The notes beneath the pieces are model-generated. The model was given only the letters and a program-made list of their open reading frames with translations, was not told the origin of the DNA and ran no database searches. A stretch of DNA of 64,000 bases from Siphonodentalium dalli (taxonomy: Eukaryota; Mollusca; Scaphopoda; Gadilida; Siphonodentaliidae), in assembly GCA_032622095.1 (NCBI GenBank), contig CP136068.1, forward strand, positions 53,900,025 through 53,964,024, in the 5' to 3' direction. Every line of letters begins with the position of its first letter. The stretch's first letter is position 1. The position numbers were made by a program, and so were the translations under genes. Of this stretch, positions 1 to 64,000 are shown piece by piece.

Positions 1-1860
1 AGTAAGTAAGCACTCACAATATGTAGACAACTGGTAATAATAGAGGATGGTCATTAACCATTACAAATAATCATGCACTCGATGCGATACGAAGTGATGT
101 TGTAATGTTCAATACTACCATATGACTATCCTATGACTATTAATATATTGTGATAGTCTTGAATGAGCAGTCCTCCTTAACATGTCCTTTTGAATTTCCA
201 CCAACATTTTCAGAGAGCCTTGCAATAGTTTTGGCCAAATGAAACATTAAATAACAGAATCACTAACTGTTGTTATATGCAGTAACGCAAAAGACAAAAA
301 TGGCATACATTTTGAAATACAGCATATAAGATATCTAATCGATCTCTGGTTTTGGGAAAGTGGGATATGAGTCCACGAGCAATCAAAGTTCACACGTCAT
401 AGTAACTACCTATTAACGTAACACGGAAGTCATCATCGCACACACACACAAAATGCTCTTTAATGGCATAAATAACACAATGTCCATATAATGCAATCAG
501 CGAAAAAATAGGTTATAAATATGCGTTATAGTGATCTAGAGGTTGCTGGTTTGTATAATCGTCCGAGTTTCGGCTCAGCGTGAAATAAGAGAATAACACC
601 GCACCCCTATGCATATAAGTTGTTCTCGCCATATGTTGCTTGATGCGCATGTTTTTCCGTTCATTGATACTTTAGTCTCGACTAATATGTTAGTTAAATT
701 GTTGTGAATGTCAATCGGATTCATATATGTTACAAACAGAAGATATTGAGTTCCCTGGCTAGACTAATGAAATTGAATCTTCTATATCTCTGGTGAATAT
801 CATATCTGTATTAGTTCTTAGGGACGTGGGTCCGGACTACACTGATGTGTAGTAATATCTCTCATTCTAATACATTTTATTGATACATAGGTGATAGTGC
901 GATAATCTCACTGAACATGCACGTTAGTGTTCCATTTATGATTGCCGTTAGATTATATTCATAATCACGCAACTCACTAGCAAACCAGAATATCACTAAA
1001 AAAGTTGTTTTGTCCACGGTTCTTTTGAGTCAGGTGGCATTTGAAATGGATAAAATGGTAAGTAATGAAAAACTGTAGGCTAATAGCAAATATAAACACA
1101 ATTGAAATGGTGACAGGCATAAGGCAATTCACAATAAACACTAGTCTTGATATATAGATATTCAAATTGTGTTATGGTTTGGTCTATGGCGACTAGGCCA
1201 TATCACGACATACATTGTATTCTTATGGGTGGCGGAAAGACAGCGCCGATCTTACCGCGAAATCAATATACTCAGTCCACACATAAACCACCTACCCCCA
1301 AACTGGCACAGATATTCGAAAGTTATTTTCACTTAACATGGACCTCATATCAGTGTTGCTGATCGGGATTCATAACACCTTCGCCGTTGATCTAGTGTTT
1401 TAGGGGGATACAAGTAAATGAGTGTAAATCAGAGTGGTGTAATCAACTCAAAATCACTGGCATATAGTGTTGCGTTCTTGTTCACCCAGTAGGGTCCTTT
1501 GCGTTTCTCAAGAAAAACTGGACATGCCATGCTCAAGTGTCCATTGCTGTAAATGCATAGGTTCACATTGTATGACTCATATTCAACAATGTGGGAATTA
1601 TAAATGTATTTCTCATATCCATCTGTCTCTATGTTTCTATGAACATGTCGTCACTGGAGTCATGTTTGACCTTTAGTCACTGAACGTTAATTGAATGGTT
1701 GGCTATCAGAGCCATGTAGTTTTTATGATTGATAAAAGCAACTGTTGCTCATATTTATGAAGATAACATATCTGTTGATTGCCATTTAATAATGGAAACA
1801 CACATTCTAGCTAATACATCGCATAAGTAATACCATATGAGACGTTCTTTGACCGCATAT
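1..1860. other. AT-rich stretch without recognisable gene
   Basis: Only short reading frames below about 75 codons occur on either strand, and none shows a recognisable motif or compositional sign of coding. Short CA-type simple sequence occurs near 441-449. I see no RNA gene or element ends. Confidence 0.5.
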
Positions 1861-2830
1861 CGTATTAGTTGTTCACAAAGTGTTGACCTTAAACTTAACT
1901 GCCATGTTGGCCGCCATTATGGCGCAATAGTGGGCGTGACTTCAAACTTTTGTTTCTTTATCGTATTCAGTACAAATTAAATCAAAAATGTATGCTCATT
2001 TCTTTTTGGCCTGTACTACAATCCCCAGCGGCCCATTTGTGTGGATGTTTGTGACTGTAGGGGTGGTTAAGTTTTTTGTCTAATTATTTCATCAAATGAT
2101 AATACGGATTAATGCTGAATCTAATGTTTAATATGAAATATTCTATGTAGTCAGTAAATTGATATATAATATACCACTGGGGACGTTCCTTTTCTGTATG
2201 CCGTTCACTAAGTTTTAAAATTAAAATTGGCCGCCATATTGAACGCCATCTTGTATTATGATACTCTTCTAATAACAAATATGGATGGCAATTTTCTCTG
2301 GTCAATTTGCATGTGTATTCTACATTAAATAAAACAAAATACTGCGCATTATGCGATCATTCGTGGTTCCAATCCCAGGCGACAACTTTAGTTCGAATTT
2401 TATGACATTGACTGGCGGAATAAATTTTTGACTATTATTTTACCAATTGATAAGATGAATTATTGGTAAAACTAATGTTTCATATGAAATGCTATTCTAT
2501 ATGGTCATTAAAATAATATACATTTTACCACTGGGGACGTTCCTTTTCTGGATTTTTCGTATGTCGCTTCACTTAGTCTTAAAATAAAAACTGAATGCCA
2601 TATTGGACGCCATCTTGGATTTAGATACTCTTCTAATAGTGCATATGGTTGGAAATTCCCATTTTACACTTGTTATGTGTGTTCTAAACTAAATAAAAGG
2701 AAATACTACGCGCTATTCTATCATTCTGGTATCTAATCCCCGGCGATGGCTATACTTAGCATATTATGACATTGGGGGAGGGTTAAGTTTTTGCCTATTA
2801 TTGCAATATTTGTAGGATCAGGAAAATAAA
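1861..2830. repeat. Diverged tandem repeat, period about 357 bp
   Basis: Two full diverged units and partial flanking units align by eye. The anchor text 'gggacgttccttttctg' recurs about 360 bp apart (near 2180 and 2534), with 'gccatattg..cgccatcttg' following in each. Unit starts fall near 2068, 2425 and 2784 at the text 'taagttttt'. Small reading frames here are repeat sequence rather than genes. Confidence 0.7.
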
Positions 2831-3485
2831 TTTAATATCTCCCGGTAGAACATATTCCAGTCTTTCGAAACATATATGACAAGATAAGCTCAATCCAGCG
2901 TGCTAGTTTTGTATAGAGTTGACGGGCGACAGTTTATCTGAATCGTCATGATTTTTTGACGCAGAACGTTACATTCTCCACCATGACGTCGTGAAATCTC
3001 AAACAAACCAGAATCAAATAACAACGTTCCAATCTAGTATCACCATGTACCCCATAATAACAAATAGAACGTTCTGTTTTTGGTGATGTGATTAACTTTT
3101 AACCAATGGTGTATAGCTGGTCAACCGCCGAAAACCGGCTAATTTTTCGGTAGGGTACCTTCACAAATAGTCTTACCATACATAGCTGCCACCAATTCCG
3201 GTAAGGCCAAGAATCATTTTCATAAATTATATATGTTTACCTTGGTTTCAACTTGTTCTACCGAGGGTAGGGGTATCTCGAAAACTAAGGCCCTTTTTGG
3301 ATTTGGCCGCTCCTCAACGTACCAAGCACAGGTCGGTCGACATACGATGGAACTCACCACAATCGCACCATCTTGCACCATAACCGTCACCACACACATG
3401 TTATTTCCATTTACATATATGTTTGTGTAGTTATAACCTTTCATGTTGTTTCCATGTGTTGTATATATCAGAGGTTCCATATAAA
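2831..3485. other. No recognisable feature
   Basis: This is AT-rich sequence with overlapping short reading frames on both strands near 3220-3480. Neither carries a recognisable domain, and I see no repeat partner in the window. Confidence 0.4.
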
Positions 3486-5860
3486 TTATGCCATATAGGT
3501 CAGACCAGTACTGTGATCCAAACTATTGGGTGTACTTAGAATCATCGATACCAGACGCACTTGACATAACCGAAAATATTATTATCACGGTTGACTACAA
3601 TTCCAACCTTCTAGACAATTCCTCGAAGCATCAAAAACGTTATATCCCCCCCCCATAAGAGTAGCACAGTCGCCGAGTACATTATTAGACCCTGTTATTA
3701 TCATCGAGTATATTATTAGACCCTATTGTTATCATCAGCCATTCCCTTCGTGTACTAGAAGTCGAAGTAATAAACCAGGGAGTCGCTGACCACTTAGGTG
3801 TATATGTGTCATTCATTAGCTTATGATTATTCACAAGTGACTTCGTTTCAGAGAGTATAGTATGGAACTACTTCAGAGCAAATTTCGAAAGAGCCAACGA
3901 ATTAATATTCGGTAACACAAACTGAGATGATCTCTTTAAGTGCCTCGACATCGATTCAGCTACCATACTTTTCCAAAATAAATTTATGTCAATAATGAGC
4001 GATACAATTCCCCAATCCTCTGTTACGGTTCGGCCCAAGGATAAAATCTGGTTTAACTCAGAAATCCGAAGAGAAATTCGCAAACGCGAAAGGCTATACG
4101 AACCAAAGCCATAAAAAATAATAATCCCTATACATGGCAAAAATATAAGCAATGTCGGAATAAAGTAAAAGTAGACAACATGAAAAAGTTTGATAGAAAA
4201 GATTGGAAGACGGCATGAAATAATCATCATCTCCCCGTGATTTATGGCAACTAATGAATTACCTACTATGTAAAAAGAAAACAATGAATGTTCCGCCCCT
4301 ATACTGCCCATATAAATACCATAAATGTAAATGGAACCGTGTACGCGACTGATGATCATGACACGGCTAACATATTAAACCAGAGCTTCATTTCTAACTC
4401 ATCAATAAATTTAACGACTCCAACCACAGTTTACCTGTGTTCAATTCTCGTTGTAACAACCCGATGGACGACTTTGAGTTCACCGAAGATGAAATGATTT
4501 TGGCAATTAAATCACTTAAATTGAACAAAGCCCATGGCTACGACGGAATTAGTGCGAAAATGCTCATAGCCACCGCAGAATCAATTACTCGTCCATTAGT
4601 TTTAATCTTCAGAAAAGCACTCGATAGCATGACATTTCCATCTGTATGGAAAAAATCTAATGTTGTCCCCATCTTTAAAAAAGACGACCCTGCCGATAGT
4701 AAGAACTATCCTCCTATATCTCGTGCACCCTGCTTGGGAAAACTATTTGAGAAAGAAAGTTGTGTTAAAACAGATCAGGGATTTCTTTAATGAAAACGAA
4801 TTACTATACTTACGCCAATCGGGTTTCATGCCAGGGCAAAGAACTTCTCATCAACTCATATATCTATACAATCACCTGTGTCAATCTCTCGGTTATGGAG
4901 TTCGTGGTAAACGTTTGAAATGGATAGAAGACTATTTAAATAACAGCCAGCAGCTTTTCTAACTATAAGGTCATCCCAGCGGCGGGCGTGCCTGAAGGGT
5001 ATATCCTAGGCCCTTTTCTATTTTTGGTTTACATAAATGATTTAGCAGACAACATCCGTTGTGTTACGAGAATGTACGCTGACGATACTTGCATTGTCAA
5101 CGAGCACCATGACCTAAATGAACTGGCGCAAACCATGAACAAGGATCTTGAAAACATATAGCAAGATGGTCAAACAATTGGCTAGTCAGTTTTAATCCCT
5201 CAAAAACGATGGTCATATCGTTCTCATTGACTGGCACATCCGGCGATACTCCTAATTTAACTTTTAAGAATTATACTATATCCTTTGTTGAGACACATAA
5301 ACACCTGGATCTTGAACTCCAATCAAATAATATCATGGAACAATCATATCAATGCAACTATTAAAATAATAGCCTCCCGTTTATCACAACTAAGAAGATT
5401 TAAATACCAGCTCGATAGGAAGAAAACATATATAAAATGTACATTATTACCACAATATGATTATGCTGATGTAGTACGGGCAAGTGCACCTAAATATCAA
5501 ATGGATAAACTTGAACGTTTACACATTGATGCAGCCAGAATAGTCAGTGGACTCACACGACCGGTCTCTGATATAAATACAATAAAAGAAGTAGCCTGAC
5601 CCCGACTTGACCTCAACTATAGTATAAAATTGCCCAAACCTGTTATTTATCAACGTTTTGTTCAACGAAATTTTGCCGGTTTGTCAAACATATCACACAA
5701 AAAAGCCACTGGATTTTAGAGTTATCGATCTTCATCCGCGATCTGGTCAGATAAGTTCTTCTCGTCGACAGTTACTGGGCCACTTGAAATTAAAATAATA
5801 GATTTCAAACATCGATATCTGATCACTCCTAGCTTTTATGGGTGGGTTCCTCGATTCGAA
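3486..5860 (+). mobile_element. Decayed non-LTR retrotransposon (CR1/L2-like LINE), endonuclease end plus reverse transcriptase
   Basis: The plus strand holds, in order but in shifting frames, the hallmarks of a LINE ORF2. Near 3580-3625 and 3764-3820 are remnants of the apurinic-endonuclease end (ITVDYNSNLLDNS; GVADHLGVYV). Next comes the linker 'LNSEIRREIRKRERLY' near 4050-4100. The reverse transcriptase follows: LNKAHGYDGISAKML (about 4520-4565), FPSVWKKSNVVPIFKKDD, and GVPEGYILGPFLFLVYINDL (about 4987-5040), where the family normally reads GVPQGSILGP. The catalytic YADD box is at 5075-5086. The C-terminal region (LPQYDYADVV, KLERLHIDAARIV) runs to about 5600 and a 3' tail to about 5830. 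At least four frame changes and several stops make it inactive. Clade assignment (CR1/L2/Jockey group) is from remembered motif spacing and is tentative. Confidence 0.88.
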
Positions 5861-6594
5861 TCAAATATTTTTTACCACCGAAGCCAAGGAAATAGTAATT
5901 TGCGAGCGTTAATTCGGATTGAGTACCTTTAAGTTACCAAGTTGTCTAGTGTGTGAGCATTAAAAAATTATAATACTGCGTGTTGAATAAAGATCAAAAG
6001 CCGCAAGACATTCAGGTAGATAAATATATAAATCCTTGATAGATCTACCGCGACGCTGGTATAGCTTGGTAGACTATTTGTGCGAAAACGCAGCGAGCGA
6101 CATGGCTAATTTTGGCATAGTTATTATGACGATCAATATGGAGCTTTCCACAGAGGCCACATCTACAGCGGTAGTATCGCTCACTGGTAAAAGGACTTTA
6201 TTCACATAAATATTGTCTGTTACACGAGATTGACTTCCGAAGTGAACACATAAGCACTTGCCCTTATGTTAACTAGCTGAAACAGACTCATGTATATGGT
6301 TCGTGCAAATTTGGATATTTTAAACAGTTTCATTTGAAAAAAAAATTATTTCAATTCAATTTTTTATTTTGTTTTGATTGATCTTTGGTATGCTGTTGAA
6401 AAAAAAATAATATATTTTAAAATTTGTTTCTAAGTTTTTAATTTTCTTTTTAGATTTTTAGATTTAAAAAAAAAAAAAAATTATAATTATTTTTACAATT
6501 TTATTTTTAATTTTTTTATATATATTTAGATTGAAGCTTCTTGCTCCAAAAATTTTAATTGAAAACAATTTTGTTTTTATAATTTTGTTTAAAA
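5861..6594. other. AT-rich low-complexity sequence, no gene
   Basis: From about 6335 to 6600 the sequence is dominated by A and T runs, including an A15-like run near 6466-6480. The rest shows no gene or element end. Confidence 0.5.
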
Positions 6595-6790
6595 ATTTGC
6601 CGGGAAGCAGAGATTGGGGGAGAGCAATTTTAAAAAAATAAGGCCGTTATAACTTCTGCCGGGGTACCCCGAGGCACCACACCAAATTTGGTTGAAATCG
6701 GTCAAGGGCTCTGGAAAACAAAATCGCAAACAGACCAGAACAGACAGACAGATAACTGAAATCTTTAATATATCTAAACCAGAGAACATA
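6595..6790 (+). repeat. Dispersed repeat with '(CAGA)n ... atatat' tail
   Basis: The text 'ccaaatttggttgaaatcgg' followed by a cagaccag/acagacagac tail and 'taatatatct' matches the structure of the units at 34857-35230, 45883-47115 and, inverted, 59815-60395. It is a short dispersed repeat whose 3' end is a CAGA microsatellite followed by an AT run. The class is unresolved; Helitron-like or SINE-like families both end this way in invertebrates. Confidence 0.55.
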
Positions 6791-7261
6791 CATTCGTTTT
6801 GCCATTAAATCAAGGGGGTCTGCAATTGTTTTCCGAACACTAGGCGGTGGTGGGTGGGTGGTTCAGCAGCCCGGCTTACACATTTTTTCCTGGCCCTGTA
6901 ATTTTTTTCCTAGAGTCATTTTTCTTAAAAATAATGGGACAAAGGGTTTTAAGAATGCTTCTATTATGTAATAGGTTTGCACTTAACTCTTGGGTTTGAG
7001 TTCACCATCAGTTAATAATGAGGGATGACACCAAGGGGTAATAAAAAGGTCAGCTTGCTAAATGTTTTCATCAAGGATCTATCAATGCACATTGACATGG
7101 AAATTTAAATAGTTATATTCAAAATCATTTATTCAACCTGATATAAATGAAAACATAACCCAATAATAATTTTTTCAAATAAATGTAAAATCTTTACTGA
7201 ACTCTTCAAATACAAATAGACTATTCAAAACCATAATAAAATAAAACAAAGGTGTTAAACA
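6791..7261. other. No recognisable feature
   Basis: AT-rich DNA without a reading frame or repeat partner that I can identify. Confidence 0.4.
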
Positions 7262-7760
7262 AACTTTGATCGATATCCAAATTCGGTGTATGGGTCTAGG
7301 ATCACCTCTAGATGGGAGCTGTCAAATTTGAATGACTTTTTATGAAAAATATGGCCACTGGCAGCCATTTTGGATTTTACTCTTTGCATCACTAATTCCT
7401 TAATTCACGCTGCAGAGCGTATCCCTCATTCGATCATCACCAACCTTTATATGGATCTTCGGTGTGACCTCTCGATGGGTGCCTACCATTTTTTCCCGAA
7501 TTTTGTAAAAAATAAAAAAAATCCCACCAGCGGCCATCTTGGATTTTACTCTTTGTATGACCAACTATTTAGCACACCTTACAGGTCACATTACTCATCC
7601 AATCTCCATATGGATTTCGAAGCGACCTATAGATGGGAGCCTCCATTTTTATCCCAATTTGTTTTTTAAACAAACATGGCCACCAGCAGCCATCTTGGAT
7701 TCCAAATGTCAATCCATCAGCACACCCTACAGCCCACATTTATTGGAGAATTGTTTTGAA
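7262..7760 (+). repeat. Tandem units of the 'CCATCTTGGATTTTACTC' dispersed repeat
   Basis: Three diverged units of about 160-175 bp carry the same string of blocks: a GGCCATCTTGGATTTTACTC-like block, a 'cacaccttacagg' block, 'ctcatccgatcatcaccaa', 'atatggatcttcgg', and 'ctagatgggagc'. The same blocks recur inverted at 11861-12475 and, more diverged, within 32920-34110 and 42150-43340. Apparent proteins here simply translate the repeat. Confidence 0.75.
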
Positions 7761-9405
7761 ACTGTACAGTCTTGTTGGTAAATAAAAAGTAGGAATGTTT
7801 CTATAATTATGACATGGAACATTCATCGGATAAGATCAGGAAAACTGAGTAAAATAGTAATTTGAAGCAGTTTGGGCGTGGTGGGTACCCAGAGGGCGGA
7901 AAAAATAAAAAAGCACCTAGTGTCCGGAAATTTGTTTGATTAAATGTGAATTTCCAATGCAGCAATTGTCCGGCTCAGTCGCTGATTGGTCGAAAATATC
8001 CGCTAATAATTATTTGATTGACAGCTGTGGAAAGGTCCATTGTCATCAAACTCCACCACAATAATCATTGCTTCTGTGATGCGTGTGCCCGCAGCCATTA
8101 TATAAAATATATGCCATAGTATATACCATTTGTAGGAAGCCCCAATACATTGTATTATCAACTTATCCGGTGTAATAAATTGTGAACATCTTGTTTTTTT
8201 TGAGGTACCGACATGTTTTTGACCTTAAGTTTCATTTGGATTGTACTGCAAAGTGTATTATTTTCAATGGAATGGAAATAACTCTTGAATTTGAATTCTG
8301 TTTCATTTTGGAAGCCAGACGGGGGAAATGTTTCTGATTTCAGCTATTTTATGTTACTCCATGGGCACCTTCTGAGACACAGACGTTTCAAATGGTGAAG
8401 AATTATAGTGTTTTAATCATAATTTATGTCACATATTGTTATTAAAACCGTATACCAAGGTGCTATAAAAAATAATCGGTGACTCGAAAATTAAATGAGC
8501 CTTTATATATTAAAGTGACGTGAAACACACACCGTCATTCTTATATGTGAATTAAATGCAGTGACTCTCGATGGCGAAATCATTTTCGTTATGTTATCGC
8601 CGATAGATGCGTCCAGAATCGAGTAGTAAATATTCACAATTGAGCGTAGTTCTGCATGACGATGCTTTCTATGGAGTGGTACGGTCGATTTGCTTGACAT
8701 TTTCGGCGATGTTAGTAGAATGCTACATTCCTCCAGTTGTCATAGCACCGGAACACTATCTTATCAGTTTCACGCACCCGAACAAGTACATAACATGTCT
8801 TTAAGAACCGCACGCGCTAGATGGCCAATTTTCATGAAACAACCCATCGAATATTTTGGGATCAGGCGTCCACAAGGGGCCTATATATTCCACGTCGATT
8901 GTGTATAACAAATAATTTGTCTTAGTTTTGGTCTTAATTGTACTACTAAAACATGCAAACCGTGTAGCCTGCAGCATTGTGTTCAAGAAACAAATACATA
9001 TAACCACTTAATAACTTATAAAAGCCAACACTAAGCCAGTGATAGAGTGGGAACAACGAAATATGTGTGCCTATACCATGACTGCCTATAATGTGTTCCT
9101 ATACCATGACTGCGAGTGATGTGATCAAATAGAGGTGGCAACCTCAACATCGGCATACTTAGACGGTGCTGAGTTTACAAAATAATGAAATATACCCTCA
9201 CCGTTCTGTTTCACAGACGTTGTTATATTGTTTCATAATTCGCAATGGAAGTATAGGTCAAGTGCTACATTGGGTATATATGGACAAGTACCCCATGACA
9301 CATGCAGAGTGCCCATATTACCCCATGGGTACGAATTAATCTTGCCAGATCCACGTTCATATGAATGTGTTTTTAAATTGCCATGCATGTTCATTCTATT
9401 TAATT
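7761..9405. other. No recognisable gene
   Basis: Reading frames of 65-72 codons overlap near 8500-9000 on both strands. None contains a recognisable motif, and I cannot support any as a gene. Confidence 0.45.
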
Positions 9406-9406
9406 G

Positions 9407-9530
9407 AGCAAATCGGTAATGATGATTCAAATCGGTACTGATGATTCAAATCGGTACTGATGATTCAAACCGGTACTGATTATTGAAATCGGTACTGATG
9501 ATTCAAATCGATTCTGATGATTCAAATGGC
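9407..9530. repeat. 20-bp minisatellite
   Basis: About six imperfect units of 'tcggtactgatgattcaaa' lie head to tail, with single-base variation between units. Confidence 0.85.
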
Positions 9531-9570
9531 ATGTTGCATATGGGACAGTGGGGTGAAAAAAGTCTTTTCC

Positions 9571-10750
9571 GACACAATTTAGAAAGAACCCGGCATGGAT
9601 ATTTTTTTAGAACAAAAAAATTAGTGAGATCAGGAACCAAATATTTTCAACAAAATAATAAGTAAAAATATACTGGAGGCCAGTGTCGAAATTCCAAAAA
9701 TCTTGTAAATAAAACAGTTTAGAAAATGTATGACCGAAATAAATTAGGTTTTTCCTTGATGACCTTGTGAAACAACATTGAGACTAGAAAATTCAAAAAT
9801 CGTGTGTATTACTATAAACATAATGACAAAGAGCTTCGAGAAATGTAAAACTGAAACAAATATACTTCCCGACACAATTTAGAAAGAACCCGGCATGGAT
9901 ATTTTTTAGAAAAAACAAAATTAGTGAGATCAGGAACCATATATTTTCAACAAAATAATAAGTAAAAATATACTGGAGGCCAGTGTCAAAATTCCAACAA
10001 TCTTGTCAAACTCCATGCAGGGTTTACATCCCTTGATGACTCGGTAATACCGCTGCAATCGGCGACATTTCACCCACATTTGGTGGACTTCCGCGAAAAT
10101 AAGATATATATACTAAGCGAACAGAGTAACGTGCTGCTCTTTTTAAGCATACAAAACATCGAACAAAATTTGTATAAATTTTGAACCTTAAGTTTGAAAA
10201 GTCCCACTAAAACCGAAGAACTATATTTCGAAACGGTGTGATTCGGTTCTCCGATTATTTTATCACACAAAAGTCAAAACGCACATGGACGACAATTTTA
10301 CGACAACACGTATGGCAAGTCAGACACAAGAGTTCTAATTTGCTCCAATTTTGACGAGTTGCTTGCGAAAATCGTCAACAAAACTACCGCTCTGATCCTC
10401 CATTCTGTAATTAAGTTTTTAGTGCGGGAATCGTTCTCAAAGCACATAGGAAATTTGACTTTGGGGCGATCGGTTTTCGCCATTTTGTTCGGAAAACCCC
10501 GCGCTAAATATAGAAACGGAAACTAGTACCCAGCCGGCGACATAGTCAGAAAGGAAGTATGACTGGTGCGCTCTGGTAGAGATTGCAATCTTGTAAATAA
10601 AAGTTTAGAAAATGTATGACGAAAAAAAATAGGTTTTTCCTTGATGACCTTGTGAAACAACATTGAGACTAGAAACTTCAAAAGTCGTGTGTATAAACAT
10701 AATGATAAAGAGCTTCGAGAAATGTAAAACTCAAATAAATATACTTTTCC
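9571..10750. repeat. 300-bp tandem duplication, second unit split by an insertion
   Basis: The unit beginning 'gacacaatttagaaagaacc' at 9571 repeats at 9871 with high identity. The second unit breaks at 10006 and resumes at 10595 ('aaataaaagtttagaaaatg'), ending near 10750 with the same 'gagcttcgagaaatgtaaaac' text as the first unit. The interruption is the 579-bp insertion annotated separately. Confidence 0.85.
10007..10585. mobile_element. 579-bp insertion with 9-bp duplicated flanks
   Basis: The empty site is visible in the paralogous unit near 9700, which reads 'aaatcttgtaaataaaa'. The insertion is flanked by 'caatcttgt' at 9998-10006 and again at 10586-10594, a 9-bp target duplication. 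The ends (caaactcc... and ...gagattg) form only a weak inverted match. It has no transposase. A 61-codon minus-strand frame (10298-10483) has no recognisable domain. Target size suits Mutator-like or other 8-9-bp duplicating elements, but the class is not determined. Confidence 0.72.
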
Positions 10751-11860
10751 TGGTGTAACTAGACTAGATCATTGTGTGCATGGCAAAAAAGCGAGCAACT
10801 GTATCAAACATTAATGTGACTATCAATGGCTATAGCCAATAAAAACTGTCATCAGTGCCCCGAGTCAATCAGTGAATTATTTACAAATCTATCAACTCAG
10901 ATGACTGTTACTCCCACAACACCTAAAATATCCTAGTCTGGTACGGTAACTGCTCATCATTTACTCCAACAACACCTAAAATATCCTAGTCTGGCATGGT
11001 AACTGCTCATCATTTAGTGTACATGTAATACTGAGTAACAAAACTGATATGGAATAATGCTGAGCTGGTTGACAGTACGTTTACTAACCTTCATTGTAAT
11101 TAATCCACACTCGTGAACTCTTTAGCATTTTAAATTTTTGTGACACGAGCCGAATCAAAGCATAAAACGTTCAAGATATATTTTCCAGGCTGCTGGGTGC
11201 TTGTCGTTGCGTGCATTTTTTTTATTAGTAAGTTTCTTTTGACTATATTAAATTGGCTCTTGTTCACTTCGTTATAGCAATAACCGGATCAACAGGTTGA
11301 AACGCGGTCATATAATATTTGCATTGAATAGTTTAGATTTTATTTATGTCTCCTGGGCATGGGGCGTGGTCACACAATGTCCAACCGGCTCGCTGGTTAT
11401 CAGTGCAAACAGCGGCCTATCAAGCAGTGTCCCACATATGCCTATCACTGTTTTGTGTCCATGTATTTTTAGAAATCAAAATCACGAATTGATCGAATAT
11501 TGTTGAAATAAAGTGACAATGGGAAGGTTTTATAACCCGTTTGGCATTTACTTGGTGGGGAGCTAAACTTTTCCCAATATAGGCGTTTTACGCAATTCCT
11601 GGGCATAACTTGTAGACATTTTGTTGAAATCTTGTCAGTGGAATGTATCAACACATGCATATCGAAAATGTCAGCTTATAACATTTGAAAATAAACTAAA
11701 ATGACGGAACTTGGGGTGGTCACCCAGTGGTGATAACTAATTAAAGTGCCATTGACACTGTAGCACAACTTGAAGAGGGGATACTGTCATACATCACAAT
11801 CGATGGAGCGATACCAAATGTTGAATGTTTAAATAATACCAGAGGTCAACCCGAAGCGCC
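10751..11860. other. No gene; short 53-bp tandem duplication inside
   Basis: A 53-bp direct duplication containing 'acctaaaatatcctagtctg' lies at about 10911-11020. The remainder has no recognisable coding sequence or element end. Confidence 0.5.
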
Positions 11861-12475
11861 ATATGAAGATTAGGATAATTTGATGAAAAATGTTGGCTGT
11901 ATATATAGGGCATACTGAGTCATGTATAGAGTAAAATCCAAGATGGCACCTGGCGGCCATGTTTTTCAACGAAATTCGGGAGGAAAAGAGATTGGACCTA
12001 TTTAGTGGTCACCCGGGAGATCCATGTGGAATTTGGTGACGATCGGATGAGGGATGTGGTCTGTAGGTTGTGCCAAAGATTTGGTCATGCAAAGAGTAAA
12101 ATCCTAGATGGCTGCCGGCGACCATGTTTATATTGAAATCACTCCATCTAGAGGTGATCCAAAACATGCCTGTAAATTTTCAAAACAATTCGCCAGTAAA
12201 TGTGGTCTGCATGGTGTGCTGCTGGGTTCAATTTTGAAATTCAAGATGGCGGCCATGGATTTTAACGAATTTTGGGGGAAAATGATGGATCCCATCTAGA
12301 GGTCACCCCGAAGATTAATATGAAGTTTGGTGATCATTGGATGAGAGATGTGACATGTTGGGTGTGCTGAATGAAATGTGTTGATGGACGCACACACGGC
12401 TGGCGCAAGAGGGCTATAGACGGACGACGGACGCCAACCCACGACAATAGCCCAAACTTGACAAGTTGAGCTAAG
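11861..12475 (-). repeat. Inverted copy of the 'CCATCTTGGATTTTACTC' dispersed repeat with GACGGACG end
   Basis: The minus strand carries three diverged units of the block structure seen at 7262-7760 ('gagtaaaatccaagatgg', 'tctagaggtcacccc', 'gatcggatgagggatgtg' on the plus strand). It ends at 12411-12473 with a 'gacggacgacggacgcc' motif followed by the small inverted repeat 'acttgacaagttgagc'. Ends of that kind are common on invertebrate dispersed repeats in my recollection. Confidence 0.7.
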
Positions 12476-12564
12476 AACGGCACAGCGGACTATCAGTGCA
12501 TGCCAATGAGGGCTATCAGCGCAGCATACTTTACAAGAAAACCAATATCAGAAATGGTAACGCG

Positions 12565-12705
12565 CTAATTGTAGAATATAAAATATATTGGTTTTGCGAA
12601 TGACCAACTCAGAATTCCGTTAAAATAACAATAACAACCAGCACCTAATTAACGAACCGGCGGCCGACTCGACCGTCTCCGATCACAGCCCCCAGTGGGC
12701 TGCAG
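12565..12705 (+). repeat. Direct repeat, left copy (partner 23838-23978)
   Basis: About 140 bp from 'tagaatataaaatatattgg' through 'aacgaaccggcgg' to 'gtgggctgcagaa' recurs in the same orientation at 23838-23978 with roughly 90% identity by eye. The two copies bracket the palindromic element but lie more than 1 kb outside its ends. Confidence 0.85.
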
Positions 12706-13212
12706 AAATTCCTTTTATTTGGAATTGACATATAGTTTATCACAAACCAGAAATCAACATCAATCAACGTTGATTATAACGACAATAAACGAAATTGAAA
12801 TTCCCCAACTACACCTTTTACGGGACTCGGCCTCCAGCTCGCAGTTTGACTTTTAATCATCCCGAAAATTCCCATTCTATAAATAAAACTAATAAAACAC
12901 CCATTGATAATGTCAGCCCCCACGAGAAACGATAAACTCCCCACCAGTTATACACGCGGCGCGCGTAACTATGATGTAATTATGGGGGTATATTTCGATG
13001 GACGCGTTGTACAGGAATTTAGCTACCGGTGATATCTCATCCCAAACCGAACAGCGAGAAATTTTGTTCTAAAATGTGGTCTGAAGTATGAAAGAACCAT
13101 GCTAAATAAAGTGTCATCATTGGAAAATATCTGTACAAACAGGGCGATACTAAACTGAATGGGTATAACTAAGTGAGTATATCATCTTCCGACCTATACA
13201 CTAAATAGATGA
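12706..13212. other. No recognisable feature
   Basis: Mixed-composition DNA; no reading frame above 60 codons and no repeat partner found. Confidence 0.4.
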
Positions 13213-13355
13213 TCTACAACTCGTCCCCAGTTTATATCGGAATGTACAATACGAGTCCAGTAAATTAGGTCTGTGGCGAGCTTTTGGCGAGGTCCAGACC
13301 TAATTTACTGGACTCGTTTTGTAAATTTCGCTATAAACTGGGGACGATTTGTAGA
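13213..13355. mobile_element. 143-bp hairpin, MITE-like
   Basis: The left arm (from 'ctacaactcgtccccagttta' near 13213) is the imperfect reverse complement of the right arm ('taaactggggacgatttgtag' to 13355). The inner 'gagtccagtaaattaggtctg' block pairs almost perfectly around a loop of about 25 nt. It carries no coding sequence. I call it MITE-like from structure only. Confidence 0.75.
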
Positions 13356-13665
13356 ATATATTTATTACATGATCAAAAACCTCGATAAAACAAACTTAAA
13401 TCAACAGATGGCGGGGGCGTGACATGCGATGTAATTATGCGTTGTTTGCCCGCGTAAAGAAATAGTCCCAGAAAATTAAAGACTCTTTGATGTATTTAAT
13501 GGCTTATATTTAATGAAATAACTATTCAAACTCTTCATTCATTAGAGTTTGTTGGAAAAAAATATTGGAATCCATAGTATTTTGAGACGCAGCGTACGGA
13601 ATGTACACAGACGACAAACCGAAAGTCAAAGGTCACCTGGCACTATTTCCTGTTATGCAACGAAC
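13356..13665. other. No recognisable feature before the palindromic element
   Basis: A plus-strand frame starting at 13549 runs from this flank into the A-rich end of the palindromic element. Its C-terminal half translates simple AAAATTTC sequence, so I do not support it as a gene. Confidence 0.45.
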
Positions 13666-13671
13666 GTTACA
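13666..13671. repeat. Target-site duplication GTTACA, left
   Basis: The six bases GTTACA directly precede the first base of the palindromic element and are repeated exactly after its last base at 22527-22532. A 6-bp duplication is typical of Polinton/Maverick integration. Confidence 0.85.
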
Positions 13672-13739
13672 AGAAGAATAGGGGGCTCGTTGGTGTCACA
13701 TCTAAAAATAGAATTTGTGGGTCAAAAATTGGTTGTACT

Positions 13740-13925
13740 AAAATATTCCCAAAATATCAAAAACCCAAAAATTATTTTTCCAAAAAAAAATTTCAAAACT
13801 GCCAAAATTTATTTTTTCCAAAAAATTTCAAAACTTCCAAAAAATTTCAAAACCCCAAAATTTCAAAAGAAAAAATTTCAAAACCCTCAAAATTATTTCT
13901 CTAAAAAAAAAGTTTAAATAAAAAT
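13740..13925. repeat. A-rich simple repeat at left end of palindromic element (mirrored at 22270-22460)
   Basis: Imperfect 'ccaaaatttcaaaa' units make up this stretch. The mirrored stretch in the right arm has the complementary T-rich sequence. Reading frames in it give Lys/Asn/Phe-rich low-complexity peptides and are not genes. Confidence 0.8.
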
Positions 13926-14710
13926 TTTATAACGAGTTTTCGGTTTCTGATAATCTCGATATTAAAATGTCGAATGTTAAATTATTTGCGCGTAATATCT
14001 TTCGTTATTTTTTTTGTTCAAATATTTTTCATGAATTTATTAATCGATGTTTAGAAAATAGCTTTATTGGACATTGTGACCATCGATATGAATGCATACA
14101 TTCCAGTGTTTATCGGACGCAGTTCATATAATTGTCATACCTGAAAATAGACACCATTACTTTTACATAAATAATAAAGAGCGTTTATTCTTTACACTCT
14201 CTCTACCCCAGATGAAGTTATTGAGTATATGACAGGTGTGTATTATCGTGAATTATTGGAAGTATTGAGATGTACTATGTTGAATCACTAACGGTCGAAA
14301 ATTGTAATGTGAAATTACAACCCTCCAGAATGAATTGTCATATTCGCTGGAACATATTTTCAAGTAATCACACGCGACATTGGTGGTAACAATGTGTCTT
14401 TCACACCTTTGCTTTACCAAATGAATTATATTATTTCCCCGGTCACAGTTATATGCTATTCAGAAAACATATCGATTTAATGTCTGAACAAACGGGTTAG
14501 TATCAATTAAGGTTGATAAACTGTGTCATTGTTAGCATTAACACGATAATTAGTTATCCAAAACATGCATACATATTACGTCCAGGTCACTCAATTATAG
14601 AAATTGCTTCGGTGTCATTGTTATAACAACATTACGTAATAACCACTTATCACTCCATTCACACTTACGATCATTTTGTATACCAAAAATTTCAATATAA
14701 TGAAGATGAC

Positions 14711-14920
14711 GAAAAGTTACCTATAATTCTGCTGTGGTTAAGCCACAACAACAACAACAACAACACCAACAACAACAACAACAACAACAACAGTCACCAA
14801 GCGACATAACATCCTGTTTTGATGATCCAATGGCCAATGTCCATGAAGATTTTATTTCCGATGCAAGTCATATTTCAGACTAACTCCTGAAAAGTTACCT
14901 ATAATTCTGCTGTGGTTAAG
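14711..14920 (+). pseudogene. Displaced fragment of the ATPase gene inside the left arm
   Basis: Positions 14746-14858 repeat a small piece of the ATPase gene in plus orientation. It covers the end of the polyQ tract through the junction reading PSDITSCFDDPMANVHEDFI. The piece is bracketed by two direct copies of the 32-bp motif 'gaaaagttacct...ggttaag' (14711-14742 and 14889-14920). The mirrored fragment is at about 21343-21453 in the right arm, so the rearrangement existed before the arms were duplicated. Too short to function. Confidence 0.8.
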
Positions 14921-14950
14921 CAGTCCATTATTTAGGGCATACCTGTATGT
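14874..14950. repeat. Internal copy of the centre-proximal sequence
   Basis: About 75 bp ('catatttcagactaactcct' onward to 'ccattatttagggcata') match the DNA next to the palindrome axis at 18186-18262 in the same orientation, and at 17930-18004 inverted. Each arm thus contains a second copy of its inner end, mirrored at about 21245-21330. Confidence 0.75.
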
Positions 14951-15114
14951 AGGCCTACCAGTGGATGAATAGTCTGCCGGAGAAGTACTGTGTAGACAGG
15001 TCTTGTCGGTAAGAAAGTCAGACGAGTAGTGAAGGCTCGGCTATTAAAACATAGTAATGCGATAGCGAACATCAAACGAGTCTGCGCACGCATATCTGTC
15101 AAAGGATACAATGG

Positions 15115-15202
15115 CAGTCATTGGTCAATTTATCCCCGGTGTCAGCTCAGTACAATAACAGTCATTGGTCAATTTATCCCCGGTGTCAGCTCAGTACACA
15201 AT
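15115..15202. repeat. 44-bp tandem duplication in left arm
   Basis: Two adjacent copies of a unit beginning 'cagtcattggtcaatttatc' are present, with starts at 15115 and 15159. The right arm carries the mirrored pair near 20992-21080. Confidence 0.85.
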
Positions 15203-15234
15203 CGGCACGAAGCCGGAGGTCATAATTACTCTTA

Positions 15235-15785
15235 CGAATGAAGAGCGTTGAACATATACGAAATTATTACACGAATGAACTGAAATTTATATTTCACATC
15301 TTACCAACAACAGATACAGACATAGTCATAGTGTTATACTATCTTACATGTACCCATGCTGTGACATCATTCGAAGGGGCAATACACTCAAGGAGTTAAA
15401 GTGACACGAAACAAGGGACGTGATGTAATATTGGTGTTTGAATCTTAAAGGAACACAAGACACTCTAAAGGGACACTCATTATGAATGAATGTTAACAAT
15501 ACAAGCGCACGAATGAAGAGCGTTGAACATATACGAAATTACTACACGAATGAACTGAAATTTATATTTCTCATCTTACCAACAACAGATACAGACATAG
15601 GCATAGTGTTATACTATCTTACATGTACCCATGCTATGACATACTTAAAGGGGGATAATGCACGCACGGTGTGGAATGTTAAAGTGACACGAAACAAGGG
15701 ACGTGATGCAATATTGGTGTTTGAATATTAAAAGGAACACAAGACACTCTAAAGGGACACTCATTATGAATGAATGTTAACAATA
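15235..15785. repeat. 275-bp tandem repeat in left arm (mirrored about 20405-20960)
   Basis: The unit beginning 'cgaatgaagagcgttgaac' at 15235 repeats at 15510. The units differ mainly by small indels around the 'atgacatcattcgaagg' / 'atgacatacttaaagg' text. Frames of 70-81 codons here are repeat translations without recognisable domains. Confidence 0.8.
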
Positions 15786-15965
15786 CAAGCGCAGTGGTTG
15801 AAAGTTAAAATGACAGATCAATATTTAAGGGTCAAATTTTCGGGCACTTAATGCACCTTTTATCATTACGTATCGTTTCTCACTCTACAATTCCCAATAA
15901 TCCACACACTCTCTCCCCCCAGCTTATAGATATATAACGAAAACGAGAATATCATGTTGATGAAG

Positions 15966-15971
15966 TTTATT
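15966..15971 (-). terminator. Polyadenylation signal AATAAA of the left ATPase copy
   Basis: AATAAA on the minus strand lies 6 bp beyond the stop codon of the left gene copy. The right copy has the same signal at the same distance. Confidence 0.7.
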
Positions 15972-15976
15972 GAAAT

Positions 15977-17433
15977 TTAATCGTCCGAATTGTCATCACT
16001 TTCGTCAGAAGTGTCATATGTTACGTCCATGAATTTTTCTAGCATCGGTTTGTACTTTAATATTGACATTTTCACTGCATCACATTCTCCATAACCATTA
16101 TTCAAATATTTGTCGACTTTATCCATGACTCTGTTGTGCAGAGTCCCATTGCGCAGCTGCAGATACGATACTATTGTCCAAGCATAATCATTCATAAAGT
16201 GTATCATATCTTTACTTTTAAGGTCCTTGTCAGCTTGTTCTTTTGCTTCTGCGTCTTTCGAGCCATTTTCCTTATACGTGTCCACTTTATCACTCCATTC
16301 CTCACGTGTTTTATCTCTACTTTCATCACACAAACTTTTGAAGTATTCATCTTCATTCAATTTAATTTCCTTATTCTGACTATCATCCGGGTCCTCAGTT
16401 AATTTTCGTTTTAACTTATTTTCTTGACACAAAAGCCCGCATTCATTACAAGGGTACGACATGTCTTCTCGAATGTTTTGACGGTTCTTCTTATTAATTT
16501 CATCGAGCTCACCAGGTGGCCGTATGTCGTTAGTATAGTCATTATGTTGACCCTGGGGCACAATATAATTATATGTTATGCCCTTCTGTTGACCAGGGAG
16601 TTCTCTGTCATCGTATTTCATCGCATTCTGTTGACCCTGGGTCTCAGTGTCTTTTGTATGTTTTTTCATCCCATTCTGTTCATCTGGGTGTTCTCTGTCT
16701 TTTTGGAGATTATATTTCATGCCATTCCATTCACCCCTATGTTGGTTCGTGTCCTCTTTTAGTACATTCTGTCGCAGACGTAATGTGTCCGGTGTTGCGG
16801 CTTTTAAATCCACCAGTAGGTAACCGTACGGTTCACTCGTCGCTTCCGAAAACTCTCGAACCATACGCTGAGGACATTCAGGATACATCTGTCTTGATAA
16901 TGTTGAAATTAATCCCTTGTCGATTGGGTTATTGAACAATACCAAATATTGACAATTTCGTCGTTGCGTTGGATCTTTGTTGTAGTAGAAATTCTGGTTC
17001 AAACTTATCAAAGATAAGTTCAAATGGTGACTTCCTTCGGAATGCAAATCATTAACTCTCTGGTCTTTTGATGAAGTTTGCATCAAGTCATCGAGTATAA
17101 CTAGATTTTTATACCGGGGGTTGATAAGCGAATCCAAGTTTGCTGGTATTCCTCGTATAAAGTTGACCTGAGGGGTGACGGTATACTTTAATTCGTCATA
17201 TAGGGGCTGCCAATATTTATAAAACCATATTATTCTGTCAGGTGCGGGTGATATTTTTGAGGCAGACTTTTGTAGTAAGGTTTTCACGAAGTATGTCTTA
17301 CCACAAGATGTCGGTCCACTTACACATGCCGTGAATGGATGCTTGAAAATAAAATCTTCATGGACATTGGCCATTGGATCATCAAAGCAGGATGTTATGT
17401 CGCTTGGTGGCTGTTGTTGTTGTTGTTGTTGTT

Positions 17434-17466
<33 letters not shown>

Positions 17467-17498
17467 GCTGTTGTTGTTGTTGTTGGGGGTGATGATAC

Positions 17499-17532
<34 letters not shown>

Positions 17533-17546
17533 GCGGCTGATGATAC

Positions 17547-17577
<31 letters not shown>

Positions 17578-17665
17578 CTGAAGGCGTGTGTTTAACTTTG
17601 ATATGACGCTTCAAACTATCTTGCCAAGCATAGACACTTAAGCACTCTTCACATTGATACTTCAT
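15977..17665 (-). pseudogene. Left-arm copy of zinc-finger/packaging-type ATPase, broken
   Basis: This is the mirror copy of the intact gene at 18525-20225. It retains the N-terminal C2H2 finger, the polyQ tract with YHQP/YHHP spacers, the P-loop domain (GPTSCGKT Walker A, LVILDDLM Walker B) and the acidic tail. Two lesions separate it from the right copy. A CAA-to-TAA change at 17432-17434 stops the frame inside the polyQ tract. A 42-bp deletion near 16434 removes 14 residues of the second zinc finger, including its His ligand. Translation could in principle restart at the Met at 17374 (465 codons remain open), which would give the ATPase domain without the first finger and polyQ. Apart from these lesions and polyQ length, the copy matches the right arm closely. 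So either the duplication is recent or the arms are homogenised. Confidence 0.85.
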
Positions 17666-17708
17666 TTTCCTATATAATCAGTGAAATCGAGCGTTCTTCT
17701 ATGCACCT

Positions 17709-17718
17709 ATATTTATAT
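17709..17718 (-). promoter_or_regulatory. TATA box of left ATPase copy
   Basis: TATATAAATA on the minus strand sits 44 bp upstream of the ATG at 17665, mirroring the right-arm promoter. Confidence 0.6.
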
Positions 17719-17745
17719 AGAACAGAAACAAGGGAAACGTGGTGG

Positions 17746-17759
17746 ACTAGTTAACTAGT
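17746..17759. promoter_or_regulatory. 14-bp perfect palindrome upstream of left ATPase TATA box
   Basis: ACTAGTTAACTAGT is a perfect palindrome 27 bp upstream of the TATA box and is conserved in the right arm at 18431-18444. It could bind a dimeric regulator; this is inference from symmetry and position alone. Confidence 0.4.
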
Positions 17760-17929
17760 TCAGGCTGTCGTTCACAACGTCTCTTAGTGTTGTTTGTACT
17801 GGATACAAATTTATCACATTAGCTACAATACAACCTACCTATCCAAATGTCAATGCAATTATGAGTGATTTCAATATGAACACTCTATTATATAGATATG
17901 TGTAACCTGGTGACTGACATGATGATACA

Positions 17930-18262
17930 GTTATGCACTAAATAATGGACTGCTTAACCACAGCAGAATTATAGGTAACTTTTCAGGAGTTAGTCGGAAA
18001 TATGGCTTGTTGCCATTCATCGGAAAGCTCTCGCCGCCGGCGGCGGCGGCATTGCAGTATTTTACTGCGGCGGCGGCGGCGGTGCCGCCGCCGCCGCCGG
18101 GGTCCGCCGCCGGCGGACCCCGCAGTAAAATACTGCAATGCCGCCGCCGCCGGCGGCGAGAGCTTTCCGATGAATGACAACAAGCCATATTTCCGACTAA
18201 CTCCTGAAAAGTTACCTATAATTCTGCTGTGGTTAAGCAGTCCATTATTTAGTGCATAACTG
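17930..18262. repeat. Palindrome centre: GC-rich T-shaped hairpin junction
   Basis: The arms pair continuously to 18070/18120 with the axis near 18095. The unpaired 49 bp between them contain two smaller self-complementary hairpins side by side. One is B at 18071-18080 pairing with 18084-18093; the other is C at 18101-18109 pairing with 18111-18119. The order A-B-B'-C-C'-A' is the layout of a T-shaped parvovirus-type terminal repeat. From about 18031 to 18160 the DNA is very GC-rich (GCC/GGC runs) in an otherwise AT-rich region. The stretch has no supported gene; frames here translate the GGC repeat as Arg or Ala runs. Confidence 0.75.
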
Positions 18263-18430
18263 TATCATCATGTCAGTCACCAGGTTACACATATCTATAT
18301 AATAGAGTGTTCATATTGAAATCACTCATAATTGCATTGACATTTGGATAGGTAGGTTGTATTGTAGCTAATGTGATAAATTTGTATCCAGTACAAACAA
18401 CACTAAGAGACGTTGTGAACGACAGCCTGA

Positions 18431-18444
18431 ACTAGTTAACTAGT
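18431..18444. promoter_or_regulatory. 14-bp perfect palindrome upstream of right ATPase TATA box
   Basis: ACTAGTTAACTAGT lies 27 bp upstream of the TATA box of the intact gene. Its conservation in both arms follows from the palindrome, so it is not independent evidence of function. Confidence 0.4.
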
Positions 18445-18470
18445 CCACCACGTTTCCCTTGTTTCTGTTC

Positions 18471-18480
18471 TATATAAATA
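18471..18480 (+). promoter_or_regulatory. TATA box of intact ATPase gene
   Basis: TATATAAATA lies 44 bp upstream of the ATG at 18525. A start near 18500-18510, about 30 bp downstream, would give a very short 5' leader. No splice sites are needed, consistent with a virus-like intronless gene. Confidence 0.65.
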
Positions 18481-18524
18481 TAGGTGCATAGAAGAACGCT
18501 CGATTTCACTGATTATATAGGAAA

Positions 18525-18711
18525 ATGAAGTATCAATGTGAAGAGTGCTTAAGTGTCTATGCTTGGCAAGATAGTTTGAAGCGTCATATCAAAGTTAAAC
18601 ACACGCCTTCAGAACAACAACAACAACAACAACAACAACAGTATCATCAGCCGCAACAACAACAACAACAACAACAACAGTATCATCACCCCCAACAACA
18701 ACAACAACAGC

Positions 18712-18748
<37 letters not shown>

Positions 18749-20225
18749 GCCACCAAGCGACATAACATCCTGCTTTGATGATCCAATGGCCAATGTCCAT
18801 GAAGATTTTATTTTCAAGCATCCATTCACGGCATGTGTAAGTGGACCGACATCTTGTGGTAAGACATACTTCGTGAAAACCTTACTACAAAAGTCTGCCT
18901 CAAAAATATCACCCGCACCTGACAGAATAATATGGTTTTATAAATATTGGCAGCCCCTATATGACGAATTAAAGTATACCGTCACCCCTCAGGTCAACTT
19001 TATACGAGGAATACCAGCAAACTTGGATTCGCTTATCAACCCCCGGTATAAAAATCTAGTTATACTCGATGACTTGATGCAAACTTCATCAAAAGACCAG
19101 AGAGTTAATGATTTGCATTCCGAAGGAAGTCACCATTTGAACTTATCTTTGATAAGTTTGAACCAGAATTTCTACTACAACAAAGATCCAACGCAACGAC
19201 GAAATTGTCAATATTTGGTATTGTTCAATAACCCAATCGACAAGGGATTAATTTCAACATTATCAAGACAGATGTATCCTGAATGTCCTCAGCGTATGGT
19301 TCGAGAGTTTTCGGAAGCGACGAGTGAACCGTACGGTTACCTACTGGTGGATTTAAAAGCCGCAACACCGGACACATTACGTCTGCGACAGAATGTACTA
19401 AAAGAGGACACGAACCAACATAGGGGTGAATGGAATGGCATGAAATATAATCTCCAAAAAGACAGAGAACACCCAGATGAACAGAATGGGATGAAAAAAC
19501 ATACAAAAGACACTGAGACCCAGGGTCAACAGAATGCGATGAAATACGATGACAGAGAACTCCCTGGTCAACAAAAGGGCATAACATATAATTATATTGT
19601 GCCCCAGGGTCAACATAATGACTATACTAACGACATACGGCCACCTGGTGAGCTCGATGAAATTAATAAGAAGAACCGTCAAAACATTCGAGAAGACATG
19701 TCGTACCCTTGTAATGAATGCGGGCTTTTGTTCGCAGATCATTATGATGTTCAGAGACACGTAAAAAACTGGTGTCAAGAAAATAAGTTAAAACGAAAAT
19801 TAACTGAGGACCCGGATGATAGTCAGAATAAGGAAATTAAATTGAATGAAGATGAATACTTCAAAAGTTTGTGTGATGAAAGTAGAGATAAAACACGTGA
19901 GGAATGGAGTGATAAAGTGGACACGTATAAGGAAAATGGCTCGAAAGACGCAGAAGCAAAAGAACAAGCTGACAAGGACCTTAAAAGTAAAGATATGATA
20001 CACTTTATGAATGATTATGCTTGGACAATAGTATCGTATCTGCAGCTGCGCAATGGGACTCTGCACAACAGAGTCATGGATAAAGTCGACAAATATTTGA
20101 ATAATGGTTATGGAGAATGTGATGCAGTGAAAATGTCAATATTAAAGTACAAACCGATGCTAGAAAAATTCATGGACGTAACATATGACACTTCTGACGA
20201 AAGTGATGACAATTCGGACGATTAA
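18525..20225 (+). CDS. Zinc-finger/polyQ P-loop ATPase, FtsK-HerA packaging type (Polinton/adintovirus-related)
   Basis: An intact intronless frame of 566 aa. Residues 3-26 form a classical C2H2 finger (C5, C8, H21, H26). Residues 31-75 are polyQ interrupted by YHQP and YHHP. The ATPase domain follows from about residue 88: Walker A GPTSCGKT at 107-114, Walker B VILDD at 179-183, and a downstream SLNQNF sensor-like segment. Residues 299-375 are imperfect Gln/Asn-rich repeats (WNGMKYN, QNGMKKH, QNAMKYD). A second finger of C2HC type is at C396, C399, H412, C417. The tail is charged and ends in an acidic DES/DD stretch. By family, such ATPases drive genome packaging in Polinton-like and adintovirus-like elements. 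I recall close relatives with the same tail (CNECG...QRH) in many cnidarian and mollusc genomes. The start is set by the finger and by the TATA box 44 bp upstream. It is the only gene of its element, diverging from the broken mirror copy. Packaging function is inferred, not shown. Confidence 0.85.
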
Positions 20226-20230
20226 ATTTC

Positions 20231-20236
20231 AATAAA
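20231..20236 (+). terminator. Polyadenylation signal AATAAA of intact ATPase gene
   Basis: AATAAA begins 6 bp after the TAA stop, which gives an extremely compact 3' end as in many DNA viruses. Confidence 0.75.
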
Positions 20237-21273
20237 CTTCATCAACATGATATTCTCGTTTTCGTTATATATCTATAAGCTGGGGGGAGAGAGTGTGTGG
20301 ATTATTGGGAATTGTAGAGTGAGAAACGATACGTAATGATAAAAGGTGCATTAAGTGCCCGAAAATTTGACCCTTAAATATTGATCTGTCATTTTAACTT
20401 TCAACCACTGCGCTTGTATTGTTAACATTCATTCATAATGAGTGTCCCTTTAGAGTGTTCCTTTTAATATTCAAACACCAATATTGCATCACGTCCCTTG
20501 TTTCGTGTCACTTTAACATTCCACACCGTGCGTGCATTATCCCCCTTTAAGTATGTCATAGCATGGGTACATGTAAGATAGTATAACACTATGCCTATGT
20601 CTGTATCTGTTGTTGGTAAGATGTGAAATATAAATTTCAGTTCATTCGTGTAGTAATTTCGTATATGTTCAACGCTCTTCATTCGTGCGCTTGTATTGTT
20701 AACATTCATTCATAATGAGTGTCCCTTTAGAGTGTCTTGTGTTCCTTTAAGATTCAAACACCAATATTACATCACGTCCCTTGTTTCGTGTCACTTTAAC
20801 TCCTCGCGTGTATTGCCCCTTCGAATGATGTCACAGCATGGGTACATGTAAGATAGTATAACACTATGACTATGTCTGTATCTGTTGTTGGTAAGATGTG
20901 AAATATAAATTTCAGTTCATTCGTGTAGTAATTTCGTATATGTTCAACGCTCTTCATTCGTAAGAGTAATTATGACCTCCGGCTTCGTGCCGATTGTGTA
21001 CTGAGCTGACACCGGGGATAAATTGACCAATGACTGTTATTGTACTGAGCTGACACCGGGGATAAATTGACCAATGACTGCCATTGTATCCTTTGACAGA
21101 TATGCGTGCGCAGACTCGTTTGATGTTCGCTATCGCATTACTATGTTTTAATAGCCGAGCCTTCACTACTCGTCTGACTTTCTTACCGACAAGACCTGTC
21201 TACACAGTACTTCTCCGACAGACTATTCATCCACTGGTAGGCCTACATACAGGTATGCCCTAAATAATGGACT

Positions 21274-21487
21274 GCTTAACCACAGCAGAATTATAGGTAA
21301 CTTTTCAGGAGTTAGTCTGAAATATGACTTGCATCGGAAATAAAATCTTCATGGACATTGGCCATTGGATCATCAAAACAGGATGTTATGTCGCTTGGTG
21401 ACTGTTGTTGTTGTTGTTGTTGTTGTTGTTGGTGTTGTTGTTGTTGTTGTTGTGGCTTAACCACAGCAGAATTATAGGTAACTTTTC
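21274..21487 (-). pseudogene. Displaced ATPase gene fragment inside the right arm
   Basis: This is the mirror of the left-arm fragment: polyQ end plus the PSDITSCFDDP...HEDFI segment on the minus strand at about 21343-21453. It is bracketed by the 32-bp motif at 21274-21306 and 21456-21487. Non-functional. Confidence 0.8.
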
Positions 21488-22526
21488 GTCATCTTCATTA
21501 TATTGAAATTTTTGGTATACAAAATGATCGTAAGTGTGAATGGAGTGATAAGTGGTTATTACGTAATGTTGTTATAACAATGACACCGAAGCAATTTCTA
21601 TAATTGAGTGACCTGGACGTAATATGTATGCATGTTTTGGATAACTAATTATCGTGTTAATGCTAACAATGACACAGTTTATCAACCTTAATTGATACTA
21701 ACCCGTTTGTTCAGACATTAAATCGATATGTTTTCTGAATAGCATATAACTGTGACCGGGGAAATAATATAATTCATTTGGTAAAGCAAAGGTGTGAAAG
21801 ACACATTGTTACCACCAATGTCGCGTGTGATTACTTGAAAATATGTTCCAGCGAATATGACAATTCATTCTGGAGGGTTGTAATTTCACATTACAATTTT
21901 CGACCGTTAGTGATTCAACATAGTACATCTCAATACTTCCAATAATTCACGATAATACACACCTGTCATATACTCAATAACTTCATCTGGGGTAGAGAGA
22001 GTGTAAAGAATAAACGCTCTTTATTATTTATGTAAAAGTAATGGTGTCTATTTTCAGGTATGACAATTATATGAACTGCGTCCGATAAACACTGGAATGT
22101 ATGCATTCATATCGATTGTCACAATGTCCAATAAAGCTATTTTCTAAACATCGATTAATAAATTCATGAAAAATATTTGAACAAAAAAAATAACGAAAGA
22201 TATTACGCGCAAATAATTTAACATTCGACATTTTAATATCGAGATTATCAGAAACCGAAAACTCGTTATAAATTTTTTATTTAAACTTTTTTTTTAGAGA
22301 AATAATTTTGAGGGTTTTGAAATTTTTTCTTTTGAAATTTTGGGGTTTTGAAATTTTTTGGAAGTTTTGAAATTTTTTGGAAAAAATAAATTTTGGAAGT
22401 TTTGAAATTTTTTTTTGGAAAAATAATTTTTGGGTTTTTGATATTTTGGGAATATTTTAGTACAACCAATTTTAGACCCACAAATTCTATTTTTAGATGT
22501 GACACCAACGAGCCCCCTATTCTTCT

Positions 22527-22532
22527 GTTACA
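22527..22532. repeat. Target-site duplication GTTACA, right
   Basis: Exact repeat of 13666-13671 immediately after the terminal ...TCTTCT of the element. Confidence 0.85.
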
Positions 22533-23837
22533 TAACACAATTTATAGAATGGGTTTACTGAATGTAATAAGGGTAGCATCATGTAATAAAATGAAATACT
22601 TCATAGTGAAGTTGACTAACCCGAGAGTTAATCACAATGACTCTGGACAAATACTTGTGACTAATCCTATATAATATGTTAGCCATGTTGATCGGAATTT
22701 TTCTGAATGTTTAATTTACTCGTTGTCCTACCCGTTGCGCCGATATCTATATACTTGAAAATGTATATATGTTTGGTGCAATCAAAGCATGTGATGTTTT
22801 CCGTTGACCGTATAGGAGCTATCTCCATGGCAGTACCATGGCAATTAGCACACCTTACAAGTTACACGTGTGGTTAAACCTGGGACATGTACTATAAATC
22901 TCTGGGCAGTTGTACTTGTAGGAAATATGCCGCCATTCCCAAGTGTAAATAAGAAATGACTGGAAGATCGATTGGGGTCATTGTATTTTGACCGGCAAAG
23001 TATTTAAGCAAAGTAAATACGCTAGCGGTCAAACCCAATGACCTTATGATAATATACCAGTATACATTCTAATAGAACATTCATAACATGAACAACTTTT
23101 CAAAACTACCAAATCAATTGTAAGTAACATATTTTTCAAATTCCAACAGTCTCCCAATAACAACACACAGCGAGCGCGTTCGCATGATCGGCTTGAAGTT
23201 ACGTAGGTGGTTCATCGCTTTTGATGCGATGGATGCACTGATGGATGCAGCAATTATTGCTTGATAAACATCGGAAACGTTCGTATAAACCGTATGGTGA
23301 TTTGTACTGATTCTTACGGCCGTAATTGTGTGAATGCAGAGGGTGTGTGATTACAGCCAAATGAATACTACAAACCCGCGACTGTCGGGTACAATTGTCT
23401 ATTTGCAGTACTTAAGAATCGGGACACGAGTTATAGCTGAGTATTACAACGACATACAACAGAGTCCTCATATTTTTAGCCTCGATTACGACTGTAGAGC
23501 TACGAGCAATGATTTGTTCGCAACTGGTTTGCCTACACTATATAGTTGTTCACTTCGGTACTACATGGGTGTTTTATTAAATCTATCGTTTCAACATATT
23601 TCTTACCAATACGTATTACGATACAAGTTGGCATTGGGATTGTACGATACGTGCGTGCCACTTATGCGTGTCCACCCCCCCCCCCCAGTCGCATTTTATA
23701 AACGCCGAACATAATTTGGGAACTCATTCTATTATACCGGTCAAATCCAATAGTTTACGAGATATCCCATCGCTTTAGCTCAATTTGCCTTCCTACAATA
23801 TCCATACACAAGATCATATATTATATACTCACGATTT
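22533..23837. other. Right flank of the palindromic element; small hairpin, no supported gene
   Basis: A 70-bp imperfect hairpin lies at about 22975-23045 ('gtcattgtattttgaccgg' pairs with 'cggtcaaacccaatgac'). A 126-codon plus-strand frame at 23334-23714 has no recognisable domain and ends in a C-rich run; I leave it uncalled. Confidence 0.5.
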
Positions 23838-23978
23838 TAATTATAGAATATAAAATATATTGGATTCGCGAATGACCAACTCAGAATTCCGTTAAAATAA
23901 CAATAAGAACCAGCACCTAATTAACGAACCGGCGGCAGACTCGGCCGTCTCGAACAACAACTATCAGTGGGCTGCAGA
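23838..23978 (+). repeat. Direct repeat, right copy (partner 12565-12705)
   Basis: Same 140-bp text as at 12565, in the same orientation, with scattered substitutions. The flanking sequences differ on both sides, so it is a dispersed repeat rather than part of a long duplication. Confidence 0.85.
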
Positions 23979-24035
23979 ACGAAAAATATCTATATAAGTT
24001 GAAATATAAGACTTAAAATTATCTTTTAAATTTTG

Positions 24036-24938
24036 TTATACACACCCAGATGCAACATGCGATATTAAGAGTTTCAAAAGCGATGGTTATCCATAGAAAA
24101 TGTAATTAATGAGAAAACTGATTGACTGGCTGATACCCCAAACAAAATTCCTTATTGCGCTTAAGCGCAATAAGAGATTCCTTATTTCGCTTAAGCGCAA
24201 TTAGATTTTCCCTTATTGCGCTTAAGCGCAATAAGGGATTCCTTATTGCGCTTAAGCTCATGTCAATTTGGCATCCCATAGTTATATACAGTTATATAAA
24301 GAGTTAAGTTTGGCGCAGATAAATTCGAGCTCGGCTTTTTGATGATCGAGTTAAGGGGGGGGGGGGGGGGGCGTTACAGAGTTGCACATACTTCTGAGTG
24401 TGACTTGATAGGGTATTGGAAACAACAGGTAAATTATCTGGCGGGTCCGCTTGGTAAATTATAAATTTTTGCAATAAATATATTTTTGAGAATTGTTTCT
24501 GGAATTACATCACTTGACCTACATGTGGAAAATCAATATAAAATTAAAAAATAAATACACAAATATTATAATGGAACAAGTTCCAAGCGGACCCGCCAGA
24601 TAAATACATGTTGTAATGTTGTTTCCATGCAATAACACATCAAGTCACACTCAGAAGTGTGTGCTGTAACTTTTGCTCCGCAGATTTGCATGGAAATCCC
24701 CATTCGAAATGGTCACTTGACCTCCCCCGTAAGAAATGATAATAAACATAAATGTGAGAGACAGCTCGGGTTCCGGGCTCTATGTACATAATTGTGTTAT
24801 TCGGGGTATATACATGTTTAGAGTTAGTTTTGTTTGGGGTATCAGCCAGTCAATCAGTTTTCTCATTAATTACATTTTCTATGGATAACCATCCCCTTTG
24901 AAACTCTTAATATCGCATGTTGCATCTGGGTGTGTACT
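24036..24938. mobile_element. Nested foldback element, about 900 bp
   Basis: The outer arms, about 110 bp, at 24036-24147 and 24827-24938 are reverse complements ('acacacccagatgcaacatg' against 'catgttgcatctgggtgtgt'). A second inner pair at 24373-24455 and 24582-24671 is also inverted ('tctggcgggtccgcttgg' against 'ccaagcggacccgccaga'). Between them lie the palindromic 18-mers and a G17 run at 24355-24371. No coding sequence is present. Confidence 0.82.
24147..24258. repeat. Array of palindromic ATTGCGCTTAAGCGCAAT units
   Basis: Three complete or near-complete copies and a partial fourth of the perfect palindrome ATTGCGCTTAAGCGCAAT stand about 31 bp apart, each flanked by 'ccttatt' and 'aataagg' extensions that lengthen the stem. 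The core resembles the ATTGCGCTGAAGCGCAAT family at 55.9-59.3 kb. Confidence 0.85.
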
Positions 24939-25755
24939 TATCGCATTCATATTTGAATTTCAATTCAGCGAGAAATGCCTTTATTGAGAGTTGAATATTG
25001 AGATAAACCATAAAAGATTATGGTGGTCCTTGAATGACGATGCTTTGCATCTAGCAATTATATTGACACAATTTATGTTCGGTTGTGTTTACATATGTTT
25101 TTAAGTTTTAACTAATTATATAACTTGCAGCTGCCTATATAGCTGGTGTATTGCAATACATATTATATTCTATTATATAAGGCAAGAAACGTGGTCAAAC
25201 AATTGCTAGAGTAATCCCACTTGTGGATCGGATAAATAAATATCCATGCTAGGCGCGCAACATCAATTCCGAAAACACCTCTCAAAAATCCCTGAACACA
25301 TGCACGCTCGTGCATGCCTACAACTCCCCGAACCCGAATCTATATAACTCAGTACCATAGAACACTAGTAAGCTATTGTTGGACGAGTAAACCTACATAT
25401 GGTCGACCTTTGCACCAAGCAGGATTCAACTTCACCCCACAAACGTGGTCTACATTTATGTCTCCTCTAATTTTGTTCGGTTTATTATAACATGAAAAGA
25501 ATGTGCGCCATTTTGATTGATATGCACCAGGCCTCTTTGATCGCCATTATAGTAAATATAATATAACATGCGGTTGAATTTTCAAATATATTCGTTATGG
25601 GAATATAGCACGATTACCAATTAATGAATACACCGACATCTTAATCCAATATGGCGGCCGAAATGTGAAAAATTGCTAACCTTTCGACATTTCCCCACCT
25701 ATCGTTTGTCTCTGCATGTGGGAAAACATGGGTCTTTTGATTTTGTACATGCATC
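24939..25755. other. No recognisable feature
   Basis: AT-rich DNA with no gene, element end or repeat partner identified. Confidence 0.4.
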
Positions 25756-26010
25756 TTGTGTAGATCTTTTTGTCCATTTCTTAAAACAGTAGTCATAGTT
25801 GCCTCCGGTCAAGTAATGAAACACGAATATTTCGCTTTTATAACAATAAGCATGTTGTATACTATGAACGCAATTTATCAAAATAAAAAGGAGTACAATA
25901 GGCTATCTTCAATAAATTCTCATCTAAACGAAAATTGCCTACATACTATGTGGCAGAGACTCTATTTATACCTGGAAATTATATTTGCTTATATTCACTT
26001 AGGCCACATA
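25756..26010 (+). repeat. Dispersed repeat (inverted partner 51925-52195)
   Basis: About 250 bp match the minus strand of 51925-52195. Both copies translate to similar peptides (VVIVASG..MK.EYFAFITISM), which hints at an old coding origin. The frame here is open for 109 codons, while the partner keeps only 63. No family is recognised. Confidence 0.65.
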
Positions 26011-27015
26011 GTAGTTTCATTTGGAATGATGATTAATTACTGCATGTATAACGTAGAAACTGAAGTACACACCCTTGCGGTGTAAATACCAGTTATACAG
26101 TTCCTGAATTTTCAACACTCTCCGTGATAATACACCATACACCTATGTCCTAATGCTGTTTATACTCCAAAGAAACAGTCATCTCTTCAATAGACTAGAA
26201 GCCCATCTCACCAGATCGAAGTACATTTTATTTAAAGGCACATGGCGGTTTGCGCTCCAAAATACACATAATATTATTCGCTTTTGATTTTTTTCTCGGT
26301 ATCGAAATAGGTCGATAAATATCTGTATTACCTTTCTACGATCATTATGTAACCCAAAAAGACGAATTGAAGTAATGAAAAATACAACTGTGAATACGTG
26401 TTTGGGTCCCAAACACAAAACAGCCGTGTGCACGACATGGAACAGAAAAGAGCGTTTCGTACCAAAGAGCGTGTGCCCGCCTTCTGGCGAAAGTTGAAAG
26501 CGGCTGAAAAATGGCTGTGACTTTGGCAACTGTTTTTCAGAGAATATGAAGCCGGTATACCAATAGTTCGTTTATTTATCGACCTATCGTATCCGTCGCT
26601 CCAAATTACGTAGAAAAAAATTTGGAGGTTCGAATGAGCCATGTCCGTTTAAGACTAATGTTCATATACTGCTACCAAACCGGTTTCATTGAAGACAAAT
26701 TTGTTCAAATTTCGTCAGTCGGTACTTTACAACGGGAACTTAATATGCTAGTATGGTATTGTTAATTTCGGACTTCATGAGTTTAATATCAGTGCTAATG
26801 TTCTAAACTTTACAGATAACCCTTCCAATAAATGAGAAGTGATATAGAGCAGACATAATTATAGAAGTGCTCTTCTGCAGAACAAGATGTATTTGACAAA
26901 ACCATGTCTTATTTTTATGGTAACAATTTGAAAGATAGGTTTTGTCAAATTCTAGAAATGAAGATTTGTCCGCGGTCACAGCAAGTATTTCGTTCAGATC
27001 AGAAACCTGTGCGGC
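26011..27015. other. No gene; short Gypsy-related segment at about 26748-26806
   Basis: The segment 'ttgttaatttcggacttcat' to 'atatcagtgctaat' is about 90% identical to 48660-48712, the start of the chromodomain fragment, in the same orientation. Overlapping minus-strand frames at 26179-26642 have no recognisable domain. Confidence 0.55.
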
Positions 27016-27258
27016 TTGGTTACTGGAAGAATTAACAATAACCGGGAAATTAAGAATATTGAAAACAAATTTCTAGAGACTAAAAAGATGAAAAATGGAG
27101 AATTGTTACTCTCCAGAAATTCCGATATATCATGGAGCACAGATTTCATTTCTGAAAGTGGTATCACTATTGGAGATAGAACGACCTGGATCATTGATGA
27201 TAAGCCCATGAACAATTCCTCAAAGCTAATCAGTATGGAGTTTGATCTTGCCAAGTAA
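27016..27258 (+). CDS. Unrecognised short open frame, possible exon fragment
   Basis: This 80-aa frame is Lys/Asn/Ile rich (contains NSDISWSTDFISESGITIGD) and lies just upstream of the tandem duplication. I do not recognise it. It has no repeat copy in the window and no clear promoter or signal peptide. Chance is a real possibility in AT-rich DNA, though the peptide is less biased than its neighbours. Confidence 0.2.
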   Translation: MVTGRINNNREIKNIENKFLETKKMKNGELLLSRNSDISWSTDFISESGITIGDRTTWIIDDKPMNNSSKLISMEFDLAK

Positions 27259-27402
27259 TCGGTGACAAGGATTCCCTAGTATATTCAGAAAATGTTAACC
27301 CATTCTATGAAACCCATACTATAATATATTAGACATGGTGTAAACATTTAGTACATGAATATACCAATTCATTACCTGTCTCCGACAACTCCACGACGGG
27401 AC

Positions 27403-28514
27403 GCGACTCGAGTAATGCAAGCATAATATTGCTTGCTTTGTCGCACCATTTTATATTATGTCCACCGATGATAAGGTCACTTGTGGAGACGGCATATATA
27501 AGCCATATGGGCTTACAGCCGAATCCACTCCCATACACAAGGAACATGGTAACATGAATTACCAATATATTATATTGTATCAAATTATTATTGGGAATAA
27601 ATATTATTAAACCAAATGTTATGTTGTCGAGACATCTTATTAAGTTTTGTGTATATGGCTAAGATTTCATTATGGTTGAGTTTTATGGCATCCAGTGCCT
27701 AAACGACATATTGTACGACTTAAGCTGCATACGAACATGAGCCCATTTCTTCGCTTTCCTAATGGTGCTGTGGAGTGGTGTGGGATGAGAGGTCTGATTT
27801 TGTATGTTATTGCAAGAAGTTTTGCATGTGTTGGTTGTTGTGGTTGTAATAGTTTCCTGATTGTTGAAAGGAGCTAATCATTTTGCAGTAGGTCGCTTCC
27901 GAAGAAGATAGTGGGACAGTTCTGGTATTGTTACACTGAATGTGTGCACCCAATGATTGTAAATCGGGAATAATTCTCCTTCAGACTTGATTATCACACC
28001 ATAGTTCAAGTGTTGTATGTTTGAAGATGATGCTTCACAGCCTATATTGTCTGGCTGTTGAAGGGTTGGACCCGGAAAAAATTCTTAACAAGCTGAATTT
28101 GGTGTCATTCGAAGCAGAATAGCCCCCTGGTGAACATATCCAAAATCCGCTAAAATCCGCTTTCGGGAATATTTTTAATTCAAGATGGCGTCCAACATGG
28201 CCGCTTGAAAATTTCGAGAATTCTATTGTTTGACACCAATTCATTACCTGTCATTATTAAAACTATCAACCCGTGTTATAACCAACATTTCTTTTGTAGT
28301 GTATATAATATATTTCCAGGGCAAACTATGTTGTTTCCGAGTAAAAGACCTAAACATGGCGTCCAAAATATCAGTCAAAACCGGAAAATATGTGTTTTTC
28401 TAATATTTTCCCACTAACTTTCCATATTATGAATCTATTGACTTTGAATCTCCTACCGAACGAAATATAAATCTATTGAGGGGTTCAGATTGCTTTCTAG
28501 TGATAAAGCCACAT
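27403..28514. other. Unit 1, region downstream of the pseudogene
   Basis: No supported gene. The segment at 28068-28175 ('aaaaaattcttaacaagctg' and 'aaaatccgctttcgggaa') recurs inverted at 47228-47345. Short plus-strand frames, such as the 60-codon frame at 27695, are identical in unit 2 only because of the duplication. Confidence 0.5.
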
Positions 28515-31500
28515 TCAATCCAGTTCCTGATCAACAACCGTTTGCTCAAAATTCGTGCAAATCTCCCCACGACAATCCCCACAGGCAGTGACACACTTAA
28601 GTCCATTTTTCCGACAGGAACATTGATTTTTGCCACAAGGATTTCTTGACAACATTTTACAATTGCATCGAATGAATTTAAGAAGATGTTCTGGCGCTGG
28701 TTCTAGGTCAGTCATTGTTGGGATAAGTATTGACCCCTGCAGTTGTCATCCCCAATGTCATCAGCAACAACAACTACCTGTGATTTTGATGCTGATTCTA
28801 TGGACTGTGTGATGAGCGTCCCGTAGCGCCTTGCTGAGTAGATGTATAAACTGCTGCTTGTTCGTTTCGTTCGAAAGAAACACTTCTTTATTGTTGTGAA
28901 CCTGCATAATATCGGTCAGATGGACATCAGCACAGGGTTTCCCACTCTTCGCTGGTGCTCATGATCCTTAATCGGTGGTCCTTGCCCATAGCCATTGAAA
29001 ACTATTGAGCAAACACCATACTTGTTCTTAACATATCTTACATAATGTTCAACCACTTGTTTGTAGTTGCATTTCTTTGACAATTTAACTCGGTGGAGGA
29101 GAGCGCCACCATCGATGACAATAACTGCTTCCTTAGGCGATTGTATTACCTCGACACCCTCATTCAATGCATTTGCCAATTGTGCCTTGGTTGGTTTTCG
29201 TAGAGTATGTTCCTTGAACAGAGATGTTGGTACCACTGTCAGTTCATATTTGAAGTATTTGTCGATGTCTTCTTTTCGTTGAGCAATAGCTATTAGTCGT
29301 GATAACAAAACAGTGGGATTAATATCGACTCGGTTGTTTTCGATTTTAACTCCAGGTGTTAAATAACTGAGCGTCTGAACCTGCTCTTTTCTCCTTATAG
29401 ACGCATCGGCAACAACGACGTTATCTAACTTCTCTTGAATTTGTGAGCCAACCAACTCTGTCTCGTTGCAATTAATTTTGTCATCTGGACCTGCAATCAA
29501 ACCAGATGAAAGGGAAATGAGCCGTGAGTCAATTGGGTCAAACGGCGCATGCCCATCGAACCATTCCTGGATACTGCATACATCAGATTCGTCACGTCTG
29601 CCCCTAGATATGCTAAGGTCAACATGTTGTTCACTGTCTTGTGTTTTGTGTTTGTCAAGTCTGTCATTGCGCCGTGTATTTGGGCACACCTGTACATGCT
29701 ATAAACCCATTGCTGGCGTACCGATTCAGTTATTCCCCTTCCTCGCGTAAGGCCACCCCGACTCTTGATGGAACGCATCAAGACTTGCTCAATAACTAGG
29801 TCACTTGACAGTCCTGCCCAAAACCTACTGCTTCTTCGAATAGTATGAACACCATCCTCTATAAAACATTTGTATAACCACGGACATTTCTTGGGTGGGT
29901 CAAGCATCATTTGCAAAAACAAGCGACAGCTCTTCGCATAGTGCACGTGCCCAGTGGCGGCAAACAAATTCAACATGTTTCCAACAACTACTAAATGGAG
30001 ATTCCAATCTCCTGTTCTCTCAGCTCGAATAAAATCTTTCAACATTTCTATATACTCCATATACTGTAACCAAAGTTTGGATGTTCTTGGTTTCTCGCCA
30101 ATGTATGTCTTGTAATATAACATAAGTTCGTTCAATTTGAGCAGTTCTATTGAATTGGAAACAGCCGAAACTTGAATGGTCCCATCAAACACTTTTTCAT
30201 ACAGCTCATTTATCGCTTTCACTTCAGCCTGACTAAGCTTCTCCCCTTCGAAACTGGCAGTACCAGTTGAAGTGATTCTTTCGATTGCCGATTCTTCGAC
30301 ATTTGATATCGAAGGTACTTCGATATTTAACGTTGGAGGTACTTCAACATTTGATTTTGCAGATAATTCGGTATCTGATGTCGCGTTTGACCCCGCATCA
30401 TCGGCTGTCGACTTGGAAATTTCATTTGAATCCTCAGAGATCAATTCACCCAACAGCTTGTTAGTAAGGGCTCCGTCCACAAGGAAATTACCTCTGATTG
30501 CTCGCGATAATGCCTTCCCGGAAAGCACTGTGGCAACTACGTTTGAGCCATAATCGTTTTCAAGAGCCTCGTCTAACCCCGACCCATTCATCATGGTACC
30601 AATGTTACCCATGAAACTCATCATCAGATGGAAGCCGCCGAGTCTACAAACTATTCCAAGTGACTTGGCTTCAATTATCTCAATCGCTTTGAGCCAAAGT
30701 GGCTGGTCAAACGTCAAGCATGGAGTCACAATTCCCAACTGTGTCGCATGATTCTGAATATACATCAAAGTAGAAAATAAACAAGACTCATCTGATGGGT
30801 TGAGGTCTATTATCGGTAGAAAAAGAACTTCTGACTTGGCTGAAGGTTCTGAGCGATTTGAAGACAAGATGTGTTCCATGAATCAAGACCAGTTCGGTCT
30901 ATGCTTCATTGCTCGATTTGAAAGCCAACCGCAATGCCATAACAAATCAGTGTTCAAACCTGGAGGCAGTGTGTATGGGTTTTGTAACTCAAGCATGGGT
31001 CGGTACTTTATTGTGGATAATCCCAGATTTGTAGGTTTCAAATAGTGTATGATAGGCACACCCTTGTCTTCGATTAGTTCTTCAACCACAACACGTTTGT
31101 GACGAGTGATCACTTTTGATGTATGTGTAAGCAGGGTATCATCCTTCGGAGTTGATACTGCGAGTATACCCATACCATGAAATGAACCTTTACCATCAAT
31201 AGTAGCGATGTTGTGGTCGACGTTATCTGCTACCCACTGAGTAAAGGTACCTGGAAAATACTCCACTAGTGTACTCTCAATACTTTCAACCTGGATCACT
31301 GATTGCTTGTACCTGCTTACTTCGTCGTAAGTAATTGAAAACCCCAATTTTGACAGTTCATCGACAAGCCACCTTGACCCGAACACGTGATCCATTTCAA
31401 CCCCAATACCAAAAAGTGTAGGGGCGATAACAGACCGGGACCTCGCAGATTGCACGATAATGTGACCAATGCTATTCTGTTTCATATCAGATGGAACAAG

Positions 31501-31814
31501 TATCTCCAGAAACATTTGTGAATGACGAGGAATCCATTTATTTCTGTTGTCAATATTCCGTATCTCCTCGCTGGTGGGGTAGGTTTTCTTATCATATTTC
31601 ATTTCCCGCAACTTTGCCCTAATCATCTTCACAACAATTATGTCTGCTTCCTCCTCTATGTCAGCTTTCTTATCCGTATACCACTTGTGATTTATCAAGT
31701 ACTTGGCCATATCTTTGAAGCAAATGACGTTGCTACGCCCTTCGACTTCAGCAAAATATATATACTCCCCATACCGTTATTCCAATTTCTGTTTAAGGCG
31801 TTTTATTTCGGCCA

Positions 31815-31986
31815 ATTTGGCCGGTTACTTCATGTGACTTTTTCATCTGACGTGTGTGTCGGATAATTGATCTGGAGGATTTATGTAAATGTTAGCCCAA
31901 ATTTGGCCGGTTACTTCATGTGACTTTTTCATCTGACGTGTGTGTCGGATAATTGATCTGGAGGATTTATGTAAATGTTAGCCCAA
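31815..31986. repeat. 86-bp tandem duplication private to unit 1
   Basis: Two adjacent 86-bp copies (31815-31900, 31901-31986), containing 'ggttacttcatgtgactttt', stand where unit 2 has one copy (about 41128-41213). It postdates the 9-kb duplication or was lost from unit 2. Confidence 0.92.
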
Positions 31987-34340
31987 ACTACATTTCCAAG
32001 TAACGATGGTTTTGTTGTTTATTTTGAGGAATAATACCGCGTCAGATGAATTCAGCCCAAATATGTTAACAGTTGTCGTGTCAAACATTCGGCAGTAGGT
32101 TAGCGTTATTTAGTATTTGTGGATGTCCTTTAACATGGGGAAAATAGACTACTGCGCTTGAACGAGCATGTGAATTTGTCGTTTTTAATGTACAGCAACT
32201 TGATAATCAATAACAGAGGCATTCTCTGTCAAATATGGTCGCTCTATTTACGGTATTAATTGCGGAACTTTCTAAAGTAAACTACGCGTAAACGGATACA
32301 TACGGTAAATTCTAGAATGTGCCGGAATCGGCCTAATCGCCCCAGGGCCAACTCGCCCAGTCGACGTGTGTCAATTCGGTACCTACTATAACATGTACCC
32401 GAGTCCGATACGGAATAAAAGATGTATACGGGTGTTATATAGCGTTTGGTCCGTTGTTTCTCAATGAATATTATTGAAATTTGGTGTATATGTCCGGGCT
32501 GGGACATGGAATACAACAACGTTTGAATTGTTTTTAAATTTACAAATTTGTTGATTTTATTCAATTTGTTTTCGTTCTGAAAACACACTATAAAGTGTAT
32601 ATAATATAATAACGAACACGAGACATACATAATTTATAAACTGTTAACAAAAGATATCAAATTCAATACATGACAAAGATGACTCAGTGGAGTTTATAAA
32701 GTGAACATAAAAACATTGAGGTAAGCATCTTTTTAAGGAATGCAACTTTATTTAATGATAATAAACACATAAATTAAAATAACAAACATGAGACATACAT
32801 GATTTATAAACTGTTAACAAAAGATATCAAACTCAATACCTGACAAAGATGACTCAGTGAAGTTTATAAAGTGAACATAAAAATATTAAGGTAAGAATCT
32901 TTTTAAGCATTACTAAACCGTTTAGCACAGACCACAGTCCACTTCACTCATCCGATCATCACCAAACTTCATATTTATCTTGATATTGATCTATCAGATG
33001 AGAGCTATCAAATATTTTTTTAATTTCATAGGAAAAAATGGTCGCCAGCGGCCATATTGCATTTACGTTATATTTTATCGCGTCATGTCGATATCTAGTA
33101 TTACTTAGAAATTTCACCTTTCCAGATTCATAATTGCTCCATTGACTGTAACAGATGAAATTATTCCCCTCTTCGGATAGAGTGTCACTGAAACTTTATT
33201 TTGTCAGACTGTCTGTATAATCACTGATTATATATGGCAATAATCTGTAATAAGATGTAGCACTATTTTATTTTATATTTACATGCAGTGCTGTTTTTAT
33301 ACATCAATTCTTATCCCCCTAGATCATCATGTGATCGATCATACATCGCGCGAGGACCTGGTTGAATTAAGGGGGGTTTTATGGATCACTTCTGTCCTCA
33401 AGCTAGATTATACTTATGACATCTAATGGCATGTTTCTAACGTGGAGGGTTAGATATGCTTGAGAAACCACCACTCTTTAATTCACACCAAGTTCTCAGC
33501 TGTCATGTTCGGATATTAGAACCCATAGCCATGATATATGGTTTATTTTGTGTATACTAGTAATATAGTTATTTTCAGTACCTTTATATACCAGTACTGT
33601 GTATAACAATGCATATAAATTAATCCATGTATACATGTATATTGATTCAACGGATTCAGTGGTTTTGTCCATCAGTCTATCAAATTTGCGGGGAAAACAT
33701 GGCCACAAGCAGTACACCCTGCTAAATTTCGAATTTGAATCAATTGGCGCACCCTGCAGCCAGCTTTTATTGGAGAACTTTTTCTTATGTGGATATTTTG
33801 GGTCACCGCTAGATGTGAGCCATATTTTGTTCTCAAACTGTCCTTGTGAAGACATCACTGCCAGCGGTGATCTTCAATTTTACTATTTTTATGGCTAAAT
33901 AATTTGGTTGATCCTACAGACGACACCCCTTGTCCGATCGTCATCAGATTCCACAATTATCTTCTGGATAACCAGGGTGAGAGTAATCTAATTTTCCCGA
34001 ATTTCGTTAAAAAACATTACCACAGGCAGCAATTTGGTATCTTACTCTTTGATCCTCTTTTGCATGACTGAATTGTTTAGCAACTGTACAGACATATCCC
34101 TCATCTGGTTTTTATATACATGTATATCTCTTCATGCGGATAGCCAGTATTACGTAGGTACTCCAACTTTCTGCATTCCTGTCATCATTTGAAATATAAA
34201 TATTTACCTGATACATGCACCCTTCAAAATTTGTTTCGTCGTATCTATTTTAATGACCCGTATGGTAATATTGATACAGATATATTTGTCAAACATTTCT
34301 TTGTACAATATACAGGTATTTAGTTTGTAACTAAATCTAG
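31987..34340. other. Unit 1 non-coding interruption: tandem and dispersed repeats
   Basis: This splits the pseudogene. It contains a 170-bp tandem repeat (about 32600-32915; starts near 32611 and 32781 at 'gagacatac') and diverged blocks of the 'CCATCTTGG/catccgatcatcacc' repeat (about 32920-33065 and 33665-34110). It could be an intron or later insertions. I could not place convincing splice sites. Confidence 0.55.
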
Positions 34341-34853
34341 AAATATATAATAGTAGCTCGTGGACCCCACTTCGTCCGGGATGTTCCCCTCTGATTTTCG
34401 GAGAAATGCGCGATTTAACCTTGAATTGACTATTTTAAAGGTGAAGGTCATGTCGGGGTCACGATTTGACCCGTCCAAAACACTCCCCGGACAAAAGTCA
34501 CGACAAAAGTACCCGTCGAAATCCGCTCGGCTTTATACCCGATTTGACCTTGAATTGACAATTTTGAATGTCAAGATCAGGTCATGGTCATGATTTGACC
34601 CACCCGAAACACTCCTGGGACAAAAGTAACAGTAGGTATCAAATTTCGTTGAAATACTTCCGTTTTACCAGATTTGACCTTGAATTGATCTTTTTGAATG
34701 TCAAAGTCAGGTCGGGAGCAAGATTTGACCCGTCCAAAATACTCCCTGGAAATAATTACCCCTAGGTATCAAATTTCGTCAAATCTGTCCGGCAGTTTTC
34801 CCGGCCATAGCTAACAGACAAACAGACAGACAAATGTCCAAAATATATATTAA
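34341..34853 (+). repeat. Dispersed repeat with 'GATTTGACCTTGAATTGAC' units
   Basis: Three internal sub-units carry 'gatttgaccttgaattgac' and 'gatttgacccgtcc' roughly 125 bp apart. The element starts near 'tagctcgtggaccccacttcgtccggg' and ends in an acagacagac tail and an AT run at 34850. An inverted relative is at 59815-60395. Confidence 0.75.
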
Positions 34854-34856
34854 ACT

Positions 34857-35230
34857 AGCTGATGTACTCGACTTCGTTCGGGCTAGTTAGGGATTTTTTT
34901 TGTGATCGCCTCCATCTGGACAGTACCCAGTATATACAGCGTCTGGCCAAACTATTGTTCAATTGGTCCAGAAACATGCCTATATCAGCACGTTCGAGAA
35001 CATGGTCCCACGTGAAATTGGACCCGTCCATATTGCTCCCGGGATCGAAGTAGTCCTACACACAAATTTTTAGTCGGATCGGTCAAGGTCCAGAAACATG
35101 CCTATGAGCGAGGTCAAGTTGACACGTTAAATACCAAATTCGAGCAGTGTTAGACTATATAACACATACACACATGCATTCACGCATACACACATACATA
35201 CATACATACATACAGACAGGTGTTTCAAAA
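34857..35230 (+). repeat. Second dispersed repeat of the same type, with CATA microsatellite
   Basis: It begins 'ctagctgatgtactcgactt' with 'cgttcgggctag', contains 'ggtccagaaacatgcctat' twice, and ends in a (CATA)n/(CACA)n run at 35163-35215. Its start resembles the 'actagccgatgagcccgacg' units at 36650 and 45883. Confidence 0.65.
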
Positions 35231-36136
35231 TGTATAATCGATAGCTACAACAATTCTATGGTAGATAGTTCACGGCCGACCTGATGCATGCATCTTAGTT
35301 TTCTTGTTGAATATGATTCTGACCCAATTGCTAGCTCTACCAGTCGAGTATGTAACTCGGACAGAGTATACAATTCTGTACCACCTCCAGACTCCAGCCA
35401 TGCACACAACGAATCAAATGAGCGTTGCATTTCGACACTTGGTGTTCTGCCCTGTGGTTTTCTCTCAGATGGTTCCTCGTTTATTTCTCCTAAGAACATG
35501 GAGAAACAAGATGCATGATATACGGCTTCTGCAGCAACGAGATCAATGCAACTTAGAATGCGTTTCTGAACCTTCAATGCCCACGAATCATCTCTTATTC
35601 GGCAATGTTCTAAAACTCTGTCTCTAATAGGGAGAGTTGTTACTGTTCGCACTTAATTGCCTTCTACCGGGATGACGAGGATCTGAAATGGCACCCTTTC
35701 CACATATGAAACAGTCTTCTTTAAAATTAAATGGGTCTTGTTTAGACCTCATTTTCTTAGAGAGCGGAACCGTATCCATACACTCAGGATTGACACTGGA
35801 GGTTCGTTTCCTATCAGTGAAATCACGCCTACAGTCTTTATGGACCAAGACCTTACCAATGGGTGTGGTTATTTGTTGCCCCTTCAAATATTCAGATAAG
35901 TGGTGATATCATCGCTTATCAGAGAAATCAATCAAAGTCTCCAATCCTTTTGCCATAACTTGTACCAATGGCTTGTCCTTAGTGTCCAGATTACATTGAC
36001 ACATGCTATGAAATGATAAGACGCACATGTCCTCTTGAAAGTTGCTTGCCCCTACATACGGGGTTGGTTCTGCCATCGCCGAACACGTACCAGACCAAAC
36101 CAATGAGACTATAGTATGATAATTAAACAAACTCAA

Positions 36137-36713
36137 CCAAGAACAGTGCAGTTTCAGTGTACTATAAGCCTTCTTCGTATGTTGGCACCGTTAGGTTTCA
36201 ACAGAAGGCGAAAAATAAGCACAATGTCACACAAAAACCTACCAAAATAACTATATTAATAAATTATTTGTCACTACACGCTTGAAGAAACAATCGCTAC
36301 GTTCTATTTGATAGTTGTATTGCATCATTACATAAATCATTGAATTTATCGCCTTGGACCATTAAAGAGCGTTCAACATGAATTATTTCCTGATATGGTT
36401 AAAATAAAGAGCGTTAGTTTACACGTAGGCCCATCACTTCGTCTTTCCACAGTGTATCGTTACGTTCAAGCAAGAATGATAAATTCTAGACTGACTCTTT
36501 ACTTTGTAGTTTAATGAAACCTATCAAAGAGCGTTTAATTAAACGGAATTTAATCATGATATACGAAATACGTTTTACATTGTCCATATTTATGTAAATA
36601 TATTATCTGATGGCGTGGCAATTATATAATCGTTCATTATATATACATACTAGCCGATGAGCCCGACGTTGTCCGGGCTATTCAAAAACCAAATTTCAAG
36701 TCGACAGCTCTAC
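36137..36713. other. Unit 1, region upstream of the pseudogene
   Basis: Three copies of AAAGAGCGTT occur here (about 36364, 36406, 36526). The block ends with one partial unit of the tandem repeat that reappears at 45883. No TATA box or promoter is convincing. Confidence 0.45.
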
Positions 36714-37825
36714 GCGACTCGAGTAATGCAAGCATAATATTGCTTGCTTTGTCGCACCATTTTATATTATGTCCACCGATGATAAGGTCACTTGTGGAGA
36801 CGGCATATATAAGCCATATGGGCTTACAGCCGAATCCACTCCCATACACAAGGAACATGGTAACATGAATTACCAATATATTATATTGTATCAAATTATT
36901 ATTGGGAATAAATATTATTAAACCAAATGTTATGTTGTCGAGACATCTTATTAAGTTTTGTGTATATGGCTGAGATTTCATTATGGTTGAGTTTTATGGC
37001 ATCCAGTGCCTAAACGACATATTGTACGACTTAAGCTGCATACGAACATGAGCCCATTTCTTCGCTTTCCTAATGGTGCTGTGGAGTGGTGTGGGATGAG
37101 AGGTCTGATTTTGTATGTTATTGCAAGAAGTTTTGCATGTGTTGGTTGTTGTGGTTGTAATAGTTTCCTGATTGTTGAAAGGAGCTAATCATTTTGCAGT
37201 AGGTCGCTTCCGAAGGAGATAGTGGGACAGTTCTGGTATTGTTACACTGAATGTGTGCACCCAATGATTGTAAATCGGGAATAATTCTCCTTCAGACTTG
37301 ATTATCACACCATAGTTCAAGTGTTGTATGTTTGAAGATGATGCTTCACAGCCTATATTGTCTGGCTGTTGAAGGGTTGAACCCGGAAAAAATTCTTAAC
37401 AAGCTGAATTTGGTGTCATTCGAAGCAGAATAGCCCCCTGGTGAACATATCCAAAATCCGCTTAAATCCGCTTTCGGGAATATTTTTAATTCAAGATGGC
37501 GTCCAACATGGCCGCTTGAAAATTTCGAGAATTCTATTGTTTGACACCAATTCATTACCTGTCATTATTAAAACTATCAACCCGTGTTATAACCAACATT
37601 TCTTTTGTAGTGTATATAATATATTTCCAGGGCAAACTATGTTGTTTCCGAGTAAAAGACCTAAACATGGCGTCCAAAATATCAGTCAAAACCGGAAAAT
37701 ATGTGTTTTTCTAATATTTTCCCACTAACTTTCCATATTATGAATCTATTGACTTTGAATCTCCTACCTAACGAAATATAAATCTATTGAGGGGTTCAGA
37801 TTGCTTTCTAGTGATAAAGCCACAT
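36714..37825. other. Unit 2, region downstream of the pseudogene
   Basis: Counterpart of 27403-28514, with single-base differences such as those near 37380 and 37463. No supported gene. Confidence 0.5.
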
Positions 37826-40800
37826 TCAATCCAGTTCCTGATCAACAACCGTTTGCTCAAAATTCGTGCAAATCTCCCCACGACAATCCCCACAGGCAGT
37901 GACACACTTAAGTCCATTTTTCCGACAGGAACATTGATTTTTGCCACAAGGATTTCTTGACAACATTTTACAATTGCATCGAATGAATTTAAGAAGATGT
38001 TCTGGCGCTGGTTCTAGGTCAGTCATTGTTGGGATAAGTATTGACCCCTGCAGTTGCCATCCCCAATGTCATCAGCAACAACAACTACCTGTGATTTTGA
38101 TGCTGATTCTATGGACTGTGTGATGAGCGTCCCGTAGCGCCTTGCTGAGTAGATGTATAAACTGCTGCTTGTTCGTTTCGTTCGAAAGAAACACTTCTTT
38201 ATTGTTGTGAACCTGCATAATATCGGTCAGATGGACATCAGCACAGGGTTTGCCCACTCTTCGCTGGTGCTCATGATCCTTAATCGGTGGTCCTTGCCCA
38301 TAGCCATCGAAAACTATTGAGCAAACACCATACTTGTTCTTAACATATCTTACATAATGTTCAACCACTTGTTTGTAGTTGCATTTCTTTGACAATTTAA
38401 CTCGGTGGAGGAGAGCGCCACCATCGATGACAATAACTGCTTCCTTAGGCGATTGTATTACCTCGACACCCTCATTCAATGCATTTGCCAATTGTGCCTT
38501 GGTTGGTTTTCGTAGAGTATGTTCCTTGAACAGAGATGTTGGTACCACTGTCAGTTCATATTTGAAGTATTTGTCGATGTCTTCTTTTCGTTGAGCAATA
38601 GCTATTAGTCGTGATAACAAAACAGTGGGATTAATATCGACTCGGTTGTTTTCGATTTTAACTCCAGGTGTTAAATAACTGAGCGTCTGAACCTGCTCTT
38701 TTCTCCTTATAGACGCATCGGCAACAACGACGTTATCTAACTTCTCTTGAATTTGTGAGCCAACCAACTCTGTCTCGTTGCAATTAATTTTGTCATCTGG
38801 ACCTGCAATCAAACCAGATGAAAGGGAAATGAGCCGTGAGTCAATTGGGTCAAACGGCGCATGCCCATCGAACCATTCCTGGATACTGCATACATCAGAT
38901 TCGTCACGTCTGCCCCTAGATATGCTAAGGTCAACATGTTGTTCACTGTCTTGTGTTTTGTGTTTGTCAAGTCTGTCATTGCGCCGTGTATTTGGGCACA
39001 CCTGTACATGCTATAAACCCATTGCTGGCGTACCGATTCAGTTATTCCCCTTCCTCGCGTAAGGCCACCCCGACTCTTGATGGAACGCATCAAGACTTGC
39101 TCAATAACTAGGTCACTTGACAGTCCTGCCCAAAACCTACTGCTTCTTCGAATAGTATGAACACCATCCTCTATAAAACATTTGTATAACCACGGACATT
39201 TCTTGGGTAGGTCAAGCATCATTTGCAAAAACAAGCGACAGCTCTTCGCATAGTGCACGTGCCCAGTGGCGGCAAACAAATTCAACATGTTTCCAACAAC
39301 TACTAAATGGAGATTCCAATCTCCTGTTCTCTCAGCTCGAATAAAATCTTTCAACATTTCTATATACTCCATATACTGTAACCAAAGTTTGGATGTTCTT
39401 GGTTTCTCGCCAATGTATGTCTTGTAATATAACATAAGTTCGTTCAATTTGAGCAGTTCTATTGAATTGGAAACAGCCGAAACTTGAATGGTCCCATCAA
39501 ACACTTTTTCATACAGCTCATTTATCGCTTTCACTTCAGCCTGACTAAGCTTCTCCCCTTCGAAACTGGCAGTACCAGTTGAAGTGATTCTTTCGATTGC
39601 CGATTCTTCGACATTTGACATCGAAGGTACTTCGATATTTAACGTTGGAGGTACTTCAACATTTGATTTTGCAGATAATTCGGTATCTGATGTCGCGTTT
39701 GACCCCGCATCATCGGCTGTCGACTTGGAAATTTCATTTGAATCCTCAGAGATCAATTCACCCAACAGCTTGTTAGTAAGGGCTCCGTCCACAAGGAAAT
39801 TACCTCTGATTGCTCGCGATAATGCCTTCCCGGAAAGCACTGTGGCAACTACGTTTGAGCCATAAGCGTTTTCAAGAGCCTCGTCTAACCCCGACCCATT
39901 CATCATGGTACCAATGTTACCCATGAAACTCATCATCAGATGGAAGCCGCCGAGTCTACAAACTATTCCAAGTGACTTGGCTTCAATTATCTCAATCGCT
40001 TTGAGCCAAAGTGGCTGGTCAAACGTCAAGCATGGAGTCACAATTCCCAACTGTGTCGCATGATTCTGAATATACATCAAAGTAGAAAATAAACAAGACT
40101 CATCTGATGGGTTGAGGTCTATTATCGGTAGAAAAAGAACTTCTGACTTGGCTGAAGGTTCTGAGCGATTTGAAGAAAAGATGTGTTCCATGAATCAAGA
40201 CCAGTTCGGTCTATGCTTCATTGCTCGATTTGAAAGCCAACCGCAATGCCATAACAAATCAGTGTTCAAACCTGGAGGCAGTGTGTATGGGTTTTGTAAC
40301 TCAAGCATGGGTCGGTACTTTATTGTGGATAATCCCAGATTTGTAGGTTTCAAATAGTGTATGATAGGCACACCCTTGTCTTCGATTAGTTCTTCAACCA
40401 CAACACGTTTGTGACGAGTGATCACTTTTGATGTATGTGTAAGCAGGGTATCATCCTTCGGAGTTGATACTGCGATTATACCCATACCATGAAATGAACC
40501 TTTACCATCAATAGTAGCGATGTTGTGGTCGACGTTATCTGCTACCCACTGAGTAAAGGTACCTGGAAAATACTCCACTAGTGTACTCTCAATACTTTCA
40601 ACCTGGATCACTGATTGCTTGTACCTGCTTACTTCGTCGTAAGTAATTGAAAACCCCAATTTTGACAGTTCATCGACAAGCCACCTTGACCCGAACACGT
40701 GATCCATTTCAACCCCAATACCAAAAAGTGTAGGGGCGATAACAGACCGGGACCTCGCAGATTGCACGATAATGTGACCAATGCTATTCTGTTTCATATC

Positions 40801-43800
40801 AGATGGAACAAGTATCTCCAGAAACATTTGTGAATGACGAGGAATCCATTTATTTCTGTTGTCAATATTCCGTATCTCCTCGCTGGTGGGGTAGGTTTTC
40901 TTATCATATTTCATTTCCCGCAACTTTGCCCTAATCATCTTCACAACAATTATGTCTGCTTCCTCCTCTATGTCAGCTTTCTTATCCGTATACCACTTGT
41001 GATTTATCAAGTACTTGGCCATATATCTTTGAAGCAAATGACGTTTGCTACGCCCTTCGACTTCAGCAAAATATATATACTCCCCATACCGTTATTCCAA
41101 TTTCTGTTTAAGGCGTTTTATTTCGGCCAATTTGGCCGGTTACTTCATGTGACTTTTTCATCTGACGTGTGTGTCGGATAATTGATCTGGAGGATTTATG
41201 TAAATGTTAGCCCAAACTACATTTCCAAGTAACGATGGTTTTGTTGTTTATTTTGAGGAATAATACCGCGTCAGATGAATTCAGCCCAAATATGTTAACA
41301 GTTGTCGTGTCAAACATTCGGCAGTAGGTTAGCGTTATTTAGTATTTGTGGATGTCCTTTAACATGGGGAAAATAGACTACTGCGCTTGAACGAGCATGT
41401 GAATTTGTCGTTTTTAATGTACAGCAACTTGATAATCAATAACAGAGGCATTCTCTGTCAAATATGGTCGCTCTATTTACGGTATTAATTGCGGAACTTT
41501 CTAAAGTAAACTACGCGTAAACGGATACATACGGTAAATTCTAGAATGTGCCGGAATCGGCCTAATCGCCCCAGGGCCAACTCGCCCAGTCGACGTGTGT
41601 CAATTCGGTACCTACTATAACATGTACCCGAGTCCGATACGGAATAAAAGATGTATACGGGTGTTATATAGCGTTTGGTCCGTTGTTTCTCAATGAATAT
41701 TATTGAAATTTGGTGTATATGTCCGGGCTGGGACATGGAATACAACAACGTTTGAATTGTTTTTAAATTTACAAATTTGTTGATTTTATTCAATTTGTTT
41801 TCGTTCTGAAAACACACTATAAAGTGTATATAATATAATAACGAACACGAGACATACATAATTTATAAACTGTTAACAAAAGATATCAAATTCAATACAT
41901 GACAAAGATGACTCAGTGGAGTTTATAAAGTGAACATAAAAACATTGAGGTAAGCATCTTTTTAAGGAATGCAACTTTATTTAATGATAATAAACACATA
42001 AATTAAAATAACAAACATGAGACATACATGATTTATAAACTGTTAACAAAAGATATCAAACTCAATACCTGACAAAGATGACTCAGTGAAGTTTATAAAG
42101 TGAACATAAAAATATTAAGGTAAGAATCTTTTTAAGCATTACTAAACCGTTTAGCACAGACCACAGTCCACTTCACTCATCCGATCATCACCAAACTTCA
42201 TATTTATCTTGATATTGATCTATCAGATGAGAGCTATCAAATATTTTTTTAATTTCATAGGAAAAAATGGTCGCCAGCGGCCATATTGCATTTACGTTAT
42301 ATTTTATCGCGTCATGTCGATATCTAGTATTACTTAGAAATTTCACCTTTCCAGATTCATAATTGCTCCATTGACTGTAACAGATGAAATTATTCCCCTC
42401 TTCGGATAGAGTGTCACTGAAACTTTATTTTGTCAGACTGTCTGTATAATCACTGATTATATATGGCAATAATCTGTAATAAGATGTAGCACTATTTTAT
42501 TTTATATTTACATGCAGTGCTGTTTTTATACATCAATTCTTATCCCCCTAGATCATCATGTGATCGATCATACATCGCGCGAGGACCTGGTTGAATTAAG
42601 GGGGGTTTTATGGATCACTTCTGTCCTCAAGCTAGATTATACTTATGACATCTAATGGCATGTTTCTAACGTGGAGGGTTAGATATGCTTGAGAAACCAC
42701 CACTCTTTAATTCACACCAAGTTCTCAGCTGTCATGTTCGGATATTAGAACCCATAGCCATGATATATGGTTTATTTTGTGTATACTAGTAATATAGTTA
42801 TTTTCAGTACCTTTATATACCAGTACTGTGTATAACAATGCATATAAATTAATCCATGTATACATGTATATTGATTCAACGGATTCAGTGGTTTTGTCCA
42901 TCAGTCTATCAAATTTGCGGGGAAAACATGGCCACAAGCAGTACACCCTGCTAAATTTCGAATTTGAATCAATTGGCGCACCCTGCAGCCAGCTTTTATT
43001 GGAGAACTTTTTCTTATGTGGATATTTTGGGTCACCGCTAGATGTGAGCCATATTTTGTTCTCAAACTGTCCTTGTGAAGACATCACTGCCAGCGGTGAT
43101 CTTCAATTTTACTATTTTTATGGCTAAATAATTTGGTTGATCCTACAGACGACACCCCTTGTCCGATCGTCATCAGATTCCACAATTATCTTCTGGATAA
43201 CCAGGGTGAGAGTAATCTAATTTTCCCGAATTTCGTTAAAAAACATTACCACAGGCAGCAATTTGGTATCTTACTCTTTGATCCTCTTTTGCATGACTGA
43301 ATTGTTTAGCAACTGTACAGACATATCCCTCATCTGGTTTTTATATACATGTATATCTCTTCATGCGGATAGCCAGTATTACGTAGGTACTCCAACTTTC
43401 TGCATTCCTGTCATCATTTGAAATATAAATATTTACCTGATACATGCACCCTTCAAAATTTGTTTCGTCGTATCTATTTTAATGACCCGTGTGGTAATAT
43501 TGATACAGATATATTTGTCAAACATTTCTTTGTACAATATACAGGTATTTAGTTTGTAACTAAATTTAGAAATATATAATAGTAGCTCGTGGACCCCACT
43601 TCGTCCGGGATGTTCCCCTCTGATTTTCGGAGAAATGCGCGATTTAACCTTGAATTGACTATTTTAAAGGTGAAGGTCATGTCGGGGTCACGATTTGACC
43701 CGTCCAAAACACTCCCCGGACAAAAGTCACGACAAAAGTACCCGTCGAAATCCGCCCGGCTTTATACCCGATTTGACCTTGAATTGACAATTTTGAATGT

Positions 43801-45365
43801 CAAGATCAGGTCATGGTCATGATTTGACCCACCCGAAACACTCCTGGGACAAAAGTAACAGTAGGTATCAAATTTCGTTGAAATACTTCCGTTTTACCAG
43901 ATTTGACCTTGAATTGATCTTTTTGAATGTCAAAGTCAGGTCGGGAGCAAGATTTGACCCGTCCAAAATACTCCCTGGAAATAATTACCCCTAGGTATCA
44001 AATTTCGTCAAATCTGTCCGGCAGTTTTCCCGGCCATAGCTAACAGACAAACAGACAGACAAATGTCCAAAATATATATTAAACTAGCTGATGTACTCGA
44101 CTTCGTTCGGGCTAGTTAGGGATTTTTTTTGTGATCGCCTCCATCTGGACAGTACCCAGTATATACAGCGTCTGGCCAAACTATTGTTCAATTGGTCCAG
44201 AAACATGCCTATATCAGCACGTTCGAGAACATGGTCCCACGTGAAATTGGACCCGTCCATATTGCTCCCGGGATCGAAGTAGTCCTACACACAAATTTTT
44301 AGTCGGATCGGTCAAGGTCCAGAAACATGCCTATGAGCGAGGTCAAGTTGACACGTTAAATACCAAATTCGAGCAGTGTTAGACTATATAACACATACAC
44401 ACATGCATTCACGCATACACACATACATACATACATACATACAGACAGGTGTTTCAAAATGTATAATCGATAGCTACAACAATTCTATGGTAGATAGTTC
44501 ACGGCCGACCTGATGCATGCATCTTAGTTTTCTTGTTGAATATGATTCTGACCCAATTGCTAGCTCTACCAGTCGAGTATGTAACTCGGACAGAGTATAC
44601 AATTCTGTACCACCTCCAGACTCCAGCCATGCACACAACGAATCAAATGAGCGTTGCATTTCGACACTTGGTGTTCTGCCCTGTGGTTTTCTCTCAGATG
44701 GTTCCTCGTTTATTTCTCCTAAGAACATGGAGAAACAAGATGCATGATATACGGCTTCTGCAGCAACGAGATCAATGCAACTTAGAATGCGTTTCTGAAC
44801 CTTCAATGCCCACGAATCATCTCTTATTCGGCAATGTTCTAAAACTCTGTCTCTAATAGGGAGAGTTGTTACTGTTCGCACTTAATTGCCTTCTACCGGG
44901 ATGACGAGGATCTGAAATGGCACCCTTTCCACATATGAAACAGTCTTCTTTAAAATTAAATGGGTCTTGTTTAGACCTCATTTTCTTAGAGAGCGGAACC
45001 GTATCCATACACTCAGGATTGACACTGGAGGTTCGTTTCCTATCAGTGAAATCACGCCTACAGTCTTTATGGACCAAGACCTTACCAATGGGTGTGGTTA
45101 TTTGTTGCCCCTTCAAATATTCAGATAAGTGGTGATATCATCGCTTATCAGAGAAATCAATCAAAGTCTCCAATCCTTTTGCCATAACTTGTACCAATGG
45201 CTTGTCCTTAGTGTCCAGATTACATTGACACATGCTATGAAATGATAAGACGCACATGTCCTCTTGAAAGTTGCTTGCCCCTACATACGGGGTTGGTTCT
45301 GCCATCGCCGAACACGTACCAGACCAAACCAATGAGACTATAGTATGATAATTAAACAAACTCAA
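37826..45365 (-). pseudogene. Unit 2: broken member of the PIN/FEN-like, Cys-rich-tail family
   Basis: The same gene remnant as in unit 1, and slightly better preserved at the 3' side. The frame at 39001-38072 runs through VIDGGALLHRVKL and SIVFDGYGQGP (unit 1 has N for the D) into VHLTDIMQ...KEVFLSNE, without the unit-1 deletion. Shared lesions are TGA at 45138, TAA near 41090, TGA at 40195, frameshifts near 44880 and 38950, and the internal deletion near 38060. Private lesions are +2 and +1 indels near 41024 and 41046. In the FEN/PIN fold the acidic Asp of IDGG and FDGY bind metal. Those two Asp positions survive here, but the later DDTD-type motif is missing. The Cys-rich tail (37826-38026) is intact. 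Shared lesions mean the gene was already dead when the block duplicated. Confidence 0.85.
41214..43570. other. Unit 2 non-coding interruption
   Basis: Counterpart of 31987-34340 with the same repeats; no supported gene. Confidence 0.5.
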
Positions 45366-45882
45366 CCAAGAACAGTGCAGTTTCAGTGTACTATAAGCCT
45401 TCTTCGTATGTTGGCACCGTTAGGTTTCAACAGAAGGCGAAAAATAAGCACAATGTCACACAAAAACCTACCAAAATAACTATATTAATAAATTATTTGT
45501 CACTACACGCTTGAAGAAACAATCGCTACGTTCTATTTGATAGTTGTATTGCATCATTACATAAATCATTGAATTTATCGCCTTGGACCATTAAAGAGCG
45601 TTCAACATGAATTATTTCCTGATATGGTTAAAATAAAGAGCGTTAGTTTACACGTAGGCCCATCACTTCGTCTTTCCACAGTGTATCGTTACGTTCAAGC
45701 AAGAATGATAAATTCTAGACTGACTCTTTACTTTGTAGTTTAATGAAACCTATCAAAGAGCGTTTAATTAAACGGAATTTAATCATGATATAAGAAATAC
45801 GTTTTACATTTTGTCCATATTTATGTAAATATATTATCTGATGGCGTGGCAATTATATAATCGTTCATTATATATACATACT
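45366..45882. other. Unit 2, region upstream of the pseudogene
   Basis: Counterpart of 36137-36650, with three AAAGAGCGTT copies (about 45593, 45635, 45755). No convincing promoter. Confidence 0.45.
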
Positions 45883-47115
45883 AGCCGATGAGCCCGACGT
45901 TGTCCGGGCTATTCAAAAACCAAATTTCAAGTCGACAGCTCTACCCAGCCCGACGTTGTCCGGGCTATTCAAAAACCAGATTTCAAGTCGATAGCTCTAC
46001 CCGTTTCCGAGATCTGGTCTGCGCATGCGCGAAGCTGGCGTCGCACGGGATCGGCGACCCGATAACATTCGTATCCGGGACAAGATACATTCACATACCG
46101 AATTTCAAGTCGATAGCTCCACCCGTTTCCGATATCTCGTCTGCGCATGCGCGAAGCTGGCGTCGCACGGGCTCAGCGACCCGATAAAATTCGTATCCGG
46201 GGCAAGATACATTCACATACCAAATTTCAAGTCGATAGCTCCACCCGTTTCCTATATCTCGCCTCCTCATGCGCGAAGCTGGCGTTGCACGGGCTCGGCG
46301 ACCCGATAAAATTCGTATCCGGGGCAAGATACATTCACATAGCAAATTTCAAGTCGATAGCTCCACCCGTTTCCGAGATCTCGTCCGCGCATGCGCGAAG
46401 CGGGCGCCGCACGGGCTCGCCAATACGACAACGTCCACCGCCTGGTCAAACTACACACACGTACCAAGTTTCGTCCCGATCGGTCGAGAATCGTAGATTT
46501 GTATAAATGACAGACAGACAAACATACATACAAACATACAAACATACAAACAGAGGTCTTTAAAATATATATGACTAGCCGATGAGCCCGACGTTGTCCG
46601 GGCTATTCAAAAACCAAATTTCAAGTCGATAGCTCTACCCAGCCCGACATTCACATACCAAATTTCAAGTCGATAGCTCCACCCGTTTCCGAGATCTCGT
46701 CTGCGCACGCGCGAAGCTGGCGTCGCACGGGCTCGACGACCCGATAAAATTCGTATCCGGGGCAAGATACATTCACATAGCAAATTTCAAGTCGATAGCT
46801 CCACCCGTTTCCTAGATCTGGTCTGCGCATGCGCGAAGCTGGCGTCACACGGGCTCGGCGACCCGATAAAATTCGTATCCGGGGCAAGATACATTCACAT
46901 AACAAATTTCAAGTCGATAGCCCACCCGTTTCCGATATCTCGTCTGCGCATGCGCGAATCGGGCGTCGCACGGGCTCGCCAATACGACAACGACCACCGC
47001 CTGGTCAAACTACACACACGTACCAAGTTTCGTCCCGAGAATCGTAGATTTGTATTAATGACAGACAGACAGACAGACAAACAGACGGACAGACCGAGGT
47101 CTTCAAAATATATAT
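45883..47115 (+). repeat. Tandem array of about 122-bp units with shared head and tail
   Basis: Two arrays (45883-46570 and 46573-47115) each start with 'actagccgatgagcccgacg' and 'gttgtccgggctattcaaa'. They continue through units containing 'aaatttcaagtcgatagctc', 'tgcgcatgcgcgaag', 'cgacccgataaaattcgtat' and 'gcaagatacattcacata'. They end with 'gtaccaagtttcgtcccga', an acagacagac tail and 'aaaatatatatga'. Internal units number about four and three. Overlapping frames on both strands give Arg/Ser/Ala-rich peptides that translate the unit and are not genes. The head also marks both breakpoints of the 9-kb duplication. Confidence 0.88.
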
Positions 47116-47227
47116 GAGATATATGTACTGAAAACAACTGTTATCTGTATCACTTTGCGCATATACAGAGTCCCGTGGTCACAATTACCTTTATAAAGTA
47201 CGTCAGACCCCTCCCATATTCAGGGCG

Positions 47228-47345
47228 CTGTAGAAAATTTTCCCCAAAGCGGATTTTAGCGGATTTGGGATATGTTATACACGAAGGTCTCCTCTTTCCA
47301 ACGATACCAAATTTAGCTTGTTAAGAATTTTTTCCGGGTAGGTCC
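47228..47345 (-). repeat. Dispersed repeat, inverted partner of 28068-28175
   Basis: On the plus strand 'aaagcggattttagcggatt' and 'agcttgttaagaattttttcc' are the reverse complements of text at 28068-28175 (and 37375-37485 in unit 2). Confidence 0.7.
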
Positions 47346-48249
47346 TATATTTCAGCTCCGACAGCCAGACTAATATGAAGGCGAAGAAACTGATGAATAC
47401 GGCGATACTCCGAAGAATGCTGCACCCCAAAAAGACAGAAAGGACGGAATAAGATTTCCAATACAGCACCAATTGTAAAGTGATCAGGTCTACTGGAACT
47501 ATATAGGATGCAAGATAGAGGATAGTGAAGTAAAAGGCCAGCATTAATCGCAATTCGCCTATCCGAAGAACCAATAGCAGTTTTTGTTAAAGTAAATATA
47601 CTTATATGCTAGCATTATTGGTCGTAGTAGAATTTGAATTGCGCAGTATTGTAGTAGAATTTTGTGAAGCATCTGTAGTAGGAAATATGAATATTTGTAG
47701 CATGTTTGTTGAACTATGGTGTAATTTGAATTGCAGAAATGTCAAAAAGGCACTAACATGAAGTTTATATAGATGAAAAAAAAATGAATATTTTAAACAT
47801 CGCAGCATGTAATTCCAGTTTGCATTTAAGTGAAGCATTGCGTGTTAGCAACTAGTCAATGTACTTTACATATTTTTCAACAAGATTACCGTATGCATTG
47901 TGCTTTAAATATGAACCTGCTGGTGTGTAAAACAAATAGTATACAACATAAGCGAAGTGATTGTAGGATTTGTGCAGTATCGAGATGGTAAAACAAAATA
48001 TGTTGGTGTTGTCTTGTCTTGTGACCTCAACGAGATTTGTCACCTAGTTGTAGTGGTAGAGGTATGGTTTTTACTTACCTTGAGCTATGGTTCTGCTCGC
48101 GACAACGAACTCAGTTCCCCATAACCCAAAAGTATATCAAACTTGAACCAAATAAGAATCTACCATTTTGTCTTAATATATAAAGACACTTACCTGACAA
48201 TTACTTGGTTAACCTCTCCCTACCAACTGAGTAGAACAGCACGACAGTA
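47346..48249. other. No supported gene
   Basis: A 99-codon minus-strand frame (47275-47574) is hydrophobic, but its C-terminal 25 residues translate the dispersed repeat at 47228-47345, so I do not call it. A stretch at 48040-48110 has weak tRNA-like A- and B-box text. Confidence 0.4.
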
Positions 48250-48687
48250 TTAATGTTTAGTTAAATAAACATGTCTTTTCCGTTTCTTACCCATTCCTGT
48301 ATGGGTGACAAAATAGTTTTGAATTAAATCATTTGAAACATTTTCTTGCGGTTCCCATGATGGTGGATCCCCATTAGACCATTTCAATTTGAAAAGCCTC
48401 CTCCCTGCTTGCGTCCGAGAAGTTAGAATTTTATCTACACCATGATATGTGTCTTGGGCATTAGGAATTGACTGACATGCTGGCTGTGACTGTGTGAGAT
48501 TTTGACTGAGAGACTGCTGCTGGGTAGACAATTGTGAATTGTCATGCTGAGAGGAATCGTTTAACTGATTATCTTGACTCACCTGTGAACTATGACTACT
48601 AGGGTGTATATTTACCATATCGTTTCTGTCGTAATAGGGCTTCATTCTGTTAGAAGGTACTATGGTTTTGTTAATTTCGGACATCAC
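48250..48687 (-). pseudogene. C-terminal fragment of a Gypsy-type polyprotein: integrase end plus chromodomain
   Basis: The 145-aa frame begins in the integrase tail (VPSNRMKPYYDRNDM), followed by a Gln/Ser-rich linker of about 50 residues. It ends in a chromodomain at about residues 80-130 (YHGVDKILTSRTQAGRRLFK, then LKWSNGDPPSWEPQENV) and a basic tail (KKRKRH). In Ty3/Gypsy elements the chromodomain follows the integrase and directs insertion to modified histones. The catalytic integrase core, reverse transcriptase and gag are absent upstream (higher coordinates). Homology to the copy at 26748-26806 also stops at 48712, so both may be cut at a common boundary. No LTR pair is identified. Confidence 0.8.
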
Positions 48688-48712
48688 GAGTTTAATATCA
48701 GTGCTAATTTTT

Positions 48713-49322
48713 GGACAATTATTTCATTGTTTACCTACATTTGTTTGACTCTACCAGAGGTGTGTTTCGTTTCTATGCTATTCGCGTTAGGTTCGTTTCT
48801 TTGTTCTTTGTTAGATTAGGCTTTCGCGAAATTACAACAGGTCTTTGTATTAATCAGCTGGCTATTCTTATGCAACTTGTTAATTCTTGCCCAAGCATGT
48901 GCGCATTAATTACCATTCATCGCACGTATTCTAAGCTTTACTTTTAATAATAACTTATTTGTCAAACTGCTAATGCCATTGTAGTGATCGGATATTTTAT
49001 CTGCAAATCTGTTAATCTAATCTCGCGTCGTTAATTCACACCTGTTCATGCTTTGTATATAAGAATTTGTAAAACTGTGATATGGCACTATGATGTTTTG
49101 GAACTCCATCATTCAGTCATTTCACATATTATAACTGGAGATCCAATTGTGCGTGTGCTATACCGGAATGTCCGTATATTTCTATTGTGTAAATAAATAC
49201 TAATTCCCCAGAACGACTACAACTTCTTACTGTACCAAAATCAGCTCTACCAAACTAGCAGGCAATGCACATTTTCAGTATCTTGTTGTTTGAAAGTATC
49301 TTACCATTGCCACCACGTATAT
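48713..49322. other. No supported gene; possible solo-LTR-like text
   Basis: TATA-like 'tgtatataag' at about 49055 and an 'aataaata' polyadenylation-like site at 49191 on the plus strand give an LTR-like order. I cannot find a second LTR or a target duplication, so this remains a description only. Confidence 0.3.
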
Positions 49323-49599
49323 CTGGGCCCTGTTTCATGAAAGCAACTTATGACATAGTTGGGACTTAAGATGGTCATAAGTTCAAACTTCAGTCATAAG
49401 GGCGTTTCACGAACAATGTCTTAACTCAAGATGGTCTTAACTTTGGTTTTAACTTTAAGACTGCTGTGAGGTGTCATAAGATAATCTTAAAGTTAAGACC
49501 CACGTGATAAGTGGCATATCGATCACAAGTATGGCGGCCTATGTTTTTTGCAATTACGGAGATTATGTACGTTGTCTGGATGGACAATTCGTCGCCTGG

Positions 49600-49840
49600 T
49601 ATACAGGGTCGTGGCTACATAGTGAGAGGGGGTGTTCGCCTCGAAATGTCCAACTACACCCCCTTAAACAACACAAAATTATCTTTGGGTTTAAATATTC
49701 CAACTGGTACCTCAAACTTTCCAAAACGAAAGTTTGGAGAGTGCAAACCCCCCTCACCGTATAACCATAGGGTTAGTTTGGTAAAAACAATTCAGAGCAC
49801 ATGCTTATCATCAGGGACGTGGTGAATGGGGTTTGTGTGC
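49600..49840. repeat. C-rich dispersed block, copy 1
   Basis: It has the text 'atttgggtttaaatattccaactggtacctcaaa'-type wording, and blocks of 'ccaactacacccccttaaac'. Related, rearranged blocks occur at 50170-50385 and 55485-55667. All contain 'ttccaa.tggtacctcaaac' or 'accaattggaaagttt' wording and a C-rich run. Confidence 0.55.
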
Positions 49841-50169
49841 TGTCTACCCCCCCCCCCCCCCCCCACAAACACATACTTTGGTCAAAAATATATTTTTTTA
49901 GAATTTAGAATTTATTTATTTATTATAGTGACATTATGCATATAAATATAACATCCGGCCAATAGGGCCTATAAGTCACTTTGAATACGATTAATAATTA
50001 ATTATTTGTGCACATGTGTGTTAAGCAATTTAGCGATTGACAATGTCGTGCTTGACAACAACATTAATCGTACACTATATATACATGTAGGTTTCAATTG
50101 TTTGAATTTCTAACTAGTAAAGGAATGTGTTGTTTTAGACAAACAGCAGCAACCGAAAATCACCAACTT

Positions 50170-50385
50170 TAGGGGCGTCAGGTTAGAAATTTCGAACTGT
50201 TGGAATATTTGAGCTACCAATTGGAAAGTTTAAATCCAACGGGTGGGGTGGACATGGCATTTCACGAACATAGAAGTTTGGCCCGGTTCAACCAAGGGGC
50301 AGGTGCAGTTGGAAATTTCACGATGTACCCCCCGCCCCACAGAGACCAACTAGCCACCCCCAGCCTCGTCGAATGTAGGATATAG
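50170..50385. repeat. C-rich dispersed block, copy 2
   Basis: Related to 49600-49840 and 55485-55667: 'gagctaccaattggaaagtt', 'ggaaatttcacgatg', then a C-rich stretch. Confidence 0.5.
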
Positions 50386-51924
50386 TCAATTATCAGCTGT
50401 ATATGTGACATATAGATAATATATATTATAAAATTGTATTACCCACGAATTAAACTTTTGAGAAGAATTATGGCCTAGCTCAAAGCTCACAATCTCCTCT
50501 ATGTTATTCCATATGGGTGCGGGGAGATGGGGTAAAATGAGATCAATGAATGTATTGATTATTTCCTTTTTCCAAATTTCCGTCGGCTGTTTACAAAGCA
50601 GATATGTCATATCGGAAAGGTAACACAAACGCTCTTTATCAAAATATGTTTTCGAAATAGTGACAATTTTCTATAGAGAATATTATTTATTGAGTTTATG
50701 CCCACGCCCATATGTCGTGATTTTCAAGGCTGTCCACATTGTTGTCATGTTTTTGTTTTTTGCAGGGGTGGGATGACCGTTGTACAGCATACTGTGTATA
50801 TGATATACACACCCGTAGCGACGACACCCCTTAATACGAGTGTGCTAATGAAAACGTAGTTATATATATTTATTATATACTTTCCCGTGAATTATAAGAG
50901 TTTAGCAGTGCATGAGACATAAGTGATATCCCACTCGTGGAAATTCAATGTTTTGTCATCACTCATGAGATATAACTCATATCCACTGAAAAAGTGTGGA
51001 TATCCTCTATATATACATGGTATGACAATCGCATAAAACATCTGCATACAAATAATAAAAAGTTACTCCAACAAATATTTTTCATTTCCCTTTGAATCGA
51101 AAAATGACCTATGTGTGCCCTGATGACATCGCCGATTTATTTTGATTATTGCTACACGTAGAGAGCGGTGGTCGATAATACACGAGTTATGTCGGCTCAC
51201 ACACAAAAAATCGCCGTCTGAACATTGTTCTCAGTGAATTAACTCGGCGTGAATGCATGGTCGCAGTCATGCATCGATCCATATAATTGTATTGTCTTAT
51301 TTCTGACTCCGCCACTCGCCAGTAAACGCAAAGCTCGTCATTTTAAGAGCCTGCGATGTACTCATGTTCGAATTCACATCGTGGAACTCATACAAGTCTA
51401 AGATCCATATATGCGAATATAAGGCCACTGACTATAGACTCTACGATACATGCGCTGATTCGCCCACCCCACCCCTGTCGCTATCCAGCATCCCTGTCAC
51501 ACAATAATGTCCAACTCGGACTCGGCACTTTCGCGATAACCTCTCAATGCCGTACATAAAGATTGTACAAACCCACATTTTTTTGTTCCGGGCTGTAGAA
51601 AGTTGTCGATAACCAGTCTAAAAGCGCGCGAACTTAAATTACTACTTAAGTATGACTTAATCTTGTTTTGTGAAACGCGTTCTTGAAACGGAAAAGTTAC
51701 ATCATAAGATCCACCTTAATTCTTAGATTAAGTCCATCTTAAGATAATCTTATGACCTTGCTTCATGAAACAGGCCCCAGGTTATTAGCGTCTAAAGCTA
51801 TTATTTCTGCGTTGACAATTCATTCAATGTTGGTATTGATGGTTTTGTGTGCAGCAGATATGTGTAACATTAGGGAGAATTGATAAACGCGGTGATGCGG
51901 TTGCAGAAAACGTATAGCATGTTT

Positions 51925-52195
51925 CGCCTTAGTGAATATAAGCAAATATAATGTCAAGGTATAAATGGAGTCTCTACTCTGCCACAGAGTATGTAGGCAA
52001 TTTTTGATAAGTTGAGAATTTATTGAAGATAGAGTCTATGGTACTCATTTTTTATTTTTGATAAATTGCGTCCATAGCATACCACCATGCTTATTGTTAT
52101 AAACGCGAAATATTCGTTTTTCATCATTTCACCGGAGGCAACTATGACTACCTTTTTAAGACACGGACAATGGGATCTACATATGTTACCCAATA
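51925..52195 (-). repeat. Dispersed repeat (inverted partner 25756-26010)
   Basis: The minus strand shares about 250 bp with 25756-26010, including 'gaatataagcaaatataat' and 'gagtctct.ctctgccaca'. Small indels distinguish the copies. Confidence 0.65.
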
Positions 52196-52432
52196 TTATT
52201 TTGAATAGCACTCATAATGTTATGTAGTAGTGAATGTTGACAGATTTGATGTTGTAGATATAAAAATAAATGATGAGCGGTCATATTCGTGAGACTGCTC
52301 TGATAGCATCTATTTCTGCTTCAAGAAAGTCACAGAGTCAAAACATCCCATTTAGCTGTTTAATTACACATATATCACACGATTGAAGATAAACGGTACA
52401 GATAAAACTATGGAGGGTTATTAGGGTCACAA

Positions 52433-52800
52433 TCCTAACTACACATTTGAATTCTAACTTAACATTTTAATTCTTATATTTGAATTCTAACTTAACATTT
52501 TAATTCTAACTTAACATTTTAATTCTTATATTTTAATTCTAACTTAACATTTTAATTCTAACTTAACATTTTAATTCTTATATTTTAAGTCTAACTTAAC
52601 ATTTTAACTCTAACTTAATCTTTTAATTCTTACTTAATATTTTAATTCTAAATTAACATTTTAATTCTAACTTGATATTTTAATTATAACTTCATATTTT
52701 AATTCTTACTTAATATTTTAATTATTATATTTTAATTGTAACTCTAACTTTATATTTCAATTCTTACTTAATAGTTTTATTTTAATATTTTAAATCTACT
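52433..52800. repeat. AT-rich minisatellite, 'ttctaacttaacattttaa' units
   Basis: More than fifteen imperfect units of about 18-19 bp lie head to tail, with occasional 'ttcttatatt' variants. No coding content. Confidence 0.85.
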
Positions 52801-53695
52801 ACAAAAAAGGTCTAATGTTGGAATTAAAATATTATATTTAAAAAGTTGAAATTGAAATGAGCATAAAACGGATCTCAGAATTGAAAGGCAAAAATTAAAA
52901 CAAACATAAAAGTTGTAATTGTGACCCTAATAACGCGCCTGCACTTCTATAACAATTCTAACGAAAGGCGTCGCTGCGATCGGACGGCGCGGGACATGAC
53001 AATCTGCGGGATGGGATGGAATATGGAATAGAACGACAATATGCGGAACAGAATTTCAAATTGCGTGAAACGGCCGATATCTCGAGGAATACAGCACGCA
53101 GAGGGCTCCTTTTGGTGTCTAACGAAAGGCCGATATACGCCGAAGCCACGCATATTAACCCCGCCACTGACCGGACACAGAAGTTACATTATTCGATCGA
53201 CAACTGACCTAACATAAAATTGACGAAATCAAGGCCGTGGAACAGCTGTAGAAATGTATTTTTACAGCGATAACGCTATGCCCACAAGCAAACTTGGTAT
53301 TAAAATGAAGTTTATCATCTATTTCACAACAAAAATCTATTACTTCGAGCGAAGCTGCGATTTATGCACACATAGAGACCGATTAACCCACCCATGCGAA
53401 GGTGCCACGAAACACAAAAAACTGCCTTCGACATCAAATGTGATTTTTTAAAGGGATTTGCGCTCTTCATTTGTTATTATTTCAGATGTGACTAAAAGCC
53501 CAGATGCCGGAAGCCGGTGTCCGGCGATTACAGGCCAAGTTACAAAATAGATTAACTGGGTTGAACGCATGAATATGTCAATGGTCAGACTGTTCGAAAG
53601 AATATTCAAATCAAATAGTGTTTATAGACTTATATTTACATACAACTGATATCTCTTCCGATTTCCCCATAGCGTTACGATAGACACGCCCCCTT
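52801..53695. other. No recognisable gene
   Basis: Frames of 63-69 codons overlap at 52947-53207 on both strands. None has a recognisable motif. Confidence 0.4.
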
Positions 53696-53705
53696 ATTCA
53701 ATGCG

Positions 53706-53770
53706 TTCATAAACCTATGAACGTAACGTGACGCCACTTTAAATGTCGTTCATAGGTTTATGAACACATT
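53706..53770. repeat. Hairpin built from an 18-bp near-palindrome
   Basis: 'gttcataaacctatgaac' and its reverse complement 'gttcataggtttatgaac' lie about 40 bp apart, so each can fold on itself or pair with the other. Confidence 0.75.
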
Positions 53771-53949
53771 GGTCCCGGAATTCACCGGGGATTGTCGGAC
53801 ATTACCGACTGCTTGAGTATCTAGTCAGCCAATACGCCAAGGATTTGATAGCAAACAATATGTAATCGAGGTTCACGATAGGATGGCTAATGGCATCTAA
53901 TCGCGAGCACGGGTGGCACGATATGTTCGATTGACTATCAGAATGTTGG

Positions 53950-54240
53950 TTATCATATACTCCCATACCCCATAATATGGTAAAATATAGCGAATTATCG
54001 AAATATGAAATACAACGAAAAAGCGAAATATGAAAATACAGCGAAATAACTAGGAAAATCGAAATAGAAAAATACAGCGAAATAGGGCGGAATATAGAGC
54101 GAAATATAGAAATAGGAAATTATGTTTATAAACGAAATAACGGAGATATTTGAAAAAGTGTTTTTGACGAAATAACGGACAAATTTGGAGAAGTGTTTTA
54201 AGGAGCGTAAGTATATAAATATAAATAATAAACGGCGGAT
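53950..54240. repeat. Low-complexity 'gcgaaatatgaaaatac' repeats
   Basis: Degenerate short units built on 'cgaaata' and 'agcgaaat' fill this stretch. A 77-codon minus-strand Phe/Leu-rich frame here is a by-product. Confidence 0.6.
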
Positions 54241-54244
54241 TCAA

Positions 54245-54345
54245 CGTGGTCATGGGTTTTGACCGCGATAAAAAAAACAGCAAACTTCGGGGTTCATGCA
54301 GTTTGCTGAATTTTTCTCGCGGTCAAAATCCCATGACCACATTGA
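54245..54345. repeat. 100-bp hairpin
   Basis: 'acgtggtcatgggttttgac' near 54245 pairs with 'tcaaaatcccatgaccac' near 54326-54343, and the inner 'cagcaaact' pairs with 'agtttgctg'. Confidence 0.78.
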
Positions 54346-54369
54346 AACCGCAGTTCATTTCTTATAAAA

Positions 54370-54870
54370 ACTTATGTGTCCGCCGGTCATACGCGGTGGA
54401 TGTTCTCATATTATCTGCCGGTCATACGCGGGGGGGGGGGGTTCTCATATGAACATATGATCTGCCGGTCGTACGCAGGGGAGGTTCCCATATGAACATT
54501 ATCCGCCGGTCATACGCGGTGGAGGTTCTCATATTATCCGCGGTCATCTGCGGGGGAGGTTCTCATATTATCCTCCGGTCATACGGGGGGAGGTTCTCAT
54601 ATAAATATATTATCCGCTGGTCATACGCGGTGGAGGTTCATATTATTCGACGGTCATATGGGAGGGAGGTTCTCATATTATACGCCGGTCAAACACGGGT
54701 GAGGTTCTCATATATATGAGAACTTCCCCCGCATATATAACTGGTGGATAATATGAGAACCTCCCTCGCGTATGACCGGCGGATAATATGAACCTCCACC
54801 GCATATGACCGGCGGATAATATGTTCATATGAGTACCTCCCCCGCGTATGACCGGCAGATTATATGAGAA
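54370..54870. repeat. Inverted minisatellite: 'CCGGTCATACGCGG' units meeting head to head
   Basis: About eight units of 'ccggtcatacgcggtggagg' plus 'ttctcatatta' run in plus orientation to about 54715. Four units in minus orientation then follow ('gagaacctcc..cgcgtatgaccgg'). The switch at about 54719 is itself palindromic ('ctcatatatatgag'). Confidence 0.85.
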
Positions 54871-54881
54871 CCTTTTTAATT

Positions 54882-55075
54882 TTAGGTGGCCCAATAGACA
54901 GTCAACGAGAAGAATTTCATTGACCAAATTGCTGGCAAAGATGGATAACTCTAAAATGAAGTGGCTTTTTGTATCAGATATTTGACAAACTGGCAAAATT
55001 TCGTTGAACAAAATGTTGATAAATAACAGGTTTTGTGCAATTTTATACTAAAATAGTTGATGGTGCTTTTCATTA
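54882..55075 (-). mobile_element. 3' fragment of the same LINE family as at 3486-5860
   Basis: On the minus strand this reads 'cctgttatttatcaacattt' and 'tgttcaacgaaattttgcc', matching 5620-5805 on the plus strand with about 85-90% identity, including 'gactgtctattgggccacct'. Only the tail of the element is present. Confidence 0.8.
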
Positions 55076-55484
55076 TTTTTGGGCAATTATTAGATTCTGA
55101 TAACTGAAGCGGCATTTCAAAAAATATCTGGAACATTTCATATTTAGTTAGCATGGCATTCAGAAATATGATATGTCGCCTTGAGGCAAAACTTTATATT
55201 ACCATATTTATGGTAGTGATCGCGGCAGATCGACTATTGACCAAAATGGACAGGATTACACTTTTCTCTTGTCATGTCTATTTCAATCCTAACTTAGAAG
55301 TATATCGATCTGGTAAATAATTGACTGGAGAGAATGCTTACACGTATAGCATTTATGTCTTGGCCACTAGCTGAGAGCTGTGATAATAATAGTATGTTAT
55401 CGTTGGAGATCCCCCCCACCAACAATGGAGATCCTCTATCACATTCATGTAGCCAATGTGTTCTTATACCTTATAACCGGGGAG
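55076..55484. other. No recognisable feature
   Basis: No gene, repeat partner or element end identified. Confidence 0.4.
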
Positions 55485-55667
55485 GTGGCTAGATGGTCCC
55501 CATTGGTGAGTGGTTGGGAAACTTGGGTTTTTCCACCTTGATATTTCCAAATGTACGTACCTTGAACCAGACCAAAGTCAAATGTTCTCGAAATACTACT
55601 TTGCACCCCCCCCCCCAGTTAAACTTTCCAAATGGTACCTCAAACTTTTCAACTGAAATGTCCAACC
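55485..55667. repeat. C-rich dispersed block, copy 3
   Basis: Related to the blocks at 49600 and 50170, with a C12 run at about 55606-55617. It abuts the perfect hairpin at 55668. Confidence 0.5.
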
Positions 55668-55776
55668 TGACACCCTCTAAACCTAAAGTGTTCAACCGAT
55701 AGCCATTCCGACCAAACTTTGGACCCGTTTGGTCGGAATGGCTATCGGTTGAACACTTTAGGTTTAGAGGGTGTCA
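55668..55776. repeat. Perfect 50-bp inverted repeat with 9-nt loop
   Basis: The left arm 55668-55717 (starts 'tgacaccctctaaaccta') is the exact reverse complement of the right arm 55727-55776. The loop is 'tttggaccc'. A perfect stem of this length implies very recent formation or maintenance. Confidence 0.95.
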
Positions 55777-55910
55777 GAACACATTCCCCCACTAATTACT
55801 GGTTGGAAAATCAAACTATCAATAATATATATTGTTTGCATGCCATGCAGTAAATGTTTTTGTATCTCAGGATGTATGGGAGGCCAAATTCACATTTATT
55901 AATAATTGAG

Positions 55911-56012
55911 CTGAAGCGCAATTCAATTGCGCTGAAGCGCAATCAATTGCGCTGAAGTGCAATTAATTGCGCTGAAGCGCAATTCATAATTAATTGCGCT
56001 GAAGCGCAATTA
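55911..56012. repeat. Cluster of five AATTGCGCTGAAGCGCAATT palindromes
   Basis: Five copies, the first and third slightly degenerate, stand nearly end to end. Each forms a 9-bp stem around a 2-nt centre (GA). Further copies in either orientation lie at about 56080, 56153, 59133, 59178 and 59265. Confidence 0.9.
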
Positions 56013-56049
56013 ATTTTTCATATATGGCTAAACCCCCCAGTTAATTAAT

Positions 56050-56195
56050 GAATAAATCCAATAGAAAAATAATTGCGCTTCAGCGCAATTATTTTCCCAA
56101 CTAAAACAGAAGGTACCGGTATGAATAAATCCAATAGAAAAATAATTGCGCTTCAGCGCAATTATTTTCCCAACTAAAACAAAAGGTACTGGTAT
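56050..56195. repeat. 73-bp tandem duplication, each unit with one palindrome
   Basis: The unit beginning 'gaataaatccaatagaaaaa' repeats at 56050 and 56123, each carrying 'attgcgcttcagcgcaat' and ending in 'ctaaaacagaaggtac'-type text that leads into the minisatellite. Confidence 0.88.
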
Positions 56196-57788
56196 TGCGA
56201 GTCGCCCCAACTAATACAGAAGCTAATGCTATTGCAAGTCGCCCTGACTGAAACAGAAGATAATTATATTGTGAGTCTATCTGACTAAAACAGAAGTCGC
56301 GAGTCACCCTGAAGTATACAGAATATAATTCTATCCAATTTTTATTTGAGTGCAGGACAAAATGTCAGGTACCAGATGAGTGGTGCCTGACATTTGAAAA
56401 TGGCACCTGACATATTATTTCTCTGTATGCTATTGCCCATATTACTAGTAATAGTCTATCATCCGATTTACATGGACAAATATCTTGATTGCTGGTACGT
56501 CTGTATTATCAGTGCTATCTTCTGTAATTTTTGTGTGAACAGAACTGAAGAAATCTGTCAATTATTTCGAACATTACCGGAATTTCCAAAACCTACATCG
56601 TACAACAGCAACCGAAACGAAATGCAGAAGTATGACACTGCCTGTTATTAGTCTCACGATCCACTGTGAGGAATGGAGAAAAATACTACACCCATGGCTG
56701 ATAAACACAATTTACGCAACAAAATTCATTTGATAAGATTTTCAGACAATGCCACGACATTAACCCCGATCGAAAAATATCTATAACCTTCCGCCATATT
56801 CCGGTGCTAATTTTTAGAACAACTGTTTTTTCCAGATATATATTTATCGCCGGGGAAACCCAGCGCCCACACAGAAAAATAATTTCGATTAGTGCCGGTA
56901 TTCTTACAAAAAGAAGTCGCCCAACGCGACAATAAAGGCTACCCAAACAACCACATATAGAAACTTCAAATATAACAGACGAGCATCACGACCAACGTAT
57001 TCAGATTTGCGTCGGGAAATAATAATGCCAATATTTATTATGTACAATGCTTACTAGCTTAGCCAATGCAATTTTCGTACCGGACAAAACAGAAGGTACA
57101 GGTACTGAGGTATTGCAAGTCACCACGACTAATACAGAAGGTAATTCTATTGCGAGTCTCCACGATTTATAGAGAACATAAAGAATAAAACAGAAGGAAA
57201 TGTTATCGTGAATTGACCTGATCACTAATACATAAGGCAATGGCAATGCCATCACTGGCATCAGGACAGGAGCTGCCCCGATTCATACAGATGTTAATGG
57301 TATCATGAGTCACCCTGACTAAAACAGAAAGTATATACCGGTATCGCAAGTTACCCCGACTAATACAGAAGGTAATGCTATCACGAGTTGCCCTGATTAA
57401 AACAGAACATAATGCTATTGCAAGTCGCCATGACACTGACTAATCAATCCTATCGAGAGTAGCCCAAACAAATAAAGAAGATAATCCAAAAGTGAATCAC
57501 CCCGACTAATACAGAAGATAATGCTATCGCGAGTCAGCCCAACTAAAACAGAAGATAATGCTATTACGAGTAGCCCCGACTAAGACAGAAGCTAATTCTA
57601 TTGCGAGTCTTCACGATTAATGGAGAATGTAATGCTATCACGAGTATATAGCACCGACTAAAACAGAAGGAAATATGCTATTGCATGTGAGTACCCCTGA
57701 TTAATACAGAAGGCATGCTATCACGAGTCGGCCCGATTCATACAGATTATAATGCTATCATGAGTTGCCCCGACTAAAACAGAAGGTA
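56196..57788. repeat. Degenerate 'GACTAAAACAGAAGGTAATGC' minisatellite
   Basis: Units of about 40-47 bp read roughly 'ccgactaatacagaaggtaa' then 'tgctatcgcgagtc' and recur in two fields (about 56196-56330 and 57060-57788). A 'normal' stretch lies between at about 56335-57055, containing an 85-codon frame (56394-56651) without recognisable domain. Confidence 0.8.
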
Positions 57789-58579
57789 AGCCCCGGTTCC
57801 ATATCCCCGATTTCACACCCGAATGTTCCCGAATGACTCCCGAATCATACTTTTGCAAAAATCGTGGAGTAAATTCGGGACGAGTCGGGACAGTGAATTT
57901 TTACCCCCGAACATGATCGGGGATATCGGTGCTATCGGGGTCGATTCGGGACAATTCTGGACTCGCTCCCGACAGTTTTGAAATGTTCAAAACTATCGGG
58001 AACCAAGCCGAATCGCTCCCGATTTGTAAATCGTCGGGAGAAATTCGGGAGCAATTCGGCACCTATTCGGGAGTAGTCGGCAGTATTCGGTAATATTCGG
58101 GTGGATATTCTGGAGTAGTCGGCAGTATTCGGTAGGTTATTCCCGAATTCGCCATGTATGGCTGCTTTTATACTGAGATCCGGTGTATCTGCAAAATTCG
58201 GCATCGATTCGGGACGTTCGGTAGCAATTGAATACCAATTCGGTATCTATTCGGCATCAATTCGGTACCAGTTCGGCATTGATTCGGGGTATTCGGCAAC
58301 AATTCGGTGTAAGTCGGTAGTAATCTGGGCAATTTGGCAGCCACTCGCACGAAAGTTCGGGATAATTCTTGATCATTCGGGAAGATATTCGGTAGCATTC
58401 TGGAATACTCGGCAATGTTCGGGACGATTAAATTTTGTCATAATTCGGCATCAGTTCGGCGGCTTTTTGGAATAAAACTCGTCCAGAATTCTCTCGAATG
58501 CTGCCGAGTTGGTCTGGTCCCGAATTTGTGCCGAATATACTAATTCGGGACAGAAAATCGGGAATATGGAACCGGGGCT
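57789..58579. mobile_element. 791-bp TIR element inserted in the minisatellite
   Basis: The left end 'agccccggttccatatcccc' (57789) is mirrored by the right end 'gggaatatggaaccggggct' (to 58579), about 24 bp with one mismatch. The minisatellite text resumes on both sides with GTA duplicated (57786-57788 and 58580-58582). The empty-site wording 'aggtaccggt' is visible in neighbouring minisatellite units. The interior is built of short 'attcgggacga' / 'ttcggca' repeats in both orientations. No transposase. A 3-bp duplication is compatible with several DNA transposon superfamilies; I do not assign one. Confidence 0.85.
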
Positions 58580-58690
58580 GTACCGGTGTCGCAAGTTACC
58601 CCGACTAATACATAAGGTAATGCTATCGAGAGTCACACCGACTAAAACAGAAGGAAATGTTTTGTGAGTCGCCCTGAAGGGAACGCTATT
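58580..58690. repeat. Continuation of the 'GACTAAAACAGAAGG' minisatellite
   Basis: Two to three further units follow directly after the inserted element. Confidence 0.8.
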
Positions 58691-59125
58691 ATGTGGTGCG
58701 GCAGGGACTTCTAAAGATTTTTCTGAGATGTGGTTTTAAGCGAATATAAAATGACTCAGTCCATAAATCATTTGATATTATCCTCTCAGCCCTTAATGTA
58801 AAAGGTAGGGGTGCTCTCATGATTGTTTACTGTCTTTAGTTAACTCATAATGCTCCTTATAAGAGGCAGGGAAGCAGTCTGAAGCGCAATTGGTTGGTAT
58901 CGCATATGAATTTATGATAATGGAATAACCCACCTATTCAGGGAGCAAATTACTTTTGAAATTTTGATTAGCAAATAACCTCATAATGACATAATTAGAT
59001 AGCATTGTTCTGAAATCATATAAAATTCATACCAAATTGCATAGCTATTATCCAAATTTGGGTAGCAAATTGCAATGCGATACCAGTTAATTATCTCCCT
59101 GCACCTATTCAACCCAACTTTAGTA
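58691..59125. other. No recognisable feature
   Basis: AT-rich DNA. A 'gaagcgcaattggttgg' half-palindrome is at 58880. Text near 58905-58940 resembles 59207-59245 ('catatgaatt.atgataatgg'). Confidence 0.4.
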
Positions 59126-59292
59126 ATAATAATTGCGCTGAAGCGCAATTGAATTGCTTGGGAAGTATGTGAAAAATTAATTGCGCTGAAGCGCAATTGT
59201 TGGATATCCCATATGAATTGATGATAATGGAATAACCTATCTATTCAGGGGTGTAAGCTTGTAACAATAATTGCGCTTCAGCGCAATTGATA
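59126..59292. repeat. Three dispersed AATTGCGCTKMAGCGCAATT palindromes
   Basis: Copies at about 59130-59149, 59178-59198 (GA centre) and 59269-59288 (TC centre) belong to the family at 55911. Confidence 0.85.
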
Positions 59293-59479
59293 TGAATCAA
59301 GCATCTCGTTGACGTAAAATGACGTACATGACGTTCGCCTCAACCACGAAACTGGAACTATTTAAATAAAAGAATCACCACACATGACAAACACGCCCTG
59401 TACTGTATGAGCCTAAATAAACCTTCTAATCCTGTATTTTTAATGCACGGATTCTAGGATGCGAAGCGTGTAATAAACA

Positions 59480-59645
59480 CAGAACGACACGATGTGTAAA
59501 TGGGTTTGTCGATACGGCACTCGTGCTGTCGCGGAAGGATAGCACTCGAGGCGCAAGCGCATCTCGTTCTATCCTTACGCGACAGCACTCGTGCCGTAAT
59601 ACCGTATTGACAAACCCATTTACACATCGTGTCATTCTGTGTATG
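59480..59645. mobile_element. 165-bp foldback, MITE-like
   Basis: Left arm 'cacagaacgacacgatgtgt' and 'aaatgggtttgtc' to 'ggaaggatag' pairs with right arm 'ctatccttacgcgacagc' to 'acacatcgtgtcattctgtg'. The stem is about 65-70 bp with a few mismatches and a short loop containing 'gaggcgcaagcgcatc'. Confidence 0.85.
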
Positions 59646-59814
59646 TATGGAATACTATTAGGGCCACTTCCTAATGGCGCCATTAGTAACGCGCCGAAAG
59701 CGACAAAATGTGCGACGTTACGGCGCACTTTTTGTCGCTTTCGGCGCGCCGAAACCTGCGTTAATATCGCACATTTGTCGCTTTCGGTGGCGGCATCTAG
59801 ACCGTATCTATTAT

Positions 59815-60395
59815 ATATTTTGTAAGATCTGTTTGTGTGTCTGTGTATCTGTGTGTTTGTGTGTCTGTGTGTTCGCGATGAACTCGAAAACGGCCGAGCC
59901 GATTTCGATGAAACTTGGTATGTGGGGGTATTTTCGGCCGGCGGGTGGCATGGGCCTATCAATTTGTCCGTGCGACGCCCGAATATCACGGGATTTCGAT
60001 GAAACTTGGTATGTGGGGGTACTTTCTTATGGCGAGTCTCATAAGCATATTCATTTACCCGTGCGACGTTACATTGACCTTGAAATCGGGTAACTTCAAG
60101 GTCAAATCGCCAATTTTGATGGGATTTCGACGAAATTTGATACGTGGGGTTACTTCTGTCCACTGATTGTTTTGGAAGGGTCCAATCGTGACCCCGACCA
60201 GACCTTGACCTTCAAAATTATCAATTCAAGGTCAAATCGGGTAAAACCGGATGGATTTCGACGGGCACGTTTGTCGGGTACTTTTGTCCGGGCAGTGTTT
60301 TTGGACTGGTCAAATCGTGACCCCACTTGACCTTCAAAATGGCCAATTCAAGGTCAAAGCCCAGACGAAGTCGGGTCACCTTCTAGTACTATATA
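59815..60395 (-). repeat. Dispersed repeat, inverted relative of 34341-34853
   Basis: On the minus strand it starts 'actagaaggtgacccgactt', carries 'gatttgaccttgaattga' and 'ggtcacgatttgacc' units, and ends in 'acagacacacaaac'-type microsatellite. A 245-codon minus-strand frame across it and the foldback is a by-product. Confidence 0.8.
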
Positions 60396-61535
60396 TATAG
60401 ATTGAAATTTGAGATATATGATGCATGTTTTTTGCCGACTGGCCCACAAAATGACTCGTTCCCAATATACATGTTACCAATGTCAACAGTCATGGCAAAT
60501 TTCATAAAGATCCGACCAAAGTTACAACCTGTATATAGCCTATGCCAATGGAAATTGTCGACGTACTTATGTTCGGAAACCACTGGCGATGGATACCAAC
60601 CCATGGAAAATTGGTAATATCTCAACTTGAATTTTCATGTTCAGCAGCTTGAGCTAAAATGCATTCTGAAATAGCGTCTTACATATAAAATTATGCAGCT
60701 TCTCATGTCTCAGCCACAAATAATGATAATCCTATATTTATTCGAACAATGTATTCGGAAACACATATGAATAGTACAACCACCGGCCCCTGACACAAAT
60801 TGGTCATAATACTAAAAGTACATATATATAAGACACAGGGGTCCGGGATTTTTTTTAAATTATATTATTTTTAGGGTCACATTCCCCATTTTAAAGAAAT
60901 AATAGTCCAGGCACATTAGGCGTGAATGGGGAAAAGTAAGGAAATAAATCCCGGAAAGCTGATTTGTTTATATTATTTAGGCCATAACATCGCGGATGCG
61001 TCACGAAAAGTCCCCTAAAATCGGAGTTGAGCTTTCGGAGTTAACCAATTTTTTTCATAAAAAAAATAAAAACTTATTCACAATCATAGGAATAATGGGA
61101 TGTTATATCAATTTTTCAGCCGAAACATATACCAAATGTACTCAATATTGTTCAATACACAATTCTCGAACCAGATATACAAATTCAACGGGGGAATTTG
61201 AATGAATTTCGCAGATATGGATATAAAATAACATAATGACCCCAAAAAATGACGATTTTTTCAGACAATCTGTATTATTCGATGTCAAATTTATCGGGCT
61301 ATTCATTACGTAGGCGCAAGCAATTTGTTTTAAACACTGCACAGATATCACTCATCCAACATAATATACGGGATTAGCAACTATACCTATGATAAGTGGT
61401 CAATACTTGTAAAAACATAACCCTACCCCCTAAACTGGCTCTCGTCACATTTTTCCCTTCCGCTAGTCCAAGTGCTTGTTGTAGAAACACACCAACTGTG
61501 AAAAGGGCGATAAAAGCATGAAACTTGGCACATAT
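60396..61535. other. No recognisable gene
   Basis: Frames of 69-78 codons occur on both strands at 60389-60625 and 60996-61351. None is recognisable. Confidence 0.4.
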
Positions 61536-62180
61536 GTTCCGTATACGCTACTGTTCATTTTCACATGTGGCGTCATTTGCAACAGGCTCTTCTTAGCAAC
61601 GGTTGCTAGGCAACTACCCGGCATCGGATTAATGCATATGACTGATATCATACGTGTTCTAACAAAGTAAACTACGTCGTGTAGCATGTTTATGGTGAAC
61701 ATATTTGTTGTCAGTTTTGACCTGACTGACAAATTGCCATATTACTTACGTACAAGGGGTGGCGGTTGCTAGGGACGCACACACAATCTAAAAATGCACA
61801 TATGACTGATATTATGGTAGCTTAATTTAACAAACTAAACTACACCTAATAGAACTTTTGTGTTGAAAGCAATTAGAATAGTTGTTGTTAGTGTTGAGAT
61901 GGCTGAAAAAAATACCATATAATTCTTACTTATATGAGTGGTAACTGTTGCCAGGGTCATACCCGAAATACAAAACTGCACATATGACTGATATTATGGT
62001 AGTATTAACGTTTTTATGGTGAAAACAATGGCAGAAAAAAATACCATATAATTCTTACTTATATGAGTGGTAACTGTAGCCAGGGTCATACCCGAAATAC
62101 AAACATGCACATACGACTGATATTATGGTAGTATTAACGTTTTTATGGTGAAAACAATTATAAATGTTGTTAGTGTGAGT
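61536..62180. repeat. Diverged tandem repeat, about 120-190 bp units
   Basis: The wording 'catatgactgatattatgg', 'gtggtaactgt.gccagggt' and 'ataccatataattcttac' recurs four times with increasing identity rightwards; the last two units are nearly identical. Confidence 0.78.
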
Positions 62181-64000
62181 CTAACCAGAATATGGGTACA
62201 CTTATCCGTTGTGGTCCATCAGTTTATATATCGGGAATTCAAAGTGAGAGTTAATATGAGGCATGGCCATAATAGTTATATAAGCCATAGACCCAGACAG
62301 CTAGCTGAGTTATATAATGTAAGTCACGGACCAACTCTACTATATATGAAGAACATAGCTAGGGTCAGCCACCAATATGTTAGCCATGGCCCTCGCCTAC
62401 AATAGTTAGGTTAGGAACCCAGGCACATATATACTCACAGGACCCATGTCCATACATATAGGATATGTACGTAGTATATGTATAGTCCATGAACCAGACC
62501 GCTTCATATAACCATACATGTATGATATCTATGATCATGACCATGACACTGTTACATGGTGCAAATAACCAAGTGCCCACAGATAGACCATGTACTAAGA
62601 TACCATAGACCAAGTCCGATGCACAATAGATTAGTGCACCATGGATTCAGGAACCTATATATGGTATGAACATATGAGACAGTTTTATGACAGACCAACC
62701 TATATATAGATATTGGACCGATGTCACATAGACGAAAGTTAAGGATGGGGGGGGGGGCCTTATAAATAGCCCATACACATATGGCACTGTAGGTTGGCCA
62801 TGGACACATATCCATACGTGTATGCCATGGACCAAGGCCGATATAATTATGTATGCCATATTGAATTATACACAGGCATAAGCAGGTGTCTGTCTATATG
62901 TAGGATATGGACCCACCCCTTGTACGTGATATATCTACACCAAAGACCCAGGTAAGGTTAAATAGTGTTAATACACAAGTGACTGTAATGATGTATGCAG
63001 TGATACAGGTGCATATATGTAGGACATGGACACATATGTCCCTAAATAAAAGCTACGGCACCGGCGTTATCAATCATTTCATAGATTCACATATATGCTG
63101 GTAGGCCATGGACTGATCCACATATATAGGAGACACGTGGACCCCATGCCTACGGGTAAGTCCATGCATGTGCATGGATCCACGTCTCTATACTATATGA
63201 ATACCGTATACGTACGTCCGTTTTCAGCCATTCGACCAACGCCCTATAGCATGAATGTCCCTATCGATTGGTCGTGTGCACCACCATAGCTTGGCTATGG
63301 ACCCAGGCTCATATAGGTAGGAAATTGAGACGGGCCACTATGGACAGCCCATGTATCCAGGCTGATTTAGTTATGACTTTATTACAAGACATTTGTATGT
63401 AAAACATGATCCCATCCCATGAATGTACATGTGGCACGACTATCTAGGTTATAACCACAGCCACGCATACGCTATGGACCCATATGAACACCACATGTAG
63501 TGCAAATACACAAGTGTATATCGTTATGTACACATGCCATGTACCCAGGCAAATCAATAGAACGAATCCTAAATAGTATATCATCGGCCCAGGCCCCTTT
63601 CTATGACATGGACACATGCAGTAGTTAAGACACGTCATCGGGTGCTGTTCCTTAGTAACTGTAGGTTGGTAATGGGCCCATGGCTGCCCATGTAAATGGT
63701 TATTGGTCACCGGTTCCAAAGGGTAGTTCATGGTATCTCAATCTGAAGAAAAAAATATATATAGGCCACGCTCATGTACGAGCTCCTATAGACTTGTAAA
63801 TGACCCATGACCATGTATTGACATATATGTAGTTATGGCATGGATATGAAAGAAAAACAGTTATTTCATACAGTATAGCAACTGGTATGCGGATGCTACC
63901 ACACCGTGATAGGGTGTTCTGCATGGATGCCATTATCAAATGTAGTGCGAATGTCGGATTCCATGGAGGGGGTTCAGGTGGTATCGACATAAATGTGGGT
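62181..64000. repeat. Long degenerate 'CCATGGACCCAGGC..ATATATAGG' repeat field
   Basis: Dozens of degenerate units built from 'catggacc', 'caggcacatatat' and 'taggatatggac' fill the end of the window in mixed order. Many frames are open because of the unit's composition (Tyr/His/Met/Trp rich) but are not genes. A G10 run lies near 62748. Confidence 0.75.

What the first reader, a model, noticed from the sequence alone, without database searches (positions are those of the whole stretch)
13672..22526. Giant palindromic Polinton-like element carrying only a packaging-type ATPase
The element is an almost complete palindrome of 8.86 kb. Its ends (AG...CT) and its exact 6-bp target duplication (GTTACA) match Polinton/Maverick integration, yet polymerase B, integrase and capsid genes are absent. 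The only gene is an ATPase of the FtsK-HerA packaging group, present twice and facing outward. I know of no described Polinton form reduced to one mirrored gene with arms covering the whole element. It may be a parasite of full Polintons that supplies or steals packaging.
Basis: partly seen in the sequence, partly recalled or inferred. Interest (0 to 1): 0.88.

Follow-up and report, generated by a model that had tools for sequence, protein, structure and literature searches.

The report
Palindromic satellites of a resident Polinton
An 8.9-kb mirror-image mobile element in what is probably a mollusc genome proves to belong to a large family of mirror-image elements that share their ends with full-length Polinton (Maverick) virus-like transposons and probably live off them.

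Summary
It is one of a family. In its genome the terminal motif occurs 635+614 times (reversed control 0) and an ATPase 32-mer 227+208 times (control 0). Of 21 loci read, 16 have both ends and a perfect 6-bp duplication. Five short elements picked by their ends alone were all mirrored where sampled.

A 16.1-kb Polinton of the same genome (own ATPase, integrase, polymerase B, capsid-like protein, PC4, TBP; CCCGAC duplication) shares ~1 kb of end sequence, 83-95% identical in four of five arms compared. It lacks the zinc-finger ATPase and the T-shaped axis hairpin of the palindromes. Fast-changing 5+5-bp blocks in the ends match within elements (42 of 44) and rarely between (5 of 946).

Best reading: non-autonomous Polinton satellites, copied and integrated in trans, kept symmetric through folding of the single strand (inferred). 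Capture of helper particles by the element's own ATPase is possible but unproven; three of four other half-arms read show no ATPase core.

The parts
13666..13671 (.). left copy of the 6-bp target-site duplication GTTACA
22527..22532 (.). right copy of the 6-bp target-site duplication GTTACA
13672..22526 (.). whole palindromic element, 8,855 bp
   Evidence: inverted repeats; ends
13672..13703 (+). terminal motif AGAAGAATAG-[5]-TCGTT-[5]-CACATCT; two fast-changing 5-bp blocks at positions 11-15 and 21-25
   Evidence: equal on the two arms in 14 of 14 elements; genome-wide counts
22495..22526 (-). the same terminal motif on the right arm
13672..14674 (+). outer ~1 kb shared with the terminal inverted repeat of the 16.1-kb Polinton
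   Evidence: 88.6% (L030) and 89.6% (L031) identity
21524..22526 (-). mirror copy of the Polinton-like outer ~1 kb
14745..14857 (+). extra fragment of the 5' part of the ATPase gene in the left arm
   Evidence: D9, I16
21338..21453 (-). mirror copy of that fragment in the right arm
   Evidence: D8, I13
15234..15793 (+). two ~275-bp tandem units, left arm (0-3 units counted in other elements)
   Evidence: D4, D13, D14
20409..20961 (-). mirror copies of the ~275-bp units, right arm
   Evidence: D3, D15, D17
18525..20225 (+). intact 566-aa gene: C2H2 finger, poly-Q, A32/HerA-type ATPase, second C2H2 finger, acidic C-terminal part
15977..17665 (-). mirror copy of the gene, broken by a stop in the poly-Q tract and a 42-bp gap in the second finger
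18025..18164 (.). axis: GC-rich T-shaped hairpin (stem plus two side arms); palindrome axis near 18095
   Evidence: DNA folding -101.5 kcal/mol, z -19; axis placed; stem motif near other axes

Best explanation
A non-autonomous (satellite) Polinton/Maverick element whose terminal inverted repeats have grown until they cover the whole element. Shown: Polinton-type ends and target duplication; ends shared with a full Polinton of the same genome; many copies of the terminal motif and of the ATPase signature; no other frame over about 126 aa in the element; matching terminal codes within elements; a recurring T-shaped hairpin near the axis. Inferred, in order: (1) polymerase B of the full Polinton copies it from its ends; (2) the displaced strand, self-complementary throughout, folds into a ~4.4-kb duplex closed at one end by the T-shaped hairpin, so it needs no partner strand; (3) repair or copying within this folded form equalises the two arms and lets one exchange change both arms at once; (4) the helper's integrase inserts the unfolded element with a 6-bp duplication; (5) where present, the zinc-finger ATPase biases packaging of the element into helper-made particles. 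Steps 1 and 4 are likely, 2 and 3 plausible, 5 speculative.
For: Ends and duplications: 16 of 21 loci have both ends and a perfect 6-bp duplication, one more 5 of 6. Helper: C8:54441875-54457985, 16.1 kb, CCCGAC on both sides, the same motif and code at both ends; its outer ~1 kb is 88.6-94.6% identical to that of the window element, L009 and L015, 83.3-84.7% to L012. Of 7 PolB positions on C1 below 149.2 Mb, 5 lie in motif-bounded elements of 15.6-17.4 kb, 2 in none of the 44 paired elements, 0 in a short one. Symmetry: first 32 bp equal on both arms in 14 of 14; over the outer 950 bp closer within than to any other element in 14 of 14, sister arms in 13 of 14; code equal at both ends in 42 of 44 C1 elements, shared by different elements in 5 of 946 pairs. 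Axis motif in the window, 14 of 20 fetched loci and 3 of 4 further half-arms, in none of the Polinton stretches L030-L033; T-shaped fold in 5 of 6 axes. dN/dS 0.08-0.33 in 19 of 28 comparisons with the window's right copy. A satellite half-arm carries a frame 76% identical to a protein of the full Polinton.
Against: No expression, particle or mobilisation data. dN/dS is 0.72-1.43 in 7 of 28 comparisons and 0 in 2, on very small dS; the window's own left copy is broken. L013's arm matches the Polinton end only in patches. Whole terminal codes overlap little: 4 shared, of 16 from long elements and 41 from short ones. The full Polinton's own ends also match each other, so matched codes alone do not prove whole-element folding. 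Core-arm tree: sister arms in only 12 of 18. The axis motif was not found in 6 of 20 loci (L011, L013, L014, L020, L025, L026). L057-L059 show no ATPase core in the half-arm read. Gene conversion after insertion could also equalise arms.
Confidence: 0.75

Rival explanations
1. Dead-end replication by-products: inverted dimers arising again and again when Polinton copying folds back, like palindromic defective adenovirus genomes (recalled), inserted once each and not replicating as palindromes.
For: Arms of an element resemble each other more than other elements; several lengths and gene contents; fold-back copying is plausible for protein-primed replication (recalled).
Against: The zinc-finger ATPase and the axis motif were not found in the Polinton stretches read, so the palindromes have a lineage of their own; 435 hits of the ATPase signature; dN/dS below 0.35 in 21 of 28 comparisons.
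Confidence: 0.15
2. The axis hairpin is a working replication end, as in parvoviruses: the active form is a ~4.4-kb monomer with a Polinton end on one side and a T-shaped hairpin on the other; the palindrome is its replication dimer.
For: T-shaped fold in 5 of 6 axes folded; in the fetched loci the stem motif was seen only within about 200 bp of the axis; arms equalised.
Against: No second large frame that could be a Rep-like nickase; monomers were not observed, though motif-bounded elements of 3.1-4.7 kb exist that were not read.
Confidence: 0.15
3. A cut-and-paste foldback transposon unrelated to Polintons that only resembles them at its ends.
For: Arms making up most of an element recall foldback elements (recalled).
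Against: About 1 kb of end sequence shared with a Polinton, same terminal motif, 6-bp duplications; a Polinton-derived frame in a sister palindrome.
Confidence: 0.03
4. Assembly artefact.
For: Long palindromes are prone to misassembly (recalled).
Against: Many loci on several chromosomes with different flanks, exact duplications, and arms that differ by up to about 2% or in unit number.
Confidence: 0.01

Closest known systems
Polinton/Maverick elements (the 16.1-kb element of this genome; vertebrate Mavericks, PMC8097293, passages seen)
   Same: AG...CT ends with a short terminal repeat, 6-bp target duplication, A32/HerA-type ATPase, ~1 kb of shared end sequence
   Different: No polymerase, integrase or capsid frame; terminal repeats cover the whole element; another ATPase type with zinc fingers; axis hairpin
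Palindromic defective adenovirus genomes (symmetric recombinants; recalled, search gave no such paper in its listing)
   Same: Linear genome with one viral end mirrored on both sides; helper-dependent; protein-primed relatives
   Different: Those are sporadic products; these are integrated, multicopy and diversified, with a recurring axis structure and a gene of their own
AAV/parvovirus terminal repeats (recalled)
   Same: GC-rich T-shaped fold with two side arms
   Different: Here at the centre of the element, with no Rep-like frame seen
Phage satellites and virophages (recalled; virophage papers seen only as a search listing)
   Same: Small element living off a larger virus-like one, possibly by redirecting packaging
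   Different: The supposed helper is a Polinton in an animal genome; packaging capture not shown
Foldback transposons (recalled)
   Same: Inverted repeats making up most of the element
   Different: Ends shared with a Polinton; no transposase seen

Membership tests
Polinton/Maverick (autonomous) | 5'-AG...CT-3' ends and 6-bp target duplication | tested here: met
   end motifs and 6-bp duplications as in passages of PMC8097293
Polinton/Maverick (autonomous) | protein-primed DNA polymerase B | tested here: not met
   no frame of that size besides the ATPase; of 7 PolB positions compared none lies in a short element
Polinton/Maverick (autonomous) | rve-chromo integrase | tested here: not met
   no frame of that size in the element; present in the full Polinton; the genome-wide integrase search did not complete
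Polinton/Maverick (autonomous) | capsid proteins | tested here: not met
   no frame of that size in the element; short frames were not scanned one by one
Polinton/Maverick (autonomous) | A32/HerA-type packaging ATPase | tested here: met
   Pox_A32 25.3 bits, cut-off 22.8; P-loop and DD motif conserved; 31% identical to the full Polinton's ATPase; packaging activity not tested
Non-autonomous Polinton satellite | ends shared with an autonomous-looking element of the same genome | tested here: met
Non-autonomous Polinton satellite | mobilised in trans by that element | not testable with these tools
   needs an assay
AAV-like hairpin end | T-shaped self-complementary fold | tested here: met
   5 of 6 axes folded; L016 folds otherwise; likeness to AAV recalled, not aligned
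AAV-like hairpin end | Rep-type nickase encoded | tested here: not met
   only the ATPase gene exceeds about 126 aa in the element
Packaging-hijacking satellite | own packaging factor in all members | tested here: inconclusive
   of 4 further half-arms 3 showed only a zinc-finger/C-terminal-domain protein and 1 an interrupted ATPase; the other halves were not read
Foldback transposon | own transposase or autonomous foldback partner | tested here: not met
   no such frame in the element; no search for a partner was made

The most novel reading that the evidence does not exclude
A class of animal mobile elements that are virus satellites in self-complementary form: palindromic Polinton parasites that replicate as a 4.4-kb duplex closed by an AAV-like T-shaped hairpin, equalise their arms each cycle, and use their own zinc-finger packaging ATPase (or a finger protein alone) to divert the particles of a resident Polinton.
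Probability: 0.3. Interest if true: 0.92.

Novelty: new variant of a known kind. Interest (0 to 1): 0.8.

Why it matters
It would be a large satellite population living off a Polinton in an animal genome, with the likely helper and the satellites side by side and, to judge by the closeness of copies, young. That makes it possible to ask whether Polintons form particles at all: a satellite with its own packaging ATPase makes sense mainly if there are particles to enter. It also offers a natural case of whole-element palindromes kept symmetric over many insertions, and a fast-changing terminal code that might mark helper specificity.

Tried and rejected
Chance palindrome and assembly error: rejected on many independent loci. 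Unrelated foldback transposon: rejected on the shared ends. Reduced form of the full Polinton keeping that Polinton's own ATPase: rejected, 31% identity. The second Polinton type (C6, ~1,312-aa polymerase) as helper: its repeats gave no match to five palindrome arms and its ATPase is 30% identical. Relatives in viral contigs (terminal pattern) and phage records: none. Genome contigs: one Polinton-like fragment, L029, ATPase 29% identical. Solved structures: zinc fingers and weak hits only. PHROGs: weak hits only. Rfam: none at gathering scores. Papers: searches (Polinton/Maverick terms; adenovirus symmetric recombinants) showed, in their capped listings, no title or abstract start describing palindromic Polintons; beyond listings I saw only passages of PMC4409740 and PMC8097293. 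Codes held a typing slip in block 1 (GGCGC for GCGCC); one search replaces them.

A first reading, that breaks lie at mirrored places of the window element, was dropped as evidence because the window element is itself a palindrome; distances from the two ends of the other elements are given instead.
Full report
OBSERVATION. The element at 13672-22526 is 8,855 bp long, begins AGAAGAATAG and ends CTATTCTTCT, and is flanked by GTTACA on both sides. Ungapped inverted arms cover nearly all of it at 95-100% complementarity; the axis lies near 18095. The + gene encodes 566 aa: an N-terminal C2H2 finger, a poly-Q tract, an ATPase that passes Pfam's cut-off for Pox_A32 (25.3 bits, cut-off 22.8), a second C2H2 finger and an acidic C-terminal part. 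The P-loop (GPTxxGK[ST], with few exceptions) and the DD of Walker B are conserved in 23 aligned proteins. The mirror gene is broken. In four gene models of Mya and Mytilus coruscus the same ATPase is followed by a chromo domain (P0065, P0068, P0071) or an rve domain (P0089), so elsewhere this ATPase type probably sits beside a Polinton integrase.

A FAMILY. The genome (2.23 Gb, 9 contigs) gave 96 matches to the protein: 77 long ones and 19 N-terminal pieces, with only 77 of 7,598 first-look candidates scored. I fetched 20 loci of 10 kb, 12 chosen as divergent pairs and 8 as singles; with the window that makes 21. Sixteen have both ends and a perfect 6-bp duplication (window, L009-L019, L022, L023, L027, L028); L024 has 5 of 6; L020, L021, L025 and L026 lack a readable pair of ends. 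L023's left end bears one extra AGA triplet, as expected of slippage in a terminal repeat (inference). All 8 singles show mirrored arms; in L024, L025 and L028 part of one arm is missing. A 32-mer of the ATPase gene (up to 2 mismatches) occurs 227 times forward and 208 reverse, control 0.

THE ENDS. The motif AGAAGAATAG-N5-TCGTT-N5-CACWTCT occurs 635 times forward and 614 reverse, control 0. Only the first 100 places are listed, all on C1. They give 44 paired elements: 10 of 15.6-17.4 kb and 34 of 3.1-11.1 kb; five unpaired places, one extra left end and a six-place array were set aside. Five short elements of 7.8-10.5 kb, chosen by their ends alone, were sampled at two mirror spots of 500 bp: 5 of 5 are mirror-symmetric, 97.5-100% identical, besides a repeat-shifted secondary match of 84%. 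The two 5-bp blocks are equal at both ends in 42 of 44 elements, whereas different elements share both in 5 of 946 pairs. A subfamily (L013, L026) ends AGTAGT, the (AGT)2 motif reported for vertebrate Mavericks together with perfect 6-bp duplications (PMC8097293, passages).

THE FULL POLINTON. PF03175 finds 149 stretches, 69 of 1,596 candidates scored: a ~952-aa polymerase type in dozens of copies and a ~1,312-1,330-aa type in about eleven. One of the first type was read in two separate halves, L031 and L030 (C8:54441875-54457985, 16.1 kb). CCCGAC flanks both ends, and both ends carry the same motif and code. Frames: an ATPase of 221 aa; an integrase with rve (5e-15) and chromo (2e-7); a 146-aa protein; a 145-aa and a 420-aa protein with 34% and 30% matches to frames of the second Polinton; polymerase B (1.7e-51); PC4 (4.5e-15); TBP (2.9e-32). 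That the 420-aa protein is the capsid protein and the 145-aa one penton-like is recalled from Polinton gene order and sequence; Pfam gave no capsid hit. Its outer ~1 kb is 88.6-94.6% identical to that of the window element, L009 and L015, 83.3-84.7% to L012, and matches L013 in patches only. Its ATPase is 31% identical to the palindrome's. Seven PolB positions on C1 below 149.2 Mb were compared with the 44 elements: five lie in elements of 15.6-17.4 kb, two (137917395, of the larger type, and 125665140) in none, and none in a short element. Of 12 further Polinton ends fetched by estimate, 8 showed the motif; the other 4 stretches missed it.

SYMMETRY. In 14 elements the first 32 bp agree exactly on both arms (14 of 14), while 2 of 91 pairs of elements share both variable blocks. 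Over the outer 950 bp the arms of an element are closer to each other than to any other arm in 14 of 14, and sisters in 13 of 14; over the ATPase core they are sisters in 12 of 18 and closest to each other, ties counted, in 10 of 18. Numbers of ~275-bp units agree between arms in 14 of 15 elements (L023: 1 and 2), and the extra ATPase fragment is in both arms in the 3 of 15 that have it. Where close similarity to the window element begins, the distance from the left and right end is 1185/1185 bp in L009, 1104/1103 in L010, 1639/1639 in L014, 1601/1601 in L015 and 1425/1410 in L016. All this suggests that both arms change together, most simply in a folded molecule (inference). The full Polinton's two ends match each other too, so equalisation of ends may be general and merely extend over the whole palindrome.

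THE AXIS. As single-stranded DNA the axis folds into a stem with two side arms in the window (-101.5 kcal/mol, z -19), L009, L017, L019 and L027; L016 folds otherwise (5 of the 6 folded). The stem motif, on one side or both, lies within about 200 bp of the axis in the window and 14 of 20 fetched loci, and in 3 of 4 further half-arms; it was not found in L011, L013, L014, L020, L025, L026 and L057, nor in the Polinton stretches L030-L033. Likeness to AAV terminal repeats is recalled, not tested against a sequence.

OTHER GENE CONTENTS. Four more half-arms were read. L056 carries the ATPase gene, interrupted, in an element whose sampled C-terminal part is of the other type (26% identity). L057, L058 and L059 show only a protein with one C2H2 finger and a C-terminal domain 22% identical to that of the ATPase protein. 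DNA of L057 and L059 is 82-83% identical to a stretch of the full Polinton just before its 420-aa frame, and a frame of L057 is 76% identical to the 109-aa frame there. So the ATPase is not the constant feature; ends, symmetry, often the axis hairpin, and a finger protein are.

SELECTION. Against the window's right copy, 28 natural copies (of 34 frames, 29 long enough including the reference) gave dN/dS of 0.08-0.33 in 19, 0 in 2 and 0.72-1.43 in 7, all with dS of at most 0.033. This favours past constraint but is weak evidence.

VERDICT. A real, large and apparently young family of palindromic non-autonomous Polintons beside a plausible helper. Mobilisation in trans and the folded replication form are well motivated but not shown; capture of packaging is an open, testable idea. 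I found no description of such elements in the capped listings of searches, which cover open-access papers only.

Noticed in passing
L030:492-1639: The 16.1-kb Polinton encodes a TATA-binding protein and a PC4-like coactivator, an unusual pair for such an element as far as I recall.
   Followed up: no
G000:C1:159746518-159773514: Six copies of the terminal motif on one strand about 5.4 kb apart with one code: seemingly a head-to-tail array; the listing stops there, so it may go on.
   Followed up: no
G000:C6:96909422-96923310 (L032, L033): A second Polinton type with ~527-bp repeats unrelated to the palindromes' ends: integrase, ATPase and ~1,312-aa polymerase, plus frames matching the 420-aa and 145-aa proteins of the first Polinton. 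Its target duplication was not checked.
   Followed up: partly
L033:5690-5910: Outside that second Polinton, a ~220-bp small palindrome made of the sequence that lies near the axis of the ATPase palindromes (89-90% identity).
   Followed up: no
window 28916-31776 and 38072-41091: Two nearly identical multi-frame units on the - strand about 9.3 kb apart, unidentified.
   Followed up: no
window 12566-12707 and 23838-23979: A 142-bp direct repeat (90%) on either side of the element, and short hairpin units CCTTATTGCGCTTAAGCGCAATAAG at 24120-24269.
   Followed up: no
L029: A MAG contig labelled Gammaproteobacteria carries an rve-type frame and an A32-like ATPase frame, a Polinton-like fragment: probable contamination of the bin.
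   Followed up: partly
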